In this document: in pieces, positions 1-64,000 of the stretch
Layout of the letters: each line of letters begins with the position of its first letter
Numbering within the stretch: position 1 is the first letter of the stretch
Assembly: GCA_025352885.1 (NCBI GenBank)
Contig: JANXRZ010000091.1
Coordinates: 1-64,000, forward strand
Reading direction: 5' to 3'
From: Pseudomonadota bacterium
GTDB lineage: Bacteria > Pseudomonadota > Gammaproteobacteria > Burkholderiales > SG8-39
Length of the DNA: 64,000 nucleotides
Translations under genes and position numbers: made by a program
The notes under the pieces: generated by a model
What the model saw: only the letters and a program-made list of their open reading frames with translations
Told to the model about the DNA's origin: nothing
Databases searched by the model: none

Positions 1-170
1 TGGAGTCCAAAGCGCGGATAGGCGAGCACGCGGCGCAGTTCGCCCATGCAATCGGCCGTCGTCAGGAGCGTGACGCGCTTTGCTTCGATGGCCGAGCGCA
101 GGTCCTCGGCGCCCGGGTCCTGGAAAACCACCAGGTCCAGCACGACGTTCGTGTCGAGGACCAGGCGCAT
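1..170 (-). CDS. PIN-domain protein, putative toxin (3' end outside window)
   Basis: The reverse strand opens with ATG at 170 and reads about 56 codons to the window edge without a stop. The first residues contain the PIN signature LVLDTNVVLD, whose Asp is the first metal ligand of PIN ribonucleases, and a later MGELRRVLAYPRF stretch typical of the COG1569 group of VapC-like toxins. Family members are usually around 130-150 residues, so more than half is missing here. If it is a toxin it would be an Mg-dependent RNase paired with an antitoxin. No antitoxin gene is seen on its upstream side (171-259 has no ORF), so it may be an orphan or be paired downstream, outside the window. Assignment is from the N-terminus only. 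Confidence 0.65.
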   Translation of the reverse strand, partial: MRLVLDTNVVLDLVVFQDPGAEDLRSAIEAKRVTLLTTADCMGELRRVLAYPRFGL

Positions 171-259
171 TGCTTATTCCAGTTCCGGGATACGAATTGG
201 TCGGAGAGCCGCTTCCCTGTTACATCCGCAGAAACGAAAGTATGACAATCGGCCCTTTT

Positions 260-1012
260 CTACCCGCGCCCGACGAACGGCATCTTGGTCGCCATGATGG
301 TCATGAACTGCACGTTCGCGTCCAGCGGCAGACTCGCCATGTAGGCCACGGCGCTGCCGACATGCGCGACGTCCATGCGCGGCTCGACCATCGTCGTGCC
401 GTTGGCCTGGGGCACGCCGTTCTTCATGCGCTCGGTCATCTCGGTTGCGGCATTGCCGATGTCGATCTGGCTGCAGCCGATGTCGTACTTGCGGCAGTCA
501 AGCGAGGTCGACTTGGTCAAGCCCGTGACGGCGTGCTTGGTCGCTGTATAGGGCGACGAGAAGGGGCGCGGCGCGTGCGCGGAGATCGAGCCGTTGTTGA
601 TGATGCGCCCGCCCATCGGCGTCTGCGCTTTCATGATGCGGATCGCTTCCTGCGTGCAGAGGAACATCGCGGTCAGGTTGATGTTCACCACGCCCTGCCA
701 CTGTTCGAGGGTGAGGTCTTCCATCGGGATCGCGGGCGCGCCCATGCCGGCGTTGTTGAAGAGGACATCCAGCCGCCCCCACTTGGCCTTCACCGCCGCG
801 AAAACCGGCGGGATGCCTTCGGGCTTCGCGAGGTCCGCGGCAATCACCAGCGTGCGATCCGCGGCGCCTGAATCCTTCGCGGTTTTCTCGAGCAGTTCTT
901 TCCTGCGCCCGACGAGCGCGACGTTGTAGCCGTCCTTCAGCAGGGCGAGGGCGGCAGATTTGCCGATGCCGGTGCCCGCGCCGGTGACGATTGCGACTTT
1001 GGTGGTTGCCAT
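260..1012 (-). CDS. SDR family NAD(P)-dependent oxidoreductase
   Basis: Classical short-chain dehydrogenase of 250 residues. The cofactor motif TGAGTGIG lies at residues 10-17, NNAG at 86-89, and the catalytic Tyr155-x3-Lys159 is preceded by serines at 142/144. I chose the ATG at 1012 because it follows an ideal AGGAGG box and puts the Rossmann motif at its usual place; an upstream in-frame ATG would add a non-conserved tail. It is the last gene of a minus-strand operon with CaiB-type transferase, crotonase-fold protein and Bug receptor, starting 32 nt after the receptor stop. Substrate unknown; the context suggests oxidation or reduction of a hydroxy- or keto-acid derivative handled as a CoA thioester. 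Confidence 0.9.
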
Positions 1013-1044
1013 GCGTGCCTCCTGGTGATTCGATTGAGTTGTGG

Positions 1045-2004
1045 TTATTCGACCCGCGCGCCCGATTCGCGGACGACCCGCTCCCACATCGGCGCTTCGG
1101 TTTTGAGTTCCGCCTCGAAAGCTTCCGGTGAAGCCGAAGGCGTGGCATCCATGCCCTGGAAAGCAATCTTCTCCTTCACCTCGGGACGGGCCAGGCCCTT
1201 GACGGCCGCTGCGTGCAGTTGCTTGAGGATGGCAGGCGGCGTCCCGGTCGGCGCGTAGAGCCCGAAGGAAAACGTGTGGTCGTATCCTGCGAGACCCGCT
1301 TCGGCAGCGCCCGGGATGCCGGGGATCGAAGGCGAACCGTTCTTGGCCGAGATCGCCAGCGCGCGCATGCGTCCCGCGCGGATGAAGCCCATGACGGTCG
1401 GCGGCGTAGCGAACATCACATCCGTGTCGCCCGCAATGATCGACTGCGCCGCGGGCCCGCCGCCCTTGAACTGCACGGTCGTGAAATTCACGCCGGCCAC
1501 GCTCATGAAATCGACGCCCGCCAGGTGAGGCGAGGAGCCGTTGCCGGAATTCGCATTGAAGAGCTTGCCCGGATTGGCTTTTGCAAATGCGATCAGCTCG
1601 CGCAGGCTCTTGATCGGCAGGTCGTTCTTCACCAGGATGACCAGGGGCCCGGTCGCCACGCGCGTAATCGCGACGAAATCCTTATCCGGGTCGTAGCCGA
1701 GCTTCTTGTAGAGCGCCTTGTTGATCGAATGATGCGTCGCGTTGAAGAGCGTATAGCCGTCCGCAGGGGACTTGGCGACGGCTTCGGAGGCGATCGTCGC
1801 ACCGGCACCTGGGCGGTTCTCAGCCACGACGGCCACGCCGAGATTCTTGGTCATCTCCTCGGCGAGCAGCCGTGTGAGGAAATCCGCCGACCCGCCTGGC
1901 GGATAGCCCGTGATGATCTTGACGGGTTTGTTAGGGTAGCCTTGAGCGGCCAAGCCGGCCGAGAAGGTGAGCGCGGCGAAGAAAGCGGCAATGCGAAGGA
2001 GCAT
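1045..2004 (-). CDS. Bug/TctC-type tripartite tricarboxylate receptor (1)
   Basis: Periplasmic solute-binding protein of 319 residues with an N-terminal signal peptide ending near AGLAAQ. The family hallmark follows directly: the first beta strand, then [12 protein letters not shown], where the loop and Asp/Arg shape the carboxylate pocket. Bug proteins bind organic acids, amino acids or nicotinate-like ligands by capping a carboxylate. It sits inside an operon, one nucleotide after the stop of the crotonase-fold gene, so co-translation is likely. No TctA/TctB permease is nearby; it must borrow membrane partners from elsewhere or act as a ligand sensor. The ligand is presumably the acid processed by the neighbouring CoA-transferase. 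Confidence 0.93.
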
Positions 2005-2005
2005 G

Positions 2006-2788
2006 TTATTTGCCGACGAAGTTCGGCGTGCGCTTTTCCATGAAAGCCTTGCGGCCTTCCTTGTGGTCTTCGCTCGCGAAGCAGGTCTGGACCATCTTGA
2101 CGGCCTTCGCCATGTCGCGCTCGCTCTCGTCCTTGAGACCCTGGACGACGGCGAACTTGGCCGCGGCCACGGTAAGCGGCGCGTTCTCGGCGATGAGCTT
2201 CGTGTACTCGGCCACCTTCTGCTCGAGCTGCTCGACCGGGTACACCTGGCTCACGAAGCCCATGCGCTGCGCTTCCTTGGCGTCGAATTTGCGCGCGGAC
2301 ACGAAGATGTCCAGCGTGTTGGCCGCTCCCAGCACGTTCATGAACCGCTTCACGCCGCTCGGGCTGTAGCCCAGGCCCAGTCGCGCCGCCGGCATGCGAA
2401 AGATCGTGTTGTCCGATGCGATGCGGATGTCGCAGGCCGCTGCAAATCCCAAACCGCCTCCGATACAGATCCCCCGGATGCGTGCGACGACGGGTTTCGA
2501 ACATTGGACCGGGGCGAGGTAGGCGGCCTCCACGGCTTTGTTGTAATCGGCTTGCGCTTCGGCGGTGCCGCGCAGCTTTTCGAACTGCGAAATATCGGCG
2601 CCCGAGATGAAGGCTTTGTCGCCATCGCCTGCGACGACGATCACGCGGATCGAAGGGTCCGCATCGAGCTCGGCGAGCGTCTTCGGCACGGCCGTCCACA
2701 TGTCGAACGTCATCGCGTTCATTTTCGGCAGGTTCGAGAACAGCACGGTGGCGACGGCGCCCTCGCGCTTGGTGATCAGTTCGGCCAT
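2006..2788 (-). CDS. Crotonase-superfamily protein (enoyl-CoA hydratase/isomerase-like)
   Basis: A 260-residue crotonase-fold protein. The CoA-binding/oxyanion motif SGADI is near residue 62 and GGG at 110-112. By eye alignment with rat enoyl-CoA hydratase, the two catalytic glutamates are replaced (Glu144 by Gly114, Glu164 by Ala134), so hydration by the standard mechanism is doubtful. Isomerase, thioesterase or dehalogenase-type chemistry is equally possible. The ATG at 2788 shares its A with the TGA of the upstream CoA-transferase (TGATG), a sign of translational coupling, and the receptor gene starts one nucleotide after its stop. Its substrate is probably the acyl-CoA made by the transferase. 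Confidence 0.85.
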   Translation of the reverse strand: MAELITKREGAVATVLFSNLPKMNAMTFDMWTAVPKTLAELDADPSIRVIVVAGDGDKAFISGADISQFEKLRGTAEAQADYNKAVEAAYLAPVQCSKPVVARIRGICIGGGLGFAAACDIRIASDNTIFRMPAARLGLGYSPSGVKRFMNVLGAANTLDIFVSARKFDAKEAQRMGFVSQVYPVEQLEQKVAEYTKLIAENAPLTVAAAKFAVVQGLKDESERDMAKAVKMVQTCFASEDHKEGRKAFMEKRTPNFVGK

Positions 2789-3969
2789 CAGATGATTCCT
2801 TTCGATTTGAAGGTGTCGATATCGCCCGCCGAATAGCCGGCTTCGCGCAGCACTTCCTCGCAGTGCTCGCCGCGCTCGGGCGAGGCGCTCGCAAGCGAGG
2901 CGGGCGTGCGGGAGAGCTTCACGGCCTGGCCGAGCAGGTACAGCGTGCCAAGGCGCGGGTGTTCGACGGGGGTGGCGACGCCCAGGTGCTTCACCTGCGG
3001 GTCGGCGAAGACCTGGTCCATGGTGTAGATCGGGCCGCAGGGCACGCCGGCTTCGTTCAGGATCTCGACCCACTCGGCGCTCGTTTTCGAGAGCAGCGTC
3101 TTGTCGATCTCCGCGTTGAGCGGCTTGCGGTTCTTCGCGCGCAACGGCGCGTCCTTGTAATCGGGATGCTCGAGCAGGTCCGGGCGCTTGATCGCCTCGC
3201 ACAGGCGCAGCCAGATTGCCTTGCCGGCCGCGGCGACGTTCATGTAGCCGTCGGCGGTCGTGTACGCGGAGGTCGGCATGCTGGTTGGGTGATCATTGCC
3301 TACCTGCTCGGCGACTTCTTTCGACATCGTGTAGCGCGCGGCCTGGAAATCGAGCTGCTGGATGCCGGCCTGCAGCAGATTGGATTGCACCCACTGGCCT
3401 TCGCCCGAGGTTTCGCGCTCGAGGAGAGCCGTCATGATGCCGAGCGCTGCCATGAGGCCCGCGGTTACGTCGGCCACGGCGGCGCCTACGCGCATCGGAC
3501 CTTTGCCCGGCGCGCCGGTCACCGACATGATTCCGCAGAGGCCCTGCGCGATCTGGTCGAAGCCGGGGCGCTTCGCATACGGACCGTCCTGGCCGAAGCC
3601 CGAGATGCTCGCGAGGATCACGCGCTTGTTCACCGCCTTCAGTGATTCGTAGTCGATGCCCAGGCGGAACTTGACGTCGGGGCGATAGTTTTCCACGACG
3701 ACGTCCGCGGTCTTCACGAGCTTCATGAAGATCGCCTTGCCTTCGGGCGCCTTGAGGTTCAGCGTGATCGAGCGCTTGTTGCGGTGCAGGTTCTGGAAAT
3801 CCGGGCCGTCGCGCGCGCCGCCCATGTCTTCGGGCTCGGTGTTTTCCACCTTGACGACATCGGCGCCGAAATCGGCGAACTGCTTAACGCAGGTCGGGCC
3901 CGCACGCACGCGCGTGAGGTCGAGGATGCGCAGCTTGGATAAGGCGGGGGAGGCAGTGATCCGGGGCAT
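2788..3969 (-). CDS. CaiB/BaiF (family III) CoA-transferase
   Basis: First gene of the operon, 393 residues, the usual size for class III CoA-transferases. The N-terminal Rossmann half shows FADFGADVVKVE and the NKRSITLNL segment that binds CoA. In formyl-CoA transferase the nucleophilic Asp169 lies in the segment after a GQ pair; here that segment reads GQWVQSNLLQA, and the aligned position is Gln200 by eye. The same replacement occurs, as I recall, in a subfamily with the following LDFQAARY motif, so it may be a genuine subfamily trait rather than decay. Predicted role: activates a carboxylic acid, delivered via the adjacent Bug receptor, as its CoA thioester for the crotonase-fold protein and SDR. 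The substrate cannot be read from sequence. Confidence 0.9.
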   Translation of the reverse strand: MPRITASPALSKLRILDLTRVRAGPTCVKQFADFGADVVKVENTEPEDMGGARDGPDFQNLHRNKRSITLNLKAPEGKAIFMKLVKTADVVVENYRPDVKFRLGIDYESLKAVNKRVILASISGFGQDGPYAKRPGFDQIAQGLCGIMSVTGAPGKGPMRVGAAVADVTAGLMAALGIMTALLERETSGEGQWVQSNLLQAGIQQLDFQAARYTMSKEVAEQVGNDHPTSMPTSAYTTADGYMNVAAAGKAIWLRLCEAIKRPDLLEHPDYKDAPLRAKNRKPLNAEIDKTLLSKTSAEWVEILNEAGVPCGPIYTMDQVFADPQVKHLGVATPVEHPRLGTLYLLGQAVKLSRTPASLASASPERGEHCEEVLREAGYSAGDIDTFKSKGII

Positions 3970-4011
3970 GGCCGTTGGAAGGAAATGCGGGATGCGAAGC
4001 GTAACCCAAAA

Positions 4012-4024
4012 GGGGCCAGGCTCG
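4012..4024. repeat. Solo arm of the REPIN-like repeat
   Basis: The 13-mer GGGGCCAGGCTCG, preceded by AAAA as in the full elements, occurs once in the gap between the formyltransferase stop and the CoA-transferase start. It matches the inner arm of the elements at 23071-23258 and 58438-58600 exactly. No inverted partner follows within 60 nt; instead there is a short hairpin, TTTCGC-TGT-GCGAAA, just downstream. It looks like a half or decayed copy. Confidence 0.7.
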
Positions 4025-4058
4025 ATTGTTTCGCTGTGCGAAAAGCAGCCTTGGGGAC

Positions 4059-4874
4059 CTAGCCGTCACCCACTCCGAATTGCCCCAGCAGGTCGTTCAC
4101 GTCACTGCGATCGAAGAGCCGCCACCCCGACGCGGTGAACGCGACAAGGTCCTCGTCGGTGGGAAAGGAAAAATACGCACCGTCATCCGCCCGCTGCGGT
4201 TTCCCCGGCAACGTCTCTCCGGCCGCGATGTTCGCAATTGCCCGCGCGACCATCGCCGCGCCGATTGGGTAGAGCGAAAGGATGTGCCAGAACAGTGACC
4301 GACTGCGATCGACTTCGAGCGTCCCGATCTCGATAACCGGCCCGGTATCGATCGACGGCTGGTCGATCCGGTGAAGTGTGCAGCCGATTTTCGAGTCGCC
4401 GTTCATGAGTGCCCGAAACGATGCCAGCACGCCCCGATACGAAGGCAGGATGCCCGAATGCAAGTTGATCACACCGAGCCGGGGCAGGGCGATCGCCTCG
4501 GCGCCGAGAATCTTGCCGAAGCGGATCGACACGAAAAGATCCGCGCCCGGAACGGCCAGGGCCTCCAGCGCCTCGGGGGTGCGCGCGCTGGCCAACGACA
4601 TGATCTTGAAACCGAACCGGCGCTGTAAGCCATTCAGGGACTGATAACGCGCTGGACGCACATTCGCATCCAGCGCGGGAAACACGACGCGATTCCACAA
4701 GTCCTGCTCGACGAAGCCAAGCTGGCCCAGCATCGCTGCGGGCTTTGGGCCTTTCGGTCCACCCACTTGTCCGGACACGAACACCGATACCTCGTGCGCC
4801 GCGAGCCGTGGGAGAAGCAGGTTCAGAGCGAGGACGCTCTCGATGTCGCGGTTGACGAGGAGCGCGATGCGCAT
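4059..4874 (-). CDS. Formyltransferase-family protein
   Basis: A 271-residue protein with a formyl_trans_N-type fold. The catalytic triad of 10-formyl-THF-dependent transferases appears intact: Asn137 and His139 in INLHSGILPSYRG and Asp176 in IDTGPVI. It lacks the C-terminal tRNA-binding domain of methionyl-tRNA formyltransferase, so it is not Fmt. Stand-alone members N-formylate amino sugars or small amines in cell-surface polysaccharide or secondary-metabolite pathways. It starts 30 nt after the stop of a TPR protein on the same strand and probably shares its transcript. The acceptor substrate is unknown. Confidence 0.85.
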   Translation of the reverse strand: MRIALLVNRDIESVLALNLLLPRLAAHEVSVFVSGQVGGPKGPKPAAMLGQLGFVEQDLWNRVVFPALDANVRPARYQSLNGLQRRFGFKIMSLASARTPEALEALAVPGADLFVSIRFGKILGAEAIALPRLGVINLHSGILPSYRGVLASFRALMNGDSKIGCTLHRIDQPSIDTGPVIEIGTLEVDRSRSLFWHILSLYPIGAAMVARAIANIAAGETLPGKPQRADDGAYFSFPTDEDLVAFTASGWRLFDRSDVNDLLGQFGVGDG

Positions 4875-4904
4875 GATTGAGAGAGCCGCGGGGCGGCCCG
4901 GGGA

Positions 4905-5426
4905 CTACGCTTTGAGCGCCGCCAGCCGCTCGCGCACGCCGGTCAAGTAAGGGTGCAGCCTGAGCGCCGAATGGAATGCCAGGGCCGCCCCTTCGTGCTC
5001 CGCGCGGCCGAGCAGGATTTCGCCTACGCAGCACAGCGCCGCGAAATGGCGGGGCTCGATTTCGAGCGCGTGATGCAGGTTAGGGATGCTTTCGTCGTCG
5101 CGGCCGAGCAGGTAATGCAGGGTGCCAAGCTTGTGCCAGGCCTCTGCGTAGGACGGGCAACTGCGCAGCAGGCGCACCAGCCGGGTCTCCGCGATGTCAT
5201 AGCGCTTGGCCGCGATGTCGCCGGTTGCGCGATCGAGCACGCGGGCCGCATCGGCATTCGGGTGCGCCATCCAGACCGACCAGATGTGGTCTTCCGCGGC
5301 GAGGGCTTCTTGTTCTTCCTGGGCGTGTCCCAGCCTTTCGAAGAGGGACTGGAGGACCGCGGGCGCCGACGCCGCCGGCCGGCGGGTGCCCAGCATTGCG
5401 ATGAGCTTCAGCGTGCTAGTGGCCAA
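4905..5426 (-). CDS. Tetratricopeptide-repeat protein
   Basis: A 173-residue protein with about three degenerate TPR units between residues 70 and 165, for example YAEAWHKLGTLHYLLGRDDE and a following unit ending in the ALEIEP signature. There is no signal peptide or membrane segment, so it is probably cytoplasmic and acts as a protein-interaction scaffold. It is the first gene of a two-gene unit with the formyltransferase 30 nt downstream and is divergent from an MFS transporter. TPR proteins are common next to glycosyl- or formyl-transferases of surface glycans, but the partner is not identifiable. Confidence 0.75.
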   Translation of the reverse strand: MATSTLKLIAMLGTRRPAASAPAVLQSLFERLGHAQEEQEALAAEDHIWSVWMAHPNADAARVLDRATGDIAAKRYDIAETRLVRLLRSCPSYAEAWHKLGTLHYLLGRDDESIPNLHHALEIEPRHFAALCCVGEILLGRAEHEGAALAFHSALRLHPYLTGVRERLAALKA

Positions 5427-5494
5427 GTCGGGTGGCGACCGGAAAGCGCAATGGCCTCAAGTGTACGGCAACCTGCTTTGGGCGCAACACGTTC

Positions 5495-6730
5495 ATGAAA
5501 CAAAGGCCGGCACGGCGCCTCGCGGTGCTACCTTCGCGCATGGCTTTGGCTCTGCACGGACGCGCCGTCCTCCTGCTCGCGTTCGCGGCATTCTCTTCCG
5601 CGGCGGCGACGCGTGCCGTCGACGCTATCCTCGTGCCGATCGCCGCCGAGTTCGGCACGACCGCGGGCGCGGCTTCGATCGCGGCGACGGCCTTCTTCGT
5701 TTCGTACGGCTTCCTGCAGGTCCTGCATGGGCCGCTTGGCGACCGGGCCGGCAAATACCGGTTGGTCCTCGCGTACACCGCAATCTCGAGCCTCACGATG
5801 TTTGCCTGCGCGCTGGCCCCAACGCTTCACGCGCTCGCCTGGGTCCGGTTGCTCTCGGGTGCAACGGTCGGCGGCATCATCACGCTCGCGCTCGCATGGA
5901 TCGGCGACGTCGTGCCTTATCAGGGCCGCCAACAGGTGCTCGCAAAATTCATGACCGGCCAATTGCTCGGCGTGGGCTGCGGCGCAGCGGCCGCCGGCGT
6001 GACGGCAGAGCTTTTGGGCTGGCGTGCAGTTTTCGTGCTCCTGGGCCTCATCATGCTGGCCGTTTCGATCGGCCTGTGGCGCGAGTTGCGCACCAACGAA
6101 CTGGCACGCCAGGTCCCGGAGGCTGTACGCAGGTCGTTCACGCAGGACCTGCGCGGGGTGGTCGCGTTGCTTGCGCGCCCTTGGGTGCGCACGGTGTTCC
6201 TCGCGGTGCTGACCGAAGGTTTCCTCATGTACGGGGCGCTTGCGTTCGTGCCGCTTCACCTGCATCGCACGCTGGCGTTGAGCGTGGGCACGAGCGGCGT
6301 GCTCATCCTGCTTTTTGCTGCAGGGGGCCTGAGCTACGCGCTGAGCGCCGGAATGCTGGTGCCGCGTCTCGGCGAGCGGGGCATTTCGCGGCTGGGCGGC
6401 GCCAGCATGGCATTGGGCACGGCGCTCATCGGCCTTGCGCCGAACGCTGCGGTCGCAATGGTGGGGTTGACCTTCGCAGGTGTCGGCTTCTACAGCTTTC
6501 ACAACACGCTGCAAACCAACGCGACGCAGATGGCGCCGGATGCGCGCGGCTCGGCGGTGTCGTTGTTTGCTTTCGGCCTGTTCGGGGGGTCGTCGCTCGG
6601 GGTGTTGATCGGCGGGGTGCTGGTCGACGAGGTGGGGACGACGCCGCTCCTCGTAGGCGTATCCGCGGGACTGGTCTTCCTGGCAGCGCTCTTCAGCAGT
6701 CGGTTGCCCGGCAGAGGAGAGAAGCGATAG
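5495..6730 (+). CDS. MFS transporter
   Basis: Major facilitator protein of about 411 residues with roughly 12 hydrophobic segments and the cytoplasmic loop 2-3 motif GPLGDRAGKYR (family GxxxDRxGRR signature). An arabinose-efflux-like (AraJ/YceL-type) drug or metabolite exporter is the closest general match. The start is uncertain: ATG at 5495 gives a basic leader, ATG at 5540 starts right at the first membrane helix, and neither has a convincing Shine-Dalgarno box. It is alone on the plus strand, so neighbours give no substrate. Confidence 0.85.
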   Translation: MKQRPARRLAVLPSRMALALHGRAVLLLAFAAFSSAAATRAVDAILVPIAAEFGTTAGAASIAATAFFVSYGFLQVLHGPLGDRAGKYRLVLAYTAISSLTMFACALAPTLHALAWVRLLSGATVGGIITLALAWIGDVVPYQGRQQVLAKFMTGQLLGVGCGAAAAGVTAELLGWRAVFVLLGLIMLAVSIGLWRELRTNELARQVPEAVRRSFTQDLRGVVALLARPWVRTVFLAVLTEGFLMYGALAFVPLHLHRTLALSVGTSGVLILLFAAGGLSYALSAGMLVPRLGERGISRLGGASMALGTALIGLAPNAAVAMVGLTFAGVGFYSFHNTLQTNATQMAPDARGSAVSLFAFGLFGGSSLGVLIGGVLVDEVGTTPLLVGVSAGLVFLAALFSSRLPGRGEKR

Positions 6731-6788
6731 TATTTGTCAAATCCGGATAATTAATTGGCTTTACGTCCGCCACAGCATTACTTCTACG

Positions 6789-7283
6789 TCATACAAAGTT
6801 AGACTTTATGCGCAGCGCCATGGCTTTGATGGCGGCCCTGGCCGCATGGATCGCCCGCCACGCGGCGGACGCCCGCACCTGCGCCATCACGCCCTCCTTC
6901 CAGGTCGTCCACCGCGTGAAGTAGCGCGCGAACCACTCGAGGCGCATGAGCGCAGGCCGGGTCAGCGTGAAGAGCCGCGCCATCAATGCAGTGCCGATGA
7001 TTTTCGCCATCACGATCAACGCGAGGCCGTACAGCCCATGGCCGTGCGCGATCAGCCAGAGGGCGCCGATCTTCACGGGCAACAAGGCGATCACCGGAAG
7101 GCCGAAGGCCGCGAGCGATGCCCAAGGCGGGAGTGCAGCGATGCGCCGCTCGACGAAGGCCACGAACGGCAGCCGGCCTAACCGAGCAAGCAGGCGACCG
7201 AGGGGCTCCCAGCCCCACTCCTCGAAGAGGATGAGGAGGGCGACGGCCCATTGGAATAGCGTGCGCGCGGCGCGCCGGATCAT
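6789..7283 (-). CDS. Conserved membrane protein of unknown function
   Basis: A 164-residue protein. Hydrophobic segments lie near residues 8-20, at 55-75 (FGLPVIALLPVKIGALWLIA) and 80-100 (GLALIVMAKIIGTALMARLF). A conserved-looking EEWGWEPLGR stretch precedes them. The ATG at 7283 overlaps the TGA of the triheme cytochrome (ATGA), so it is translationally coupled to it. I recognise the pattern as a conserved hypothetical family in proteobacteria but know no function. Its position suggests a link to the cytochromes, perhaps assembly or anchoring; that is inference only. Confidence 0.75.
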   Translation of the reverse strand: MIRRAARTLFQWAVALLILFEEWGWEPLGRLLARLGRLPFVAFVERRIAALPPWASLAAFGLPVIALLPVKIGALWLIAHGHGLYGLALIVMAKIIGTALMARLFTLTRPALMRLEWFARYFTRWTTWKEGVMAQVRASAAWRAIHAARAAIKAMALRIKSNFV

Positions 7284-8575
7284 TCCAGCGGGACGCCGCG
7301 TGCGCCTGCCACCTCGACTGAAGACACCGGCGAGGCGGCATTGCCCCACGCGCCCCGAATATAAGTCACCACTGCTGCCACCTCTGCGTCGCTCAGCCTG
7401 TGCGCGAAAGGCGGCATGCCATACGGCCGCGGATTCCCGGCGGTGCTCGGCGGGAAGCCGCCGTTCAGCGTGATGCGGATCGCGTTGACCGGGTTGCGCA
7501 TGAGGATCGCCTGATTGCCGACGAAAGGGGGGTAAACACGGGGGACGCCCTGCCCGGTGGGTTGGTGGCAGGTCTCGCAATGGTCAGCGTACAGCCTGGC
7601 CCCCTGCCGGTCGAGCGCCTCCTTTTCTTCGGGCGTGAAGGAGAGCCGTGACTCTTCCTCCTTGGGGTCGTCCGCGCGTTGCGACTTGAGGTAGACCGCC
7701 ATCGCAGTGGCGTCCTCCTCAGTGAGGTGCTGCAGGCTGTCCCGGACGACTTCCGACATTGGGCCGAACACCGCATGGCGAGCCGAGACGCCGGTGCGCA
7801 GGAGGCCCGCGATTTCGGCAACCTCACCCGCGCCCACGCTCGTTTCCCGCCCTGAAGCAAGCGAAGGCGCGTACCAGTTGAGCATCGGGATCAGGCCGCC
7901 GGCCGCCGGCTCATCGCCTTTCACCGCGCCCCAGGCATTGCGCGATGCGTGACAGGCGTTGCAGTGGCCAAGGCCTTCGACGAGGTAGGCGCCGCGATTC
8001 CACTGGGCCGATTGCTTTGGATCGTCCTGGTGAATGCCTTCCTTGAAGTAGAGCGCCCGCCAGCCGGCCAGCAGGCTGCGCTTGTCATAGGGAAAGCGCA
8101 TCTCGTTTGGCCGGGTGGCCTGAACCACGGGTGGGATCGAGCGCAGGTAGGCGTACATAGCGTCGGAGTCTTCGCGCGTCACCTTGGTGTAGTTCGTATA
8201 AGGAAACGCCGGGTAGAGAAGCGAACCGTCGCGCGACTTGCCTTCGTGCAGCGCGCGCCAGAAATCCTCGGCCGACCATTTGCCCAGGCCCGTCTCGGGA
8301 TCGGGGGAGATGTTCGAACTGTAAAGCGTGCCGAACGGCGTCGGGATCGCGCGGCCACCGGCGAAGGGCGTGCCGCCGGGGACGGTATGGCAGGAGACGC
8401 AGTTGCCGGCGAGGACGAGATACTTCCCGCGCTCGAGCGGCTGCAGCGCTGCAGGGGCGAGCGGCGGCGCATTTTGCTGGGGACCGTTTGGCGGCGCTTG
8501 CATCAGGTACAGCGTCGCGAGCACGAAGGCCGCCGCGACGAGCACGAGGATGCCGATCGACTTCCTAGCGGCCAT
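7280..8575 (-). CDS. Triheme cytochrome c, alcohol/aldehyde dehydrogenase-subunit type
   Basis: A 431-residue protein with an N-terminal membrane anchor or uncleaved signal (residues 7-24) and three CxxCH haem sites: CVSCH 59-63, CNACH 205-209 and CETCH 333-337. Size and spacing match the cytochrome subunit of membrane-bound quinohaemoprotein or flavin-type dehydrogenases (AdhB/GndC-like), which pass electrons from a periplasmic dehydrogenase to ubiquinone or a terminal oxidase. No dehydrogenase subunit is in the window. It overlaps the upstream cytochrome c4-like gene by 11 nt and the downstream membrane-protein gene by 4 nt. Confidence 0.9.
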   Translation of the reverse strand: MAARKSIGILVLVAAAFVLATLYLMQAPPNGPQQNAPPLAPAALQPLERGKYLVLAGNCVSCHTVPGGTPFAGGRAIPTPFGTLYSSNISPDPETGLGKWSAEDFWRALHEGKSRDGSLLYPAFPYTNYTKVTREDSDAMYAYLRSIPPVVQATRPNEMRFPYDKRSLLAGWRALYFKEGIHQDDPKQSAQWNRGAYLVEGLGHCNACHASRNAWGAVKGDEPAAGGLIPMLNWYAPSLASGRETSVGAGEVAEIAGLLRTGVSARHAVFGPMSEVVRDSLQHLTEEDATAMAVYLKSQRADDPKEEESRLSFTPEEKEALDRQGARLYADHCETCHQPTGQGVPRVYPPFVGNQAILMRNPVNAIRITLNGGFPPSTAGNPRPYGMPPFAHRLSDAEVAAVVTYIRGAWGNAASPVSSVEVAGARGVPLE

Positions 8576-9278
8576 CGAGCCCTCCGCACTCCATCGGCAG
8601 CTTGAGCGAACCCGCGGGCAAGGGCGCCGCAGATTGCGTGTTGGGCGCTTGCACTGCCAGATACGCGGCGACGGCGGAGATGTCGCCCGGCACGAGCAGC
8701 GACGCGATGTCGGCCATGCAGTCCGGTGCCTGGGCCCGGCGGGTCTTGTTCCGCCAGGCGCCCATCTGCGCCGCGATGTATTGCGCGTCCAGCCCTATCA
8801 GCGCGGGAATCGCGGGGTTCAGGCCGGTGAGCGCCTTGCCATGGCACGCAACGCACGCGGGGATCTTTCGCCCGGGATCGCCTTGGGTCATCAGCGCTTC
8901 GCCCCGAGCAAGCACCGGGCTCGGCGTGGCTGTGACGGCGTCTGGAAAAGTGGCCGGCAGGTTTGCGTAGTACTGCGCGATCTCCCGAAGGTAGTCGTTC
9001 GAGAGATACGCCACCATGTGGTTCATGACCGGCGACTGGCGCCGCCGCTCTCGGAAGTTGACCAGCTGGTTGAAGAGGTATCCAGCGGGCTTGCCCGCGA
9101 TGCGCGGGTAATACTCGTTCGCCCTCAGGCCTTCGCCCCGCTTGCCGTGGCAGGAAGCACAGGCAGTGAGGCGCTGCTCAAGGGTGTCGGGCGGGGTGAC
9201 TTGGGCATGCAGTTGCGCCGTGCATGAAAAAAACGCGAGGGCGAGAAGAGAACGCGCAGCGGATGCCCCAATGGTCAT
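8565..9278 (-). CDS. Diheme cytochrome c, c4-like
   Basis: A 237-residue periplasmic protein with a signal peptide ending near LHAQ and two CxxCH sites (CASCH 40-44 and CVACH 142-146), the two-domain arrangement of cytochrome c4. Class I-type haem domains usually supply a distal Met; one candidate is in the SPVMNHM segment of the first domain. It heads a three-gene minus-strand operon with the triheme cytochrome, so the pair probably forms an electron wire from a periplasmic dehydrogenase to an oxidase. Confidence 0.9.
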   Translation of the reverse strand: MTIGASAARSLLALAFFSCTAQLHAQVTPPDTLEQRLTACASCHGKRGEGLRANEYYPRIAGKPAGYLFNQLVNFRERRRQSPVMNHMVAYLSNDYLREIAQYYANLPATFPDAVTATPSPVLARGEALMTQGDPGRKIPACVACHGKALTGLNPAIPALIGLDAQYIAAQMGAWRNKTRRAQAPDCMADIASLLVPGDISAVAAYLAVQAPNTQSAAPLPAGSLKLPMECGGLDGR

Positions 9279-9302
9279 GGGGCGATTATCCCCCGGGACT
9301 TG

Positions 9303-9773
9303 CTAAGAGCTCATCTCCGTCTTCATGGGGATCTTGTGCCCTTTTGAGAACATGCACTGCACGTACGCAGTGTCAAAGCGTTGCTGCGCGGTCGGTGTGC
9401 CGGCATCGGCTGCCGGCGATCCGCCGTAGACCGAGCCGGTGGACGCCTCGCTGTTCTCGCGCAACGTGACGCGCCCGCGCGTACTTGCAACCACATCGTT
9501 TCGGTTGCCCAACCCCATCGCGGTCGGCAGCGGCGAGTTCTCGTTCGCGCGGCTGGTGGCGGCTGTGCGGCAGGCAATGTCATCGGAGTTGAAGGCGGCC
9601 ATGTCCTTGCCCCCTCCCGGCAGCACCTCGACGGTTGGCGACGTGCCGCCCGGCAGGACTGCGCACGCGACCGCAAGGAATGCGCCGGCCACGGCACAGG
9701 AGATAGCCCTGACTGTTTCGATTCGATCCGGTGGAATAACGGGAAAAACCAGGCGCCTTGACGACTTGTTCAT
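9303..9773 (-). CDS. Hypothetical exported protein
   Basis: A 156-residue protein starting at ATG 9773 behind a strong AAGGAGGG box. A hydrophobic segment near residues 22-38 (ISCAVAGAFLAVACAV) suggests a signal or anchor, with Cys residues that might serve lipidation, though no clean lipobox is present. The C-terminal AYVQCMFSKGHKIP resembles the tail of small exported proteins of the glycine-zipper type in Burkholderiales (Y..CM...G..VP), but no glycine zipper is visible. Its gene is 24 nt from the stop of the divergent-free neighbour cytochrome gene and is likely transcribed separately. Function unknown. Confidence 0.65.
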   Translation of the reverse strand: MNKSSRRLVFPVIPPDRIETVRAISCAVAGAFLAVACAVLPGGTSPTVEVLPGGGKDMAAFNSDDIACRTAATSRANENSPLPTAMGLGNRNDVVASTRGRVTLRENSEASTGSVYGGSPAADAGTPTAQQRFDTAYVQCMFSKGHKIPMKTEMSS

Positions 9774-9866
9774 GTGATCCCTCCTTCCCCCAATGACCTG
9801 CATTTTCGTCGGGCTAGGGAGGTTTCTTCTGTGCGATCCGTTACAGACATCGCCGATGCCCGGGAT

Positions 9867-11225
9867 TCAGGCGGCGGGTTGGGCGACCCCTGAGGCGCGG
9901 CCTCGCACGAGCGCTATGTGGCTGCGAAGCGAGTACAGTTCATCGGCATAGGACAAGGGCACGCTCACGCGCTCGACCTTTGCGTCGAGCTTGTCCAGCT
10001 CGTCCAAGAGCCGCACTGCCGGCGTTTTCCCCGAAGACAAGCTCGTCTCGATCTGGCGCAACTGGCGATACCACGTGAAGATGCGGGAGCGGATGCGGAA
10101 GTTATAGAGCGGCGGCACGACCCGCCCCAGCGGGATCAGGATCGCAACGATGGAAATGAGCACCACCCACATGCGCTCGATCAGGTTGGCCAACCAGAAG
10201 GGCAGGTACCGCTGCATCAGCGGCGGCCCGTTCTTGAAGTAGCGCTGTGCTTCGGGCGCGAGCGGGAATTCCACGTCTTCCTTGGACGGGAACTGGCCGG
10301 TGCGCGCGAACCACCCCGGATCCGAGTGGATGTCGTGGGCGGCCTGCACGAAGAGCTGCATGAGGGCGGGGTGCGTTCCTTCGCGCGCGACCAGCATCGA
10401 CGTCGGCGCCACGAGCGCGATGTTCCTTGGCGGGATGTCGTGCGAGAGGTCTGCGACGCCGCGCGGCAGCGTGACAGCCGAGAGGTAACCCAGGCGCCGC
10501 GTATACGCTTCGGCCTGGGTGAATTCGAACAGCGTGATGCCCGGCGTCCTCAGCAGCATCTGCAGGATCGGCGACTCGGGCGCCGACACCATGACGAGGG
10601 CATCGAGTTCCTTGTTGAATAGGGCGATCGCCGCGTGCGTCTGGTCCTGGCGGTCGAACACAAGGTCTTCGCGCTCGACGCCGTTGGCGCGCAGCAGCTT
10701 GCCGAAAAGATTCGCCGAACCTGCGCCGCGCGCGCCCGCATTCACCCGCCAGCCGCGCAGCTGGTCAAGGCGCGCGAGGGTCTTGCCCGGAAGCTTTGCG
10801 GCCGCCTCCGTGCGATAGAAAAGCCAAACCGGCTCGAGGAAGAGGCTGCCAAGCGCCACGAGCGGAAGGCCGGTGCCTTTCTCGTCTTCGGCGCGGATGG
10901 CCTCGCTCGACCCGCCCCGCACGAAGCCGAAGTCCACCTTCTCCTTGGGATCGCGCAGCAGCCTGCGGTTGGCGGACGACCCTTCGGTTGCGCGCAGCAC
11001 CACCTCGATGTGGTGGCGCTTGAGCGCTTTCACGTAAAGCTTGGCGAACTCCGCGTAGTCGCTTTGCTCGGGCCCCGTAGCGAGGACCACTTCACGAGGA
11101 GGATTGGGCTGCAGGATGAGATACGCGCCGATGAGGAGCAGCAGCGCGATGAGCGCGAACGGCCCCAATGTGGCCATCACGTCCCGCGCGGACAGCAGCT
11201 TGTCGCGGAAGGCTGCCCGGGTCAT
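9867..11225 (-). CDS. TAXI-family TRAP solute-binding protein, membrane-anchored
   Basis: A 452-residue protein. Residues 20-40 form a membrane segment (FALIALLLLIGAYLIL), followed by a TAXI-type periplasmic binding domain starting at VVLATGPEQSDY and continuing through VDFGFVRGGSS to about residue 330. A second membrane helix follows around 350-372 (WVVLISIVAILIPLG), then a C-terminal tail with coiled-coil character. TAXI proteins normally deliver glutamate- or dicarboxylate-like solutes to a fused TRAP permease; no permease gene is adjacent. The two-helix anchoring suggests a fixed sensor or receptor rather than a diffusible one. It starts 20 nt after the upstream Bug receptor stop and may be co-transcribed. 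Confidence 0.85.
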   Translation of the reverse strand: MTRAAFRDKLLSARDVMATLGPFALIALLLLIGAYLILQPNPPREVVLATGPEQSDYAEFAKLYVKALKRHHIEVVLRATEGSSANRRLLRDPKEKVDFGFVRGGSSEAIRAEDEKGTGLPLVALGSLFLEPVWLFYRTEAAAKLPGKTLARLDQLRGWRVNAGARGAGSANLFGKLLRANGVEREDLVFDRQDQTHAAIALFNKELDALVMVSAPESPILQMLLRTPGITLFEFTQAEAYTRRLGYLSAVTLPRGVADLSHDIPPRNIALVAPTSMLVAREGTHPALMQLFVQAAHDIHSDPGWFARTGQFPSKEDVEFPLAPEAQRYFKNGPPLMQRYLPFWLANLIERMWVVLISIVAILIPLGRVVPPLYNFRIRSRIFTWYRQLRQIETSLSSGKTPAVRLLDELDKLDAKVERVSVPLSYADELYSLRSHIALVRGRASGVAQPAA

Positions 11226-11245
11226 GGGCGCGACCGGTTCACGGC

Positions 11246-12214
11246 TTACTCAATCTTGATTCCCCGCGCCTTGACGACCTTGCTCCAGCGCTCGGTCTCG
11301 CTGCGGATGAACGTCGTGTACGACTCGGAGGTGCCACCGACGGGCGTCATGCCGCGGTCGGCGAGCTTCTCCTTCACGTCCGGCAGCGCGAGCGCAGCAT
11401 TGAATTCGGCGTTCAGCTTCTGGACCACTTCGCGCGGCGTGCCGCTTCGGACGATGAGGCCGAACCACGTGGCGGTCACCGCATCCGGGAAGCCCTGCTC
11501 GGCGAAGGTCTGGACATCCGGCAGCACGGGCACGCGCTGCGCGCTCGAGATGCCGATCGCGCGCACGCGGCCGCCGCGGATCTGGCCGAGCGCGCCGGGC
11601 AGCGAGTTGACGCTCGCGACAATCCGTCCACCCATGAGCTCGGTCATTGCGGGCGCATCGCCTTTGTAGGGAATGTGCGTGAAGGTTGCGCCGGCCAGCG
11701 TCCCGAGCAGCTCGATCGTGAGATGGGAGCTCGTCGCGGCACCCGGTGAGCCGAACATCGCTTCGCCGGGTTTCGCCTTGGCGAAGGCGGCGAAGTCGGC
11801 GAAGTTCCGGATCGGCGAATCGGATTTCACCGTGAGGATCACGGGAATGTTCACGAGGTGCACCAGCCCGATGAATTCCTTGACCGTGTCGTACGGCAGC
11901 GAGGAGAACACCGCCGGGTTGGTTGCATGAGGAAGCGCGACCAGCACGGTCGTATAGCCGTCGGCGGGCTGGCGCAGCAGGTATTCGGTCGCGACGCGCT
12001 CGTTGGCGCCGGGTTTCGGGTCGACGAGGACAGGTTGGCCCAGGCGCGCCGACACTTTTTCGCCGAGCGTGCGCGCGAGGAAATCGGTGGGCCCGCCGGC
12101 CGCGTACGAGAGGACGATGGTGACCGGCTTGGAAGGGAATTGCGCGGACTCCGTGAGCGGGACGGCGAGCGTGGCGGCGAAGCCCAGGACGACTGCGAAG
12201 AGACGGACTGTCAT
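11246..12214 (-). CDS. Bug/TctC-type receptor (2)
   Basis: A 322-residue Bug protein with a signal peptide ending near the ESAQ segment and the pocket loop YAAGGPTDFLAR. Later family blocks, such as the AMFGSPGAATSSH and HIPYKGDAPAMTEL segments, are intact. It is upstream of the TAXI protein (20 nt gap) and 109 nt downstream of pobA on the same strand, so it may be read with either. An aromatic acid such as 4-hydroxybenzoate is an attractive but unproven ligand given the pobA neighbour. Confidence 0.92.
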   Translation of the reverse strand: MTVRLFAVVLGFAATLAVPLTESAQFPSKPVTIVLSYAAGGPTDFLARTLGEKVSARLGQPVLVDPKPGANERVATEYLLRQPADGYTTVLVALPHATNPAVFSSLPYDTVKEFIGLVHLVNIPVILTVKSDSPIRNFADFAAFAKAKPGEAMFGSPGAATSSHLTIELLGTLAGATFTHIPYKGDAPAMTELMGGRIVASVNSLPGALGQIRGGRVRAIGISSAQRVPVLPDVQTFAEQGFPDAVTATWFGLIVRSGTPREVVQKLNAEFNAALALPDVKEKLADRGMTPVGGTSESYTTFIRSETERWSKVVKARGIKIE

Positions 12215-12323
12215 GCGGGAAAGCTCCTTGGAGCCCGGCTCTGGTGAAAGGGCTGCGGCCGGATGGTCCGATGATACCTAAGCGGGGCGGCACTTACCGA
12301 TGCAGCCGGCCCGGGGCTGCGAT

Positions 12324-14256
<1,933 letters not shown>

Positions 14257-14260
<4 letters not shown>

Positions 14261-15432
14261 TGCTGTCCCCTTGTACGTAGAAGCGGCGCCAGCCCGATGA
14301 GGCCCAGGATCGGCCCCGGCAGAAGCAGCCAGGCTACGCGCGTGCCGAGCGAATCGAACACGGCAGTGCCGAGCGCAATGGCGGCCAGTGTAATCGCGAA
14401 TCCGATCGCGTTCTGGATCGCAAGCGCGCCGCCCATGACCTCCGGCGGGCAGGCGTTGGCCGACAGCGCGGAAAATTGCGGCGAGTCGGCCACGACCGCC
14501 GCGCCCCATACGAGGAGAAAGGCCAGCATGAGGACTGGCGCCGCCCCGGCGATGATCGGGAAGACGGCGCAGCACGTGCCGGAAACCGCAAGCGCGACGG
14601 CGGCGACTCGCGCGCTCCCGAACCTCCGGCTGAGGCGTCCCCCGAGCACGCATCCGAAAGCGCCGATCCCGATGATCGCGAAAGAGAGCCACCCGTTGCC
14701 GATCCCGAAAGCGTTGTCTGCCCCTGCGGCGGCGATGAGGACCGGCACCAGCGTCCAGAACGCGTACAGCTCCCACATGTGGCCGAAGTAGCCGAAGGCG
14801 GAGGCGCGGAACGCCGGCACCTTGAACGCGGCGAGGGCATGGCCCGGCTTAAGCTTTGACGGCCTGATCGCGCGCTCGAAGTGCGGCCCGTCGCCGAGTT
14901 TGAGGATCAGGGCGGCTGCTATGAGGGCCAGTAGGGAGGACGCGAGGATCGCCGCCTGCCACGGCCATGCGGCGCTGAGCGCCCGCGTAGCGTGCGGCAG
15001 CGCAGTGCCCAGCGTGAGCATGCCGACGAGATGGGCGAGCACGGTGCCCGCCCGCTCCGGCGCCCAGCCGACGATGAGCTTCATGCCGAGCGGGTAGATG
15101 CCGGCGAGGCACAGCCCGACGCAGAACCGGTATACGGCGGCGGTCGGGATGTCGGTGGCGAGGAGGGCGAACCCCGCATTGAAAAGTGCGCCCAGGACGG
15201 CGCTCGCGGCGAAGATACGGCTGGCAGTGAAGCGGTCGGCTATCCCGGAAAGCGAAACGCCCAGCGCACCGAGGATGAAGCCAAGCTGCACAGCGTTGGT
15301 GAGGAAGCCTATGTCGGCGACTGTTGCGCCCCAGTCGCGCGCGAGGTCCGGCGCCGCCGCGTTCGCGCTAAACCAAAGCGACGAGCCGAAGAGCTCGGCG
15401 ACGACGATGACGGGGATGGGGGAGAGGGGCAC
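14257..15432 (-). CDS. MFS transporter (first gene of pobA operon)
   Basis: A 391-residue, roughly 12-helix MFS protein. It starts with GTG at 15432 and has the loop GIADRFTASR between helices 2 and 3. The N-terminal FGSSLWFSANA pattern recalls nitrate/cyanate- or aromatic-acid-type MFS carriers. As the first gene in the operon with SDR and pobA it may import 4-hydroxybenzoate or a precursor, in place of the PcaK or PobA-linked transporter found elsewhere; this is inference. The gap to the convergent phosphatase gene on its upstream side is 51 nt. Confidence 0.87.
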
Positions 15433-15483
15433 GATGCGGCCGATATTCGGGAGAACCGATGGGATCCCGCACCCGCTCGATCC

Positions 15484-16185
15484 TCAGGGCGCTCCGGCCA
15501 GCCGTCCCCAATCGGCCGGCGCAATTCGCGCGACGATGCGCGAAAAATCCCCGGGCACCAGCACGACCGCCCAGCCTTCCTGGACCGTGAGCCGCGTGGC
15601 CTCATAGAAGATGCCTTGGTGGGCGAACAGCATCGTGTTCCTGCCGGCCGGCGGTTTTTCGGAGAGCAGGTCGCGCACGGCGGCGATGCGCTCGGGCTGC
15701 TTCACCACCGGGCCGTCCGAGGTGAGCGCCTCGGAGAAGGCGAGGTCGTCGGCGTACATGCGCGCCGTCTGCGACACGCGGCAATACCGGCTCGAGACGT
15801 ACTTCGCGATCGGCAGCTTGAGGCGGCGGAATTGCGCGCCGGCTTCGCGCGCCTCCGCAATGCCTTCGTCGCTCAGGTTGCGTTGCGTGCTGCAGTCGTT
15901 CAGCGAGAAGCGCCCGGCCTCGCGCGACTTCGCTTCGAGCTCCAGCTCACTTCGGCGAGTCTGTCCGTGTCGCATGTAGATGACGTAGCCGCCCGAGCGC
16001 AGGGCCTGCGCAATGTCCGAAGGCGCGCTGAGCTCAGGCGTCGGCTCTTGCGCCGCAGGCGGCGCGAAGTTCCGATCGGGATTGACTGACGCGCATCCGG
16101 ACAGGATCATAAATGCCAAAAATGGAAGAGAGACGTCCCTGAAAGCCAGCAGGCAGGCGCTTCTTCTAAGTTGAATGTTTAACAT
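15484..16185 (-). CDS. Histidine-phosphatase-superfamily lipoprotein
   Basis: A 233-residue protein. The ATG at 16185 gives a lipoprotein signal ending in LSGC near residue 30, so it is probably lipid-anchored. The catalytic RHG motif appears in YMRHGQTRR, followed by a branch-1 phosphatase layout: CRVSQTARMYA in the middle and a second active-site His in FAHQGIFYEA near the C-terminus. Members hydrolyse phosphomonoesters through a phosphohistidine. The exported location suggests scavenging phosphate or processing an envelope phospho-compound. Its promoter region is shared with the divergent cyclase gene (150 nt gap). Confidence 0.85.
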   Translation of the reverse strand: MLNIQLRRSACLLAFRDVSLPFLAFMILSGCASVNPDRNFAPPAAQEPTPELSAPSDIAQALRSGGYVIYMRHGQTRRSELELEAKSREAGRFSLNDCSTQRNLSDEGIAEAREAGAQFRRLKLPIAKYVSSRYCRVSQTARMYADDLAFSEALTSDGPVVKQPERIAAVRDLLSEKPPAGRNTMLFAHQGIFYEATRLTVQEGWAVVLVPGDFSRIVARIAPADWGRLAGAP

Positions 16186-16335
16186 TATTAATGAAGATCC
16201 TATAAGGGCAATGGATTGCCTTGAAGTGGATCGATAATCGGGAGGTAGTGGATCATTGCTGGCGAGCGGACAAGGGGTTAGCCTGCGAGGGGTCGGACAC
16301 ATGGTACCTGCGCGCTGCGCGGCCTCAAAAAAAGA

Positions 16336-17892
16336 ATGACAAGTTCGCCCCTCTCACGCCGACTGACGCGCGTCACCATCCTCGGCAACCTGGCAGGCGC
16401 GCTGCTGACTTTTGTTTATTTCCATTTCCTCGACCCTTCGGCCAACGAGGGGGCGCCTCGCCCGGGGGCGGAGGTCTGGGTGTTCTTCGCGGTGTCCTTC
16501 GGCCTGCTCTCGATCATCGGGCGGACCATAGGCACAAGATGGGCGCGCCCCGTTGTCGAGCTGACCGGAGCGCTGCCGACCGGCCCGACTGGCGACGAGT
16601 TGCGCCGGCGCGCCCTGATGATCCCCGGACTTTTCGCGCTCCTCTCCCTGGCGGGCTGGCTCGCGGCCTCGCTCCTCTGGGGCGTGCTGTGGCCGCTCTG
16701 GGTCGGCCAATTCACTCCGCTTCGCGCCCTTCGCCAGATTTTCGCACTGGCTTTCGTCTCGGGGCCGATCGTGACGGCGATCGTGTTCTTCAGCGTCGAG
16801 CGCATCTGGCGCGAGCAACTGCCGCGACTATTTCCTAAAGGCGACCTGGGCGGCGTGCCGGCGCCGCGTCTTCGCGTGCGCGCGCGCATGGTGACGATGT
16901 TCCTGCTCATCAGCCTGATGCCGATCGCAGTGCTGTCCGTGGCGGCGCTGACCCGGGCGAACGCAATGCTAGGCGCCGATGCGCAGACGGCCGAGGCGAT
17001 CCTGCACAACCTGGTGCTGGTGGTCGCCGCGCTCGCGCTCGGCGGTTTCATGGTCGCGGTGCGCATGGCCGGCTTCGTTGCGGGCAGCGTTGCCGGACCG
17101 CTGCGCGATGTGCAAACGGCGATGGCCGACGTCGGCCGCGGCTCGCTCGACGTCCGCTGCGCGGTGGTGTCCAACGACGAGCTCGGGGAAGTGGCCGAAG
17201 GATTCAACCGCATGGTGGCGGGCCTGCGGGAGCGCGAGCAGATTCGCGAAACCTTCGGTAAATACGTGAGCCCCGAAGTGCGGGACGAGATCCTCGCCGG
17301 GCGGGCCTCGCTCTCGGGCGGCTCGCGCGAGGTCACTATCCTCTTCGCGGACCTGCGCGATTTCACGCCCTGGGTCGAATCCTCACCGGCTGCAGATGTA
17401 GTGGCGGACCTCAATGCTTACTTCACCGAGATGGATGCTGCGATTCGCGCGCAGGGCGGGCTGGTCCTGCAATTCATCGGCGATGAGATCGAGGCCGTGT
17501 TCGGCGCGCCGATGGCCGATCCGCATCACGCCCGCTCGGCCGTGCGCGCCGCGCTGGAGATGCGCCAAAAGCTCGCCGATTGGAACGCCGGGCGCCTGGC
17601 GGCCGGCAAGGTCCCCCTGCGGCATGGGATAGGCGTGCATACCGGGACGGTAATCGCAGGCAATATCGGCAGCAGCGAGCGCATGTCGTACGCGCTCGTC
17701 GGCGATGCCGTGAACCTCACCTCGCGAATCCAGGCGCTCAACAAGGACCTGGGCACGCACATGCTCGTGAGCGGCGTTACCAAGGCGCGGCTGGACGACT
17801 CCGGGGCCACCGGTGAGTTCAGTCTTAAACCGCTGCCTGCGGTTCACGTGAAAGGGCGAAGCGCCGAGGTCGAGGTCTTCGAACTCGGCTGA
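16336..17892 (+). CDS. HAMP-containing class III adenylate/guanylate cyclase
   Basis: A 518-residue membrane protein with about six hydrophobic segments in residues 15-260, a HAMP domain around 250-305 (ending FNRMVAGL), and a class III catalytic domain from about 330. The metal-binding Asp residues are present in LFADLRDFT and IGDEIEAVFG, and the transition-state Asn-x3-Arg in GDAVNLTSRI. The residue that is usually the adenine-specifying Lys (KFIGD in typical cyclases) is Gln in LQFIGD, so nucleotide specificity is uncertain. Likely product cAMP. The N-terminal half resembles the integral-membrane sensor of mycobacterial cyclases of the Rv1625/HAMP type. No effector gene is adjacent. Confidence 0.9.
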   Translation: MTSSPLSRRLTRVTILGNLAGALLTFVYFHFLDPSANEGAPRPGAEVWVFFAVSFGLLSIIGRTIGTRWARPVVELTGALPTGPTGDELRRRALMIPGLFALLSLAGWLAASLLWGVLWPLWVGQFTPLRALRQIFALAFVSGPIVTAIVFFSVERIWREQLPRLFPKGDLGGVPAPRLRVRARMVTMFLLISLMPIAVLSVAALTRANAMLGADAQTAEAILHNLVLVVAALALGGFMVAVRMAGFVAGSVAGPLRDVQTAMADVGRGSLDVRCAVVSNDELGEVAEGFNRMVAGLREREQIRETFGKYVSPEVRDEILAGRASLSGGSREVTILFADLRDFTPWVESSPAADVVADLNAYFTEMDAAIRAQGGLVLQFIGDEIEAVFGAPMADPHHARSAVRAALEMRQKLADWNAGRLAAGKVPLRHGIGVHTGTVIAGNIGSSERMSYALVGDAVNLTSRIQALNKDLGTHMLVSGVTKARLDDSGATGEFSLKPLPAVHVKGRSAEVEVFELG

Positions 17893-17901
17893 GTCGGCCG
17901 G

Positions 17902-18306
17902 CTAGTTGCTGCAGGCCATCCTGGTAAACGCCTCGTCGATCGATCCGGCGACCACTTCGTCCCAGCGCGCCGGCGGCCGGCCATCGGGCCGCGACACGAT
18001 CTTGCCCTCGCCCATGTGCCCGGCATAGTCGACGTACGCGAGGAGCCGGACGCGGGGAACCGAGCAGTCGTATTCGCGCAGGACCACGGTCGATTCGTGG
18101 GGCTGCCCGTCCACCGCAACGTCGGCCATGATGAAGTCGTAAAGGCCGAACATCTGCACGATATTTCCGGTGCGCTTCACGCTCGCCTTATCCGCGTACG
18201 CCGAGTAGATGGCGGGTGTACCGCCAAGGAGCGTCCACTCGGCTGCTGCATTGCCGCAGAAGGCAACGAGGCCGACTAGGGGGAGGAGTGCTCTGCGGCG
18301 GATCAT
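17902..18306 (-). CDS. Surface-adhesin E-like exported protein
   Basis: A 134-residue protein with a signal peptide ending near AAAEW. The mature part follows the surface-adhesin E pattern seen widely in Burkholderiales: W-x2-L at the start, IVQMFGLYDF, LREYDCSVPRVR, and a terminal GSIDEAFTRMAC. Cys pairs in REYDC and the C-terminal MACSN could form a disulphide. Members are small periplasmic or surface proteins of unclear role. I picked ATG 18306; an ATG two codons upstream (18312) is equally possible. It is convergent with the cyclase gene (9 nt gap). Confidence 0.75.
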   Translation of the reverse strand: MIRRRALLPLVGLVAFCGNAAAEWTLLGGTPAIYSAYADKASVKRTGNIVQMFGLYDFIMADVAVDGQPHESTVVLREYDCSVPRVRLLAYVDYAGHMGEGKIVSRPDGRPPARWDEVVAGSIDEAFTRMACSN

Positions 18307-18446
18307 TGGCATTCCAAAGTAATTTTTGGGAAAGGTTCCATGCGGAATTCGAAATAAAACGTGTGAAATTGTAAATGTCCCCCGAGCTCCTTGCCGCGAT
18401 GCGAGGAACTGGGTCACACTCGATGGACCCACAAAAGGAACCGGAC

Positions 18447-18869
18447 ATGCGCAGACCCGTACGCGACGGCTTGGCACTGGCGATCCTGCTTTTCCTGACG
18501 CTCGGAATCGGCGTGCTCGATTGCGCCGTGGGACGCAATGTCAGCTTGTGGTTCGTGTACGTGCTGCCTATCTGCCTGGCTGCGGCGATCGGCGGGGCGC
18601 GGGCCGGCGTTGCCTTCTCAGCGCTGGCGGCGGGCCTGCTCCTCTTTGTCGGATTCGACGGCGGGCATCCGTTTCCCGCAATGGGCTATTTCCTCTTCGA
18701 AGTCTTCGGTGACTTCTTCGTCTATCTGCTGATCGTTGTGCTTTCGCTCGGCGTGCGCGAGCAGCTGCACAAGGGACTGGGCGAACTGCTGCCTTCGCAC
18801 GCGGCCACTCAGGAACTGCAGCGTGTCGTCGCCCGCCAGCGCGAGAACCCGGGCGCCCGCCTGAACTAG
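18447..18869 (+). CDS. Membrane protein resembling a sensor-kinase N-terminal domain
   Basis: A 140-residue protein with about four transmembrane helices and a C-terminal amphipathic tail. The first two helices carry a pattern (FVYVLPICLAAAIGGARAG) that I know from the membrane sensory part of diguanylate cyclases and histidine kinases. Here no signalling domain follows, so it is a free-standing sensor-like membrane domain. ATG 18447 is chosen for its AAGGAA box 7 nt upstream. It ends 4 nt into the convergent ACMSD-like gene. Function unknown. Confidence 0.7.
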   Translation: MRRPVRDGLALAILLFLTLGIGVLDCAVGRNVSLWFVYVLPICLAAAIGGARAGVAFSALAAGLLLFVGFDGGHPFPAMGYFLFEVFGDFFVYLLIVVLSLGVREQLHKGLGELLPSHAATQELQRVVARQRENPGARLN

Positions 18870-19882
18870 AGCCGCAGCAGCCGCCGCGCGTTCCCTTCGA
18901 GGATCGCGAGCCGGTCACCGGCTGCAATCAGCGGATTGTTCACGACGACTTCGACGGGCTGCTCGTAGGCCACCGGGAAGCAGTAGTCGCTGCCCATCAG
19001 GATCCGGTCCGCGCCGACGTTCTTGATGAGGTACTCGACCACCGTGTCCGAGTAGCCGATCGTGTCGTAGTGAAACCGACGCAGGTACTCGAGCGGGCTC
19101 GATTTGATGTGCTGCAGGTCGGCGCGTTTTTGCCAGCCGCGATTGAGGCGACCGACCAGCCAAGGAAAAGCGCCGCCCGCATGCGGCAGCACGATGTCGA
19201 GCTTCGGGAAGCGATCGAGCACGCCGCCGAAAATCAGGTGCGCGGCAGCGATTGCCGACTCGAAAGGATTGCCGAGGAGGTTTGTGAGGTAGTGCTTCTC
19301 CAATCTCTCGTGGCCGATCACGAAGACCGGGTGAAGAAGGATCGGCAGTCCGAGCGCTTCGATTGCCTCGTAGACCGGGAAGAAAGAGGGATCCGAGAGT
19401 TCCTTGTCGTTGACGCGCGTGGCCAGGTAGAAGCCGCGCACGCCGGGGAGCTTTGAGGCTCGCGCAACCTCCTTGACGGCGAGATCGGGCGCCTGCATCG
19501 GCAGGGTCGCAAGGCCTATCAGTCTGCCGGGATGGGCGCCATGGGCTCGGGCGAGCTCATCGTTGTAGACGATCGATAGTCGCTCGCCCAGGTCCCGGTC
19601 GGCCCAATACGCCATCGGCTGGGAAAGCGACATCGCGTGGACGGCCACGCCTTGCTCGTCCATCGCCTGAAGGCGCGCGTCTAGATCCACGTAGCGCGGT
19701 CCCGCCGGGCCGGTGGACAAGTGGCCGATCTTGAACTGGGGCCCCTTGCCTTCGATCTCCTTCCATTCGATGCCGTGCGCCGGACCGTGCTTTGCGACCA
19801 GGTCCAGCCACGCTTGCGGGTACCAGTGCGCGTGAACGTCGATCGGGTTGCCGTGCTTGTGGTCGTGCGGATCGTGGCTCAT
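18866..19882 (-). CDS. Amidohydrolase-2 family decarboxylase, ACMSD-like
   Basis: A 338-residue protein of the ACMSD/gamma-resorcylate decarboxylase branch of the amidohydrolases. Metal ligands: His17 and His19 in DVHAHW, His in LLHPVFV, a further catalytic His in LPHAGGAFP, and Asp in MGSDYCFP. It is divergent, 87 nt apart, from a 3-hydroxyanthranilate dioxygenase, which makes 2-amino-3-carboxymuconate semialdehyde, the ACMSD substrate. That pairing favours an ACMSD (EC 4.1.1.45-type) role. 4-Oxalomesaconate hydratase (LigJ) is the main alternative within the same fold. The AMS dehydrogenase expected next in the pathway is absent. Confidence 0.85.
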   Translation of the reverse strand: MSHDPHDHKHGNPIDVHAHWYPQAWLDLVAKHGPAHGIEWKEIEGKGPQFKIGHLSTGPAGPRYVDLDARLQAMDEQGVAVHAMSLSQPMAYWADRDLGERLSIVYNDELARAHGAHPGRLIGLATLPMQAPDLAVKEVARASKLPGVRGFYLATRVNDKELSDPSFFPVYEAIEALGLPILLHPVFVIGHERLEKHYLTNLLGNPFESAIAAAHLIFGGVLDRFPKLDIVLPHAGGAFPWLVGRLNRGWQKRADLQHIKSSPLEYLRRFHYDTIGYSDTVVEYLIKNVGADRILMGSDYCFPVAYEQPVEVVVNNPLIAAGDRLAILEGNARRLLRL

Positions 19883-19969
19883 GGGGGCGGCGGTTTCGCT
19901 GGGGTGCTGCAGATCATATTCGAACTCGCGTAAGATTCAGCGGACACTTTCGCTAGATGGAGCGAGCGC

Positions 19970-20488
19970 ATGGACCCGATGCCGATCGTGGATCTTTCCG
20001 ACACCGCCAGGAAGCTGGGCGAGAGCGGCAAGCGTGTGAACGTGCTCTGGCAGGAGCCGGACTCGCTTGCCTTCGTGGCCCGCGGCCGCGAGTACCGCAG
20101 CGAGTTCCACCTGAATCCGAGCGAAGAGCTCATGTACCAGATCAAGGGCGAGATGCGCCTGCACTACCGCACGCCCGAGGGGAAGGAAGAGGTGGCGGTC
20201 ATCAAGGAAGGCTCGGTGATCCATACACCGGCCGGCGTGCCGCATTCGCCCCGCTTCCCGCCCGATGCCTATGCGCTCATCGTCGAAAGGAAACGCCGCC
20301 CCGGCGAGATCGACCGCTTTCACTGGTACTGCCGCAAGTGCGACGGTTTCCTGCACGAGGAGACTTTCGTGGTTTCGGACTACACGCAGGACCCGGTGTC
20401 GAAAGCCTATAAGAACTTCTTCGACAGCGAAGCGTTCCGTACCTGCGAGAAATGCGGCGACGTGTTGCCCGCGCCGGAGACGATGTAG
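19970..20488 (+). CDS. 3-hydroxyanthranilate 3,4-dioxygenase
   Basis: A 172-residue cupin dioxygenase with the length of the bacterial HAO/NbaC group. Iron ligands His47, Glu53 and His92 and the substrate-pocket Arg43 and Glu106 align with the Ralstonia metallidurans enzyme. The C-terminal rubredoxin-like site is present as Cys121-x2-Cys124 and Cys159-x2-Cys162. It cleaves 3-hydroxyanthranilate to 2-amino-3-carboxymuconate semialdehyde, the branch from tryptophan, nitrobenzoate or anthranilate derivatives. It opens a plus-strand run with RidA (2 nt gap), creatininase and LigA/LigB genes. The start follows a GGAG-type box. Confidence 0.95.
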   Translation: MDPMPIVDLSDTARKLGESGKRVNVLWQEPDSLAFVARGREYRSEFHLNPSEELMYQIKGEMRLHYRTPEGKEEVAVIKEGSVIHTPAGVPHSPRFPPDAYALIVERKRRPGEIDRFHWYCRKCDGFLHEETFVVSDYTQDPVSKAYKNFFDSEAFRTCEKCGDVLPAPETM

Positions 20489-20490
20489 CC

Positions 20491-20895
20491 ATGCCGAAAA
20501 TCCTCGTCCAGTCTGCCAAGGCGCCGGTCACTGGGTTCACCGATGCAGGCACGCCTTCGCCGCTTGCGCAAGCGATTCGCGCAGGGGACTTCCTCTACGT
20601 GTCCGGGCAGGGGCCGCTCGATCCGCTGACCAAGAAAGTGGTGTCCGAAGACATCAAGGAACAAACGCGGCAGACGCTCGCCAACCTCGTCGAGATCCTG
20701 CAGGCGGGAGGCGCAACGCTTGCGAACGTCGTGAACATGCGCGTATGCCTGCGCAACACCGGCGATTTCGCCGCATTCAACGAGACCTTCCGTGAATTCA
20801 TGCAGGGCGAGAAAGTGACGCGCACCTGTACCGGCGGCACGCCACATCGCGCGGGCGTGAATGTCGAGATCGATTGCGTGGCGTACCTTGGGTAG
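20491..20895 (+). CDS. RidA-family protein, possible 2-aminomuconate deaminase
   Basis: A 134-residue RidA/YjgF-type protein (VSGQGPLDP, QTRQTLANLVEIL). 2-Aminomuconate deaminases of nitrobenzene and nitrobenzoate pathways (AmnD/NbaF type) belong to this family and occur next to 3-hydroxyanthranilate dioxygenase and ACMSD genes. The position here, 2 nt after the dioxygenase stop, fits that role: deaminating 2-aminomuconate to 4-oxalocrotonate. A general reactive-enamine deaminase is the alternative. The catalytic Arg of RidA proteins is Arg105 by family position, in the CTGGTPHRAG neighbourhood, but was not verified. Confidence 0.85.
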   Translation: MPKILVQSAKAPVTGFTDAGTPSPLAQAIRAGDFLYVSGQGPLDPLTKKVVSEDIKEQTRQTLANLVEILQAGGATLANVVNMRVCLRNTGDFAAFNETFREFMQGEKVTRTCTGGTPHRAGVNVEIDCVAYLG

Positions 20896-20916
20896 CAGTT
20901 GAAAAAAGGGGAGAGC

Positions 20917-21861
20917 ATGAACAGGACAAGGCATTCAATCGCAGGTGTGGCTTTCATGATCGCGATGATCGCGGCCGGTTCGGCAAGCGGGCAGGGCCGC
21001 GTGTCGGAGGGCGGGTATTCGATCTTCAACGAGACCATGGTCGACCTGAACTACCAGCAGGTCGAGGAGGCCGCAAAAGCCGGGGCCATTCTCCTCTGGC
21101 CCCTCGGCGTGATCGAAGAGCATGGGCCCCACTTGCCGTTGGGGACGGATATCTACAATTCCTACGCGACGATGAAGCAGGTCGCGCGGTTGCTCAGGGC
21201 CAAGGGGCAGCAGGTGCTCATCGCGCCGCCCATGTACTGGGGCATCAACGACGCCACGGGTGCCTTCGGCGGATCCTTCAGCGTCAAGCCCTCGACGCTC
21301 AAAGCGATCATCGAGGACACCTTCGCGAGCTTTCGCAAGGACGGGTTCCAGTCGGTCTACATCATCACCGGCCATGGAGACCGGCTGCACAACCTCACGA
21401 TTGTCGAAGGCGTGGAGGCCGCGCGATCCAGTACCGGCATGCGCGGCTTTGTCGTGCTTGCCCCGGTCATGCGCGACCGGCTCGGCCTCAAAGGCACCGA
21501 AGGGCACGTGGTCGTGACTGATGCGCCCGCGGCGGGGGCCGCGCTCTCCGCAGCGCCGCGGTACATCGAGGTCCATGCCGGCGCAGGCGAGACCTCGGCT
21601 ACCTGGTTCAACTTTCCGGCTCTCGTGAACGGGCCGCTGGCCGCGTCGCTGCCGGATACGAAATTCGGTCCCGACGACCTTGCCGAGTGGCGCAAGGGCT
21701 GGGACAACGCGCGGACAAAGACGCCCCTCGGGTATCTGGGAGATCCGTCGACCTCCAGTGCAGAACGCGGGGGCGCGGCGTTCCATGACGGCGCCCAGCG
21801 GCTTGCTAATACGATCCTGGCCCATGTCGCCGCCTCGCCTTGGATGAAACATCGCCCCTAG
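20917..21861 (+). CDS. Creatininase-family protein with signal peptide
   Basis: A 314-residue protein of the creatininase/mycofactocin MftE fold. The metal-binding motif EEHGPHLPLGTD is at about residues 68-79 and the GHGD loop at 155-160 replaces the family's NGHGGN. An N-terminal signal peptide (MNRTRHSIAGVAFMIAMIAAGSASGQ) is unusual, as most family members are cytosolic, so this one is probably periplasmic. ATG 20917 follows AAGGGGAG. It would hydrolyse a cyclic amide or a peptide-like amide; 2,6-dihydroxypseudooxynicotine-like or lactam substrates are conceivable. It lies between RidA and LigA genes. Confidence 0.82.
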   Translation: MNRTRHSIAGVAFMIAMIAAGSASGQGRVSEGGYSIFNETMVDLNYQQVEEAAKAGAILLWPLGVIEEHGPHLPLGTDIYNSYATMKQVARLLRAKGQQVLIAPPMYWGINDATGAFGGSFSVKPSTLKAIIEDTFASFRKDGFQSVYIITGHGDRLHNLTIVEGVEAARSSTGMRGFVVLAPVMRDRLGLKGTEGHVVVTDAPAAGAALSAAPRYIEVHAGAGETSATWFNFPALVNGPLAASLPDTKFGPDDLAEWRKGWDNARTKTPLGYLGDPSTSSAERGGAAFHDGAQRLANTILAHVAASPWMKHRP

Positions 21862-21918
21862 GAGCTCGCATGGAGAATCAGGTGACGCGCAAACGTGCGG
21901 GTGAAAAGGAGATCTGAT

Positions 21919-22224
21919 ATGGGCGTGATGGACACCGACAAGACCCTCCCGACGAACACGCTCATCTTCGAGGTGCGGCGGGACCGCAAGCTCCTCGAGC
22001 GCTTCGCGAAGGACCTCGATGGGCTCATGGCCGACTACGGCCTTTCCGAGGCGGAAAAAAAGGCGTTGCGCGAGATCGACCTGATGGCGCTGTCGAAGAT
22101 GGGCGTGCATCCGTATTTCCTGCCGCAGGTCAGCCGCCTCTTCAAGGGCACCGGCTATAACCACAACGATTCGGCGGCCGCGCAGTTGTATGCGTCGAAA
22201 ATGCTGAACACCGGGAAGGGCTGA
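21919..22224 (+). CDS. LigA-like alpha subunit of extradiol dioxygenase
   Basis: A 101-residue protein with the LigA domain (small alpha-helical subunit of protocatechuate 4,5-dioxygenase): RKLLERFAKDLD, then YGLSEAEKKALREID, and a C-terminal helix. It starts at ATG 21919 behind AAGGAG and its TGA is one nucleotide before the LigB-type gene. The alpha subunit caps the active site of the LigB beta subunit in LigAB. The pair identity as protocatechuate dioxygenase is not certain; gallate, aminophenol and other para-diol substrates are known for this class. Confidence 0.85.
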   Translation: MGVMDTDKTLPTNTLIFEVRRDRKLLERFAKDLDGLMADYGLSEAEKKALREIDLMALSKMGVHPYFLPQVSRLFKGTGYNHNDSAAAQLYASKMLNTGKG

Positions 22225-22225
22225 G

Positions 22226-23059
22226 ATGGCCGAGATTGTTTCAATCCTCGCGCTGGCGCATGCGCCCGGCGCCACAGGCTGGCTCGACAAGGCGCCCAAG
22301 CACGAGCAGGACGGGATCATCAATGGCTATGCGGAGATGAGGAAGCGCCTCGCAGCGGCGAAGCCGGATGTGATCGTCGGCATCGCCAACGACCACCTGC
22401 TCAACTTTCATCCGGGCAACGTGCCGGACTGGTGCGTGGGCATTGCGGATCGTTGGGAGGGTCCGGCCGAGTGGTTCCGAGATTGGGTGAACGTACCGCA
22501 TTATGAAGTGGGCGGCGATCGCGATCTGGGTCGCACCATCGTGCGGGAGTCCGGTAAGCGAGGGATCAATCTCGCGTTCAGCGATTCGCTCCTCTTCGAT
22601 GACAACTGGTCGGTGCCGCTGCATTTCCTGACGCCCGAGCACAACTTGCCGCTAGTGCCCATCCACATGAACTGCGTCCTGCCGCCTATGCCGACGACGC
22701 AGCGGTGCTACGAATTTGGCAAAGTGCTGGCCGAGGTGATTCGCGCGTGGCCGGAAAAGAAGCGCGTCGCGATCATGGCTACGGGCGGGCTCTCGCACGA
22801 TCCGGGCGGTCCAAAATATTTCGGCGTGGACGAACCTTTCGACCGCGGCTTCCTTGCGCTGCTCGGCGAAGGCAATCCGGAAAAAGTGCTGCGGGAAGTG
22901 ACGCCCGAAAAGATGATCGCAGCAGGCGACGGCGGCACAATCGAGCTGCTCGCCTGGTTCGTCGCAATGGGCGCCGCGGGCAATCGCAAAGCCGACACCG
23001 CCTTTTACGTTCCTTCCGTTCCCCTTCGGTGCGGCATGGGCGGCGTCACCTGGATGTAA
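22226..23059 (+). CDS. LigB-type extradiol ring-cleavage dioxygenase (beta subunit)
   Basis: A 277-residue class III extradiol dioxygenase. The N-terminal SILALAHAPG contains the iron-ligand His region (His12 type in LigB), IVGIANDHLLNF carries the second His, and MATGGLSHDPGG is the family signature with the catalytic His. Length matches LigB of LigAB. With the adjacent alpha subunit it probably cleaves a catechol or aminophenol ring in meta fashion. If protocatechuate is the substrate it would continue from the distant pobA (12324-13514). Two repeat-element arms follow its stop. Confidence 0.88.
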   Translation: MAEIVSILALAHAPGATGWLDKAPKHEQDGIINGYAEMRKRLAAAKPDVIVGIANDHLLNFHPGNVPDWCVGIADRWEGPAEWFRDWVNVPHYEVGGDRDLGRTIVRESGKRGINLAFSDSLLFDDNWSVPLHFLTPEHNLPLVPIHMNCVLPPMPTTQRCYEFGKVLAEVIRAWPEKKRVAIMATGGLSHDPGGPKYFGVDEPFDRGFLALLGEGNPEKVLREVTPEKMIAAGDGGTIELLAWFVAMGAAGNRKADTAFYVPSVPLRCGMGGVTWM

Positions 23060-23070
23060 TCGGTGTAATC

Positions 23071-23258
23071 GGGGCCAGGCTCAACCTTGACGGGGCCAGG
23101 CTCAAACCTGACAAAAAGGGGCCAGGCTCGCCTTTTTGTTAGATCGAGATCAACAGGGAAGCCAAACCGTTTCGTGGAAAGAAATCGAGCCCGGCCCCTT
23201 TTTGTCAGGTTTGAGCCTGGCCCCTTTTTGTCAGGAAAGTCGACTCTGACCCGACTTT
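23071..23258. repeat. REPIN-like inverted repeat element with 55-nt core
   Basis: Three direct arms, GGGGCCAGGCTCAA at 23071 and 23092, GGGGCCAGGCTCG at 23118, are followed by a 55-nt unrelated core (23131-23185) and the reverse complements CGAGCCCGGCCCC at 23186 and GGTTTGAGCCTGGCCCC ending near 23224. The linker CTGACAAAAA separates arms on both sides. The right end is a second small palindrome, AAAGTCG-N9-CGACTTT (23236-23258). The element lies between the convergent LigB and amidohydrolase genes and supplies the last 17 codons of the latter. An almost identical copy is at 58438-58600. As RNA it would form a long hairpin; a dual terminator role is possible. No RAYT transposase is in the window. 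Confidence 0.85.
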
Positions 23259-24920
23259 CTGGAACACGACCTGGCCGCCGGCGATGGTGAGAGCTGGGGC
23301 GACGTGCGGAAGGCGGTAAGCGTCCATCGCGAGCGGATTTTCGTCGAGCACGATCATGTCCGCGAGCTTGCCGGGCTCGAGCGTCCCGCGCTGGTGCTCT
23401 TCCATGCAGAGGTAGGCGCCGCTCACGGTCGCGCAGCGGAGTGCTTCTTCGCGCGTGATTCGTTGGCCCGGCGCAACTACAGACGCGGTGTCGCGATCGA
23501 GGCGCTCGACGGCCTGCCAGATGCAGGGCCATAGCGAGATAGGCACGTTGTCGGTAGCGAGAGACACCGTTACGCCTGCATCGAGCAATGAGCGGATCGG
23601 GCAAAGCCTGTCCGTCTTGTCCGGCCCGAGGCCTCGCGCAATCGCAGAGGCTTTCTTCCAGATGTACGCGTTGGTATGCGTCGTGACCACGATGCCGTGC
23701 TCGCGCAAGCGTGAAACCTGGCCTGCATCGATTGTGATCGGATGCGCGATGACCCAGCGCAGGTCCGCGATCGGCGATTCGCGCGCGGCTTCTTCATACA
23801 ACTCGAGGTTCTCCATCTGGATCGAGCACACGCGGAGCTTTTCACGCGCTGCCGCCTTCACGAGGACCAGCAGCTTGTCGCGCGGCAGCGTGCAGTCGTA
23901 GTTGAAGCCCGCCCATCCCGTTTGCGGAGCGCACAGGGCACGCATGCGCGCCTCCTCGGGCCGGGAATCCATCTCAGCGTAAACGCCGGCCAAGCGCAGC
24001 CAGTCGTCGCCTGCGCCTCGCCCACTAAGCCTGCCTGCCTGTTCAGTTACCCACTTGGCGACGTCCTCTTCACTTGCCCCGCTCCAGCCCGGGCTGAAAG
24101 CAAGCGTGGCCCGCACGGTCTGTCGGTTGTGCGAGCGCAGCGCGCGGTAGGCATCGATTACTTCGGCGGAGACACCGTGGCCCTCGAATACAGAAGTCGT
24201 CCCGCAAGCGTTGTAGAGCTGCATCGAGCGGCCCAGCGTACGCAGGCGATCGTCGGCCGTGAAATGGGGCGCGGTTCGAAACAGCGTGAACTCGGTGATC
24301 GGCTGGTATGCATTGTCGAAGATTCGCCCGGTCGGTTCGCCTTGCCCGTCGACGTCGATCTCCACGAGCGGCGACGGCGCTAGCGTCCCGCACCGGATGC
24401 CGGCCAGCGAAAGCGCCGCAGAGTTGGCGACAGTCAACAATGGCAGCTTGAACGGCCAATATCCCCAGGCGCAGCGGATGAGAATCGGATGGCGAGTCGA
24501 GGCGCGGTCGAGGTCCTGCCGGTCCGGGAGCCGCCCTTCCTCGAACATCGTCTCGTACACGAAGTATTCAGGCGGCTCGCCGAGCGGCATCGTGACGATC
24601 CACTGTCCCGGCGGCGTATCGGCGGCAAGGCGTGCGAGGCGGTCGACCAGTTCGCGGATCGACCGGCAGCCGGACATCGAAGGCAACACTTCCTTCAACC
24701 CTTCGCGGTCGAGATGCGCGTGGCCATCGGTAAGGCCGGGCATCAACGTGCGGCCCGCGAGCTCGATCACTTTGGTCGAGGCGCCGATCAGCGAAGAAAC
24801 CTCGGCGTCGGTCCCCATTGCGCGAATGCGGTCGCCCTCTACCGCTACTGCCGTCGCCTCGCCTGTGCCGGCAAGCGTCAGCACCGTTCCGCCGCGCAGG
24901 ACGAGATCCGCCGTCGACAT
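23205..24920 (-). CDS. YtcJ-type amidohydrolase (amidohydrolase family 3)
   Basis: A 571-residue amidohydrolase of the PF07969 group. Metal-site motifs: DGHAHL near the N-terminus, RWVIAHPITID in the middle, SLATDNVP toward the C-terminus. Substrates of this group are N-acyl or N-formyl compounds and imides. The last gene of a minus-strand operon with crotonase, acyl-CoA ligase and two Bug receptors; the ATG is 15 nt after the Bug stop. The C-terminal 17 residues (after VVFQ) are encoded by the repeat element at 23071-23258, so the native C-terminus has been replaced or extended by repeat-derived sequence. Confidence 0.88.
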   Translation of the reverse strand: MSTADLVLRGGTVLTLAGTGEATAVAVEGDRIRAMGTDAEVSSLIGASTKVIELAGRTLMPGLTDGHAHLDREGLKEVLPSMSGCRSIRELVDRLARLAADTPPGQWIVTMPLGEPPEYFVYETMFEEGRLPDRQDLDRASTRHPILIRCAWGYWPFKLPLLTVANSAALSLAGIRCGTLAPSPLVEIDVDGQGEPTGRIFDNAYQPITEFTLFRTAPHFTADDRLRTLGRSMQLYNACGTTSVFEGHGVSAEVIDAYRALRSHNRQTVRATLAFSPGWSGASEEDVAKWVTEQAGRLSGRGAGDDWLRLAGVYAEMDSRPEEARMRALCAPQTGWAGFNYDCTLPRDKLLVLVKAAAREKLRVCSIQMENLELYEEAARESPIADLRWVIAHPITIDAGQVSRLREHGIVVTTHTNAYIWKKASAIARGLGPDKTDRLCPIRSLLDAGVTVSLATDNVPISLWPCIWQAVERLDRDTASVVAPGQRITREEALRCATVSGAYLCMEEHQRGTLEPGKLADMIVLDENPLAMDAYRLPHVAPALTIAGGQVVFQKVGSESTFLTKRGQAQT

Positions 24921-24935
24921 CAGCCGGAGTTCCTA

Positions 24936-25904
24936 TTACTCGGGCTTGATGCCCGCGTCCTTCACGATGCGCGCGTACTTCTCGAAGTCCTGCTTGAGGA
25001 TGTCGCCAAAATCCTCGGGGGAGGTGTGCGCGATTTCGCTATACCCATCGGTCACGCGCTTGGTGACGTCCCTGTCGGCGAGCGCCTCGCCCAGTGCGTG
25101 GTTGAGCCTGTCCACAATGGTCCGCGGCACGCCCACGGGCAGCATGACGCCGTGCCAGCCCACTAGGATGAAGCCCGGCAGTGTCTCCGCCATGACGGGC
25201 ACGTCGGGCAACGGAAGGCCGCGCGAAGGCCGCGTCAGTGCGATCGGGCGGATCTTGCCCGCGCGGATCTGCGGCAGGGACGTGTTGTAAAGGTCGAAGA
25301 GGATGTTCACCTGCCCGCCGAGCAGGTCGGTGAGGGCGGGGCCGTTACCTTTGTACTGCACATGGACCATGTCGGTCTTCGTGATCGTGGGCAGCCACAG
25401 GCAGCCGAACGTCATGAGCCCGCCGCCCGAGGCGCAGGTGATGCTGCCGGGCTTTGCTCGCGCCGCAGCGATGATTTCGCCCACGGTCTTCGGCCCGAAA
25501 GCAGGGTTCGCCACGAGCGCATACGATTGCACCGTCATCTGCGCGAGCGGCGCGAGCTCCTTGAGGGGATCGACCATGTTCCTGAAGAGCGAAGGGTTCG
25601 TCACGATGTTCGGCACGACATAAAGCATCGTGTAGCCGTCGGGCGCCGAGCGTGCCGCCGCCTCGTGGCCGATGTTGCTGTTGCCGCCCACCCGGTTGTC
25701 GATGATCACGGGCTGGCCAAGGCGTTCGGAAAGCTTGGGGCCAACGACGCGGGCGATCACATCGGCCGGGCCGCCGGCGGCGAAAGGCACGATCCAGCGA
25801 ACGGGCTTCGCGGGCCAGCCTTGGGCGAATGCAACTTGCGTCGTACCGGAAAGGACCAACAGTGCGGCCAGGGCGAGCGTCCTGTTGCGCATCGTAGTGT
25901 TCAT
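24936..25904 (-). CDS. Bug/TctC-type receptor (3)
   Basis: A 322-residue Bug receptor with a signal peptide ending in VAFAQ and loop FAAGGPADVIAR. ATG 25904 is chosen because it begins the signal sequence and has GGAAC upstream. It lies between a second Bug gene (29 nt) and the amidohydrolase (15 nt). A pair of adjacent receptors in one operon suggests two related ligands, or one ligand and its hydrolysis product. Confidence 0.92.
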   Translation of the reverse strand: MNTTMRNRTLALAALLVLSGTTQVAFAQGWPAKPVRWIVPFAAGGPADVIARVVGPKLSERLGQPVIIDNRVGGNSNIGHEAAARSAPDGYTMLYVVPNIVTNPSLFRNMVDPLKELAPLAQMTVQSYALVANPAFGPKTVGEIIAAARAKPGSITCASGGGLMTFGCLWLPTITKTDMVHVQYKGNGPALTDLLGGQVNILFDLYNTSLPQIRAGKIRPIALTRPSRGLPLPDVPVMAETLPGFILVGWHGVMLPVGVPRTIVDRLNHALGEALADRDVTKRVTDGYSEIAHTSPEDFGDILKQDFEKYARIVKDAGIKPE

Positions 25905-25933
25905 GGCTTTATGTTCCAAGGATTGGGGTGCGT

Positions 25934-26938
25934 TCAGTCGGCGCGCACGCCGGTGTCTTTCACAAGTCTGGCCCACTTGGCAATCTCGGCCTGCAGATAG
26001 GTGCGGAACTGCTGCTGCGTCTCGTGGCTGGGCTCGACTCCCTCCCGAGCGTACCTTTCCTTCACGTCGGGTAATGCGGAAATGCGGGCGATCTCAAAAT
26101 GCAGCCGGGTGACAATCTGCGACGGGGTCTTTGCAGGAACGAATACGCCGAAGCAACTCAGCACGTCATAGGCCGGCACACCGGATTCAGCGAGCGTCGG
26201 GATCTCCGGCACCGCAGTCGAGCGGCGCGTCGGTGTGATGGCGAGCGCCCGGACCTTGCCCGATTTGATGAAGGGGACAGCCGAAGGCAGGAAGTCGAAC
26301 ATCATCTGGATCTGCCCGCCGATGAGGTCCGCGATTGCGGGCGCGTTTCCTTTGTAAGGCACATGCACGATGTCGATCGCCGCGAGCGACTTGAACATCT
26401 CGCCCGCAAAGTGAGCGCTGGTGCCGGTGCCCGCCGAGCCGAAATTGATCTGGCCGGGCTTCTCCTTGGCCAGCGCGATCAGTTCACGCGCCGACTTCGC
26501 CGGCACGCCTGGGTTCACGAGCAGCACGAAGGGAACCGAGCCCACCAGTGCTACTGGCTCGAGATCCTTGTTCAAGTCGTAAGGCAGCTTGCTGTAAAGA
26601 CTCATGCCGATCGCAAGCGTCGTGACCGAACTCATGAGCAGCGTGTAGCCGTCTGGCGCTGCCTTCGCGACCGCGTCCGTGCCGAGGTTGCCGCCCGCGC
26701 CGGGGCGGTTGTCCACGATCACCTGCTGGCCGAGGTTCTCGCCCAGCTTTGCGGCCACGATGCGCCCGACGATGTCAGTGCTCCCGCCGGGCGGATAGGG
26801 CACGACCATGCGCAATGGACGCCTCGGGAAGTCCGATGGTGCCTGGGCGAAGGAGGTGAGCGACATCGCGCAAAGGAGCGCTCCGACAAACGGCCTGGCG
26901 ACTCGTGCGGCCAAGGCAGGAAACGTATAGAGGAACAT
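25934..26938 (-). CDS. Bug/TctC-type receptor (4)
   Basis: A 334-residue Bug protein with the loop YPPGGSTDIVGR. The signal region (VARPFVGALLCAMSLTSFAQ) follows a slightly longer N-terminal tail from ATG 26938. No Shine-Dalgarno box is seen, so it may depend on coupling to the acyl-CoA ligase, whose stop is 26 nt upstream. In contrast to its neighbour it carries a Gly rather than Ala in the loop end (VGR instead of IAR), and shares little sequence with it beyond the family blocks, so the pair is not a recent duplication. Confidence 0.92.
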   Translation of the reverse strand: MFLYTFPALAARVARPFVGALLCAMSLTSFAQAPSDFPRRPLRMVVPYPPGGSTDIVGRIVAAKLGENLGQQVIVDNRPGAGGNLGTDAVAKAAPDGYTLLMSSVTTLAIGMSLYSKLPYDLNKDLEPVALVGSVPFVLLVNPGVPAKSARELIALAKEKPGQINFGSAGTGTSAHFAGEMFKSLAAIDIVHVPYKGNAPAIADLIGGQIQMMFDFLPSAVPFIKSGKVRALAITPTRRSTAVPEIPTLAESGVPAYDVLSCFGVFVPAKTPSQIVTRLHFEIARISALPDVKERYAREGVEPSHETQQQFRTYLQAEIAKWARLVKDTGVRAD

Positions 26939-26964
26939 TGTTCGATCCAATTGAGGCGGAAGAG

Positions 26965-28554
26965 TCAATGGGCGGAGGCTCGCGCGATCAGTTCGCGACG
27001 GAGCACTTTCCCGTTGGCGGATTTCGGCAGCACGTCCACAAAGTCGAAGATCTGCGGAACCTTGTTCCTCGCGATCCGCGCCTTCAACCCGGTCTTGAGT
27101 TTTTCGGCGTAGCCCCCTTCGACCGCGTCGCGCGGGGTCAGCGGTGAACGCATCACGACAACTGCGCGGATAAGGTTGCCATCGGTCGCGCTCGCGACCG
27201 GGACCACGCAGGCCTCGGCGACCGAGGAATTCTCCAGCAGCGCGTTTTCGATTTCGATGGGCACGATGAAGATGCCCCGGCTCTTGAAGCAATCATCGCC
27301 GCGCCCGGCGATCCAGAAATAGCCGTCTTCGTCCTTGCGGGCGAGATCGCCGGTATGGAACCACCCATCGTGCACGACTGCGGCTGTCTTCTCGGGATCC
27401 TTGTGATAGCCGAGGAAGAGGCTCGGATTGTCAATCCCGAAAACGAGCTGGCCGACTTCGCCCTGCGGCACCGGTTTCAGCTGGTCATTGACCACTTCCG
27501 CCACGATGTCCCACGGGACGCCGACCGATCCGGGCTTGAGCTGCAGCAAGGGGCTTTGCCCGAGCACCATCTGGTATTCCGAGATGCCGTAGTGCTCGTA
27601 GATATCCGTGCCGAACCGGGCTTTCCATGCGGCCAACGGTGCCGCCCCCAGCGCTTCGCCGCTTGCGTTGCAGGCACGAAGGCTCGAGAGGTCGTAGTTC
27701 TTTTCGATCCCGTCGATGGCAAGGGTCCGCCGATACATCGTGGGTACTGCATAAGCGACGGTCACGCGAAACCGGGCAATGCTTTCAAGCAGTTTCTCAG
27801 GCGATGCACGCTCTTCGAGGACCGCGCCGGTAATCCCATTGCGGAGCGCAAACAGCACATTGTGCCCAAGCAGGCTGATGAAGCTCCACTCGCCCGCAGC
27901 CAGTGCGATGTCGTTTGGTTCCGGCGGAAGGCGAAGGCGGTTTGCATCGCCCCGGCCGATGATCCAGCGATGTGCATGGACGATGCCCTTAGGCCTGCCC
28001 GTGGTACCGGACGTGTAGCACATGAGCGCCGGTTCATCCGCCGCGGTGTCTTCGATTTCAACTGTGTCTCCGCGAACCATGTCTTCATACACACCCTCGC
28101 CCGGCAGCGCCCCTCGAGCCACGATCAAGCCCCTCGGCAGCAGCGCGCTCAACGCTCGCAAAGGCTCGGCCAGCTCGTTCAGCGCGACGGCGGCCACTGC
28201 GTCGCTATGCTCGAGGACGTATTGCACATCCGCCATCGCGGCCGCGGAGTTCTGCATCACTGGAACGGCGCCCAGCTTGGCGAGGCCAAGGAAGGCGACG
28301 GCGAACTCGATGCAGTTCCAGGTCCGAAGCAGGACCCGGTCGCCGCGTCCTATGCCCCGCTTGCGGCAGGCAGCGGCGAAGGCGCCCGATTGCGCGTCGA
28401 GTTCGGCGTAGGTCAGCTGCCCGCGCACGCTGACGAACGCCACCTTGTTGCCCAACCCGGCCTTCAGCGGCGCCTCTAGCGCTTCGCGCGCGATATTGAC
28501 GCGCGCCGGGATAACGCGATCCGTCATTTGCGTCGCTACGGAAGATTTCAGCAA
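26965..28554 (-). CDS. AMP-dependent acyl-/aryl-CoA ligase
   Basis: A 529-residue ANL-superfamily ligase, the size of benzoate- or 2-aminobenzoate-CoA ligases. The AMP/P-loop motif CYTSGTTGRPKG is near residue 180, the HTGD and GRGDDCFKSRG core motifs are in the C-terminal half, and the catalytic Lys is in KSANGKVLRRE. It activates a carboxylate with ATP and CoA. The start is TTG 28554 because a GAGGA box sits 6 nt upstream; ATG 28527 is the alternative. It lies between a crotonase gene (7 nt gap) and a Bug receptor, so the substrate is an acid imported via the receptors. Confidence 0.9.
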   Translation of the reverse strand: MLKSSVATQMTDRVIPARVNIAREALEAPLKAGLGNKVAFVSVRGQLTYAELDAQSGAFAAACRKRGIGRGDRVLLRTWNCIEFAVAFLGLAKLGAVPVMQNSAAAMADVQYVLEHSDAVAAVALNELAEPLRALSALLPRGLIVARGALPGEGVYEDMVRGDTVEIEDTAADEPALMCYTSGTTGRPKGIVHAHRWIIGRGDANRLRLPPEPNDIALAAGEWSFISLLGHNVLFALRNGITGAVLEERASPEKLLESIARFRVTVAYAVPTMYRRTLAIDGIEKNYDLSSLRACNASGEALGAAPLAAWKARFGTDIYEHYGISEYQMVLGQSPLLQLKPGSVGVPWDIVAEVVNDQLKPVPQGEVGQLVFGIDNPSLFLGYHKDPEKTAAVVHDGWFHTGDLARKDEDGYFWIAGRGDDCFKSRGIFIVPIEIENALLENSSVAEACVVPVASATDGNLIRAVVVMRSPLTPRDAVEGGYAEKLKTGLKARIARNKVPQIFDFVDVLPKSANGKVLRRELIARASAH

Positions 28555-28561
28555 AATGTCC

Positions 28562-29449
28562 TCAGAACGGCGAATTGTCGTAGTACGGGCCGCGGTACTC
28601 CGCTTTCCTCTTGCCGAGAAACGCGCGGATGCCTTCCTGGCAATCCTTGGTCCGCGTAATTTCCTTGATCGCGTCGAGCTCCCGTCCCCAGCCTTCCTCC
28701 GTCCGGTTGGTGTTCCAGTAATGCTTCACCAGCTGCTTGGCGTAGCGCACGGAGAGGTAGGGGTTCGCGGCGACCTGTGCGGCGAAGGTCATGGCTTCTT
28801 CCATGAGCTTTTCATGCGGGATCACGCGTTCGACGAGGCCGATGCGCTCGGCCTCGGCGGCGTCGATGATCTTGCCCGTGAGGATCAACTCGAGCGCCTT
28901 GCCTACCCCGACGAGTTTCGGCAGGTTGCGCGCGCCGCCCGACTCCGGAAGGAAGCCGGCCGGCACCGCCACCTCGCCGAGTTTTGCGCGGTCCGAAGCA
29001 AATCGCAGGTCGCACAAGGTGCACAACTCCAGGCCGATGCCGACCGCCGGCCCGTTGATCGCCGCGATCGTGATCGCCTCCAGGTCTTCGAGCTTGCGAA
29101 AGCAGCGCTGGAGCACCGAGTGGCGCAGGTCGTTGAAGAAGTAATGGGCGAGCTCTTTGTAGGGTCCGAAATTGCCCATGTCGAAATCCTCTTCGCCGGC
29201 GCCCAAGGGACCTGCTTCCGATTTGAGATCGCCGCCCGCCGAGAAACCGCGCCCTGCGCCTGTAACGATGATGACCCGCACATGGCTCTGGTGGCGGATC
29301 TCGTCCAGGAGGATGTCGAGCTCCACACGCATGCGCACATCCACGGCGTTGAGGAAATCGGGGCGGTTCAGCGTGATGACGCCGATGGTTTTCTCGTCCG
29401 GCCGAAGCGGGTTGGGCAACACCTGCCAGGAGATGGTCTGATAGTTCAT
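28562..29449 (-). CDS. Enoyl-CoA hydratase/isomerase-family protein
   Basis: A 295-residue crotonase with the oxyanion loop FSAGGDLK and, unlike the crotonase at 2006-2788, glutamates at both catalytic positions (in GIGLELCTLC and LGEVAVP). It is somewhat longer than typical hydratases because of an insert after the SAGGDLK loop (FDMGNFGPY), a feature seen in ring-opening hydrolase-like crotonases. It is the first gene in the operon with acyl-CoA ligase, two Bug receptors and amidohydrolase. The combination suggests a CoA-dependent route for an aromatic or branched acid. Confidence 0.9.
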   Translation of the reverse strand: MNYQTISWQVLPNPLRPDEKTIGVITLNRPDFLNAVDVRMRVELDILLDEIRHQSHVRVIIVTGAGRGFSAGGDLKSEAGPLGAGEEDFDMGNFGPYKELAHYFFNDLRHSVLQRCFRKLEDLEAITIAAINGPAVGIGLELCTLCDLRFASDRAKLGEVAVPAGFLPESGGARNLPKLVGVGKALELILTGKIIDAAEAERIGLVERVIPHEKLMEEAMTFAAQVAANPYLSVRYAKQLVKHYWNTNRTEEGWGRELDAIKEITRTKDCQEGIRAFLGKRKAEYRGPYYDNSPF

Positions 29450-29513
29450 GTCGGGTCCCTTTTTTTGGAAGTAAACGCTGCTGCCGGGTGGACCGGCGTT
29501 GAATGGAAACGGC

Positions 29514-30113
29514 CTAGCGGCTCCCGGATGGTGCGCGGGACCTGCGATAAACGATCATGAGCCAGCCGCCCAGCATTCCGCCCAGGTGCGCAAAATGCGC
29601 GACGCCTGAAGCCGAGCCGGTCACGCCGAAGAAGAGTTCAACCACGGCGAACACGACCACGAACGTGCGCGCCTTCATGGGGATCGGCGGGATCAGGAGG
29701 ACCACCGTGCGCTGGGGAAAATACACGCCGAAAGCGAGCAGCAGGCCGTAGATCCCGCCGGACGCGCCGATGATCGGCACCGGCGGCAAGCCGAGCAAGC
29801 CGGCGATCAACAGATGCGTCAGGCCCGCCGCGATCACGCTTGCAAAGTAATAGCGAAGGTAGAACTTCGAGCCGAACAGCCGCTCGACTTCGCTGCCGAA
29901 CATGTACAAGCCGAACATGTTGAAGATGATGTGGCTGTAGCCGCCATGCAGGAAGCTGTAGGTGACCAGCTGCCATGGCGCGAAGCCGGGGCTGTTCAAT
30001 TCCGGTGACGAAGGCGGCCACAGGGCGAACACATCGATCGTGGGCACGCCGGTGATCTGCAAAAAGAAAACTGCAACATTCGCAATCAGCAGGAAACGGG
30101 TAACCGGCGGCAT
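29514..30113 (-). CDS. Rhomboid-family intramembrane serine protease
   Basis: A 199-residue protein with six hydrophobic segments, the compact prokaryotic rhomboid core. The catalytic Ser lies in GASGGIYGLL (helix 4) and the catalytic His in AHLGGMLGG (helix 6); the helix-2 HGGYSHIIFNMFG with its Asn/His also fits. A TTG directly upstream of ATG 30113 is less likely to be the start. It is monocistronic, 64 nt from the next gene. Function in the cell is substrate cleavage within membranes; the substrate is unknown. Confidence 0.92.
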   Translation of the reverse strand: MPPVTRFLLIANVAVFFLQITGVPTIDVFALWPPSSPELNSPGFAPWQLVTYSFLHGGYSHIIFNMFGLYMFGSEVERLFGSKFYLRYYFASVIAAGLTHLLIAGLLGLPPVPIIGASGGIYGLLLAFGVYFPQRTVVLLIPPIPMKARTFVVVFAVVELFFGVTGSASGVAHFAHLGGMLGGWLMIVYRRSRAPSGSR

Positions 30114-30249
30114 CAACTATCTTATCGCCGCGTCGGCGGCTTGCGGCGCTTCAGGGCGAAACGGGGGTGGGTGCCGGTAGTGGCATCCCGCGCCTTAGCG
30201 TTTCCGCGCGCACCAGTCGGGACGATCGCTTACAGCGCCAGCGCCAGCC

Positions 30250-30486
30250 TCAAGCCGCCGGGACCTTCTTTTTCCCGGATTTCTTTTCGGCCAGCTTGGC
30301 TTTCTCGATCGCGGTCACTTTCCTCAGTTCCGCATCCCGCTCGTCCTGGCGCCGCTGCGCCTCCTGGCGCAATTCTTCCTCGGTCGGGGGATGCCAATCC
30401 AGGAACTTCGGGCGCAGGCGGGCGAAGAAAGCGCTCGAGGATTCCTTCGGGGCGGCCGGCTTAGCCTTTTTGCGGGCCTTCGCCAT
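30250..30486 (-). CDS. Small basic coiled-coil-like protein
   Basis: A 78-residue protein starting at ATG 30486 with a GAAGGG box. It has Lys/Ala-rich termini and a charged helical middle (EEELRQEAQRRQDERDAELRK). No known domain is recognised. The strongly basic ends suggest nucleic acid or ribosome binding, but this is only compositional. It overlaps the end of a second small ORF (30461-30664) by 26 nt in another frame. Confidence 0.55.
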   Translation of the reverse strand: MAKARKKAKPAAPKESSSAFFARLRPKFLDWHPPTEEELRQEAQRRQDERDAELRKVTAIEKAKLAEKKSGKKKVPAA

Positions 30487-30664
30487 GGGGCGTCCCTTCG
30501 CTGTTCAGCAGATCGGTTTTGTCGCGTTGCGAATTGGCAAGGCTGGAGGCCGTGTAGGGGCCCCTGACCGTTCGCGCGCGGGAGGGTGTTTCGGCTTGCT
30601 TGGCGGCCGTCAGGACGCCGCACCAGAACGACGTTTGGCCCGGATTGGGCTTGGATTCCTGCAT
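30461..30664 (-). CDS. Possible small protein (67 aa)
   Basis: ATG 30664 is preceded by GGGGGAAAC, a plausible ribosome-binding site. The predicted protein (FWCGVLTAAKQ, ARTVRGPY, SSLANSQRDKTDLL) has a balanced composition for a real protein, unlike most high-GC shadow frames. It overlaps the next gene by 26 nt, as coupled genes do. No family is recognised; comparison across relatives would decide. Confidence 0.45.
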   Translation of the reverse strand: MQESKPNPGQTSFWCGVLTAAKQAETPSRARTVRGPYTASSLANSQRDKTDLLNSEGTPHGEGPQKG

Positions 30665-30752
30665 TTTTGTTTCCCCCGTAACGATGCCGTCACTTTAGCC
30701 TGTATGCGGCCGGAGCGGGGGATGAGGGGCGGCCAAGGGCCGCCTAAGAAGC

Positions 30753-30932
30753 CTCCAGCGCTGGAGTCAGAACCCGTTACGCAGTGTCAGGCCCGGCCAG
30801 TCGTCTTGGTATTACCGCCGGTACGCCGCCCAGGATCGGGGGGGAGCCTTCGGGCACGTGCCCGGCAGTGAAACTTCGCTTCCTGATCGAACCTCCCACT
30901 CATCGAGACAGGTCCTGACTGCAGCGCTGGAG
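30753..30932 (+). ncRNA. Candidate structured RNA closed by a terminal stem, possible 6S RNA
   Basis: In the only gene-free stretch above 300 bases (30665-31062), two 18-nt arms at 30753-30770 and 30915-30932 are reverse complements with one mismatch, enclosing 144 nt. The total of 180 nt is close to 6S RNA (184 nt in E. coli), whose 5' and 3' ends form such a stem around an open bubble. GGCCAGTC near the 5' side and GGGCACGTGCCC further in resemble E. coli 6S segments by eye. The plus orientation is inferred from that. No T-run terminator follows. The flanks (30665-30752 and 30933-31062) show nothing else. A covariance search has not been run. Confidence 0.4.
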
Positions 30933-31062
30933 TAGAGGGAGGAGAGAACGGCCCCAAGATACCCAACGTCCGGAGGCGGGAATGTAGGCGGACTGACCTG
31001 CTGTTTGTAGGATAAGCACCTACAAGTTCCCGGAATTGGAAAAAAGGGGACTACTTTGGGCG

Positions 31063-32754
31063 TCAGGCTACCGACCGGGAAGCCTTCTTGGCGCTTTTGC
31101 GGTCCTGAACGTAGATGCCGATGACCAGCCAGCAGCCGCCGGCCGCTGCCGCCAGGAAAAACAGCATGGCCAAGCCGGGGTACCCGAAGATCCGGAAAGG
31201 AGTGTCCACGCGCATCAAAAGGGACGCGCCGATGATGAGCGCGGCCAAGACCAGCCCGGTGGCGATGCGGTTGGCAATCTTCTGGAGTCCTTCCATTATC
31301 AGTCGGGCGTCCAGTGCGCGGACCTTCACTTCGAGTTCCGCGTTCGCGACCGCGTCCAGGATCCGGTTCAGGCGCGTCGGCAAGCCGGTCGCGAAGTCCT
31401 TCAGTTCGAGCAGCGAGTTCAGCATGCTGCCCTGGGTTGCGCTTTTGCCCATGCGCTGTGAAGTGATGTCGGCGGCATTGCGACGGATCGAGCCGTTCGT
31501 GTCGAAGCCGGGGTCGAGGACTCGGCCGACTTCGTCGAGTTGCAGGAGCGTCTTGCCCAGCAGGGTGAGCTCGCTCGGCACGAACAAGCCTTGATCGGCC
31601 GCGATGCGGCTGACCTGAAGCAGCATCCGGCCGACGCTCAACCGGACGAGGCCTTCGCCGTGATGCTCGGTGAGCAGTTGCGCGAGCCGCCGGCCGAATT
31701 CGTCGGCATCGAACTCCTCAGTCGTGCGGCTGATGCGGATAGCCACCGAAGCGGCTTCATCGCTCTTGCCCTCACTCACGGCGAGCAGCATCTTCAGGAG
31801 GTGTTCCTGCATCGCAGGCGTGGTGTGCCCAACCATGCCGAGGTCGATCAACGCAACACGGCCGTCATCCGTCAGGAACACATTGCCCGGGTGAGGATCG
31901 GCATGGAAGACGCCATCCACGAGGACCTGCTTCAGGTACGCCCTGAACACTTCCTCCGCGAGCGCCGGCCCGTTCATTTCCAGGTTTGCCAGCGGCCCGA
32001 GCGAAGTGATCTTCTTGCCCGGCACGTAGTCCATGGTCAGCACGCGCCGCGTGCTGTAGTCGACAACGGGCTGGGGGATGCGGATCAATTCGAACCCGGC
32101 GAGGTTCTTGCCGAGCGTGACCAGGTTCTGCGCTTCCCGCTCATAGTTGAGCTCGTGCAGGAGAGTAATGCGCAACTCTTCGAGCATTACCTGGAAGCGG
32201 TAGCGGCGGCCCAGATCCGTATGCTCGTCCATGAACTCTGCGATCTGCCCGAGCACCTCGAAATCCTCCGCGATCTGGGCGGCGATGCCCGGGCGCTGGA
32301 CCTTCACCACCACCGGACGGCCGTCGCGCAACGCTGCGCCATGCACCTGGCCCAACGAAGCGGCCGCGATGGGCTCGGTGTCGAAACGGGAAAATGCTTT
32401 TGAAATGCGCACGCCCAGTTCGGCTGTGACGATCGCTTCCACCTCGTCGTAGCTGAAGGGCTTCACGTCATCCTGCAAACGCGCGAGGGCCGTGAGGTAC
32501 GCGGCCGGGAGAAGATCCGGACGGTTCGCCAGGACCTGGCCGAGCTTTACATAGGTCGGCCCCATCGCTTCGAGGTCGTCCGCGAGTTGGTGAGGCGCCA
32601 CGTCGCCTGGCCCCTGCAGGGCAGGCACCGCATCGTTGTCGGCCGACTCGCCGAGTCCCATCTGGCGCACGAGGTCCGAACGACCGTACTTCCACAGCAG
32701 CGCGCCGATCTGCTTGTAGCGCGCGAGGTGCTTGACCGACGACATCAATTTCAT
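31063..32754 (-). CDS. UbiB/ABC1 (ADCK)-family atypical kinase
   Basis: A 563-residue protein with the ABC1 features: KLGQ (KxGQ motif) in GPTYVKLGQVLANRP, the Ala-rich loop AAASLGQVHGA, VVVKVQRPG with the catalytic Lys, and the C-lobe DPHPGNVFL and LIDLGMVG that replace HRD/DFG. Two C-terminal hydrophobic segments (ending near residue 545) anchor it in the membrane. UbiB proteins support ubiquinone synthesis; this one may be a paralogue, because it is not next to other ubi genes. The chosen ATG 32754 follows GGAG. A 188-nt gap to the next divergent gene has no ORF. Confidence 0.9.
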   Translation of the reverse strand: MKLMSSVKHLARYKQIGALLWKYGRSDLVRQMGLGESADNDAVPALQGPGDVAPHQLADDLEAMGPTYVKLGQVLANRPDLLPAAYLTALARLQDDVKPFSYDEVEAIVTAELGVRISKAFSRFDTEPIAAASLGQVHGAALRDGRPVVVKVQRPGIAAQIAEDFEVLGQIAEFMDEHTDLGRRYRFQVMLEELRITLLHELNYEREAQNLVTLGKNLAGFELIRIPQPVVDYSTRRVLTMDYVPGKKITSLGPLANLEMNGPALAEEVFRAYLKQVLVDGVFHADPHPGNVFLTDDGRVALIDLGMVGHTTPAMQEHLLKMLLAVSEGKSDEAASVAIRISRTTEEFDADEFGRRLAQLLTEHHGEGLVRLSVGRMLLQVSRIAADQGLFVPSELTLLGKTLLQLDEVGRVLDPGFDTNGSIRRNAADITSQRMGKSATQGSMLNSLLELKDFATGLPTRLNRILDAVANAELEVKVRALDARLIMEGLQKIANRIATGLVLAALIIGASLLMRVDTPFRIFGYPGLAMLFFLAAAAGGCWLVIGIYVQDRKSAKKASRSVA

Positions 32755-32943
32755 GCACGGACACTCCGGGAAAGCGTCATCGCACTTTCTGCTGCGAGGC
32801 TGTCGCGGTCGGTGCCTTCGCGCACACATGCGCGTGGAGAAACGCGCTGTAAGTAAAGCGTTGACAGGAAGAGTCGTGATTCGCTTTAAGACAGGCCCGC
32901 CCCGGTGCGGTCCAATGAGGATCACGCACCCCACGAGGCGATC

Positions 32944-33264
32944 ATGCTCAAAAAACTGATGGCGTTTGCCACCACGACGGCACTCCTTGGTGCCAACGCG
33001 GCCGCTTATGCGCTCAACACCGCACGGGCTGCGGTTCGAACGGTCACCGGTCCTGCAGCCGCAGGCGACGGCGAGAAAAACGCCGCTCCCGCTGACGGCC
33101 GCACGGTTCTTCCGACGATTCCCCGCATGACCGAAAGTGCCCCTCCCAAAACGCCGTCAAGAGCGACATCCTCTTCCCATCGGCCGTCGAGCCAAAAGGC
33201 GAATCGCGTGAAGGCGCGTGGCCAGAAATCGCAGAGGAAGAAATCCACACGCCGCGCCAGCTGA
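32944..33264 (+). CDS. Hypothetical exported Ala/Lys-rich protein
   Basis: A 106-residue protein with a signal-like N-terminus (MAFATTTALLGANAAAYA) and a basic, low-complexity C-terminal half rich in Ser, Lys and Arg. ATG 32944 follows GAGG. No domain is recognised. The charged tail could contact DNA, RNA or anionic envelope polymer. It stands alone between UbiB-family and DUF3606 genes. Confidence 0.55.
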   Translation: MLKKLMAFATTTALLGANAAAYALNTARAAVRTVTGPAAAGDGEKNAAPADGRTVLPTIPRMTESAPPKTPSRATSSSHRPSSQKANRVKARGQKSQRKKSTRRAS

Positions 33265-33384
33265 TCTCTTCGCCACGAAGCGGCAGGCCGGATAAACGCC
33301 GACAACCCGTTCTGTGGCCTCGTCTTGATGCGCGTCTGGACGTTGGATACCTTAGACGCGTCCGCTGGAAAAGGAGAGACCAGC

Positions 33385-33576
33385 ATGAACGAGACCTCGC
33401 AGGAACAGAACAGGCCGGAGGGCGAGCACATCGACATTGGCGACCCGAACGACGTCAGGCGATGGACCCGGGAGTTGCAGGTGGACGAGCGCACGTTGCG
33501 AGTCGCCGTGCGTGAGGCCGGCACTTCCGTCCCGGCCGTGCGGCACTACCTTCACACCAGCCGCGTACGCAGCTGA
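33385..33576 (+). CDS. DUF3606 domain protein
   Basis: A 63-residue protein whose sequence from DIGDPNDVRRWTRELQV through TLRVAVREAGTSVPAVRHYL is the DUF3606 pattern, a small helical domain found across proteobacteria. ATG 33385 has an AAAAGGAGAG box. Most members are of this length and their function is not known; the charged amphipathic helix suggests nucleic-acid or partner binding. It ends 5 nt from the convergent aldo-keto reductase stop. Confidence 0.85.
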   Translation: MNETSQEQNRPEGEHIDIGDPNDVRRWTRELQVDERTLRVAVREAGTSVPAVRHYLHTSRVRS

Positions 33577-33581
33577 CCGGC

Positions 33582-34415
33582 TTACAGCATTTCGAGCGGC
33601 TTGGCCCGCTTAGGCGGCGGGAACAAGGCGTCGAGTGCTTTCAGTTGTGATTCGTCCAAAGTCGTACGCAGTGCCGCCACATTTTCTGAAAGGCGCTTGC
33701 GGTTACCGGTTTTGGGAATGACGATCACCCCGTCCTGCACGAGGAGCCATGCAAGGGCGGCTTGCGATGCGGTCATGCCATTATTTTCGGCGAAATCCCG
33801 AAGGCCCGGATGCTCGACAAGGCGGGCCTGCTCCAACGGTGAATAGGCCATGGCGGGGATGCGCTTAGCACGCAACCAGGGCAGGAGGTCCCACTCGATT
33901 CCGCGCCGGGAGAGGTTGTAGAGGACCTGATTCGTCGCGACCTCCTCGCCCCCGGGCAGGGACGTAAATTCCTTGATGTCCGCCAGATCGAGGTTGCTTA
34001 CGCCGAAATGGCGGATCTTCCCGCTTGACCGTAGTGCGAGCAGCGCTTCGAGCGTTTCAGCTAGGGGCACGTTGCCGCGCCAGTGGAGGAGATAGAGGTC
34101 GATCCGGTCGGTGGCCAGGCGCCGCAGGCTGTTCTCGCACGCCTCGAGGGTGCCTCGCCGGCTTGCGTTCGACGGCAGGACCTTGCTGACGAGGAACACT
34201 TCGTCCCGTCGCCCCGAAATCGCTTCCCCGACGAGCTTCTCCGAGCGTCCGTCGCCGTACATCTCCGCCGTGTCGACCAAGGCCAGGCCATGGTCCAACC
34301 CCATTCGCAGCGCGGCGATCTCCTCTGCGCGCGTGGCTGTCCGGTCACCCATGTTCCAGGTTCCCTGGCCGAGCGCGGGCACCTTTTCACCTGACGGAAG
34401 TGCGATCGTTTTCAT
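33582..34415 (-). CDS. Aldo/keto reductase
   Basis: A 277-residue aldo-keto reductase. The catalytic tetrad is in place: Asp in LVDTAEMYGDG with Tyr in the same motif, Lys in FLVSKVLPS, and His in YLLHWRG. The family motif GVSNLDLAD follows. It reduces aldehydes or ketones with NADPH in the cytoplasm. The ATG 34415 is chosen because the conserved MKTIALPSGEKVPALGQG start matches relatives. It is alone, divergent from a Bug gene 86 nt away. Confidence 0.92.
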   Translation of the reverse strand: MKTIALPSGEKVPALGQGTWNMGDRTATRAEEIAALRMGLDHGLALVDTAEMYGDGRSEKLVGEAISGRRDEVFLVSKVLPSNASRRGTLEACENSLRRLATDRIDLYLLHWRGNVPLAETLEALLALRSSGKIRHFGVSNLDLADIKEFTSLPGGEEVATNQVLYNLSRRGIEWDLLPWLRAKRIPAMAYSPLEQARLVEHPGLRDFAENNGMTASQAALAWLLVQDGVIVIPKTGNRKRLSENVAALRTTLDESQLKALDALFPPPKRAKPLEML

Positions 34416-34501
34416 GCATGCAAGTGTAGGGCGGGCGAGTGCCAGGTGCGAGTGCGGCATAATCGCGGCCTGCCTGTTCCGGTAAACACTTGGGGGTTTC
34501 G

Positions 34502-35476
34502 ATGCGTGTCGCGTTCCGTCGGTGGGTCGCATTTTTCGTGGCGGCGTGCCTGCCGTTGGTTGCGCTCGCGCAGGCGTGGCCCACCAAGCCGGTGCGGCTG
34601 GTCGTGCCCTTCGCGCCTGGCGGCACGACGGACATCGTCGCGCGCATCCTCTCCGAGCGACTCACGAAGGAGCTGGGTGCTGTCGTGGTCGTGGAAAACC
34701 GTGCGGGCGGCGGCGGGGCGATCGGGGCGGACCTGGTGGCGAAAGCCGCCCCGGACGGGTACACGCTCGGGGTCGCGACGGTCTCCACGATGGCGACCGG
34801 GCCGGCGACGAATCCTAAGAACCCCTACGACCCGGCCAAGGATTTCACGCCGATCATCAACCTGGTCTACGTCCCGAACGTGATGACGGTGAACCCGAAG
34901 AATCTTCCCGTGAAGGATATGAAGGAATTCATCTCACTGGTGAAGCGCAGTCCAGGGAAGTATTCGTATGCATCGTCGGGCACGGGCGGCATCTCGCACC
35001 TGGACGGCGAACTCTTCAAGGCCCTGACCGGCACGTTCATCGTGCACATTCCCTACAGGGGCTCGGGCCCGGCGCTGAACGACGTGATCGCTGGCCAGGT
35101 GGACATCCAGATGGATAACCTGCCTTCGTCGATCCCGCATATCAAGGCCGGACGCCTCAAGGCGCTTGCCGTGATGTCGGACAAGCGCATCGAGTCGCTG
35201 CCCGACGTGCCGACCTTTGCGGAGGTCGGCCTCAAGCAAGCGAACAACATGGCGTGGTACGGGCTCGTCGGTCCCGCGCACCTGCCTGGCGAGATCGTGC
35301 AAAAAGTCAATGCGGCGGCAAACACCGCGCTCAGGGATTCGGAAGTGATCAAGCGTTTTGCCGAAGGCGGCTCGATTGCCGCAGGCGGCACGCCCCAGGC
35401 CTTCGCGCAAACCGCGGCCCGTGAACTCGCACTGCGCAAGGACATCGTCGTGAAGCAAAAGATCACGCTCGACTGA
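34502..35476 (+). CDS. Bug/TctC-type receptor (5)
   Basis: A 324-residue Bug receptor with signal peptide ending VALAQAW and the loop FAPGGTTDIVAR. ATG 34502 follows GGGGG. It is followed by a lipoprotein gene whose ATG overlaps its stop by one nucleotide (TGATG). No permease, enzyme or regulator is adjacent, so the ligand cannot be proposed. Confidence 0.92.
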   Translation: MRVAFRRWVAFFVAACLPLVALAQAWPTKPVRLVVPFAPGGTTDIVARILSERLTKELGAVVVVENRAGGGGAIGADLVAKAAPDGYTLGVATVSTMATGPATNPKNPYDPAKDFTPIINLVYVPNVMTVNPKNLPVKDMKEFISLVKRSPGKYSYASSGTGGISHLDGELFKALTGTFIVHIPYRGSGPALNDVIAGQVDIQMDNLPSSIPHIKAGRLKALAVMSDKRIESLPDVPTFAEVGLKQANNMAWYGLVGPAHLPGEIVQKVNAAANTALRDSEVIKRFAEGGSIAAGGTPQAFAQTAARELALRKDIVVKQKITLD

Positions 35477-35886
35477 TGGATGCCTGGCGCACAGTCGTTG
35501 CCTTGCTCGTCGCGTTGCTCGCAGGCGGCTGCGCGAGCCTCAACACACGCTGGGACGACTGCGAGAAGGCATCCGGCACGTTCGTCGACCTGGCCGATTG
35601 CACGGTCAGGGGCGTGCACGCCGATGCCGGGCGATGGGTGCAGCCCGCCTTGCGCATGAACAGCGAGGCCCGGGCCAAGCGTTATTCGCTCAAGGCCGAA
35701 GACCTGATCGAAAAGGTCGGCACCGGGCGCATGGCGGACGCGGATGCCCGCGCCGAACTCCGGCAGGCGTTGAACCAATTGTTGGACGAGGAGCGCGACG
35801 ACCGCCTCAGTCCCCTCAGGCAGCCGCAGAAGTCGGGGATCACCTGCTCGCCCGCAGGCAACAGCGTAAGTTGCACGGCCAATTAA
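35476..35886 (+). CDS. Small lipoprotein, function unknown
   Basis: A 136-residue protein with a clear lipobox LAGGC at residues 15-19, so a lipidated envelope protein. The mature part has two Cys pairs near the ends (DDCEKASGTFVDLADC and GITCSPAGNSVSCTAN) and a helical middle (LRQALNQLLDEERDDRL). It starts inside the Bug stop codon (TGATG) and must be translationally coupled to it, suggesting joint function or expression. The family is not recognised. Confidence 0.7.
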   Translation: MDAWRTVVALLVALLAGGCASLNTRWDDCEKASGTFVDLADCTVRGVHADAGRWVQPALRMNSEARAKRYSLKAEDLIEKVGTGRMADADARAELRQALNQLLDEERDDRLSPLRQPQKSGITCSPAGNSVSCTAN

Positions 35887-36000
35887 GATGACGTAGGCAT
35901 TGCGCCTACACTGGCCTACGGTGGGGTTCCGATACCCCGTCATCCAAGCGCCCGCGTAGCATCGTGGGCGGTGCCTTTTGCGAACCGACACGAGGACTCG

Positions 36001-36504
36001 ATGAGCGCTTACGCGGATTCAGTATTGGCAGAAGGGGAAACGGTCGTCTACCGGGCCGCCATCTCGCGCTGGAAATATTTCCTCTCCTATCTCATTGGCG
36101 TCGTCCTGATCGTGTTGGGGCTGGTTGCATTGTTCTTCACAATCATGGGCACAGACCCGATGATCCGGTTTGCAGGCGCCATCCCCTTGGTGATCGGGTT
36201 GATCGTCATATTTACGGCAATCATTCGAAGGCGCACCACCGAACTGGTCCTCACCGATCGGCGGATCATCGCCAAGCGCGGCTTCGTCTCGCGGGAGACG
36301 GTCGAAATGAACCTGAGCAAAGTCGAAAGCCTGCACGTGAGCCAAGGCCTCATGGGCCGCATGCTCGACTACGGGGATGTCTCTGTAGTGGGTACGGGGG
36401 CTTCGCTCGAGCCGTTGCGCGGCGTGTCCCGGCCCTTGGAGTTGAGAAGGAAGCTTGGCGAGCTCGCGGACTTCCCGGTTCTCCAGAAACCCGTGCGGGG
36501 CTAG
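36001..36504 (+). CDS. PH-domain (YdbS/YvqG-type) membrane protein
   Basis: A 167-residue protein with two transmembrane helices (residues 24-45 and 53-75) followed by a bacterial PH-like domain: the conserved TELVLTDRRIIAKRG and SLSKVESLHV pattern is present. Such membrane PH proteins are widespread and of unclear function; some relatives affect envelope stress. ATG 36001 follows GAGG. It has no operon partner, and is 46 nt upstream of another Bug gene. Confidence 0.82.
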   Translation: MSAYADSVLAEGETVVYRAAISRWKYFLSYLIGVVLIVLGLVALFFTIMGTDPMIRFAGAIPLVIGLIVIFTAIIRRRTTELVLTDRRIIAKRGFVSRETVEMNLSKVESLHVSQGLMGRMLDYGDVSVVGTGASLEPLRGVSRPLELRRKLGELADFPVLQKPVRG

Positions 36505-36550
36505 TCTTCGAGTACGGCCTTCCAGAGGCCGGTCGCACTATGGGGGAAGC

Positions 36551-37516
36551 ATGAAGACAGTGATGGTTCTCGCGGGGGTCCTCGCGACTTTGTGCGGTAT
36601 TTCCGCCCTTGGGCAGACGTTCCCGACCAAGCCGCTGCGGCTCGTGGTGCCGTTTGCACCCGGCGGCAGTTCGTCCATCGTCGCGCGCTCGGTGGCCGCC
36701 GAGATGGAGAAGGGGCTCGGCCAGGCCATCGTGGTCGACAACAAACCCGGCGGCGGCGGAATCGTTGCAATGATCGAAGTGGCGAGGGCCGACCCCGACG
36801 GCTACACGCTGGTCATGGGGCACGTGGGTTCGCTTGCCATGAACCCATTCATGTACGCGAAGCTTCCGTACGATGCGGACAAGGATTTTGCGCCGGTGTC
36901 GCTGCTCGCAATCGTGCCGGCCATTTTTGTGGTGCACGAGAGCGTTCCGGCGAAGGACCTGCGCGAGTTCGTGGCCCTCGCCAAGAAGGAGCCAGGCAAG
37001 CTGTATTACGGCAGCGCGGGAAACGGCTCGGCCGGTCACCTTGCCATGGAATACCTGAAGCAGGTCACCGGCATAGACATCCAGCACGTCCCTTACAAAG
37101 GCACCGGCCCGAACATCATCGACCTCGTGGCCGGTCGCACGCAGGCTTCCTCCGCGGGCACACCACCGCTCATGCCGCATGTCAAATCCGGCAAGCTGCG
37201 CGTCATCGCGGTCGGTACGGCAAAGCGCCTGCACACGCTCCCAAACGTTGCGACGGTGGCCGAGCAGGGGTATCCGGGATTCGAGACATCCCAGTGGTAC
37301 GGCCTGAACGCGCCGGCCAAGACGCCTGAACCGGTGATCCGGCGGCTAGCGGCCGAGGCGGCCAAGGCCGCTAAGAGCCCGGCCGTCCTCGAGCGGTTTG
37401 CGGCGGACGATGCAGAGGGCGTGGGCTCGACGCCGGCTGAATACGCGGCGTTCATCAAGAAGGAACAGGACCGCTGGGGAAAGGTCGTGCGCGCGGCCGG
37501 CGTGAAGGCTGACTGA
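36551..37516 (+). CDS. Bug/TctC-type receptor (6) with altered pocket loop
   Basis: A 321-residue Bug protein with a signal peptide ending ISALGQ. The loop reads FAPGGSSSIVAR, so the Asp that is present in the loop of the eight other Bug proteins here is Ser. This could change ligand charge preference or be a neutral subfamily trait. ATG 36551 follows GGGGGAAG. It is convergent with the PrpF/lyase/cupin operon (3 nt gap) and could serve it. Confidence 0.92.
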   Translation: MKTVMVLAGVLATLCGISALGQTFPTKPLRLVVPFAPGGSSSIVARSVAAEMEKGLGQAIVVDNKPGGGGIVAMIEVARADPDGYTLVMGHVGSLAMNPFMYAKLPYDADKDFAPVSLLAIVPAIFVVHESVPAKDLREFVALAKKEPGKLYYGSAGNGSAGHLAMEYLKQVTGIDIQHVPYKGTGPNIIDLVAGRTQASSAGTPPLMPHVKSGKLRVIAVGTAKRLHTLPNVATVAEQGYPGFETSQWYGLNAPAKTPEPVIRRLAAEAAKAAKSPAVLERFAADDAEGVGSTPAEYAAFIKKEQDRWGKVVRAAGVKAD

Positions 37517-37519
37517 ACC

Positions 37520-38323
37520 CTAGAAGCCGAAGAGGTCCGGCCGGGCAACGCCATCGGCCCAGTTGATCGGGCCTTCGGACCAGACGTGGAAGAGGGCGCC
37601 GAACCCGCTCTCGATGACAAGCGTGGTGCCGGGCTCGACGATCACGAAGCAATTGGCATGGGCGGCCTTGCCGCCGACGCAAACGTCTCCCGCGCGCACC
37701 CACAGTTCGAGGAGCGCACTTGTCACGAAAGCCGGGGTTGCCGAGCCGGGAAGCATGCCGATTTCCGCGTACCGGTGGTTACCGTGCGCCACCGCGAAGT
37801 CGAAGATCATTTTGCGCGTTACGCCGCCGATGGTCGTTGCAAGGCCAGGCAGCGCATCGACCGACACCGTGATCTCCGGCGGCACTTCCGGGTTCGCGTT
37901 GCGGATCGAGCCAAAGCGCGGGCCCACATGCAGCGCGAAGTCGCGGTCGGTCGATTCCGGGTAGATCACACCGGCTTCGAGCCGCGACATGAGCAGCGTG
38001 CGTTGGTAGGAGATGGCGTCGTGCGTGGCGCCTTCGAGGTTGATGCCCGCCTGATGCAGGCCGATCGGCGCCTGGTAATCGGTGATCGATCCGTCGAGGA
38101 TGAAACTCGTAGCAACGCCCAGGTGCTGGTGCAGGCCGCTGCGGCTCATGGGCTCGAAGCCGACGAGGCCGAGGAAGCGCCCGTTTTTCAGGTCCTCCCG
38201 CACGGGCTTGAGCGCGAGCCCAACCTTGCCCACGCTGTGCCAGGCGAGGCCTTCTGCGTCGTAGACGCTGACGGATTTTTCCGAGATTACCGCCCGCTTA
38301 TCCGCGGAAAGTCGCGCGATCAT
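37520..38323 (-). CDS. Cupin-fold protein, possible dioxygenase
   Basis: A 267-residue protein with two cupin-like segments: HQHLGVATSFILDGSITDY near residues 65-85, and a C-terminal HANCFVIVEPGTTLVIESGFGALFHV. The His-rich first segment can hold a metal, while the second lacks part of the His/Glu set. The pattern resembles 2,4'-dihydroxyacetophenone-dioxygenase-type proteins and other small-acid cupins. Last gene of the PrpF > lyase > cupin operon, with its ATG overlapping the lyase stop as ATGA. Function not certain. Confidence 0.7.
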   Translation of the reverse strand: MIARLSADKRAVISEKSVSVYDAEGLAWHSVGKVGLALKPVREDLKNGRFLGLVGFEPMSRSGLHQHLGVATSFILDGSITDYQAPIGLHQAGINLEGATHDAISYQRTLLMSRLEAGVIYPESTDRDFALHVGPRFGSIRNANPEVPPEITVSVDALPGLATTIGGVTRKMIFDFAVAHGNHRYAEIGMLPGSATPAFVTSALLELWVRAGDVCVGGKAAHANCFVIVEPGTTLVIESGFGALFHVWSEGPINWADGVARPDLFGF

Positions 38324-39201
38324 TTCTTGGCGGGGAGCGCGTATTTCGCTTCCAGTGCGTCGAAGACATCCTTGTTCACCGCTTTCTGGCGTTCGGCAAA
38401 TCCTGCCAGCATCTTCTCCGCGCCTTTGAGCGAGCCTTGCTTACGCAGGTAATTCAGGGCCAGCTGCATGCCTGCCAGCGCCGCCTGCAGCGCGGTGTTC
38501 GCATAGAGCACCCCGCTGAAGCCGAGGGTTTTCAACTCCTCCTGCTCGGGCATAGGCGTTTTGCCTCCGAAGACGATGTTGAGGATCGGCAGGCCGGGCA
38601 CCACTTTGGGAATCTTGCGGATTTCCTCGAGGCTGACCGGCGCCTCGAGGAACGTGGCCTCGGCCCCGGCCTCGTGGTACTTCGAGAGCCTTTCCACTGC
38701 AGCTTCGAAGCCTTCCACGGCGCGCGAATCGGTGCGCGCGATGATGATGAAATTCGGATCGGTCCGCGCATCGACTGCGGCCTTGATCTTCTGCACCATC
38801 TCATCCGCGTCGATGACCGCTTTGCCGGAGAAATGCCCGCAGCGCTTGGGAAAGTCCTGGTCCTCGATCTGGATCGCGCTTGCGCCCGAGCGCTCGAGCA
38901 CGCGGATCGTTCTCGCCATATTGAGCGCGTTGCCGAAGCCCGTGTCGCCGTCGACGATCAGCGGGAGCTCGACGGCATCGCGGATCGCCGCAACGTGGGA
39001 CGCCACTTCCGTGAGCGTCGTGAGGCCGATGTCCGGCATGCCGAGGAAGGTATTCGCGATGCCCGCGCCCGTGATGTAGATCGCGTCGAATTCCGCATCC
39101 TCGATGGCACGCGCCGACAGTGCGTTGGCCGCCCCGGGGAGAAGCATCGCCTTGCGCGCTTCGAGCAGCTTGCGCAACTTGAGGTTGAGTGCTGGGTTCA
39201 T
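38320..39201 (-). CDS. Isocitrate lyase/PEP mutase-family lyase
   Basis: A 293-residue lyase of the PEPM/ICL superfamily: ITGAGIANTFLG, VDGDTGFGNALN (Mg-binding Asp) and IIARTDSRAVEG. The ICL catalytic KKCGH motif appears here as PKRCGHFSGK. Candidates are 2-methylisocitrate lyase, 2,3-dimethylmalate lyase or oxaloacetate decarboxylase; discriminating residues cannot be settled by eye. The ATG 39201 overlaps the stop of the PrpF gene by 4 nt. With PrpF, a cleavage of a methyl-citrate- or methylmalate-like acid to pyruvate or oxaloacetate plus a second acid is plausible. Confidence 0.88.
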   Translation of the reverse strand: MNPALNLKLRKLLEARKAMLLPGAANALSARAIEDAEFDAIYITGAGIANTFLGMPDIGLTTLTEVASHVAAIRDAVELPLIVDGDTGFGNALNMARTIRVLERSGASAIQIEDQDFPKRCGHFSGKAVIDADEMVQKIKAAVDARTDPNFIIIARTDSRAVEGFEAAVERLSKYHEAGAEATFLEAPVSLEEIRKIPKVVPGLPILNIVFGGKTPMPEQEELKTLGFSGVLYANTALQAALAGMQLALNYLRKQGSLKGAEKMLAGFAERQKAVNKDVFDALEAKYALPAKK

Positions 39202-40322
39202 GCGTAGACGTAGCCTTCGAATAACCTGCGTTGGGTTCGGAAAAAAGAGCCGCGGATCGCCTTCCAGCCGCCGGCTTCTCGAATCACTTCGCCCCCAACG
39301 GTGAGCACGCCCGAAGGCATTGCAAGGCGCAACGTTCCGGACTTTCCGGCGCGGGCGTACCGGTTGGGGATCGTTCCCTCGATTCCGGCGGCTACCGCGG
39401 TACACAGCGACCCGGTGAGGGGCAGGGCGCGATGCGGCTGTCCGTTGGAAACGATGCGCACGGTGAGGTCGGCGGCCGAGCCCGGCAGGATTTCGCCGGA
39501 CAGCGTGACCGCATCCTGCGGTGCCGAGACAAAACCAATCTGCGGCATGGATTTGGCTTTTGCTTCAGCCACGGTATTCGCGATGCCCATGGCAACGGAA
39601 GCGTGACAGCGGATCGAGGCGATGCGCTCGAGCAATTCCCGATTGCGATCGAGCGCCTCCGGCATCTCCGTTCCCGTGAGACCCAGGGCCTTTGCATCGA
39701 GAAACACGCAGGGGTTGGCCGCATCGACCATCGACACCTCGATCTTTCCTATTCCCGGGATGTCCAGCACGTCGCGTGGATTGCCGGTCGGCAGCAGCTT
39801 GCCGGTCACTGCACCACCTGGCTCCAGGAAGTCGAGCCGTACAGGCGAGCCTGATCCGGCGACACCGGGAATTTCAAGTTCGCCTTCGACCAGTGCGCGG
39901 CCTTCCTGGACGCGGAATGTCGAATTGATGATCTTCTTCGTGTTCGTGTTGTGGATGCGCACGCACATCTCGCCTTCGGTGGCGGGGACGAGACCTTCCT
40001 CAATCGCAAACGGCCCGACCGCCGAGGACATGTTTCCGCAATTGCCGCTGTAGTCGACGCGCGATTCGTTCACGAGGATTTGCGCAAAGGTGTAGTCGAG
40101 ATCGGCATCGGGGCGCGTCGACGGCCCGAGCACGCAGACTTTGGAGAGCGACGACACGCCCCCGCCCATGCCGTTCAACTGGCGGCCATGCGGGTCCGGG
40201 CTGCCCATCGCACGCAGGAAGAGCGCGTCCCACGCGGCCCTGTCGGCGGGCAGGTCGCGCAGGTGGAACATGAGGGCCTTGCTGGTGCCGCCGCGCATGA
40301 AGACGGCCGGGAGTCGGTTCAT
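39198..40322 (-). CDS. PrpF-family isomerase
   Basis: A 374-residue protein of the PrpF/diaminopimelate-epimerase-like fold: FMRGGTSKALMFH, DYSGNCGNMSSAVG and the second half GSGSPVRLDFLEPGG. The Cys in SGNCGNMS is the position of the first catalytic Cys in epimerase-fold enzymes. PrpF interconverts methyl-aconitate isomers, and relatives include 4-oxalomesaconate tautomerase (GalD/LigU). It opens an operon with the lyase and cupin, so a methylaconitate-type step feeding the lyase is likely, but no AcnD/PrpC/PrpB is seen nearby. Confidence 0.9.
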   Translation of the reverse strand: MNRLPAVFMRGGTSKALMFHLRDLPADRAAWDALFLRAMGSPDPHGRQLNGMGGGVSSLSKVCVLGPSTRPDADLDYTFAQILVNESRVDYSGNCGNMSSAVGPFAIEEGLVPATEGEMCVRIHNTNTKKIINSTFRVQEGRALVEGELEIPGVAGSGSPVRLDFLEPGGAVTGKLLPTGNPRDVLDIPGIGKIEVSMVDAANPCVFLDAKALGLTGTEMPEALDRNRELLERIASIRCHASVAMGIANTVAEAKAKSMPQIGFVSAPQDAVTLSGEILPGSAADLTVRIVSNGQPHRALPLTGSLCTAVAAGIEGTIPNRYARAGKSGTLRLAMPSGVLTVGGEVIREAGGWKAIRGSFFRTQRRLFEGYVYA

Positions 40323-40370
40323 CCCGGCAGTTTACCGGTTCCCCGACGACGTTCGATGGAACTCAGACCT

Positions 40371-41204
40371 CTAGAGCGAACCCGCCGTAAAGGTATTGCA
40401 GTCCTGCGGCCGGCCGGAATCCATTCCACGCTTGAACCAGCGCACGCGCTGCTCGGACGTGCCGTGCGTGAACGACTCGGGCACGACCCGGCCTTGCGAC
40501 TGCTTCTGCAGGCGGTCGTCGCCAATCGCGGTAGCGGCGGCAAGCGCCTCCGCCATGTCGCTCGGATCGAGCTGATTCATCGTCCCTGCGAAATGGCCCC
40601 AAACGCCTGCGTAGCAGTCCGCCTGCAGTTCCATGCGAACCGAAGTGCCCTCCGCACCGGCGCCGCCTCCACGCGCGGATTCCATCTTCGCGAAAGTCCC
40701 GGTGATCTTTTGCAGGTGATGGCCGACTTCATGGGCGATCACGTACGCCTGCGCGAAATCCCCGGGCGCCTTGAAGCGGGACTGGAGGTCGCGAAAGAAA
40801 GAAAGGTCGAGGTAAAGCTTTTCGTCGTTCGGGCAGTAAAAGGGACCCATCGCCGATTGGCCGGTGCCGCAGGCCGAGCGCACCTGGCCGTCGTAGAGCA
40901 CCAGGGTGGGCGGCCTGTATTGCGCGTTGTTCTGCTGCATGATCTTGCCCCAGACCGCTTCGGTGCTGCCAAGGACGCGCGCGGCAAACTGGCCGGTCGC
41001 ATCGCTCGGCGCGCCCTTTTGCGCGGGGCGCGAATCGTGCCGTGGGGCGACCTGTTGCGCTACGTTGATCGCTGTCCCCGGATCGAATCCGAGGAAATAC
41101 GCAATGACGGCGACCACTACGCCGCCTACTCCAAGGCCGCCCCCCACCCCCATCCCACGGCGGTCTTCGACGTTGCTGCTGGCTTGCTGGTCGCCTAATT
41201 GCAT
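40371..41204 (-). CDS. YpfJ-type neutral zinc metallopeptidase
   Basis: A 277-residue protein of the neutral-zinc-metallopeptidase family: N-terminal NVEDRRGMGVGGG, a transmembrane helix (GGVVVAVIAYFLGF), and the catalytic HEVGHH in IAHEVGHHLQ. C-terminal GESFTHGTSEQR supplies the usual family end. It is membrane-anchored with the catalytic domain probably outside the cytoplasm. The ATG 41204 has no good Shine-Dalgarno box. It is followed 9 nt upstream (in transcription) by a lipoprotein gene, so they may be linked. Confidence 0.92.
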   Translation of the reverse strand: MQLGDQQASSNVEDRRGMGVGGGLGVGGVVVAVIAYFLGFDPGTAINVAQQVAPRHDSRPAQKGAPSDATGQFAARVLGSTEAVWGKIMQQNNAQYRPPTLVLYDGQVRSACGTGQSAMGPFYCPNDEKLYLDLSFFRDLQSRFKAPGDFAQAYVIAHEVGHHLQKITGTFAKMESARGGGAGAEGTSVRMELQADCYAGVWGHFAGTMNQLDPSDMAEALAAATAIGDDRLQKQSQGRVVPESFTHGTSEQRVRWFKRGMDSGRPQDCNTFTAGSL

Positions 41205-41213
41205 GGCTTGGGG

Positions 41214-41396
41214 TTAATACCGATATGGATTGTTCGGGCGCGCGTCATACCGGTTGGGTACGCCGTCGCCGTCCCGATCGCGATTGTGGTAACCGCCATC
41301 ACGGTCATGGTAGCGCGTCGTGGTGACCGGTACTTCGTACGCTACGCAGCCGGAGAGAAGCGAACCGAGAATCGGCAGGAGGGATAGTTTTTTCAT
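41214..41396 (-). CDS. Very small lipoprotein with Ca-binding-like motif
   Basis: A 60-residue lipoprotein with a clear lipobox LLSGC at about residues 13-17. The mature part is almost entirely one motif, DRDGGYHNRDRDGDGVPNRYDARP, that matches the thrombospondin type 3 (D-x-D-x-D-G-x-x-D) Ca-binding pattern. Such small proteins are common and of unknown function. It is 9 nt upstream of the metallopeptidase gene on the same strand. Confidence 0.7.
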   Translation of the reverse strand: MKKLSLLPILGSLLSGCVAYEVPVTTTRYHDRDGGYHNRDRDGDGVPNRYDARPNNPYRY

Positions 41397-41663
41397 GAGC
41401 GCCTCGCAAGTGTTACGTTGTGGCCGAAGTGTCGGCGCACCTGGCGCAGGGGTCTGTACGTGAGCGCACGATGCGTGACGTTGCACACTGACCCGCTGTC
41501 AGCTTTCTCCTGGTCTCGCCGACTGGCTCAAGCTGCAGGCGATGGAGGTACCTGGCTGCCTAATAGCGCTGCCGAACAGACTCCCGCCGCGGGGCGGATT
41601 AGACTGGTCGCATAAGAACACCGAATCCGGCGGTCGCCGGCGTCGAATCCCTTGGGAATAAAA

Positions 41664-42068
41664 ATGAAGACCAAAGCACTCGTCTCGCTCGTCCTTGCAG
41701 CCGCTCTGGCGACTTCCGGCCTTGCGAGCGCGCAGGGCAATTCGCGCCACGGCGATCGCGGCGACGATCGCGGCGACGACCGCCGCAATGACCGCTCGGA
41801 CCGCGAGTACCGCCACGACAACCGCGATTTCGGCCGCAGCCATAACGAGCACATGAGGCACGGGCGCGGCGCAGGGCCGGGTCACCAGTATTACCAGGGC
41901 GACCGGTACCCCATGGAATACCGTAATCGCCACTACGTCGTGAACGACTGGCGCAGCCACAATCTCAGCGCCCCCCCGCGCGGCTACCAGTGGGTCCAGT
42001 CGGGCAACGACTACGTGATGGTCGCGATCGCCACGGGGATCATTGCGCAGTTGCTGCTGGGCCGGTAA
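41664..42068 (+). CDS. RcnB-family exported protein
   Basis: A 134-residue protein with a signal peptide ending LASAQ, a low-complexity Asp/Arg/His-rich segment (residues 28-65), and a C-terminal RcnB-like domain: HYVVNDWRSHNLSAPPRGYQWV and IATGIIAQLLL. RcnB is a periplasmic protein linked to nickel/cobalt homeostasis; the charged segment could bind metal or contact the envelope. ATG 41664 follows AAAA and a distant GGGA box. A hairpin without T-run follows its stop. Confidence 0.8.
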   Translation: MKTKALVSLVLAAALATSGLASAQGNSRHGDRGDDRGDDRRNDRSDREYRHDNRDFGRSHNEHMRHGRGAGPGHQYYQGDRYPMEYRNRHYVVNDWRSHNLSAPPRGYQWVQSGNDYVMVAIATGIIAQLLLGR

Positions 42069-42205
42069 AGCAGCCGGATCCGCGGCGCAGCATGAAGCCC
42101 GCGGATTAAAACGGCCGTTTGGTGTGTTTGCCCCATGAAGCGCATACTGTCCGCGAGGGCGGATCGCGCACGGGGCGGTTTCATTTCACACACTGGAGGC
42201 AACGG

Positions 42206-42655
42206 ATGGATGCGTCGTATCGATTGAAAAGAGGGTTGGTCACCGGGGCGGCACTGGCAGCGATGATGCTGGCCGGATGCGCCGAAATGGGCTCGATGAT
42301 GCACAGCGGCCACATGGTCAACGTGCAGCTGAGCGGCAATGAAGAGGTCCCGCCGGTTTCAACGGCGGCGCGCGGCGCAGGGTCGATCAGCATCGCCGCC
42401 GACAAGTCCGTCAGCGGGAGCGTGACGACTACGGGCATCGCCGGCGTCGCGGCGCATATCCACACGGGGGCGCCCGGGCAGAACGGGCCGGTGTCGGTCG
42501 GGATGGTCAAGACCTCGGAGAATGTCTGGTCTATTCCCGCCGGTGCCAAGCTCAATGACACGCAGTACGACGCGTTCAAGGCCGGCAACCTCTATGTCAA
42601 CGTGCATTCCGCGCAGCACAAAGGCGGCGAGATCCGCGGGCAGCTGAAGCCGTAA
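42206..42655 (+). CDS. CHRD-domain lipoprotein
   Basis: A 149-residue protein with a signal and lipobox (MMLAGC at about residues 20-25) and a CHRD domain: NVQLSGNEEVPPVSTAARG, the SVTTTGI core and the ending GNLYVNVHSAQHKGGEIRGQLK. CHRD domains occur in extracellular bacterial proteins and in chordin; function in bacteria is not settled. ATG 42206 follows GGAGG. A strong intrinsic terminator follows at 42684. Confidence 0.88.
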   Translation: MDASYRLKRGLVTGAALAAMMLAGCAEMGSMMHSGHMVNVQLSGNEEVPPVSTAARGAGSISIAADKSVSGSVTTTGIAGVAAHIHTGAPGQNGPVSVGMVKTSENVWSIPAGAKLNDTQYDAFKAGNLYVNVHSAQHKGGEIRGQLKP

Positions 42656-42683
42656 TTTCGGGTTCCGCAAGAAGATTGGCCTT

Positions 42684-42714
42684 AGAGCGGCTCCCGAGCC
42701 GCTCTTCTCTTTTT
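42684..42714 (+). terminator. Rho-independent terminator after the CHRD gene
   Basis: A perfect 9-bp stem AGAGCGGCT/AGCCGCTCT with a 4-nt loop (42684-42705) is followed by TCTCTTTTTC. It lies 28 nt after the CHRD stop and isolates that gene from the methyltransferase. It is the clearest intrinsic terminator in the window. Confidence 0.9.
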
Positions 42715-42792
42715 CGCGTCCAGAATTATTTCTTCCTCATCTCTGGACCCCTTGCGTTGACGTCCAGACGTCTAACGCCTATCATTGATGTC

Positions 42793-43911
42793 ATGAGAAA
42801 GCGACCGGGCGAAGTAAGAGATGCGATTGTGTCTGTCCTCGAGGCGCGTCCGCAGGGAGCCACTGTTGCTGAAATAACGCAGCATGTAGAGAGGCTGCTC
42901 GGAGAAGTTCCCGCCTCGTCGGTTCGCTCTTATCTGCAGCTGAATACTCCGACGCTTTTCGCTCGGATGGAACGCGCTCAATACACTCTTTCGGAATTCG
43001 CGTATGTGCCCAAACCGAATTTTAAAGGGCACGGCGTTTCAGAGTTCCATTATGGAAAATCAAAGCTAATAAACGATGATTGCCTGACTTGGCTCGAGAA
43101 ACAGTCGTCGAATTCAATTCATGCGATCGTTACCGACCCGCCGTACGGTTTAGTCGAGTACACCGAACAAGAGCAACGCAAACTTAGAACCGGCAAGGGC
43201 GGCGTATGGAGAATACCCCCCTCTTTCGACGGCGTGAAAAGGTCGCCGCTTCCCCGATTCACGGTGTTGCGCCCTACGGACCTTGATGCCCTTGAGCTGT
43301 TTTTTACTGCGTGGGCTCGTCGGCTCTTGCCGGTCCTCGTTCCAGGTGCCAATGTCATTGTCGCCAGCAACCCCCTGCTCTCATATCTTGTTTCGGGTGC
43401 GCTTTCGAAGGCAGGCTTGGAGCGTAGAGGTGAAATTGCGAGGCTGGTCATGACGATGCGTGGCGGAGACCGGCCCAAAGATGCGCATTTAGAATTTCCG
43501 CATGTCAGCGTCATGCCACGCTCGATGTGGGAGCCTTGGCTTGTTTACCGCAAGCCTGTTGAAGGAAGAGTTCAGGACAACCTGAGGAAATGGGGGACAG
43601 GCGGGTTTAGGCGCATTTCCGGAGAGCGCCCTTTTGGCGACGTTATTCTTTCGGCGCCCACCCGAGCGACTGAAAGGGCAATCGCGCCTCATCCCAGCCT
43701 CAAGCCGCAATTGTTTTTGCGCCAGTTGGTGCGCGCCGCTCTCCCGCTCGGGAAAGGCTTGGTTGTAGATCCTTTCGCCGGAGCCGGCTCTACGCTCGCT
43801 GCAGCTGAAGCAGTGGGATATCGCAGCTTGGGTATTGAAAAGGATTCTAACTATTTCAAAATAGCGACAAGGGCTATCGCAAAGCTTGCCGCATTGGAAC
43901 TGGACGTTTAG
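42793..43911 (+). CDS. Site-specific DNA methyltransferase with N-terminal winged helix
   Basis: A 372-residue methyltransferase. The catalytic DPPYG (115-119) precedes the SAM motif FAGAGS (328-333), the order of the beta group of amino-methyltransferases; DPPY usually denotes N6-adenine. An N-terminal winged-helix-like segment (residues 1-68: VRDAIVSVLE, SVRSYLQLN) is fused to it and may set specificity or regulate expression. The nuclease at 43908 is convergent, overlapping 4 nt. Both genes are clearly less GC-rich than neighbours, suggesting transfer. ATG 42793 sits about 80 nt after the CHRD terminator. Confidence 0.88.
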   Translation: MRKRPGEVRDAIVSVLEARPQGATVAEITQHVERLLGEVPASSVRSYLQLNTPTLFARMERAQYTLSEFAYVPKPNFKGHGVSEFHYGKSKLINDDCLTWLEKQSSNSIHAIVTDPPYGLVEYTEQEQRKLRTGKGGVWRIPPSFDGVKRSPLPRFTVLRPTDLDALELFFTAWARRLLPVLVPGANVIVASNPLLSYLVSGALSKAGLERRGEIARLVMTMRGGDRPKDAHLEFPHVSVMPRSMWEPWLVYRKPVEGRVQDNLRKWGTGGFRRISGERPFGDVILSAPTRATERAIAPHPSLKPQLFLRQLVRAALPLGKGLVVDPFAGAGSTLAAAEAVGYRSLGIEKDSNYFKIATRAIAKLAALELDV

Positions 43912-44510
43912 TCGCGATAAATCCAGCTGCCCCGCAACTTGGCGATTCCTTTTCCATGAAGGGTTGCCGTCCTCGTTCCAAGCTCACCACGGGCGTTTTT
44001 ACGAAAATCGGCTATCTCGACCTTTCCTAAATAGACCTCAGTAAATTTCATTGGCCGGCGTTCTGTCGCCGGTTCCGTTTCATTGTCAACCAGGTAGACA
44101 AATACGCACATCCATTGGTTTCTCGCACCATGGGTATCGACCGCTCCTCCGGTTCGACGGGTGGACTTGATCTCAATGCCATGTTCGCCGGCTTTAACGC
44201 TATCTTTTGGATACTTACCGCGAACGACCAGGTCGGGGTGACCATTGAAGTAGCTATTCTCGACCAGCGTCCTCGAATGTTTCGCGAGACTTGCGGTAAG
44301 CATGTCAGACAGCACCCCAGACATGATTGCGGGACGCAACATCTCGTCCAGTCGCGCCAACCCCTTATCAACCAATCCGGAATTCACATCGAAGAAAAAA
44401 TCATAGATATCCTGCATCGCAGATTGAAAATCGGAAATCCGGAGTTCGTACGGAAGCTCGGAATTCTCGTTGAAGCAGTCGTGTGAGACTTTGTTCTTTA
44501 TGACCGCCAT
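43908..44510 (-). CDS. Probable type II restriction endonuclease (PD-(D/E)XK)
   Basis: A 200-residue protein with a PD-(D/E)XK signature: Pro92-Asp93 in GHPDLVV and Glu113-Ile-Lys115 in IEIKSTRR, 19 residues apart. It is convergent with the methyltransferase and overlaps it by 4 nt (TTAG), a standard R-M organisation. The start ATG 44510 has a GGGGGGA box. The DUF1499 gene 21 nt upstream shares its strand, and a run-through could contribute to nuclease expression. The recognition sequence is unknown and no known family was identified. Confidence 0.78.
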   Translation of the reverse strand: MAVIKNKVSHDCFNENSELPYELRISDFQSAMQDIYDFFFDVNSGLVDKGLARLDEMLRPAIMSGVLSDMLTASLAKHSRTLVENSYFNGHPDLVVRGKYPKDSVKAGEHGIEIKSTRRTGGAVDTHGARNQWMCVFVYLVDNETEPATERRPMKFTEVYLGKVEIADFRKNARGELGTRTATLHGKGIAKLRGSWIYRD

Positions 44511-44531
44511 CAGTCCCCCCGAACTCGAGAT

Positions 44532-45317
44532 CTAACTAAACTTGCGCCTGAGCGCCGCGCCGAACTCGCGCACGCGGTGCGCATTGATTCCGAGGTCGCT
44601 GCGGCCGACGCGGGACTTGGAGCGCACGTCCACCTTCGTGGTCCCGTCATTGACCGGAACGATCCGCACCACGACGTCATCTTCGAAGCCGAACAGCAAC
44701 GACCGGTCGGTGGCTTCGATGCGCCCCTGGATCGGTTCCGCGTCGATGATTTCGAGGCCCATCCCGAGCAGCGCCTGGCGAGCGGTTTCGAAGACCTTGT
44801 CGGCCGGCGCCTTGAGCTCGATCGTGCCGATGTCGGGATAGGCTTTTTTCTGCTGGGCCGCGACTTCAGGGCCGTCGTAGGACACCGGATGGTCCGTCTT
44901 CTTTCGCATGCCGATGATGTGCAAGAACTGCGGCGGGTTGTCCACGTCCGTCGAGATGTCGTGGATCGGCGGCACGCTGCGCGCCTGCTGGCGAAGGGTC
45001 CACGGGATGTACGCCGTGGTTGCGGCAATGAGGAGCGCCAGCACTCCCACGACGACTGCGCCGCGGCGACCCGCGGTGGCGCCCAGCATGACCGCCAGCG
45101 CCGAGATCACCGCTGTACACAGCGCAAGCCAGAACACATACGGCAGCGCGCCGATCCCGTCGCGATAGCCCCACATGTCCAGGCGGTAGCCGATTCCGGC
45201 AAACAGGCCTGCAATGGCGTCCGCAAGGGCGATCGCGAAGCAGACCTGTGCCGTCAGCCAGGCAGCGTTGCCGGCCGGATGCTTCTTTTCCAGGTACAGG
45301 TCTTCTTGCGTCGTCAT
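44532..45317 (-). CDS. DUF1499 membrane protein
   Basis: A 261-residue protein with three to four transmembrane helices (residues 20-110) followed by a periplasmic DUF1499 domain: ISTDVDNPPQFLHI, YPDIGTIELKAPADKVFETA and the ending SRVGRSDLGINAHRVREF, which is the family's typical C-terminus. ATG 45317 has an AAAGGTG box. DUF1499 proteins are common envelope proteins of unknown function. The R-M nuclease follows 21 nt downstream. Confidence 0.9.
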   Translation of the reverse strand: MTTQEDLYLEKKHPAGNAAWLTAQVCFAIALADAIAGLFAGIGYRLDMWGYRDGIGALPYVFWLALCTAVISALAVMLGATAGRRGAVVVGVLALLIAATTAYIPWTLRQQARSVPPIHDISTDVDNPPQFLHIIGMRKKTDHPVSYDGPEVAAQQKKAYPDIGTIELKAPADKVFETARQALLGMGLEIIDAEPIQGRIEATDRSLLFGFEDDVVVRIVPVNDGTTKVDVRSKSRVGRSDLGINAHRVREFGAALRRKFS

Positions 45318-45446
45318 GCTTTCACCTTTAGGCACATCTATCCGGGCGATTCTACGGGCGTCACGCAGGTTAATGCCATCTCCTGGCGTCCGATCTTTGC
45401 ACGCATTTGCCGAGCTTGACAAAGCGCCCGCTCTGGGAGGCAGGGG

Positions 45447-46424
45447 TTACTCTGCCTTCACTCCGGCTTCCTTGATGATTCTGGCGAATTTGGCCACTTC
45501 GGAATATACGAAAGTCCTGAACTGGTCGGCCGACCATGACGAGGTGTCGGCGCCCTCGGTGGCCAGCTTCGATTTCATGTCTGGCGAAGTCAGGGAGCGC
45601 GTGACCTCCGCATTTATCTTGTCCACTATTGCCTTAGGCGTGCCAGCCGGTGCGAATAGTCCGTTCCAGGCGCCTATGTCGAACTCGAAGCCACCCGACT
45701 CGGCCACAGTCGGCACGTCCGGCGCTGCGGACGAGTGCTGCGCTGTCGAGATGGCGACGCCGCGCAGCCTGCCGGCTTTGATATGCGGCATCGCCGAGGG
45801 CATGCTCGAGAAAAAAAGCGCGGTGTGGCCGGCGAGCGTGTCGGTAAGCGCCTGCCCGCCGCCCTTGTATGGCACATGCGTGAGCTGAATGCCCGCGGCG
45901 CGCTGGAGCAGCTCGCCTGCCAGGTGCGCCGGGCTGCCGCTTCCCGCCGAGGCATACGCGTATTGACCGGGCTTCGCTTTGGCGAGTGTCGCGAACTCCT
46001 TGACGCTCTTGGCCGGAATCGACGGAGTCACGACAAGGATCATGGGCGTGAGGGCCGTCAGTGCGACTGGCGCGAGATCCCGCAGCGGATCGTACGGCGC
46101 CTTGGGGTAAAGGCTCGGGACGATTGCAATCTCAGTTACGTAAGCCGCGAGCAGCGTATAGCCGTCCGGCGCAGCTTTGGCGACGACATCGGCGCCGATC
46201 ATCCCGCTTGCACCAGCGCGATTCTCAACCACGACTTGCTGACCCCATGCTTCGGTGAGTTTCTGCGCAACGATGCGCGCCATGATGTCCGACGTACCGC
46301 CAGGGTTGTAGGGGGTGACGATCCGAATCGGTCGCGTGGGATACGCCTGGGCCGAAACTTCGCCGCCAAGAAGCACGGCGCATCCGAACGCGATGCCCGC
46401 GAAGCTTCGTAAGAATGGACTCAT
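45447..46424 (-). CDS. Bug/TctC-type receptor (7)
   Basis: A 325-residue Bug receptor with signal peptide ending GEVSAQ and loop YNPGGTSDIMAR. Divergent from an amidohydrolase gene 57 nt away, so both may share a control region. The pairing with a hydrolase is seen at several Bug genes in this window and suggests an acyl-amino-acid or similar ligand. Confidence 0.92.
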   Translation of the reverse strand: MSPFLRSFAGIAFGCAVLLGGEVSAQAYPTRPIRIVTPYNPGGTSDIMARIVAQKLTEAWGQQVVVENRAGASGMIGADVVAKAAPDGYTLLAAYVTEIAIVPSLYPKAPYDPLRDLAPVALTALTPMILVVTPSIPAKSVKEFATLAKAKPGQYAYASAGSGSPAHLAGELLQRAAGIQLTHVPYKGGGQALTDTLAGHTALFFSSMPSAMPHIKAGRLRGVAISTAQHSSAAPDVPTVAESGGFEFDIGAWNGLFAPAGTPKAIVDKINAEVTRSLTSPDMKSKLATEGADTSSWSADQFRTFVYSEVAKFARIIKEAGVKAE

Positions 46425-46481
46425 GCTGGCATGATAATACCCACGGACCTCAATGCAATCTCGTTAGAGCGAAACGAAACA

Positions 46482-47738
46482 ATGACCAAACGCGCCCACG
46501 CCGAGCCGCTGCTGCTCGAGAACTTCGACCTCCTCGATGTGGAGGCAGGCGCACTCACGAAGGGTTGCGCGCTTCTCATCGAAGAAGGCCGCATCCGGTC
46601 GGTCGCTAAAGGTTCGATTGCTGGCGGCACCGGCAAGGCGCGAAGACTGGACCTGAAGGACCGAGTCCTGATGCCGGGGCTCATCGATTGTCATGTCCAC
46701 ATCCTGCAATCAATCTTCCCGGAGTCGGCGGACTTCCTGCCGTCGTTTTTGACCGCCGCGGCGGTCGCCCGCCTCGGTGAAATGCTTGATCGCGGCTTTA
46801 CCACCGTGCGCGATGCGGGAGGGGCGGATGCCGGTCACCGGCAAGCCGTCGAACGAGGAATCGTCCGCGGTCCGCGCTTGTTTGTCGCAGGCCGCGCGCT
46901 CAGCCAGACCGGCGGCCATGGGGATGCGCGTTCTTCGGCCGACCTGCTGGAACCGTGCGGCTGCTCGGCACTCCTGAAGGGCGGCATTGGACGCATCGTC
47001 AACGGAGTCCCCGAGGTGCTTCATGCTGCGAGGGACGAGATTCGCCTGGGCGCGGACCAGATCAAGATCATGGCGGGCGGCGGCGTCGGTTCGCCCCATG
47101 GATTTCTCGAATACGACCAGTTCACCAACGAGGAGATCGCCGCGATCGTCGACGAGGCGAGGCGCGCCCGAAAATACGTGATGGCGCACGTGTATTCGGC
47201 AGAGGGCACCAAGCGGCTGGTGCGGCTGGGCGTGCGCACCATCGAGCACGGCAACCTGGTCGATGACGAGGCGGTGCGCATGATGAAGGAGTCAGGTGCG
47301 TACCTCGTCGCGAATCTCATCGTATACGAGGTCATCGCAAAGTTCGGCCGGGAGCATGGCTTTCCCGAAGCGGGCCTCGCGCGGCTGCAAACGATCCTGG
47401 ACGCCGGCACACGTTCCATCGAGCTTGCCGATCACTACGGCGTGAAAATCGGCTACGGCTCGGACCTGGTCAAGGCGCCCGAATACCAGTCCGATGAATT
47501 CCTGGTGCGTGGCCGGGTTCAGAAGCCGATCGACGTGATCCGCAGCGCGACTCTTGTGGGCGCGGATATCGTGGGGCGAGCCGGGCAACTGGGAGTCCTG
47601 AAGGAGGGCGCAGTGGCCGACCTTCTTGCACTTGATGGGAATCCGCTGGAGGACTTAAGCCTGTTGACCGGTCAGGGCGCCCACATGGCCCTGATCGTCA
47701 AGGATGGGCGGATTGAAAAATGGACCGGGGCGGGATGA
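46482..47738 (+). CDS. Metal-dependent amidohydrolase (imidazolonepropionase/prolidase-like)
   Basis: A 418-residue amidohydrolase: DCHVHIL near residue 68, the carboxylated-Lys motif IKIMAGGGVGSPHG, the His in VMAHVYSAEG, IEHGNLVDD and the Asp in IGYGSDLVK. The pattern belongs to the Xaa-Pro dipeptidase/arginine-carboxypeptidase-like branch (Sgx9260 type) that removes C-terminal or N-acyl amino acids from dipeptides. ATG 46482 has no clear Shine-Dalgarno box; an ATG at 46431 is the alternative. Divergent from a Bug gene, and the 3' end overlaps the convergent MFS gene by 41 nt. Confidence 0.88.
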   Translation: MTKRAHAEPLLLENFDLLDVEAGALTKGCALLIEEGRIRSVAKGSIAGGTGKARRLDLKDRVLMPGLIDCHVHILQSIFPESADFLPSFLTAAAVARLGEMLDRGFTTVRDAGGADAGHRQAVERGIVRGPRLFVAGRALSQTGGHGDARSSADLLEPCGCSALLKGGIGRIVNGVPEVLHAARDEIRLGADQIKIMAGGGVGSPHGFLEYDQFTNEEIAAIVDEARRARKYVMAHVYSAEGTKRLVRLGVRTIEHGNLVDDEAVRMMKESGAYLVANLIVYEVIAKFGREHGFPEAGLARLQTILDAGTRSIELADHYGVKIGYGSDLVKAPEYQSDEFLVRGRVQKPIDVIRSATLVGADIVGRAGQLGVLKEGAVADLLALDGNPLEDLSLLTGQGAHMALIVKDGRIEKWTGAG

Positions 47739-48963
47739 ATTTCATCGACCGCACGAGCAGAAATACCGCGATCGACATGTTGAGCAGGTTCCAGCCCATG
47801 CCGTGAAGGAAGGCCGCCCGGTAAGAGCCGGTCCAGTCGAAGATGACGCCGGTCAGCCAGCCGCCGATCGCCATGCCGAAAACGGTCGCCATGAGGACGA
47901 GGCTCACCCGGGCCCCGGCCTCTGATGCCGAGAAATGTTCGCGCACGATCAGCGGATACATCGGCACGATCCCGCCCTGCACGAGGCCGAAGAAGGCCGA
48001 GACGACATACAGGCCGAAAAGGCTGTTGAAAGGCAGGAAGAGCGAGAGGGCGACGAGCTGCAGCACCGAGCCGAAGAGGAGCGTGCGCAAGGGCCCGATC
48101 TTGTCGGCAATCCAGCCGGAGGCCATGCGGCTGATGATGCCCGCGCCCAGCATCAATGACAGCATCTCCGCGCCGCGCTGGGCCGCGAAGCCGAGGTCGC
48201 CGCAGTACGCCACGATGTGTACCTGCGGCATCGACATGGCTACGCAGCACGCGATCCCCGCCAGCACGATCAGTGCCTGCAGCATCACGGGATGCAGGCC
48301 CAGCGGTCGAGAAGAGATCGCTCCCATGGGCTGCGCGTTCGTTTCGACGGCGCCGATGGGTGAAGGATGGCGCAGGACCCACGCGAGCGGAATCATGGCG
48401 AGGAGGCAAAACCCCGCCGCAATGAGGTACGCCGTGCGCCAGCCGAACGCATCGAAGAGGGCTTGCATGACCGGCGGCCAGAACGTGCCGGCGACATAGT
48501 TGCCGCTCACGCAGATCGCCACCGCGAGCCCACGTCTGCGCGTAAACCAGTGCGAGATATCGGCAACCAGCGGGCCGAAGGTCGTCGAAGTGCCGAGGAA
48601 CCCTACGATGAGCCCATTGATGAGCACGAACTGCCAGAGGGTCTGCGCATAGGCGGCCATCGCCAGCCCGCAGGCCAGGCACAAGGCGCCCAGCATGATC
48701 GGACGCATGATCCCAAAGCGGTCGGAAAACCGGCCCATGAGGATGCCGCCGATCGTGAAGCCCACCATCGTCGCGGTGTAAGGCAGCGACGCGTCTCCGC
48801 GGGAAACGCCAAACTCGGCCTGGATGAGCGGAAGCACTACGGTGACCGAATACATGCCGCAGCCGCCCAGGCCCATGAGCGTGACCGCCGCGGCAAGGCG
48901 CGCCCAGGCATACGAGGATTCGATGCGCGGGTCGCCTGTTGTGCTTATTTCCATATTTGGCAT
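47698..48963 (-). CDS. MFS transporter, oxalate/formate-antiporter-like
   Basis: A 421-residue, 12-helix MFS protein with loop 2-3 motif GRFSDRFGIMRP and the linked segment FGPLVADISHWFTRRRGLAVAI that is characteristic of the monocarboxylate/oxalate-formate branch. Such carriers move organic acids. The C-terminal 14 codons overlap the convergent amidohydrolase by 41 nt, and the last residues (SMKFIPPRSIFQSAHP) are non-helical. It may carry the acid product of the hydrolase. Confidence 0.88.
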   Translation of the reverse strand: MPNMEISTTGDPRIESSYAWARLAAAVTLMGLGGCGMYSVTVVLPLIQAEFGVSRGDASLPYTATMVGFTIGGILMGRFSDRFGIMRPIMLGALCLACGLAMAAYAQTLWQFVLINGLIVGFLGTSTTFGPLVADISHWFTRRRGLAVAICVSGNYVAGTFWPPVMQALFDAFGWRTAYLIAAGFCLLAMIPLAWVLRHPSPIGAVETNAQPMGAISSRPLGLHPVMLQALIVLAGIACCVAMSMPQVHIVAYCGDLGFAAQRGAEMLSLMLGAGIISRMASGWIADKIGPLRTLLFGSVLQLVALSLFLPFNSLFGLYVVSAFFGLVQGGIVPMYPLIVREHFSASEAGARVSLVLMATVFGMAIGGWLTGVIFDWTGSYRAAFLHGMGWNLLNMSIAVFLLVRSMKFIPPRSIFQSAHP

Positions 48964-49044
48964 GACAGATGGCTGAAGAACCGCATGCCTATTGGTTCTT
49001 GGATATTAAATGACGGAGATTGTGGCCCCCGGCGGGCGCGAGGA

Positions 49045-49287
49045 CTACTTCGTCGCGCCGGCTGCGGGCGGAGGCGGGATGTTCGGCACGGCCATGCACA
49101 CGCCGCGCACGAATTTCTGGAATCCGCCTGGCACCATGACGCGCTTGCTGGCCGTTTCGCACTGCTCCAGCGTTTCGTAGGGCACGCGAACGCTGAAGTT
49201 CTGCCCGTTGCACACCTGGCCGGCGCCGGTCGGGCCGACGCATCCCTCGATGATCAGAAGAAGGAAGTAGGAAAGGTTCAGGACCAT
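49045..49287 (-). CDS. Small exported protein (80 aa)
   Basis: An 80-residue protein with a hydrophobic N-terminus (LSYFLLLIIEGCVG) and four Cys (GCVG, VCNGQNF, EQCETAS, RGVCMAV) that could form disulphides. GAGAG precedes ATG 49287 by 9 nt. The C-terminal tail is Pro-rich. No domain is recognised; it resembles the small Cys-rich exported proteins of Burkholderiales. It is 108 nt away from glnS on the same strand. Confidence 0.6.
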   Translation of the reverse strand: MVLNLSYFLLLIIEGCVGPTGAGQVCNGQNFSVRVPYETLEQCETASKRVMVPGGFQKFVRGVCMAVPNIPPPPAAGATK

Positions 49288-49395
49288 GGCTCGCTCTCGG
49301 GGCGGATGTTGTTTTGGGGGGCTTTGCGCCCGTGTCCATGGATTGCATCATAAACCACCCGAGGGAGCGTCAAACATTGTCCGTCAGCGGCACTA

Positions 49396-51105
49396 TTACT
49401 TCTTCGCCCAGGAATCCCGCAGCGTGACCGCGCGATTGAAGACCGGCGCGCCGGGTTTCGAATCGACCCGGTCCGCGACAAAATAGCCGTGACGCTCGAA
49501 CTGGAAGCGCTCCTCAGGCTTAGCCTCCGCGAGCGCGGGCTCGAGCTGCGCGATGATGACCTTCTTCGAGTCCGGGTTCAGGTCCTTGAGGAAGTCGCTG
49601 TCGCCGGCACCCGGATTCGGCGCTTTAAAGAGTCGGTCATAGAGGCGCACTTCGGCCGTGTGCGAGTGCTTCGCGGAAAGCCAGTGGATGTTGCCCTTGA
49701 CCTTGTAAGTGTCGGCGCCGGGCGTGCCCGAGCGTGAGTCCTCGAAATACCTGCATCGCACCGTGTCGGTGGCTTGGTCGTAACCGATGCATTCCAGGAC
49801 ATAGCCATAGCGCAGGCGCACCTTGTTGCCGGGAAACAGTCGGAAGTAGCCTTTGGCCGGGATCTCCTGGTAATCCTCGCGCTCGATCCAGAGTTCCCGC
49901 GAGAACGGCAGCGAACGCTTGCCCCACTCCGGCTTCTGCGGATGGTTCGGCGCCTCGCACAGTTCCTCCTTGCCCTCGGGGTAGTTCTCGATCACGAGCT
50001 TGAGCGGGTCGAGCACGGCGATGCGGCGGGGCGCGACTTCGTTGAGGTGCTCGCGCATGCAGTCTTCGAGGATCGAGAGGTCGATCCAGGAGTCGGCCTT
50101 GGCCACGCCGATGCGATCGCAGAACGACCGGAAGCCCTCGGGCGTATAGCCGCGCCGGCGCGCGCCGACGAGCGTCGGCAGGCGCGGATCGTCCCAACCT
50201 TCGACATGCTTTTCGTCGACGAGCTGGATGAGCCTGCGCTTCGAGAGGACCACGTAGCTGAAGTTCAGGCGCGCAAATTCGATCTGCTGCGGCAGGGGAC
50301 GTTCGAGCTGACCGCCTTCGGCCAGGCGCTCGTTGAACCAGTCGTAGAGCGGCCGGTGATCCTGGAATTCAAGGGTGCAGACCGAATGCGTGACGTGCTC
50401 GATGGCATCTGACACGCCATGCGCCCAGTCGTACGTCGGGTAGATCGACCAGGCGTCGCCGGTGCGATGGTGATGCGCGTGCCGGATGCGGTACATCGTC
50501 GGATCGCGCAGGTTGACGTTGGGCGAATTCATGTCGATCTTCGCGCGAAGGACATGCGCGCCGTCAGGGTGCTTGCCTTCCTTCATCTCGCGCAGCAGGC
50601 GCACGTTTTCTTGCGCCGACCGATCGCGAAACGGGCTGTTGCGGCCGCCCTCGGTAAGCGACCCGCGCGTGGCGCGCATCTCGTCGGCGCTCTGGCTGTC
50701 CACATACGCAAGTCCGCGTGAAACGAGGTGCTCCGCGAAGCCGTACAGCTTCTGGAAATAGTCGGAAGCAAAGAACTGGTGACTGGTGCCGTGCGCTTCC
50801 CACGAGAAGCCCAGCCAGTGAACCGCATCGACGATCGAGTCGACGAATTCCTGTTCCTCTTTCGTGGGGTTGGTGTCATCGAAGCGCAGGTGACACACGC
50901 CGCCGTAGTCGCGGGCAAGGCCGAAATTAAGGCAGATGCTCTTTGCGTGCCCGTAATGGAGGTAGCCGTTGGGCTCCGGCGGGAAGCGCGTGCGGACTTT
51001 TGCCCAGTCGTCACGGGAGCTGTACTTGCCGTTTGCGAGGTCGTGCTCGACGATGCTGCGGATGAAATTGGAGTGCGATGCTTCGGGGTGGGACGCGTTA
51101 GCCAT
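49396..51105 (-). CDS. glnS: Glutaminyl-tRNA synthetase
   Basis: A 569-residue class I synthetase charging tRNA-Gln. The HIGH-like motif is in EPNGYLHYGHAKS and the KMSKS-like motif in VVLSKRRLIQLV. The catalytic domain (about 30-340) and the two beta-barrel anticodon domains (about 340-550) are full length compared with E. coli GlnRS (554 residues). ATG 51105 is selected over an upstream in-frame ATG because the conserved block begins at residue 12. It is the only housekeeping translation gene in the window. Confidence 0.97.
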   Translation of the reverse strand: MANASHPEASHSNFIRSIVEHDLANGKYSSRDDWAKVRTRFPPEPNGYLHYGHAKSICLNFGLARDYGGVCHLRFDDTNPTKEEQEFVDSIVDAVHWLGFSWEAHGTSHQFFASDYFQKLYGFAEHLVSRGLAYVDSQSADEMRATRGSLTEGGRNSPFRDRSAQENVRLLREMKEGKHPDGAHVLRAKIDMNSPNVNLRDPTMYRIRHAHHHRTGDAWSIYPTYDWAHGVSDAIEHVTHSVCTLEFQDHRPLYDWFNERLAEGGQLERPLPQQIEFARLNFSYVVLSKRRLIQLVDEKHVEGWDDPRLPTLVGARRRGYTPEGFRSFCDRIGVAKADSWIDLSILEDCMREHLNEVAPRRIAVLDPLKLVIENYPEGKEELCEAPNHPQKPEWGKRSLPFSRELWIEREDYQEIPAKGYFRLFPGNKVRLRYGYVLECIGYDQATDTVRCRYFEDSRSGTPGADTYKVKGNIHWLSAKHSHTAEVRLYDRLFKAPNPGAGDSDFLKDLNPDSKKVIIAQLEPALAEAKPEERFQFERHGYFVADRVDSKPGAPVFNRAVTLRDSWAKK

Positions 51106-51252
51106 AACCGCAAAGTTTACCGTAGCGGTCAAGCCATCGGGTCACAAATGCTTACAACTTATGCGGGGCTTGTTGTCTTCCTGGCGCTTGCGATCACGTT
51201 AAGGAAGCTCAGCTTCGCCACGTAGGCGGTGCGTAACCAAGGAGAGATCCAG

Positions 51253-51600
51253 ATGAAACTCAAGACACTGGCATTTGCCACCCTCGTCGCTTTCGGCGGT
51301 GCCGCGTTCGCCCAGGCACCTGCGACTGCGCCGAAGACCGGCACGAAGGTCGAGTCGCCCACCATCAAGGCCGACAAGGACGCAATCAAGTCGGACAAGG
51401 CCGAGATCAAGGCGGACAAGCAGAAGCTGAAGGAAGACAAGACCAAGCTGCGCGCCGACAAGAAAGCCGAGCGGGCCACGAAGAAAGCGGAAAAGAAAGC
51501 CGAAGCCGCGACCCCGGCCACGCCCGCCAAGCCCGTCACGGAAACCAAGTCGGCAACGCCCGCAGTCCCGGCAACGCCTGCCGTGCCGCCGAAGAAGTAA
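51253..51600 (+). CDS. Exported Lys-rich heptad-repeat protein
   Basis: A 115-residue protein with a signal peptide (MKLKTLAFATLVAFGGAAFAQ) and a run of seven-residue units of the form DKxxIKx from about residue 37 to 72, giving a highly charged helix with K/E/D faces, then an Ala/Pro/Thr-rich tail. ATG 51253 follows AAGGAGAG. Such Lys-rich periplasmic proteins resemble small stress or envelope-spacer proteins; function is unknown. Confidence 0.65.
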   Translation: MKLKTLAFATLVAFGGAAFAQAPATAPKTGTKVESPTIKADKDAIKSDKAEIKADKQKLKEDKTKLRADKKAERATKKAEKKAEAATPATPAKPVTETKSATPAVPATPAVPPKK

Positions 51601-51627
51601 TTCCGCGCAAACCGGGTTGGTCCGGCG

Positions 51628-52419
51628 CTAGTGCGACCGGAACAACTCGGCAAACACGCGGCTCACGGGCAGGCTCTCCTTGCGGTGCTTCATGTGCACG
51701 GACAGCCTGCCCGTTTCATCTCGTATCGCGGTTCCAACCTCGTTCAGGTTGACGATGGTCCCGCGATGGATCTGGCGGAACCGGTCTGCCGGCAATTGCG
51801 AAAGCAACTCCTTGAGCGGCGTGCGGATCAACAACTCGGCGTCCCGCGTGACCACGCTCGTGTACTTGTCGGCCGCCTGGAAATAGCAGACCTCGTCGAC
51901 CGGCACCATACGCACCGTGCTGCCAACCGACGCACGGATGATGCGCAGCGGCTCCACGCCCTGCGGCTGTGAGGTCGTCATCACCTGCTGCAATTTTCGG
52001 ACGAGCGCCGATAGGTCGGCTTCATTTGACGGGGCCGGCAAGAGCGAGGCTTTCAGTCGCTCGACGGTTACGGCGAGGCGCTCGGGGCTCACGGGCTTGA
52101 GCAGGTAGTCGATCGCGGCAAGCTCGAAAGCCTTGAGCGCGAACTCGTCGTACGCGGTTACGAATACGAGCCTTGGCACGGGCGAGCCTTCGTCGAGGCG
52201 GTCTGCAAGCTCCGCGGCCACCTCAAGGCCGGTCAGGCCAGGCATGCGGATATCGAGGAAGGCAACCTCGGGACGCTGGGATTCGATCAAGCGCAGGGCC
52301 TCGGGCCCGTTCGCTGCGATGCCAATCACTTCGAGCGCCGGCCACGCCGTTGCAAGCGCCGATTTCAGGCTCGCGGCCAACAGCGGTTCGTCTTCGGCAA
52401 TGAGGGCGCGCGGATTCAT
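51628..52419 (-). CDS. LytTR-family response regulator
   Basis: A 263-residue regulator. The receiver domain has the acidic pair AEDEP, phospho-Asp in AFLDIRMPG, Thr in VTAYD and Lys in YLLKPV; the C-terminal LytTR DNA-binding domain runs from about 160 to 263 (VCYFQAADKYTSVV, IHRGTIVNL). Members regulate virulence, alginate or envelope genes through direct repeats. Its ATG overlaps the kinase stop by 4 nt (ATGA), forming a two-gene system with the LytS-like kinase and a DUF6622-like membrane protein. Confidence 0.93.
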   Translation of the reverse strand: MNPRALIAEDEPLLAASLKSALATAWPALEVIGIAANGPEALRLIESQRPEVAFLDIRMPGLTGLEVAAELADRLDEGSPVPRLVFVTAYDEFALKAFELAAIDYLLKPVSPERLAVTVERLKASLLPAPSNEADLSALVRKLQQVMTTSQPQGVEPLRIIRASVGSTVRMVPVDEVCYFQAADKYTSVVTRDAELLIRTPLKELLSQLPADRFRQIHRGTIVNLNEVGTAIRDETGRLSVHMKHRKESLPVSRVFAELFRSH

Positions 52420-53423
52420 CTCTGCAACGGTACACGAAGCGTTATGCGTACTCCGCCGCCCGGTTGTTCGCCGATTTCCATCTTCGCCCCCGAACCGTAA
52501 ACGGCTGCAAGCCTTTCCTTGACGTGCGCCAGTCCCACGCCCGTGCCGGCCTCCACGCTGGTGCCCAAGCCGTGTCCGGTGTCTTCGACTGTGAGGATCA
52601 AAGAGCTGCCATCCTCTTTTGCCGAAACGCGCACGATCCCGCCGTCGACCTTCGGTTCGAGCCCATGACGGATCGCGTTTTCCACCAGCGGCTGCAGCAG
52701 CATGGGCGGCACTTTCGCAGTTTCGAGGCCAGCCGGAAGGTCCAGTTCGTACGCCAGGCGCGGGCCCATCCGGATGGTGAGGATCTCGAGATAGGAACGC
52801 AGCAACGCCATTTCGCCCGCGAGCGTGTCCCAGTCGTTACGCGTAGTGGCGAGCGTCGCGCGTAGATAACCGTCGAGATGCCGCAGCATCACTTGGGCGC
52901 GCGCGGGATCGACGTCGATCAGGGCTTGAAGGTTGGCGAGCGTATTGAAGAGGAAGTGCGGCTCGATTTGCGCCTGCAGCAGACGTAAACGCGCCTCGGC
53001 GGCGCCACGCTCGCTCGCCATGAGGCGCTCGCGGGTCCAGAAATAGAAACAGGCAACGAGCGCCGCGCCTGCGGTGAGCGCCAGGAACCCCAAAACCGTG
53101 TCCAGCCCCATCCTCCCCGGTGCCCATGGGTCGCCTAGCAGGATGCTCGCGATGAAGGACCCGCCGAACCACCCTACCGGCGCGGCAACGAGCACCAACC
53201 CCATCATGGGCACCATCGATGGCACGCCCTGCGGCCACAGCAGGCGTCGAGGCAGGTCCATCGAGGCGTAAGTCACTACGCCGATGCACTGGCTGTAGAT
53301 GAAATTCGTGCCGAACCCGTGCCGGTGCGAGCCGAAGGCCGTGATCGCCGCCGCGATGACCGTGCTGAGGACGAACGTCCCGACGAGGTAGCGGCCGATG
53401 CTCGAAGGCGAAGCGGCGATCAT
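52416..53423 (-). CDS. LytS-like sensor histidine kinase
   Basis: A 335-residue kinase with four transmembrane helices in the first 130 residues and a His_kinase (PF06580) domain. The phospho-acceptor His is in QIEPHFLFNTLANLQ, the ATP-binding N box in LVENAIRHGL, and the G box GHGLG is in EDTGHGLGTSVEAGTGVGL. It probably phosphorylates the LytTR regulator overlapping its stop. Its N-terminal sensing part has no known ligand domain. ATG 53423 is chosen because the longer frame reaches into the upstream gene. Confidence 0.92.
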   Translation of the reverse strand: MIAASPSSIGRYLVGTFVLSTVIAAAITAFGSHRHGFGTNFIYSQCIGVVTYASMDLPRRLLWPQGVPSMVPMMGLVLVAAPVGWFGGSFIASILLGDPWAPGRMGLDTVLGFLALTAGAALVACFYFWTRERLMASERGAAEARLRLLQAQIEPHFLFNTLANLQALIDVDPARAQVMLRHLDGYLRATLATTRNDWDTLAGEMALLRSYLEILTIRMGPRLAYELDLPAGLETAKVPPMLLQPLVENAIRHGLEPKVDGGIVRVSAKEDGSSLILTVEDTGHGLGTSVEAGTGVGLAHVKERLAAVYGSGAKMEIGEQPGGGVRITLRVPLQR

Positions 53424-53439
53424 GGGTGGTGACGTTGCA

Positions 53440-53955
53440 TCAGGTGGATTGTACGGAAGGCGCGGCAAGCGGCCGGCGCACAGACAGCACTTGGAGCGAG
53501 CGGGCGAGGAATGCGCCGCTCAACATGCCGTAAAGGAGGCTTGCGGAAAGGGCGAACGCCGTTTCGTTCGCAAGGCCCGGCTGCAGCCTCATCGTGACCG
53601 TGAGCGCATACCGGATGAAGAAGACGGTCATCATCAGCATCAGCGGGACCCAGCTGCCCGGCACAAGAAAAGTGCCGGTCGAGGCGTCCCACTTTGCAGC
53701 CGAGGCTGGCCCCAGAGAGCGCTGCGCCACGACTGCGGCCGCGATCCCCGCCGCCCACGCAACCAGCGCCAAAGGCTCGGACCCAAATGCCGAGACCACC
53801 CCGAACAGCGAGAACGCAACAAAAGCTGACGGCAGGACGAGCAGCCGCCGGGTGCGCCGGGTGTGCGGGCGGGACTGCTGGCAGCCCAGGGCCAGCAAGG
53901 CAAAGAACAGGACGAACACCCAGGTCGGGGTCCCTTTGAGGATCTGGATCAGCAT
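53440..53955 (-). CDS. DUF6622-like membrane protein
   Basis: A 171-residue protein with four to five transmembrane helices and the N-terminal pattern LKGTPTWVFVLFFALLALG seen in a Burkholderiales membrane family (DUF6622 as I recall it). ATG 53955 has a strong AAGGAGG box. The gene is directly upstream of the kinase (16 nt gap), so it may act as a sensing or signal-relay partner in the LytS/LytTR system. The family has no known function. Confidence 0.72.
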   Translation of the reverse strand: MLIQILKGTPTWVFVLFFALLALGCQQSRPHTRRTRRLLVLPSAFVAFSLFGVVSAFGSEPLALVAWAAGIAAAVVAQRSLGPASAAKWDASTGTFLVPGSWVPLMLMMTVFFIRYALTVTMRLQPGLANETAFALSASLLYGMLSGAFLARSLQVLSVRRPLAAPSVQST

Positions 53956-54125
53956 GGCTTGCCTCCTTTCTCAGCAGTTCGTGGAATGGATTCTTGGCTG
54001 CGGAGCCCGGGCGGGCGAGGCGAATGCGACGGAGCGCGGGTTTCAGGGAGCGAATTGCCGGCCCGGCGGATGGGCAGGAGGCCAAGGGCGGGCATACACT
54101 GCCTCCCGGGACCAGGAGGCAGCAC

Positions 54126-54842
54126 ATGATCAGGACCGGGACACTTGAATCGGCGGCGGCCAATCGCAGCAAGTTCACGCTGGCCAACGGCACGGGGTAC
54201 TTCAAGAGCAGCTTGCTCGAGTCGCCTCCGGATGCCCCTGTAGCGCCCCAGTCTTTCCTTGTCGAGCAGGATGCGAATTCGGTGATCTTGTCGCACTTCC
54301 ACCTGCAGAACGAATTCCAGGTCGTCGTGCAGGGCGAGGGCAGTTTCGGCCGGCATCCCGTAAAGCCTTTGACGATCCACTACGCGGGCGCTCATACCGG
54401 CTACGGCCCGATCATCGCGGGAGCAGCAGGCTTGTGGTACTTCACGCTGCGCCCGCGGATGGATTTCGGCGCGAAGTTCCTTCCCGAAGCGCGCGGCGAG
54501 ATGGAGAAGAGCGCCAAGAAGCGGCACCTGCTTGGCGGCCCGATGGCTTTGAGTGCAACGGATACGCAAGAGAAAGATGCGCGGTGTGAAGAAGTTTTTC
54601 CGCCGCAGGCGGATGGGATCGGCGGCTGGATGCTCCGCCTTCCTGCAGACAGTTCGATGGCGGCGCCGGACCTCGCCGGCGGCCTCGGCCGCTTCTACGT
54701 CATTGCGCAGGGCGAAGCCAGGATCAATGGCGCAACTTTGACCCGATGGGCTACGGTGTTCGTCACACCGGAGGAGGAACCGATGCTGGTCTTCGCAGGC
54801 GAATCAGGAGCAGACGTGCTCGTGCTGCAGTTCCCGCAATGA
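54126..54842 (+). CDS. Cupin-like protein, first gene of an operon
   Basis: A 238-residue protein with a beta-strand-rich, cupin-like pattern: SHFHLQNEFQVVVQGEGSFG (one HxH and Glu) in the first half and an AGLGRFYVIAQGEARING repeat-like unit near residue 190, suggesting two cupin barrels. ATG 54126 follows AGGAGG. Its stop overlaps the Bug gene start (ATGA). Whether it binds metal or is catalytic is not clear from the single HxH. A plausible role is handling the acid imported by the receptors in the same operon. Confidence 0.65.
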   Translation: MIRTGTLESAAANRSKFTLANGTGYFKSSLLESPPDAPVAPQSFLVEQDANSVILSHFHLQNEFQVVVQGEGSFGRHPVKPLTIHYAGAHTGYGPIIAGAAGLWYFTLRPRMDFGAKFLPEARGEMEKSAKKRHLLGGPMALSATDTQEKDARCEEVFPPQADGIGGWMLRLPADSSMAAPDLAGGLGRFYVIAQGEARINGATLTRWATVFVTPEEEPMLVFAGESGADVLVLQFPQ

Positions 54843-55825
54843 GGGCCGTCGCCGCGCTGATTGCCGCGCTGATCACCGCGCTGATCACCGCGCCGATCAC
54901 ATTCGCGATCCCTTCACTCGCTCAGGCGCAGGGCTTCCCGAGCAAGGCGCTTCGGCTCATCGTGCCTTTCCCGCCGGGCGGCGTCACCGACATCAGTTCG
55001 CGCGTGGTCGCGCAAAAGCTCTCCACCGAGCTCGGCCAGCCGGTGGTCGTCGAGAATCGGGCGGGCGCGAGCGGCGTGATCGGCGCAGAGCTCGGTGCCA
55101 AGGCGCCGGCCGACGGCTACACCCTGACGATGGGCAACATCAGCACGCTCGCCATCAACGCGGTCACTTTTGCAAAGCTGCCGTATGACCCGATTGCGAG
55201 TTTCGCGCCGGTCTCCATGGTGGCGATCCAGCCACTCGTGATCGCGGTGCATCCTTCGGTACCGGCGCAGACGCTCGGCGAACTCGTGGCCCTCGCTAAG
55301 GCCCATCCGGGCAAGCTCAACTACGGCACCGCCGGGAGCTCGATTTACCTGGCCGTCGAGTTCTTCAACACGGCGGCGGGCATCAAGATGAACCACGTTC
55401 CCTATAAAGGCAGCTCGCCTGCCATCACCGATCTCGTCGGCGGCCAGCTGCAGGTGCTGTTCGACCCGTTCTCCTCCTTGTACCCGCAAGTGCGTTCGGG
55501 CAAGGCGCGCGGCCTTGCGGTCACCACCGAGAAGCGCTCATCGATGGCGCCGAACCTGCCGACCGTCGCAGAGCGTGGCTATCCAGGCTTCGACGTGAGC
55601 TCGTGGCAGGGCATCGTCGTCCCCGCGGGAACGCCCAAGGAGGTCGTAGAGCGCCTGAATCGGGAGCTGGTCAAGGCACTTGGCTCGCAGGACGTGAAAG
55701 ACCAGTTCGCCCAGCACAGCGCCGAGGCGTCGCCTTCGACCCCCGAGCAGTTCGGCGCTTACATCAAACAGGAAATCGCGCGCTGGCAGAAAGTCGCGCG
55801 CGACGCAGGAGTGAAACCGGAATGA
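54839..55825 (+). CDS. Bug/TctC-type receptor (8)
   Basis: A 328-residue Bug receptor with the loop FPPGGVTDISSR. Its signal peptide (ALIAALITALITAPITFA) is made of near-repeat 15-bp units (GCGCTGATCACCGCG-like) at about 54856-54900, a likely slippage site. Both its ends overlap the adjacent genes by 4 nt (ATGA), so it is strictly coupled to the cupin-like and D-aminoacylase genes. Confidence 0.92.
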   Translation: MRAVAALIAALITALITAPITFAIPSLAQAQGFPSKALRLIVPFPPGGVTDISSRVVAQKLSTELGQPVVVENRAGASGVIGAELGAKAPADGYTLTMGNISTLAINAVTFAKLPYDPIASFAPVSMVAIQPLVIAVHPSVPAQTLGELVALAKAHPGKLNYGTAGSSIYLAVEFFNTAAGIKMNHVPYKGSSPAITDLVGGQLQVLFDPFSSLYPQVRSGKARGLAVTTEKRSSMAPNLPTVAERGYPGFDVSSWQGIVVPAGTPKEVVERLNRELVKALGSQDVKDQFAQHSAEASPSTPEQFGAYIKQEIARWQKVARDAGVKPE

Positions 55826-57477
55826 AGCTCGACCTCGTGATTCGCGGCGCAATGGTTTACGACGGCCTGGGGTCGCCCGGCGTCGTGGCGGATGTCGGCA
55901 TCAAGGACGGCCGCGTTGCGGAAATCGGCAAAACCGGCGCTGCGGCCGAGACGGTGGACGCATCCGGGCTGTCGCTCATGCCCGGCATCGTCGACCTGCA
56001 CACGCATTACGACGCCCAAGTCACGTGGGACCCGACGATGTCGCCGTCGCCTTCCCTCGGCGTGACGACCGCTGTGATGGGCAACTGCGGCTTCGGCATC
56101 GCCCCGTGTCCTGCCGAGCGGCGCGACACGATGGTGAAGAACCTGTCGGTCGTCGAAGGCATGGATCTCGACGCGCTGCAGGCGGGCACGCGCTGGGAGT
56201 TCGAGTCGTTCGCCGACTACATGCAGCTCCTGCGGGACACGCATCCTTATGCAAACGTTGGGGTGTTCGCCCAGCACTCGACGATCCGCACGGCGGTCAT
56301 GGGCGAGGCGGCCTCGACCGAGAAGGCGCCGACCGCCGGCCAGCTTGCGCAGATGAAAGCAGAGGTCCGCTCGGCGCTCGATGCGGGCGCGATTGGATTC
56401 GCGTCTTCGTTCTCGCCGAACCACAGCGGGCACGGCGGCCTGCCGATGCCTTCGACCATCGCAAGTGACGATGAGATCCGCGCGCTTGCAGGCGTGCTCG
56501 GCGAAAAGAAGCGCGGCGTGCTCATGATGGCGACTGGCCCGCGCGCAACGCCTGAATTCATGGAAGAGCTGGTCGCGGCAAACGGGCGGCCGGCATTCAT
56601 CTCGACCGTGCTCACGATGTACAACGAGGCGGAACCCGGGCGCGGCCTCACGTATTACGAGCGTTGCGCAGCGGCAATCGGCCGCGGCCATGAGGTCTAT
56701 ATCCAGACCAGCTGCCAGCCGCTGTCCTTCGATTTCACGCTCGAGGACCCGTACCTGCTGCTGACCCATTCGGCGTTTTCGCGAGTTGCTGCCTCGGTCT
56801 CCGGGGACCTTGCCGACATTTACCGCGACCCGGAATTCCGCCGCCAGTTCCGCGCTGACCTCGCCAATCCGCGCCCCGGCATTCTGTTCTACGGCAACTG
56901 GGCGATGGTCGAAGTCGACGGGAAGCCGGTCAGCGCGATCGCGGTCGAGCGGGGCGTCGATCCGCTCGACTGCTTCTTCGACATCGCCCTCGAGCAGAAG
57001 CTCGCCACGCGTTTCGTGGCCAAGTGCTTCCAGAACGACGACAAGGGCGTCGCGCCCCTTCTCAAGCACGAGGCTGGCGTGGTGGCATTGTCGGACGCAG
57101 GCGCGCATCTCATCTTCATGTGCGATGCGGGGTTCGGCCTGCACTTCCTGCGCCACTGGGTGCGCGAGACGAAAACCTTTTCGCTCGCTGAAGGCGTTCG
57201 CAAGCTCACCAGTGACCCGGCGAGCAAGTACCGCATTCCGGGACGCGGGCGAATCGAACCCGGGGCTTGGGCCGACCTGCTGTTGTTCGATCCTGCGACG
57301 GTAGGGCTCTCGGGCCTGGTCAGGCTGCAGGACCTGCCCGGAGGCGGATCGCGCATGATCAGGCAGCCGCAAGGCGTAAAGGGCGTCTGGGTCAACGGCG
57401 TGAAAGTGTTCGACGGCAAGGCGTACGTGAAGCTGGAGAAAGGACCGGGGCAGGTGCTTGACCAGTTCGAGGCCTGA
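55822..57477 (+). CDS. N-acyl-D-amino-acid deacylase-type amidohydrolase
   Basis: A 551-residue D-aminoacylase-family enzyme (COG3653): DLHTHYDAQVTWDP supplies the first metal His pair, MGNCGFGIAP the metal-bridging Cys, and LSDAGAHLIFM the catalytic Asp. It hydrolyses N-acyl-D-amino acids or related N-carbamoyl and N-acyl compounds. The ATG overlaps the preceding Bug stop as ATGA. It is flanked by two Bug receptors, so the operon most likely imports and deacylates an N-acyl compound. Confidence 0.92.
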   Translation: MKLDLVIRGAMVYDGLGSPGVVADVGIKDGRVAEIGKTGAAAETVDASGLSLMPGIVDLHTHYDAQVTWDPTMSPSPSLGVTTAVMGNCGFGIAPCPAERRDTMVKNLSVVEGMDLDALQAGTRWEFESFADYMQLLRDTHPYANVGVFAQHSTIRTAVMGEAASTEKAPTAGQLAQMKAEVRSALDAGAIGFASSFSPNHSGHGGLPMPSTIASDDEIRALAGVLGEKKRGVLMMATGPRATPEFMEELVAANGRPAFISTVLTMYNEAEPGRGLTYYERCAAAIGRGHEVYIQTSCQPLSFDFTLEDPYLLLTHSAFSRVAASVSGDLADIYRDPEFRRQFRADLANPRPGILFYGNWAMVEVDGKPVSAIAVERGVDPLDCFFDIALEQKLATRFVAKCFQNDDKGVAPLLKHEAGVVALSDAGAHLIFMCDAGFGLHFLRHWVRETKTFSLAEGVRKLTSDPASKYRIPGRGRIEPGAWADLLLFDPATVGLSGLVRLQDLPGGGSRMIRQPQGVKGVWVNGVKVFDGKAYVKLEKGPGQVLDQFEA

Positions 57478-57478
57478 C

Positions 57479-58435
57479 ATGAAACTCCTCTTCTCGATCC
57501 TTCTCGCCTGCGTCGCCGTCCCTGCGTTCGCGCAGTCCTATCCCTCGAAGCCCATCCGCATGATCCTGGCTTTTCCGCCGGGCGGGCCGACCGACATCAA
57601 CGCGCGCATCTTCGCGCTAAAGATGGGCGAATCGATGAACCAGCAGATCGTCGTCGATAACCGGCCGGGTGCCGGAGGGAATATTGCTGCGGCGGAAGCC
57701 GCGAGGGCGCCTGCGGACGGCTACACGATTTTCTACAACACCTCCGCCATTGCGATCGCGCCGTCGTTGTATTCCAAGCTCAATTACGACGTGCTTAAGG
57801 ACTATGCGCCGGTGGCTTTGACAGCGACCGTTCCGCTCGTGCTGGCAGTCAATCCAGGACTTCCGGTGAGGACGGTGCAGGACCTGGTGGCGTATGCGAA
57901 AGCAAATCCGCAGAAGATGAACTACGGCTCATCGGGCACTGGCACGATCACACACTTGGCCGGTGCGCTTTTCGCGACCCAGATGGGCCTGGCCATGCAG
58001 CACATTCCATACAAGGGCAGCGCGCCCGCGCTCGTCGACGTAGCCGCGGGCCAGACGCAGATGATGATCGACACCATCAACACGGTCCTGCCTTACGTCA
58101 AAGACAATCGCTTGCGCGCGCTTGCGATAGCGATCCCGCGCAGGTCGAGCGCACTGCCCGATGTGCCGACGCTCGAGGAGGCAGCAAAGCTGCCGGGCTT
58201 CGAGATGAGTGCGTGGCAGGGCGTCGTGGTGCCGGTAGCAACGCCTAAGGATGTGGTTTCGAAGCTGAATGCCGAAATCAACAAGGCCGTGCAGAACGCC
58301 GATTTGCGGCAGCGACTCGCCACGCAGGGCGCCGAGCCGCTCGGTGGAACGAGCGAAGAGTACGCCACCTACATTCGCGCGGAGTTGGTTCGTTGGACGA
58401 AGGTCGTGAAGGATTCGGGCGCCAAGGCTGACTAA
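57479..58435 (+). CDS. Bug/TctC-type receptor (9)
   Basis: A 318-residue Bug protein with signal peptide ending VPAFAQ and loop FPPGGPTDINAR, followed by the usual GTGTITH and HIPYKGSAPALVDV blocks. It starts one nucleotide after the D-aminoacylase stop, so it is the last gene of the operon. The stop is directly next to the repeat element at 58438, in the same manner as the LigB end at 23059. Confidence 0.93.
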   Translation: MKLLFSILLACVAVPAFAQSYPSKPIRMILAFPPGGPTDINARIFALKMGESMNQQIVVDNRPGAGGNIAAAEAARAPADGYTIFYNTSAIAIAPSLYSKLNYDVLKDYAPVALTATVPLVLAVNPGLPVRTVQDLVAYAKANPQKMNYGSSGTGTITHLAGALFATQMGLAMQHIPYKGSAPALVDVAAGQTQMMIDTINTVLPYVKDNRLRALAIAIPRRSSALPDVPTLEEAAKLPGFEMSAWQGVVVPVATPKDVVSKLNAEINKAVQNADLRQRLATQGAEPLGGTSEEYATYIRAELVRWTKVVKDSGAKAD

Positions 58436-58437
58436 AA

Positions 58438-58600
58438 GGGGCCAGGCTCAAACCTGACAAAAAGTGACTAAAAGGGCCAGGCTCGATTTTTCTTGAAACC
58501 AGAGGCTTACTTCTTCTCTAGCTTCAGTTTTGATAAAAGGCGAGCCCGGCCCCGTTTTGTCAGGTTTGAGCCTGGCCCCTTTTTGTCAGGTTTGAACCCC
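58438..58600. repeat. REPIN-like inverted repeat element with 55-nt core
   Basis: Arms GGGGCCAGGCTCAAACCTGA at 58438 and GGGCCAGGCTCG at 58474 are followed by a 55-nt core (58486-58540), then the reverse arms CGAGCCCGGCCCC at 58541 and TGTCAGGTTTGAGCCTGGCC from 58558, with the same CTGACAAAAA linkers as at 23071. The core begins ATTTTTC and ends AAAAGG, and is unrelated to the other core except for its T-rich start and A-rich end. It lies between the convergent Bug gene and the 182-residue hypothetical gene, where it could act as a bidirectional terminator. Confidence 0.85.
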
Positions 58601-58608
58601 GTCTAGGT

Positions 58609-59157
58609 TTAGCCGCCGGAGCCGGGCAGGGTGGGACGGGTCCCGGGACCGGTGCCGAGAGTGCTCGGGGGCGTACCGGGATAGGTTCCGACGCCGCGAT
58701 TGAGTCCGCCGCTCCCGCCGCTCATGGCCGCGCCGGGGTTGGGACCCGTTCCGGCGCCAAGCGAGCCGGCGGCACTTCCGCTCTGGGGGAGGCCGTAACT
58801 GTCGCGGGAGCGCGTCGCAGCCTCCTCCGACTGGCGCCGGATCTGGCTCGTTCGTAGTTCCTCTGCGTTGCGCGAGCGGGCATCCGATTCCTGGCGCATC
58901 CGCGCTGCATCGGCGGGGTTGATCGTCGCGCCGGTATTCGGGTTGATGGTGCTGCCTGGTGCGACGACCGCGCCGGCTGGCGGGTTTACGCTTTGCATAT
59001 TGTTGATTCCCGGGCTAGCCGGTGCGCCACTAATCTTGGCGGGGGCCTTCCCAGCGGGCCTGGGCGTGGGCGTGTAAGTGGGTTGCGCAACCACAGCGCC
59101 GGCGAACGCCGCACCGAGCATGGAAGCGAGCAGCAGGTTGAAGGGTTTACTTTTCAT
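58609..59157 (-). CDS. Hypothetical exported Gly/Pro/Thr-rich protein
   Basis: A 182-residue protein with a signal peptide (MLGAAFAGAVVAQ), a Pro/Thr-rich linker, a charged helical segment (ARMRQESDARSRNAEELRTS) and a Gly/Pro-rich C-terminus. The low complexity of both ends and the signal indicate an envelope protein. No domain is recognised. It is convergent with the operon at 54126-58435 and its stop adjoins the repeat element. The 211 nt between it and the FtsX-like gene hold no gene. Confidence 0.6.
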   Translation of the reverse strand: MKSKPFNLLLASMLGAAFAGAVVAQPTYTPTPRPAGKAPAKISGAPASPGINNMQSVNPPAGAVVAPGSTINPNTGATINPADAARMRQESDARSRNAEELRTSQIRRQSEEAATRSRDSYGLPQSGSAAGSLGAGTGPNPGAAMSGGSGGLNRGVGTYPGTPPSTLGTGPGTRPTLPGSGG

Positions 59158-59368
59158 GGAGAGCGCCTCGTTGGATCGCAGGGGCCTGTTTCCTCGCAAG
59201 CGTTATGCCACGTACCGCCCTGCATATAGATCAATGTCTTGGGACCGAGTGGGGCCCACAGCCCAGACGCTGGCGGTCCCGTGGGCCGAAAATTCGGCAC
59301 TCGCGTGTAATTCCTGCATGAGAGGGCTTCGCCGACAAGATGAAGCAAAACCGTAGAATCGATTACCC

Positions 59369-61891
59369 ATGATCGGCCCATTGATTACCAGTCTCGGCAG
59401 CCGGCTTGCGCATCAGCGCGGTCGCGGCTTGCTTTCGGTCGCAGGCATTGCACTCGGCGTGGCGCTCGGCTTCGCGGTGCATCTCATCAACGGCGCGGCG
59501 CTGAACGAATTCTCGCTCGCAGTGCGATCCGTGGCCGGTGAGGCGGACCTCGAAGTGACCGGTGGCCGAACGGGCTTCGCCGAAGACCTTTACCCGAAGG
59601 TCGCGCAGGTGCCGGGCGTAGCCGTGGCCAGCCCGGTGCTCGACCTCGACGTGGGATTGGCCGACCGGCAACGCGAGCGCGGCCGACGTCCGGGGCCCAG
59701 CACGATCAGAATCCTCGGCGTCGATTCGCTGAGGGCCGCGCAAGTGCAGCCGGCGCTTTTTTCCGATGAACCCCGGCGGCTGTTCGACTTGATGAAACCC
59801 GACACGGTGGTGCTCTCGACCGCGGCCGCTACCATGCTCGGACTCACCGCGGGCGACAAACTGGCGCTGCTCGCCGGCACCGAGCGTATCGAATTGGAAG
59901 TCACCGGCATTGCGTACGGCCTGCGCGGCGCGCTCGCGATGACCGATCTTGCGACGGCGCAATGGCGCCTCGGGCAACTGGGCAGGCTCAACCGGATCGA
60001 CGTGCGATTGATTCCGGGTGCGGATCTCGGCAGCGTGCGCGCCAGCATCGCAGCGCTCGTGCCTCCCGGTGCGCATGTGGCCGAGGTGGCGCAAGTGGAG
60101 GAGCAGGGCGCGAGCCTCTCGCGCTCCTATCGCGTAAACCTGAACGTGCTTGCGCTCGTTGCGCTGTTTACCGGCGGCTTCCTCGTCTTCTCGGCGCAGG
60201 CGCTCGAAGTCACGCGCCGGCGCGGGGAGCACGGGCTGCTCCGCGTTCTCGGGCTCACGCGCGGCGCCATCGTGCGGCTCGTCCTCGCCGAAGCCGGGCT
60301 CATTGGCGCGATCGGCAGCGTGCTGGGGCTCGGGCTGGGTTACGCGCTCGCGAACGTAGCAGTGCGCACCGCAGGCGCGGACCTCGGCGCCGGAATGTTC
60401 CGCGGGATGACGCCGCAGATCGGGCTTGCACCGGGTCCAACGTGCGCATTCTTTGTTGCGGGTGTGGCAATCGCACTGGTCGCCGGATGGTTGCCGGCAC
60501 TTGATGCGGCGAGGGCTGTGCCGGCGCGCGCGCTCAAGAGCGGCGACGAGCAGCAGATGTTCGAGAAACTGGTTTCCGTCTGGCCTGGGCTCCTGCTCAT
60601 TGCGGGCGGAACGGGACTTGCGCAACTGGATCCCGTAGGCGGCATCCCGCTTTTCGGATACGTCGCAATCGCGTTCATCCTCATCGGCGGCATCTTGCTG
60701 ATGCCACGCGCCGTCACGGCGCTTCTGGCCATATCGGGCATGCCGCGAACAGTACCCCTTGCCCTCGCGCTGTCGCAGTTGCGCGGCGCGCCCGGGCAGG
60801 CGATGGTCAGCCTCTCTGCCATCGTTGCCAGCTTTGCGCTCATGGTCGCGATGGCCCTGATGGTGGCGTCGTTCCGCGAGTCGGTGGACGAGTGGCTGAA
60901 CGCGGTGCTGCCGGCGGACTTCTACCTGCGCACTTCGCACTTGGGGGACACGGTCTTCCTCGAGCCGCAATTCGTTTCGGGAGTGCGCGCGCTGCCGGAG
61001 TTGTCGGGGGCCGAATTCCTGCGCATCGAGCGCCTGACGCTCGATCCGTCCCGGCCGGCGGTCGCGTTGATCGCGCGCGACCTGACCGGCCGGGCCGCGA
61101 CAACTTTGCCGTTGTTCGGGAATGTGCAGCCGGCGAAGCCGGGCGAGCCGCCATCCGCATGGGTTAGCGAAGCGGTCGCGTCGGTTTACGGATACCAGCC
61201 CGGGATGACGATCGCATTGCCGATCGGCGGGACGAGGACGTCCTTCCTCGTGAACGGCATCTGGCGCGACTACGCGCGGCAACACGGGTCCATCGTCATC
61301 GACCGGACCGAGTACATCAGAATCACCAAGGACGAGCGCGTGAACGACGGGGCGCTGTGGCTGAAGCCGGGCATCACCGAGGCGCAGGCCGAAGCGGCAT
61401 TGCGCCGGCTGCCCGGCGGTGCATTGCCCGAGATGTCGGGACCGGGCGAAATCCGCGCGCTGTCGCTCAAGGTGTTCGACCGCAGCTTTGCGGTTACCTA
61501 TGCACTCGAAGCGGTCGCGGTGCTCGTCGGATTGTTCGGCCTCTCTTCGAGCCTCGGCGCGATCGTGCTTGCGAGGAAGCGCGAATTCGGCATGCTGCGG
61601 CACATCGGCATGACGCGCGGGCAGATCGGCGCGATGCTCGCCTTCGAGGGTGGATTGCTCGCTTCGTTCGGCGCAGCGGCGGGCCTGGCCGTGGGTTGGG
61701 TGATCGGCCTCATCCTGATCCGGGTCGTCAACCGCCAGTCGTTCAACTGGAGCATGGAGCTCCACCCGCCCTATGGGCTGCTCGCAACGTTGACGCTCGT
61801 GATGATCGCCCTGGCCGCGATCACGGCCTTCTGGTCCGGGCGCGAGGCGATGGGCATGGGGCCTGTGCGCGCAGTGAGGGAAGACTGGTGA
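59369..61891 (+). CDS. FtsX-like ABC-type permease (MacB/LolE type)
   Basis: An 840-residue protein with two FtsX-like membrane units, at residues 250-400 and 690-830, and two large periplasmic regions, the double layout of LolE-like or YbbP-type exporters. The first unit has FTGGFLVFSAQALEVTRRRGEHGLLRVLGLTRG. The gene has no ABC ATPase next to it; upstream is an unrelated minus-strand gene. Its TGA overlaps the GTG of the lipocalin-like gene (GTGA), so it is coupled to that. Probable role: extracting or exporting a lipid-linked molecule, with the ATPase encoded elsewhere. Confidence 0.88.
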   Translation: MIGPLITSLGSRLAHQRGRGLLSVAGIALGVALGFAVHLINGAALNEFSLAVRSVAGEADLEVTGGRTGFAEDLYPKVAQVPGVAVASPVLDLDVGLADRQRERGRRPGPSTIRILGVDSLRAAQVQPALFSDEPRRLFDLMKPDTVVLSTAAATMLGLTAGDKLALLAGTERIELEVTGIAYGLRGALAMTDLATAQWRLGQLGRLNRIDVRLIPGADLGSVRASIAALVPPGAHVAEVAQVEEQGASLSRSYRVNLNVLALVALFTGGFLVFSAQALEVTRRRGEHGLLRVLGLTRGAIVRLVLAEAGLIGAIGSVLGLGLGYALANVAVRTAGADLGAGMFRGMTPQIGLAPGPTCAFFVAGVAIALVAGWLPALDAARAVPARALKSGDEQQMFEKLVSVWPGLLLIAGGTGLAQLDPVGGIPLFGYVAIAFILIGGILLMPRAVTALLAISGMPRTVPLALALSQLRGAPGQAMVSLSAIVASFALMVAMALMVASFRESVDEWLNAVLPADFYLRTSHLGDTVFLEPQFVSGVRALPELSGAEFLRIERLTLDPSRPAVALIARDLTGRAATTLPLFGNVQPAKPGEPPSAWVSEAVASVYGYQPGMTIALPIGGTRTSFLVNGIWRDYARQHGSIVIDRTEYIRITKDERVNDGALWLKPGITEAQAEAALRRLPGGALPEMSGPGEIRALSLKVFDRSFAVTYALEAVAVLVGLFGLSSSLGAIVLARKREFGMLRHIGMTRGQIGAMLAFEGGLLASFGAAAGLAVGWVIGLILIRVVNRQSFNWSMELHPPYGLLATLTLVMIALAAITAFWSGREAMGMGPVRAVREDW

Positions 61892-62964
61892 AGCGCCGGC
61901 GCTTCCTCGCAGCGGTCGGGGCGTTGACTGCGCATCCGTCATGGTCTGCGGAAGTGCGCTATCCGGAAGTCAAGGTCGGCTACGCGCTCGCCTTTCCCCG
62001 GGACCACGGCGCGCATCCTGATTTCCGCACCGAGTGGTGGTATGTGACCGGCTGGCTGAAAACTGCGCGAGATGAGGACCTCGGATTCCAAGTGACCTTC
62101 TTCAGGACGCGCACGCCGTATGCAAGCGACAACCCCAGCGCATTTGCGCCGCGCCAGGTGATTCTCGCGCATGCCGCGCTCTCCGATCCCAAGCTCGGCC
62201 GCTTGCGGCATGACCAGCGTGCGGCCCGTCCGGCGCTTGGGGTTGCCGGGGCGGAAGAGGGAAGCACGCGCGTCTGGATCGATGCGTGGCGGCTTGCGCT
62301 CGAGGGGTCGACGTACCGAACGTTCATCCCGGCACGCGACTTCCTCCTCGACCTGCGGTTCGCCTCGAACCGGCCGCCGCTTTTGCAAGGCGAGAACGGT
62401 CTCAGCCGCAAGGGGCGAGGCGAATCGGAGGCGAGCTACTACTACAGCCGGCCGGGCCTCATCGTCGAGGGTGCGATCGAGCGCGGCGCGGGTCGCGAGG
62501 ACGTGAAAGGGACCGCATGGCTCGATCACGAGTGGTCCAGCCAGTATCTTGCGGCCAGCGCGAGCGGCTGGGACTGGATCGGTATCAACCTGGAGGACGG
62601 CGGCGCGCTCATGGCTTTCCGCATGCGCGCCAAGGACGGCACCGTGTTGTATGCCGGTGGCACGCTCATGCGCCCGGATGGGACGAGGGACGTTCTTGCG
62701 CCCGGCGACGTTGAGTTCTCCGCCCTGCGGGACTGGCGATCAACGCGCACCGGTACCACTTACCCCGTTTCACTTCGCGTGCGTACACGGGACCGCACCT
62801 GGCGCATCGAGCCGCTGTTCGAGGATCAGGAACTCGATTCGCGCGCCAGCACGGCGACGATCTACTGGGAGGGCGCCGTGCGAGTGTTCACGGAGGGCGC
62901 CGGCGATCCGGTCGGCAAGGGCTACATGGAGCTGACCGGCTACTGGCAGCCGATGAAGTTGTGA
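61888..62964 (+). CDS. AttH/CrtC-like lipocalin-domain protein
   Basis: A 358-residue protein of the AttH/carotenoid 1,2-hydratase-like family: a Tat-like basic start (KRRRFLAAVG), FRTEWWYVTGWL and WLDHEWSSQY with the conserved acidic and aromatic residues, and a C-terminal second lipocalin unit ending GYMELTGYW. It begins with GTG overlapping the permease stop. Such proteins are often linked with FtsX-like permease and ATPase genes; they are thought to carry or process lipophilic ligands in the periplasm. The absent ATPase is noted in the findings. Confidence 0.88.
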   Translation: MKRRRFLAAVGALTAHPSWSAEVRYPEVKVGYALAFPRDHGAHPDFRTEWWYVTGWLKTARDEDLGFQVTFFRTRTPYASDNPSAFAPRQVILAHAALSDPKLGRLRHDQRAARPALGVAGAEEGSTRVWIDAWRLALEGSTYRTFIPARDFLLDLRFASNRPPLLQGENGLSRKGRGESEASYYYSRPGLIVEGAIERGAGREDVKGTAWLDHEWSSQYLAASASGWDWIGINLEDGGALMAFRMRAKDGTVLYAGGTLMRPDGTRDVLAPGDVEFSALRDWRSTRTGTTYPVSLRVRTRDRTWRIEPLFEDQELDSRASTATIYWEGAVRVFTEGAGDPVGKGYMELTGYWQPMKL

Positions 62965-63018
62965 GGCTGGCTCTGCTATCGTGATCGACCTCGGATAACG
63001 CTACTGCACGGAGACCGA

Positions 63019-63828
63019 ATGCAGCACATCCTCATCATCGGCGCGGGCGCGATCGGCGGCTACCTCGTTCGCGAGCTTCACGCGATGTACCCATCCTTGC
63101 GAATGTCCTGCATCGAGCGCAGCGAACTCATCCCCGGGGCCACGAAGCGCTTGCAGGACCTGGCAGGGACCGCCGTGAGGCTTTACGACTCGGTGGCCGC
63201 CGTGCCGGCCGGCGTGGAACTCGCCGTCGAATGTGGAGGCCATGCGGCCGTCACCCAGCACGGCGAAGCGTGCCTCGATGCGGGCTACGACCTTCTGGTG
63301 GCTTCGGTCGGCGCGCTGGCCGACCAGGCACTCTATGACAAGCTCGTGGCGGCGGCAAAAAGAAACGACCGCACCCTGCTGATTCCCGCAGGCGCGGTCG
63401 CAGGCATGGATGGATTGGCGGCGGCGCGCCTCGCGGGTATCGATCGCGTGCGCTACACGTCCAGGAAATTGCCTCTCGCATGGAAAGGGACGCATGCGGA
63501 GAAGCTCTGCGACCTTGCCGCAGTCACTTCAGCAACGGAGTTTTTGCGCACGGATGCCCGGCAGGCGGCGACGCTGTTTCCGCAGAATGCCAATGTCGCC
63601 GCGACGATCGCGTTGGCCGGCGTCGGGTTCGAGCGCACCGAGGTTTCGCTCAATGCCGATCCCGCAGCGAACGGCAACACGCACCTCGTTGAAGTCGAAG
63701 GCCCGTGCGGCAGCATGCGCATCGAGCTCAGCAACAAGCCCTTCCCGGATAACCCGAAGACTTCGATGCTCGCCGGATTGTCCCTATTGCGGGTGATCCG
63801 CAACCGCAGCGAGGCGGTCCAGGTCTGA
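63019..63828 (+). CDS. nadX: L-aspartate dehydrogenase-type oxidoreductase
   Basis: A 269-residue NAD-dependent enzyme with the Rossmann GAGAIGGYL at residues 8-16 and the C-terminal domain signature of aspartate dehydrogenase: LIPAGAVAGMDGL, FPQNANVAATIALAG. The aspartate dehydrogenase converts L-aspartate to oxaloacetate and NH4 or makes iminoaspartate for NAD synthesis. The ATG 63019 has a GGAG box. Its end overlaps the convergent pyrD-like gene by 45 nt. The gene symbol is by family; substrate is not tested. Confidence 0.82.
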   Translation: MQHILIIGAGAIGGYLVRELHAMYPSLRMSCIERSELIPGATKRLQDLAGTAVRLYDSVAAVPAGVELAVECGGHAAVTQHGEACLDAGYDLLVASVGALADQALYDKLVAAAKRNDRTLLIPAGAVAGMDGLAAARLAGIDRVRYTSRKLPLAWKGTHAEKLCDLAAVTSATEFLRTDARQAATLFPQNANVAATIALAGVGFERTEVSLNADPAANGNTHLVEVEGPCGSMRIELSNKPFPDNPKTSMLAGLSLLRVIRNRSEAVQV

Positions 63829-64000
63829 GGCAGGCGAGGCCAGGAGGGCGCGGTGAATGTCGCGCGCGACCGTCCACCCTTCGTAGATGAAGGCTGAATA
63901 GAGGTCGACGCAGCAGGCGCCGGCCTTGAGCATGGCGAGGACGTCCTGTGCGGTGCCGATGCCGCCGTTGCCCTTGATCTGGATCCGACCGCGCGCGATG
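63784..64000 (-). CDS. C-terminal end of a dihydroorotate dehydrogenase-like protein
   Basis: The minus strand is open to the edge with 71 codons before a TAG at 63786-63784. The translation (IKGNGGIGTAQDVLAML, AGACCVDLYSAFIYEG, TVARDIHRALLA) resembles the FMN-phosphate-binding end of quinone-dependent dihydroorotate dehydrogenase (class 2, PyrD). The usual GVGGI appears as GNGGI. The 5' part is outside the window. It overlaps the aspartate dehydrogenase gene by 45 nt, tail to tail. Confidence 0.65.
   Translation of the reverse strand, partial: IARGRIQIKGNGGIGTAQDVLAMLKAGACCVDLYSAFIYEGWTVARDIHRALLASPASDLDRLAAVADHPQ

Follow-up and report, generated by a model that had tools for sequence, protein, structure and literature searches.

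The pra pathway of Paenibacillus, by its gene order and its enzymes, is the model for a scheme in which parallel branches lead to a common decarboxylation. Its praA gene encodes a protocatechuate 2,3-dioxygenase (PMC7814577). A 4-amino-3-hydroxybenzoate pathway is described for Bordetella sp. 10d; its decarboxylation is given as non-enzymatic in the excerpts of that source (PMC4539516), which counts against the reading preferred below. According to a further excerpted source, a YjgF/RidA protein is the deaminase of 2-amino-5-carboxymuconic 6-semialdehyde in the 4-amino-3-hydroxybenzoate pathway (PMC6449761). The locus reported here would be annotated by name as encoding 3-hydroxyanthranilate dioxygenase (HAO) and ACMSD, i.e., it would be predicted to serve tryptophan or anthranilate breakdown.

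The window, i.e., the whole stretch of 64,000 nucleotides that was analysed, contains a six-gene block at 18866-23059: an ACMSD-like gene on the minus strand, followed on the plus strand by the genes for an HAO-like protein, a RidA protein, a creatininase-family protein, LigA and LigB. The six reading frames proposed by the first-pass annotation are borne out, with a profile match for each. The five plus-strand genes are tightly packed (2 bases from the HAO-like stop to the RidA ATG, 1 base from the LigA stop to the LigB ATG). The six genes are a real catabolic block for nitrogen-bearing aromatic acids. The features of the block and its surroundings are as follows.

18866..19882, minus strand: ACMSD-like Amidohydro_2 protein, 338 aa (PF04909, 129.6 bits)
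19970..20488, plus strand: HAO-like cupin ring-cleavage dioxygenase, 172 aa, HSPRF clade (PF06052, 81.2 bits)
20491..20895, plus strand: RidA-family protein, probable enamine deaminase (PF01042, 89.1 bits, cut-off 27.3)
20917..21861, plus strand: creatininase-family protein (PF02633, 157.9 bits)
21919..22224, plus strand: LigA, small subunit of a class III extradiol dioxygenase, longest frame from 21895 (PF07746, 35.5 bits)
22226..23059, plus strand: LigB, catalytic subunit of a class III extradiol dioxygenase (PF02900, 126.6 bits)
23205..24920, minus strand: Amidohydro_3 (YtcJ-like) protein (75% homologue near LigAB in loci L005 and L008)
24936..25976, minus strand: TctC-type periplasmic binding protein, longest frame (82-84% homologues near LigAB in L005 and L008)
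12324..13514, minus strand: PobA, 4-hydroxybenzoate 3-monooxygenase equivalog, loosely associated with the block

The preferred reading, with a probability of roughly 40%, takes the HAO-like, RidA and ACMSD-like proteins as a modified meta-cleavage module whose substrate is an amino-hydroxybenzoate different from 3-hydroxyanthranilate (3-HAA), most like 4-amino-3-hydroxybenzoate. In the order of reactions that we infer, ring opening beside the hydroxyl would fall to the HAO-like iron enzyme, RidA would exchange the enamine nitrogen for oxygen, and the ACMSD-like zinc enzyme would strip a carboxylate, now adjoining an aldehyde instead of a second carboxylate. LigAB, with its catalytic residues intact, would be a second ring-opener of the same catabolic network, presumably converging on the decarboxylase.

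The HAO-like protein has the iron ligands H51, E57 and H95, and R47 and E110 as well. It lies below both NCBIfam HAO equivalog cut-offs (135.3 vs 220; 124.7 vs 145.95), thus the earlier description of a complete 3-hydroxyanthranilate dioxygenase was too strong. It belongs to a separate clade with a support of 100/100 (tree of 26 HSPRF rows vs 10 canonical rows). The motif HSPRF is found in 33/33 rows of this clade (26 distinct), and HSPQR or HSPLR in 12/12 canonical HAO rows, CmHAO included. R99 of HSPQR, which we take to be the substrate carboxylate residue, is a phenylalanine throughout the clade; the arginine at motif position 98 of HSPRF may still serve the original carboxylate.

The ACMSD-like protein has no NCBIfam match at E <= 0.01. 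The zinc ligands (HxH, His, Asp) and the active-site His are present in 37/37 rows of its clade. Models of ACMSD with bound malonate or docked ACMS show Arg51 and Arg239 holding the two carboxylates (PMC11650718, excerpt). Arg239 (P. fluorescens numbering; human Arg235) is present in all 45 rows, i.e., 37 ACMSD-like and 8 canonical ones. The equivalent of Arg51 (human Arg47) is found in 0/37 ACMSD-like rows (35 distinct) vs 8/8 canonical rows (7 distinct), the local alignment being loose. Since both key enzymes have lost or moved substrate-holding arginines, the substrate is probably other than the tryptophan breakdown product to which the gene names point. The loss of Arg51 together with the clade-wide change from HSPQR to HSPRF gives a simple sequence rule separating both groups.

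RidA scores under the NCBIfam TIGR00004 subfamily cut-off (93.4 vs 106.25), the query (20497-20892, as in all RidA searches) starting two residues past the likely ATG. The lack of an aminomuconate-semialdehyde dehydrogenase, already pointed out for the block, extends to the whole genome at the orthologue level: the best match to the dehydrogenase query from locus L099 has 42% identity, in a search which would miss any promiscuous dehydrogenase. The L099 protein is itself a 2-hydroxymuconic semialdehyde dehydrogenase equivalog (911.4 bits vs a cut-off of 693.25). The dehydrogenase is present in 4/31 ACMSD-orthologue loci of other genomes (L098-L101) and not in the other 27; its family adjoins the HAO-like gene in 1/20 loci (L079). 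A hydratase of one family occurs in 4/31 of the ACMSD-orthologue loci (L099-L101, L110), and the own genome has no close relative of it (best 30%). The loci that hold these enzymes speak for the preferred reading, the other 27 loci and the gaps in the own genome against it.

Co-occurrence was counted in 98 genomes of the source organism's family, and at the genus level in 26 genera. The HAO-like, RidA, ACMSD-like and LigB genes co-occur above chance, also at the genus level. HAO-like and LigB are found together in 11/98 genomes (21 and 14 carriers; Fisher p 8e-7) and in 6/26 genera (9 and 8 carriers, p 0.008). Among the 21 HAO-like genomes, 18 have RidA and 21 have the ACMSD-like gene, as do all 14 LigB genomes; LigB is absent from 10 of the HAO-like genomes, which counts against the preferred reading. 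Physical linkage is looser, again to the disadvantage of that reading. In the 20 HAO-like loci retrieved from the family, a RidA relative is missing from 11 and an ACMSD-like gene from 17; of the 61 LigAB loci, L005 alone includes the ACMSD-like gene, as does the window. None of the 31 ACMSD-orthologue loci of other genomes holds HAO-like or LigB. An HSPRF HAO with RidA is seen in the Alcaligenaceae loci L041 and L044. The genes used for locus clustering were chosen by codon-position G+C. Regular separation of LigAB and the creatininase gene from the 3-HAA genes had been named as a finding that would speak against one mixed pathway. This is half borne out: 53/61 LigAB loci show no HAO-like gene across the stretch retrieved, whereas at the level of family genomes LigB and HAO-like are shared above chance. 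Altered substrate arginines and co-occurring genes together make a variant aminoaromatic pathway, as first proposed, likelier than the classical one.

The creatininase had been suggested to open a lactam in the periplasm; as a fixed periplasmic step this is unsupported. Its protein has a signal-like N-terminal stretch (by eye) and scores 70 vs a cut-off of 235 for the creatininase equivalog TIGR04448. A close homologue (E <= 1e-50) is found in 1/98 family genomes, i.e., the own genome; in L005, the nearest relative, RidA directly adjoins LigA with no creatininase between; and some creatininases at other LigAB loci (L037, L040, L044) start without an evident signal peptide (by eye). The count in the family and the absence in L005 rule it out as a defining step. 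Its base composition matches that of neighbouring genes and does not indicate a recent foreign origin. As part of the preferred reading, it would be an optional accessory hydrolase.

Of the catalytic residues of LigB, H12 and H57 are invariant, and H191 and E240 are conserved with a single exception among 62 rows. An ordinary protocatechuate dioxygenase is disfavoured for LigAB, as a protocatechuate 3,4-dioxygenase is encoded elsewhere in the own genome (both subunits over cut-off). As for a 3,4-dihydroxypyridine dioxygenase (PydA), the primer motifs were compared: LigB of the window has NDHLLNF vs DDHFENH in PydA (PMC3637104, excerpt), a difference that decides neither way. At other loci, LigAB probably delivers its product to an amide hydrolase of the isochorismatase family. 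The gene for such a hydrolase occurs in 45/61 LigAB loci, within 1.5 kb in 41, and its family is nearest to RutB and biuret hydrolase, under both cut-offs.

This linkage speaks for a single route degrading an amide-bearing aromatic or an N-heterocycle, where ring opening by LigAB would yield an amide, a hydrolase of the isochorismatase or creatininase type would cleave it, and the HAO-like protein with RidA would take an aminophenol-like ring or enamine of that route. Creatininase genes in 10/61 LigAB loci point the same way, thus the amide-bearing substrate suggested by the first-pass annotation has become more thinkable, without the fixed creatininase step. A Mo-hydroxylase operon with an isochorismatase gene lies about 43 kb away on the same contig, and a more distant LigAB relative is adjoined by Mo-hydroxylase and FAD monooxygenase genes. 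However, neither the block of the window nor L005 has an isochorismatase gene, and the isochorismatase of the own genome reaches no more than 36-47% identity with its LigAB-linked counterparts among the matches listed. Mo-hydroxylase neighbours were set aside as weak evidence for an N-heterocycle, CoxL-like genes being found in only 3/61 LigAB and 4/20 HAO-like loci (0/10 canonical HAO loci). Such a route is rather unlikely. An unrecognised catabolic pathway distributed across Burkholderiales and alphaproteobacteria is likewise improbable. Here an HAO-type cupin dioxygenase with a relocated carboxylate anchor would share one route with LigAB, directed at an N-heterocycle or at an aminophenol acid bearing an amide, and the nitrogen would be freed by RidA together with hydrolases of the isochorismatase or creatininase type. 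Among the open-access papers listed, none describes by its title a cluster like that of the window.

A divergent yet ordinary 3-HAA meta pathway (NbaC, NbaD, NbaF) with unrelated neighbours would agree with the conserved residues of the HAO-like protein, with true HAO and true ACMSD as the closest solved structures to the HAO-like and ACMSD-like proteins, and with the HAO-like protein as sole HAO homologue of its genome at E <= 1e-15. It is unlikely: it was dropped as leading reading on account of the HAO cut-offs, the altered motifs (R99 and Arg51) and the missing dehydrogenase, and LigAB is found in 0/10 canonical HAO loci. Parallel oxygen and amino branches are more doubtful still. PobA would then yield protocatechuate and 4-amino-3-hydroxybenzoate; LigAB, as protocatechuate 2,3-dioxygenase, on one side and the HAO-like protein with RidA on the other would both give 5-carboxy-2-hydroxymuconate-6-semialdehyde, to be decarboxylated by the ACMSD-like enzyme. 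LigB is accompanied by the ACMSD-like gene in 14/14 of its genomes in the family, PobA-type enzymes can hydroxylate 4-aminobenzoate according to an excerpted report (PMC10466732), and the distance between PobA and LigAB is about 7 kb in L008 and about 5 kb in L053. On the contrary, PobA is found near LigAB in only 3/61 loci (about 5 to 7 kb off), LigB is far under every NCBIfam protocatechuate dioxygenase cut-off (best 137.1 vs 290), and the isochorismatase link is left unexplained. The protocatechuate 3,4-dioxygenase encoded elsewhere in the genome also counts against these branches, and against the preferred reading as well, since it accounts for PobA, the candidate feeder of the block.

If the substrate of the modified amino-hydroxybenzoate module is 4-amino-3-hydroxybenzoate or a relative, the locus would matter for what becomes of p-aminobenzoate, folate and nitroaromatic residues in the environment. 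The pairing of LigAB with isochorismatase is a second, common ring-cleavage system, and suggests an amide-product hypothesis that can be tested.

The comparison with known systems is as follows. The HAO-like protein shares with HAO (NbaC; TIGR03037, PRK13264) the cupin family, the iron ligands, the C-terminal Cys pairs, R47 and E110, and differs by HSPRF instead of HSPQR, by scores under both cut-offs and by its own clade. The ACMSD-like protein shares with ACMSD (NbaD) the Amidohydro_2 family, the zinc ligands and the second-subunit arginine 235/239, whereas Arg47/Arg51 is missing across the whole clade examined. Like the protocatechuate 4,5-dioxygenase LigAB and further class III extradiol enzymes, LigAB of the window has two subunits and the His/His/His/Glu catalytic pattern; it differs in that its LigB reaches only 74.8 bits to 1b4u and scores far under the NCBIfam cut-offs, and in that its relatives are linked to isochorismatase genes. 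The creatininase-family protein has the PF02633 domain of the creatininase / MftE / IolN family, but 70 bits vs 235 and a signal-like N-terminus. As for the pathway of Bordetella sp. 10d, the excerpted description gives the decarboxylation as spontaneous and mentions neither LigAB nor creatininase; by the same description, both have in common the direct cleavage of an amino-hydroxybenzoate ring, a RidA/YjgF-type deaminase, and the loss of CO2 followed by the 2-hydroxymuconate route.

The block is made of one minus-strand gene, encoding a protein similar to 2-amino-3-carboxymuconate-6-semialdehyde (ACMS) decarboxylase (ACMSD), divergent from five packed plus-strand genes, the first of which resembles 3-hydroxyanthranilate (3-HAA) 3,4-dioxygenase (HAO):

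18866-19882, minus strand, ACMSD-like gene
19970-20488, plus strand, HAO-like gene
20491-20895, plus strand, RidA gene
20917-21861, plus strand, creatininase-family gene
21919-22224, plus strand, LigA gene
22226-23059, plus strand, LigB gene

Spacers of 2 bases (HAO-like to RidA) and 1 base (LigA to LigB), measured from stop to start, make an operon of the five plus-strand genes likely. Upstream, PobA is a true one by TIGR02360 (666.6 bits, cut-off 538.7) and ends about 5.4 kb ahead of the ACMSD-like gene. Downstream of the block, the minus strand carries a YtcJ-like amidohydrolase, then TctC-type binding proteins. Gene identities in other genomes are based on tblastn and named models.

The HAO-like protein retains the iron ligands and is under the cut-off of both HAO equivalog models (135.3 vs. 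220 and 124.7 vs. 145.95). The alignment contained 33 rows of the window kind (26 distinct, window included) and 12 canonical ones, of which 11 (10 distinct) were taken from canonical loci and one was a partial sequence of C. metallidurans. The motif is HSPRF in 33/33 rows of the window kind; the 12 canonical rows have HSPQR (11) or HSPLR (1). Thus, the site equivalent to Arg99 is Phe in the window clade and Arg sits one position earlier. The 3-HAA carboxylate is presumably held by Arg47 and Arg99 in HAO. The tree splits the two kinds with a support of 100/100, and the canonical query was the best assignment for no match in any of 61 LigAB loci. By score, motif and tree, the HAO-like enzyme is not a canonical HAO.

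It must be added that locus L016 contains two distinct HSPRF genes (3693-4223 and 10221-10709), one adjoining an isochorismatase gene. At L044 (1149-2305) an HAO-like and an isochorismatase gene share about 30 bases when each is taken as its longest reading frame; should the early start be the one in use, this would point to a coupling of ring opening with hydrolysis. Two HAO-like matches (G712:C4:150018-150524, 75%; G713:C6:1955-2461, 72%) have one internal stop codon each, possibly the end of an upstream frame or the sign of decayed copies.

A corresponding change is found in the ACMSD-like enzyme. The two carboxylates of the ACMSD ligand pair with Arg51 and Arg239, as described in PMC11650718 for a malonate complex and docked ACMS. 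All 37 aligned rows of the window clade, 35 of them distinct, retain the zinc ligands and Arg239 (P. fluorescens numbering). The Arg51 site is Gly, Gln or Pro in this clade and Arg in 8/8 rows (7 distinct) from canonical loci; the alignment is loose at this site, and many rows have Arg or Lys five residues further on. From the chemistry, the loss of Arg51 would fit a substrate whose leaving carboxylate is beside the aldehyde and not beside the other carboxylate, e.g., 5-carboxy-2-hydroxymuconate-6-semialdehyde. At L008 (10977-11129), a 51-residue piece, 53% identical to the ACMSD-like gene, directly follows LigB; it is possibly the remnant of a formerly complete copy.

Among 98 genomes of the window's family, the HAO-like gene is found in 21 (E <= 1e-30), LigB in 14 (identity >= 70%), the ACMSD-like gene in 37 (identity >= 60%) and RidA in 23 (E <= 1e-45). 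The overlaps are 11 (HAO+LigB), 18 (HAO+RidA), 21 (HAO+ACMSD) and 14 (LigB+ACMSD); Fisher tests give p values between 8e-7 and 2e-12. Since kinship inflates these values, those for the 26 genera are safer, i.e., 0.008, 2e-5, 0.004 and 0.008, respectively. Gene order and orientation vary among L005 (the nearest relative's locus), L010, L013, L016, L041, L044 and L053, which argues for repeated assembly of the same gene set. HAO-like, RidA, ACMSD-like and LigB genes thus belong together. Where a genome has both HAO-like and LigB genes (11 cases), these are at most 2.3 kb apart (start to start) in 5, 106 kb apart on one contig in 1 and on separate contigs in 5. Two counts speak against a tight linkage: (i) among 20 HAO-like loci retrieved from the family, RidA is present in 9, ACMSD-like in 3 and LigB in 4; (ii) HAO-like or LigB is found in 0/31 ACMSD-orthologue loci.

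In these 31 loci of other family genomes, a dehydrogenase is present in 4 (L098-L101) and a hydratase of one family in 4 (L099-L101, L110). The dehydrogenase adjoins the ACMSD-like gene or lies within about 2 kb of it in L098-L100, and at about 5 kb in L101. That of L099 is a TIGR03216 equivalog (911.4 vs. 693.25), and its hydratase passes the HpaH model (369.5 vs. 351.5). The window's own genome (rated 99.84% complete, 5.21% contamination) contains no close relative of this dehydrogenase (best 42%) or hydratase (best 30%). The aminomuconate-semialdehyde dehydrogenase that the first-pass annotation found missing from the block is, given that best match, also absent genome-wide at orthologue level. 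Near the ACMSD-like, dehydrogenase and hydratase genes, L099 (12014-12865; HpaD-like, 75 bits vs. a cut-off of 315.95) and L101 (16638-17489) encode a class III extradiol dioxygenase of a different kind. It may be a further ring-opening enzyme that supplies this decarboxylase clade.

The 61 LigAB loci were obtained by scanning the species-genome collection once with a pattern, and all counts are lower bounds because 15 of the loci are shorter than 15 kb: LigA 56, isochorismatase family 45 (41 within 1.5 kb), GntR-FCD regulator 23, HAAT-type binding protein 15, RidA 11, creatininase 10, HAO-like 8, a different Amidohydro_2 family 8, metallo-beta-lactamase-fold protein 8, carboxymuconolactone-decarboxylase family 7, hydroxymuconic-semialdehyde-dehydrogenase family 6 and PobA 3. 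A compact form, on a Bosea plasmid, has creatininase, five ABC genes, FCD regulator, LigA, LigB, isochorismatase and amidohydrolase. The linked isochorismatase is closest to RutB (131.8 bits) and biuret hydrolase (108.2), under both cut-offs. The usual partner of LigAB at other loci is thus an amide-hydrolase-type protein. Its gene is absent from the window block and from L005; two relatives, with 38% and 33% identity to the query, are found elsewhere in the own genome. Creatininase is an optional extra in the block, and protocatechuate is handled by another route in this genome.

Just past the window and about 43 kb from LigAB, a minus-strand run (L154, own contig C270, 64824-73042) contains a CoxL/CoxM/CoxS-like Mo-hydroxylase, a binding protein with a Tat-like start, an isochorismatase, and an ABC ATPase and permease. 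Apart from the isochorismatase, which was found by search, these names were given by eye. The run has the appearance of a system that takes up and hydroxylates an N-heterocycle. On own contig C227 (L004), a TctC gene is followed downstream by the gene of a LigB-like dioxygenase of 355 aa, which has a C-terminal extension, is 33% identical to the window LigB and scores under every NCBIfam cut-off. The records of L006, L008 and L015 are titled Bordetella parapertussis or Klebsiella pneumoniae MAGs and match G694, G746 and G744, genomes of the window's family or genus; these titles look wrong.

The HAO-like, RidA and ACMSD-like genes would form a modified meta-cleavage module, acting on an amino-hydroxybenzoate whose carboxylate is placed unlike that of 3-hydroxyanthranilate. 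Such a module would account for both arginine changes and for RidA as a partner, and also for the fact that some relatives have a dehydrogenase of the hydroxymuconate type close to the decarboxylase. By pathway description, this logic is that of the degradation of 4-amino-3-hydroxybenzoate by Bordetella sp. 10d: according to PMC4539516 and PMC6449761, ring cleavage is followed by YjgF/RidA-type deamination of 2-amino-5-carboxymuconic 6-semialdehyde and then by the hydroxymuconate route. The decarboxylation is termed non-enzymatic there.
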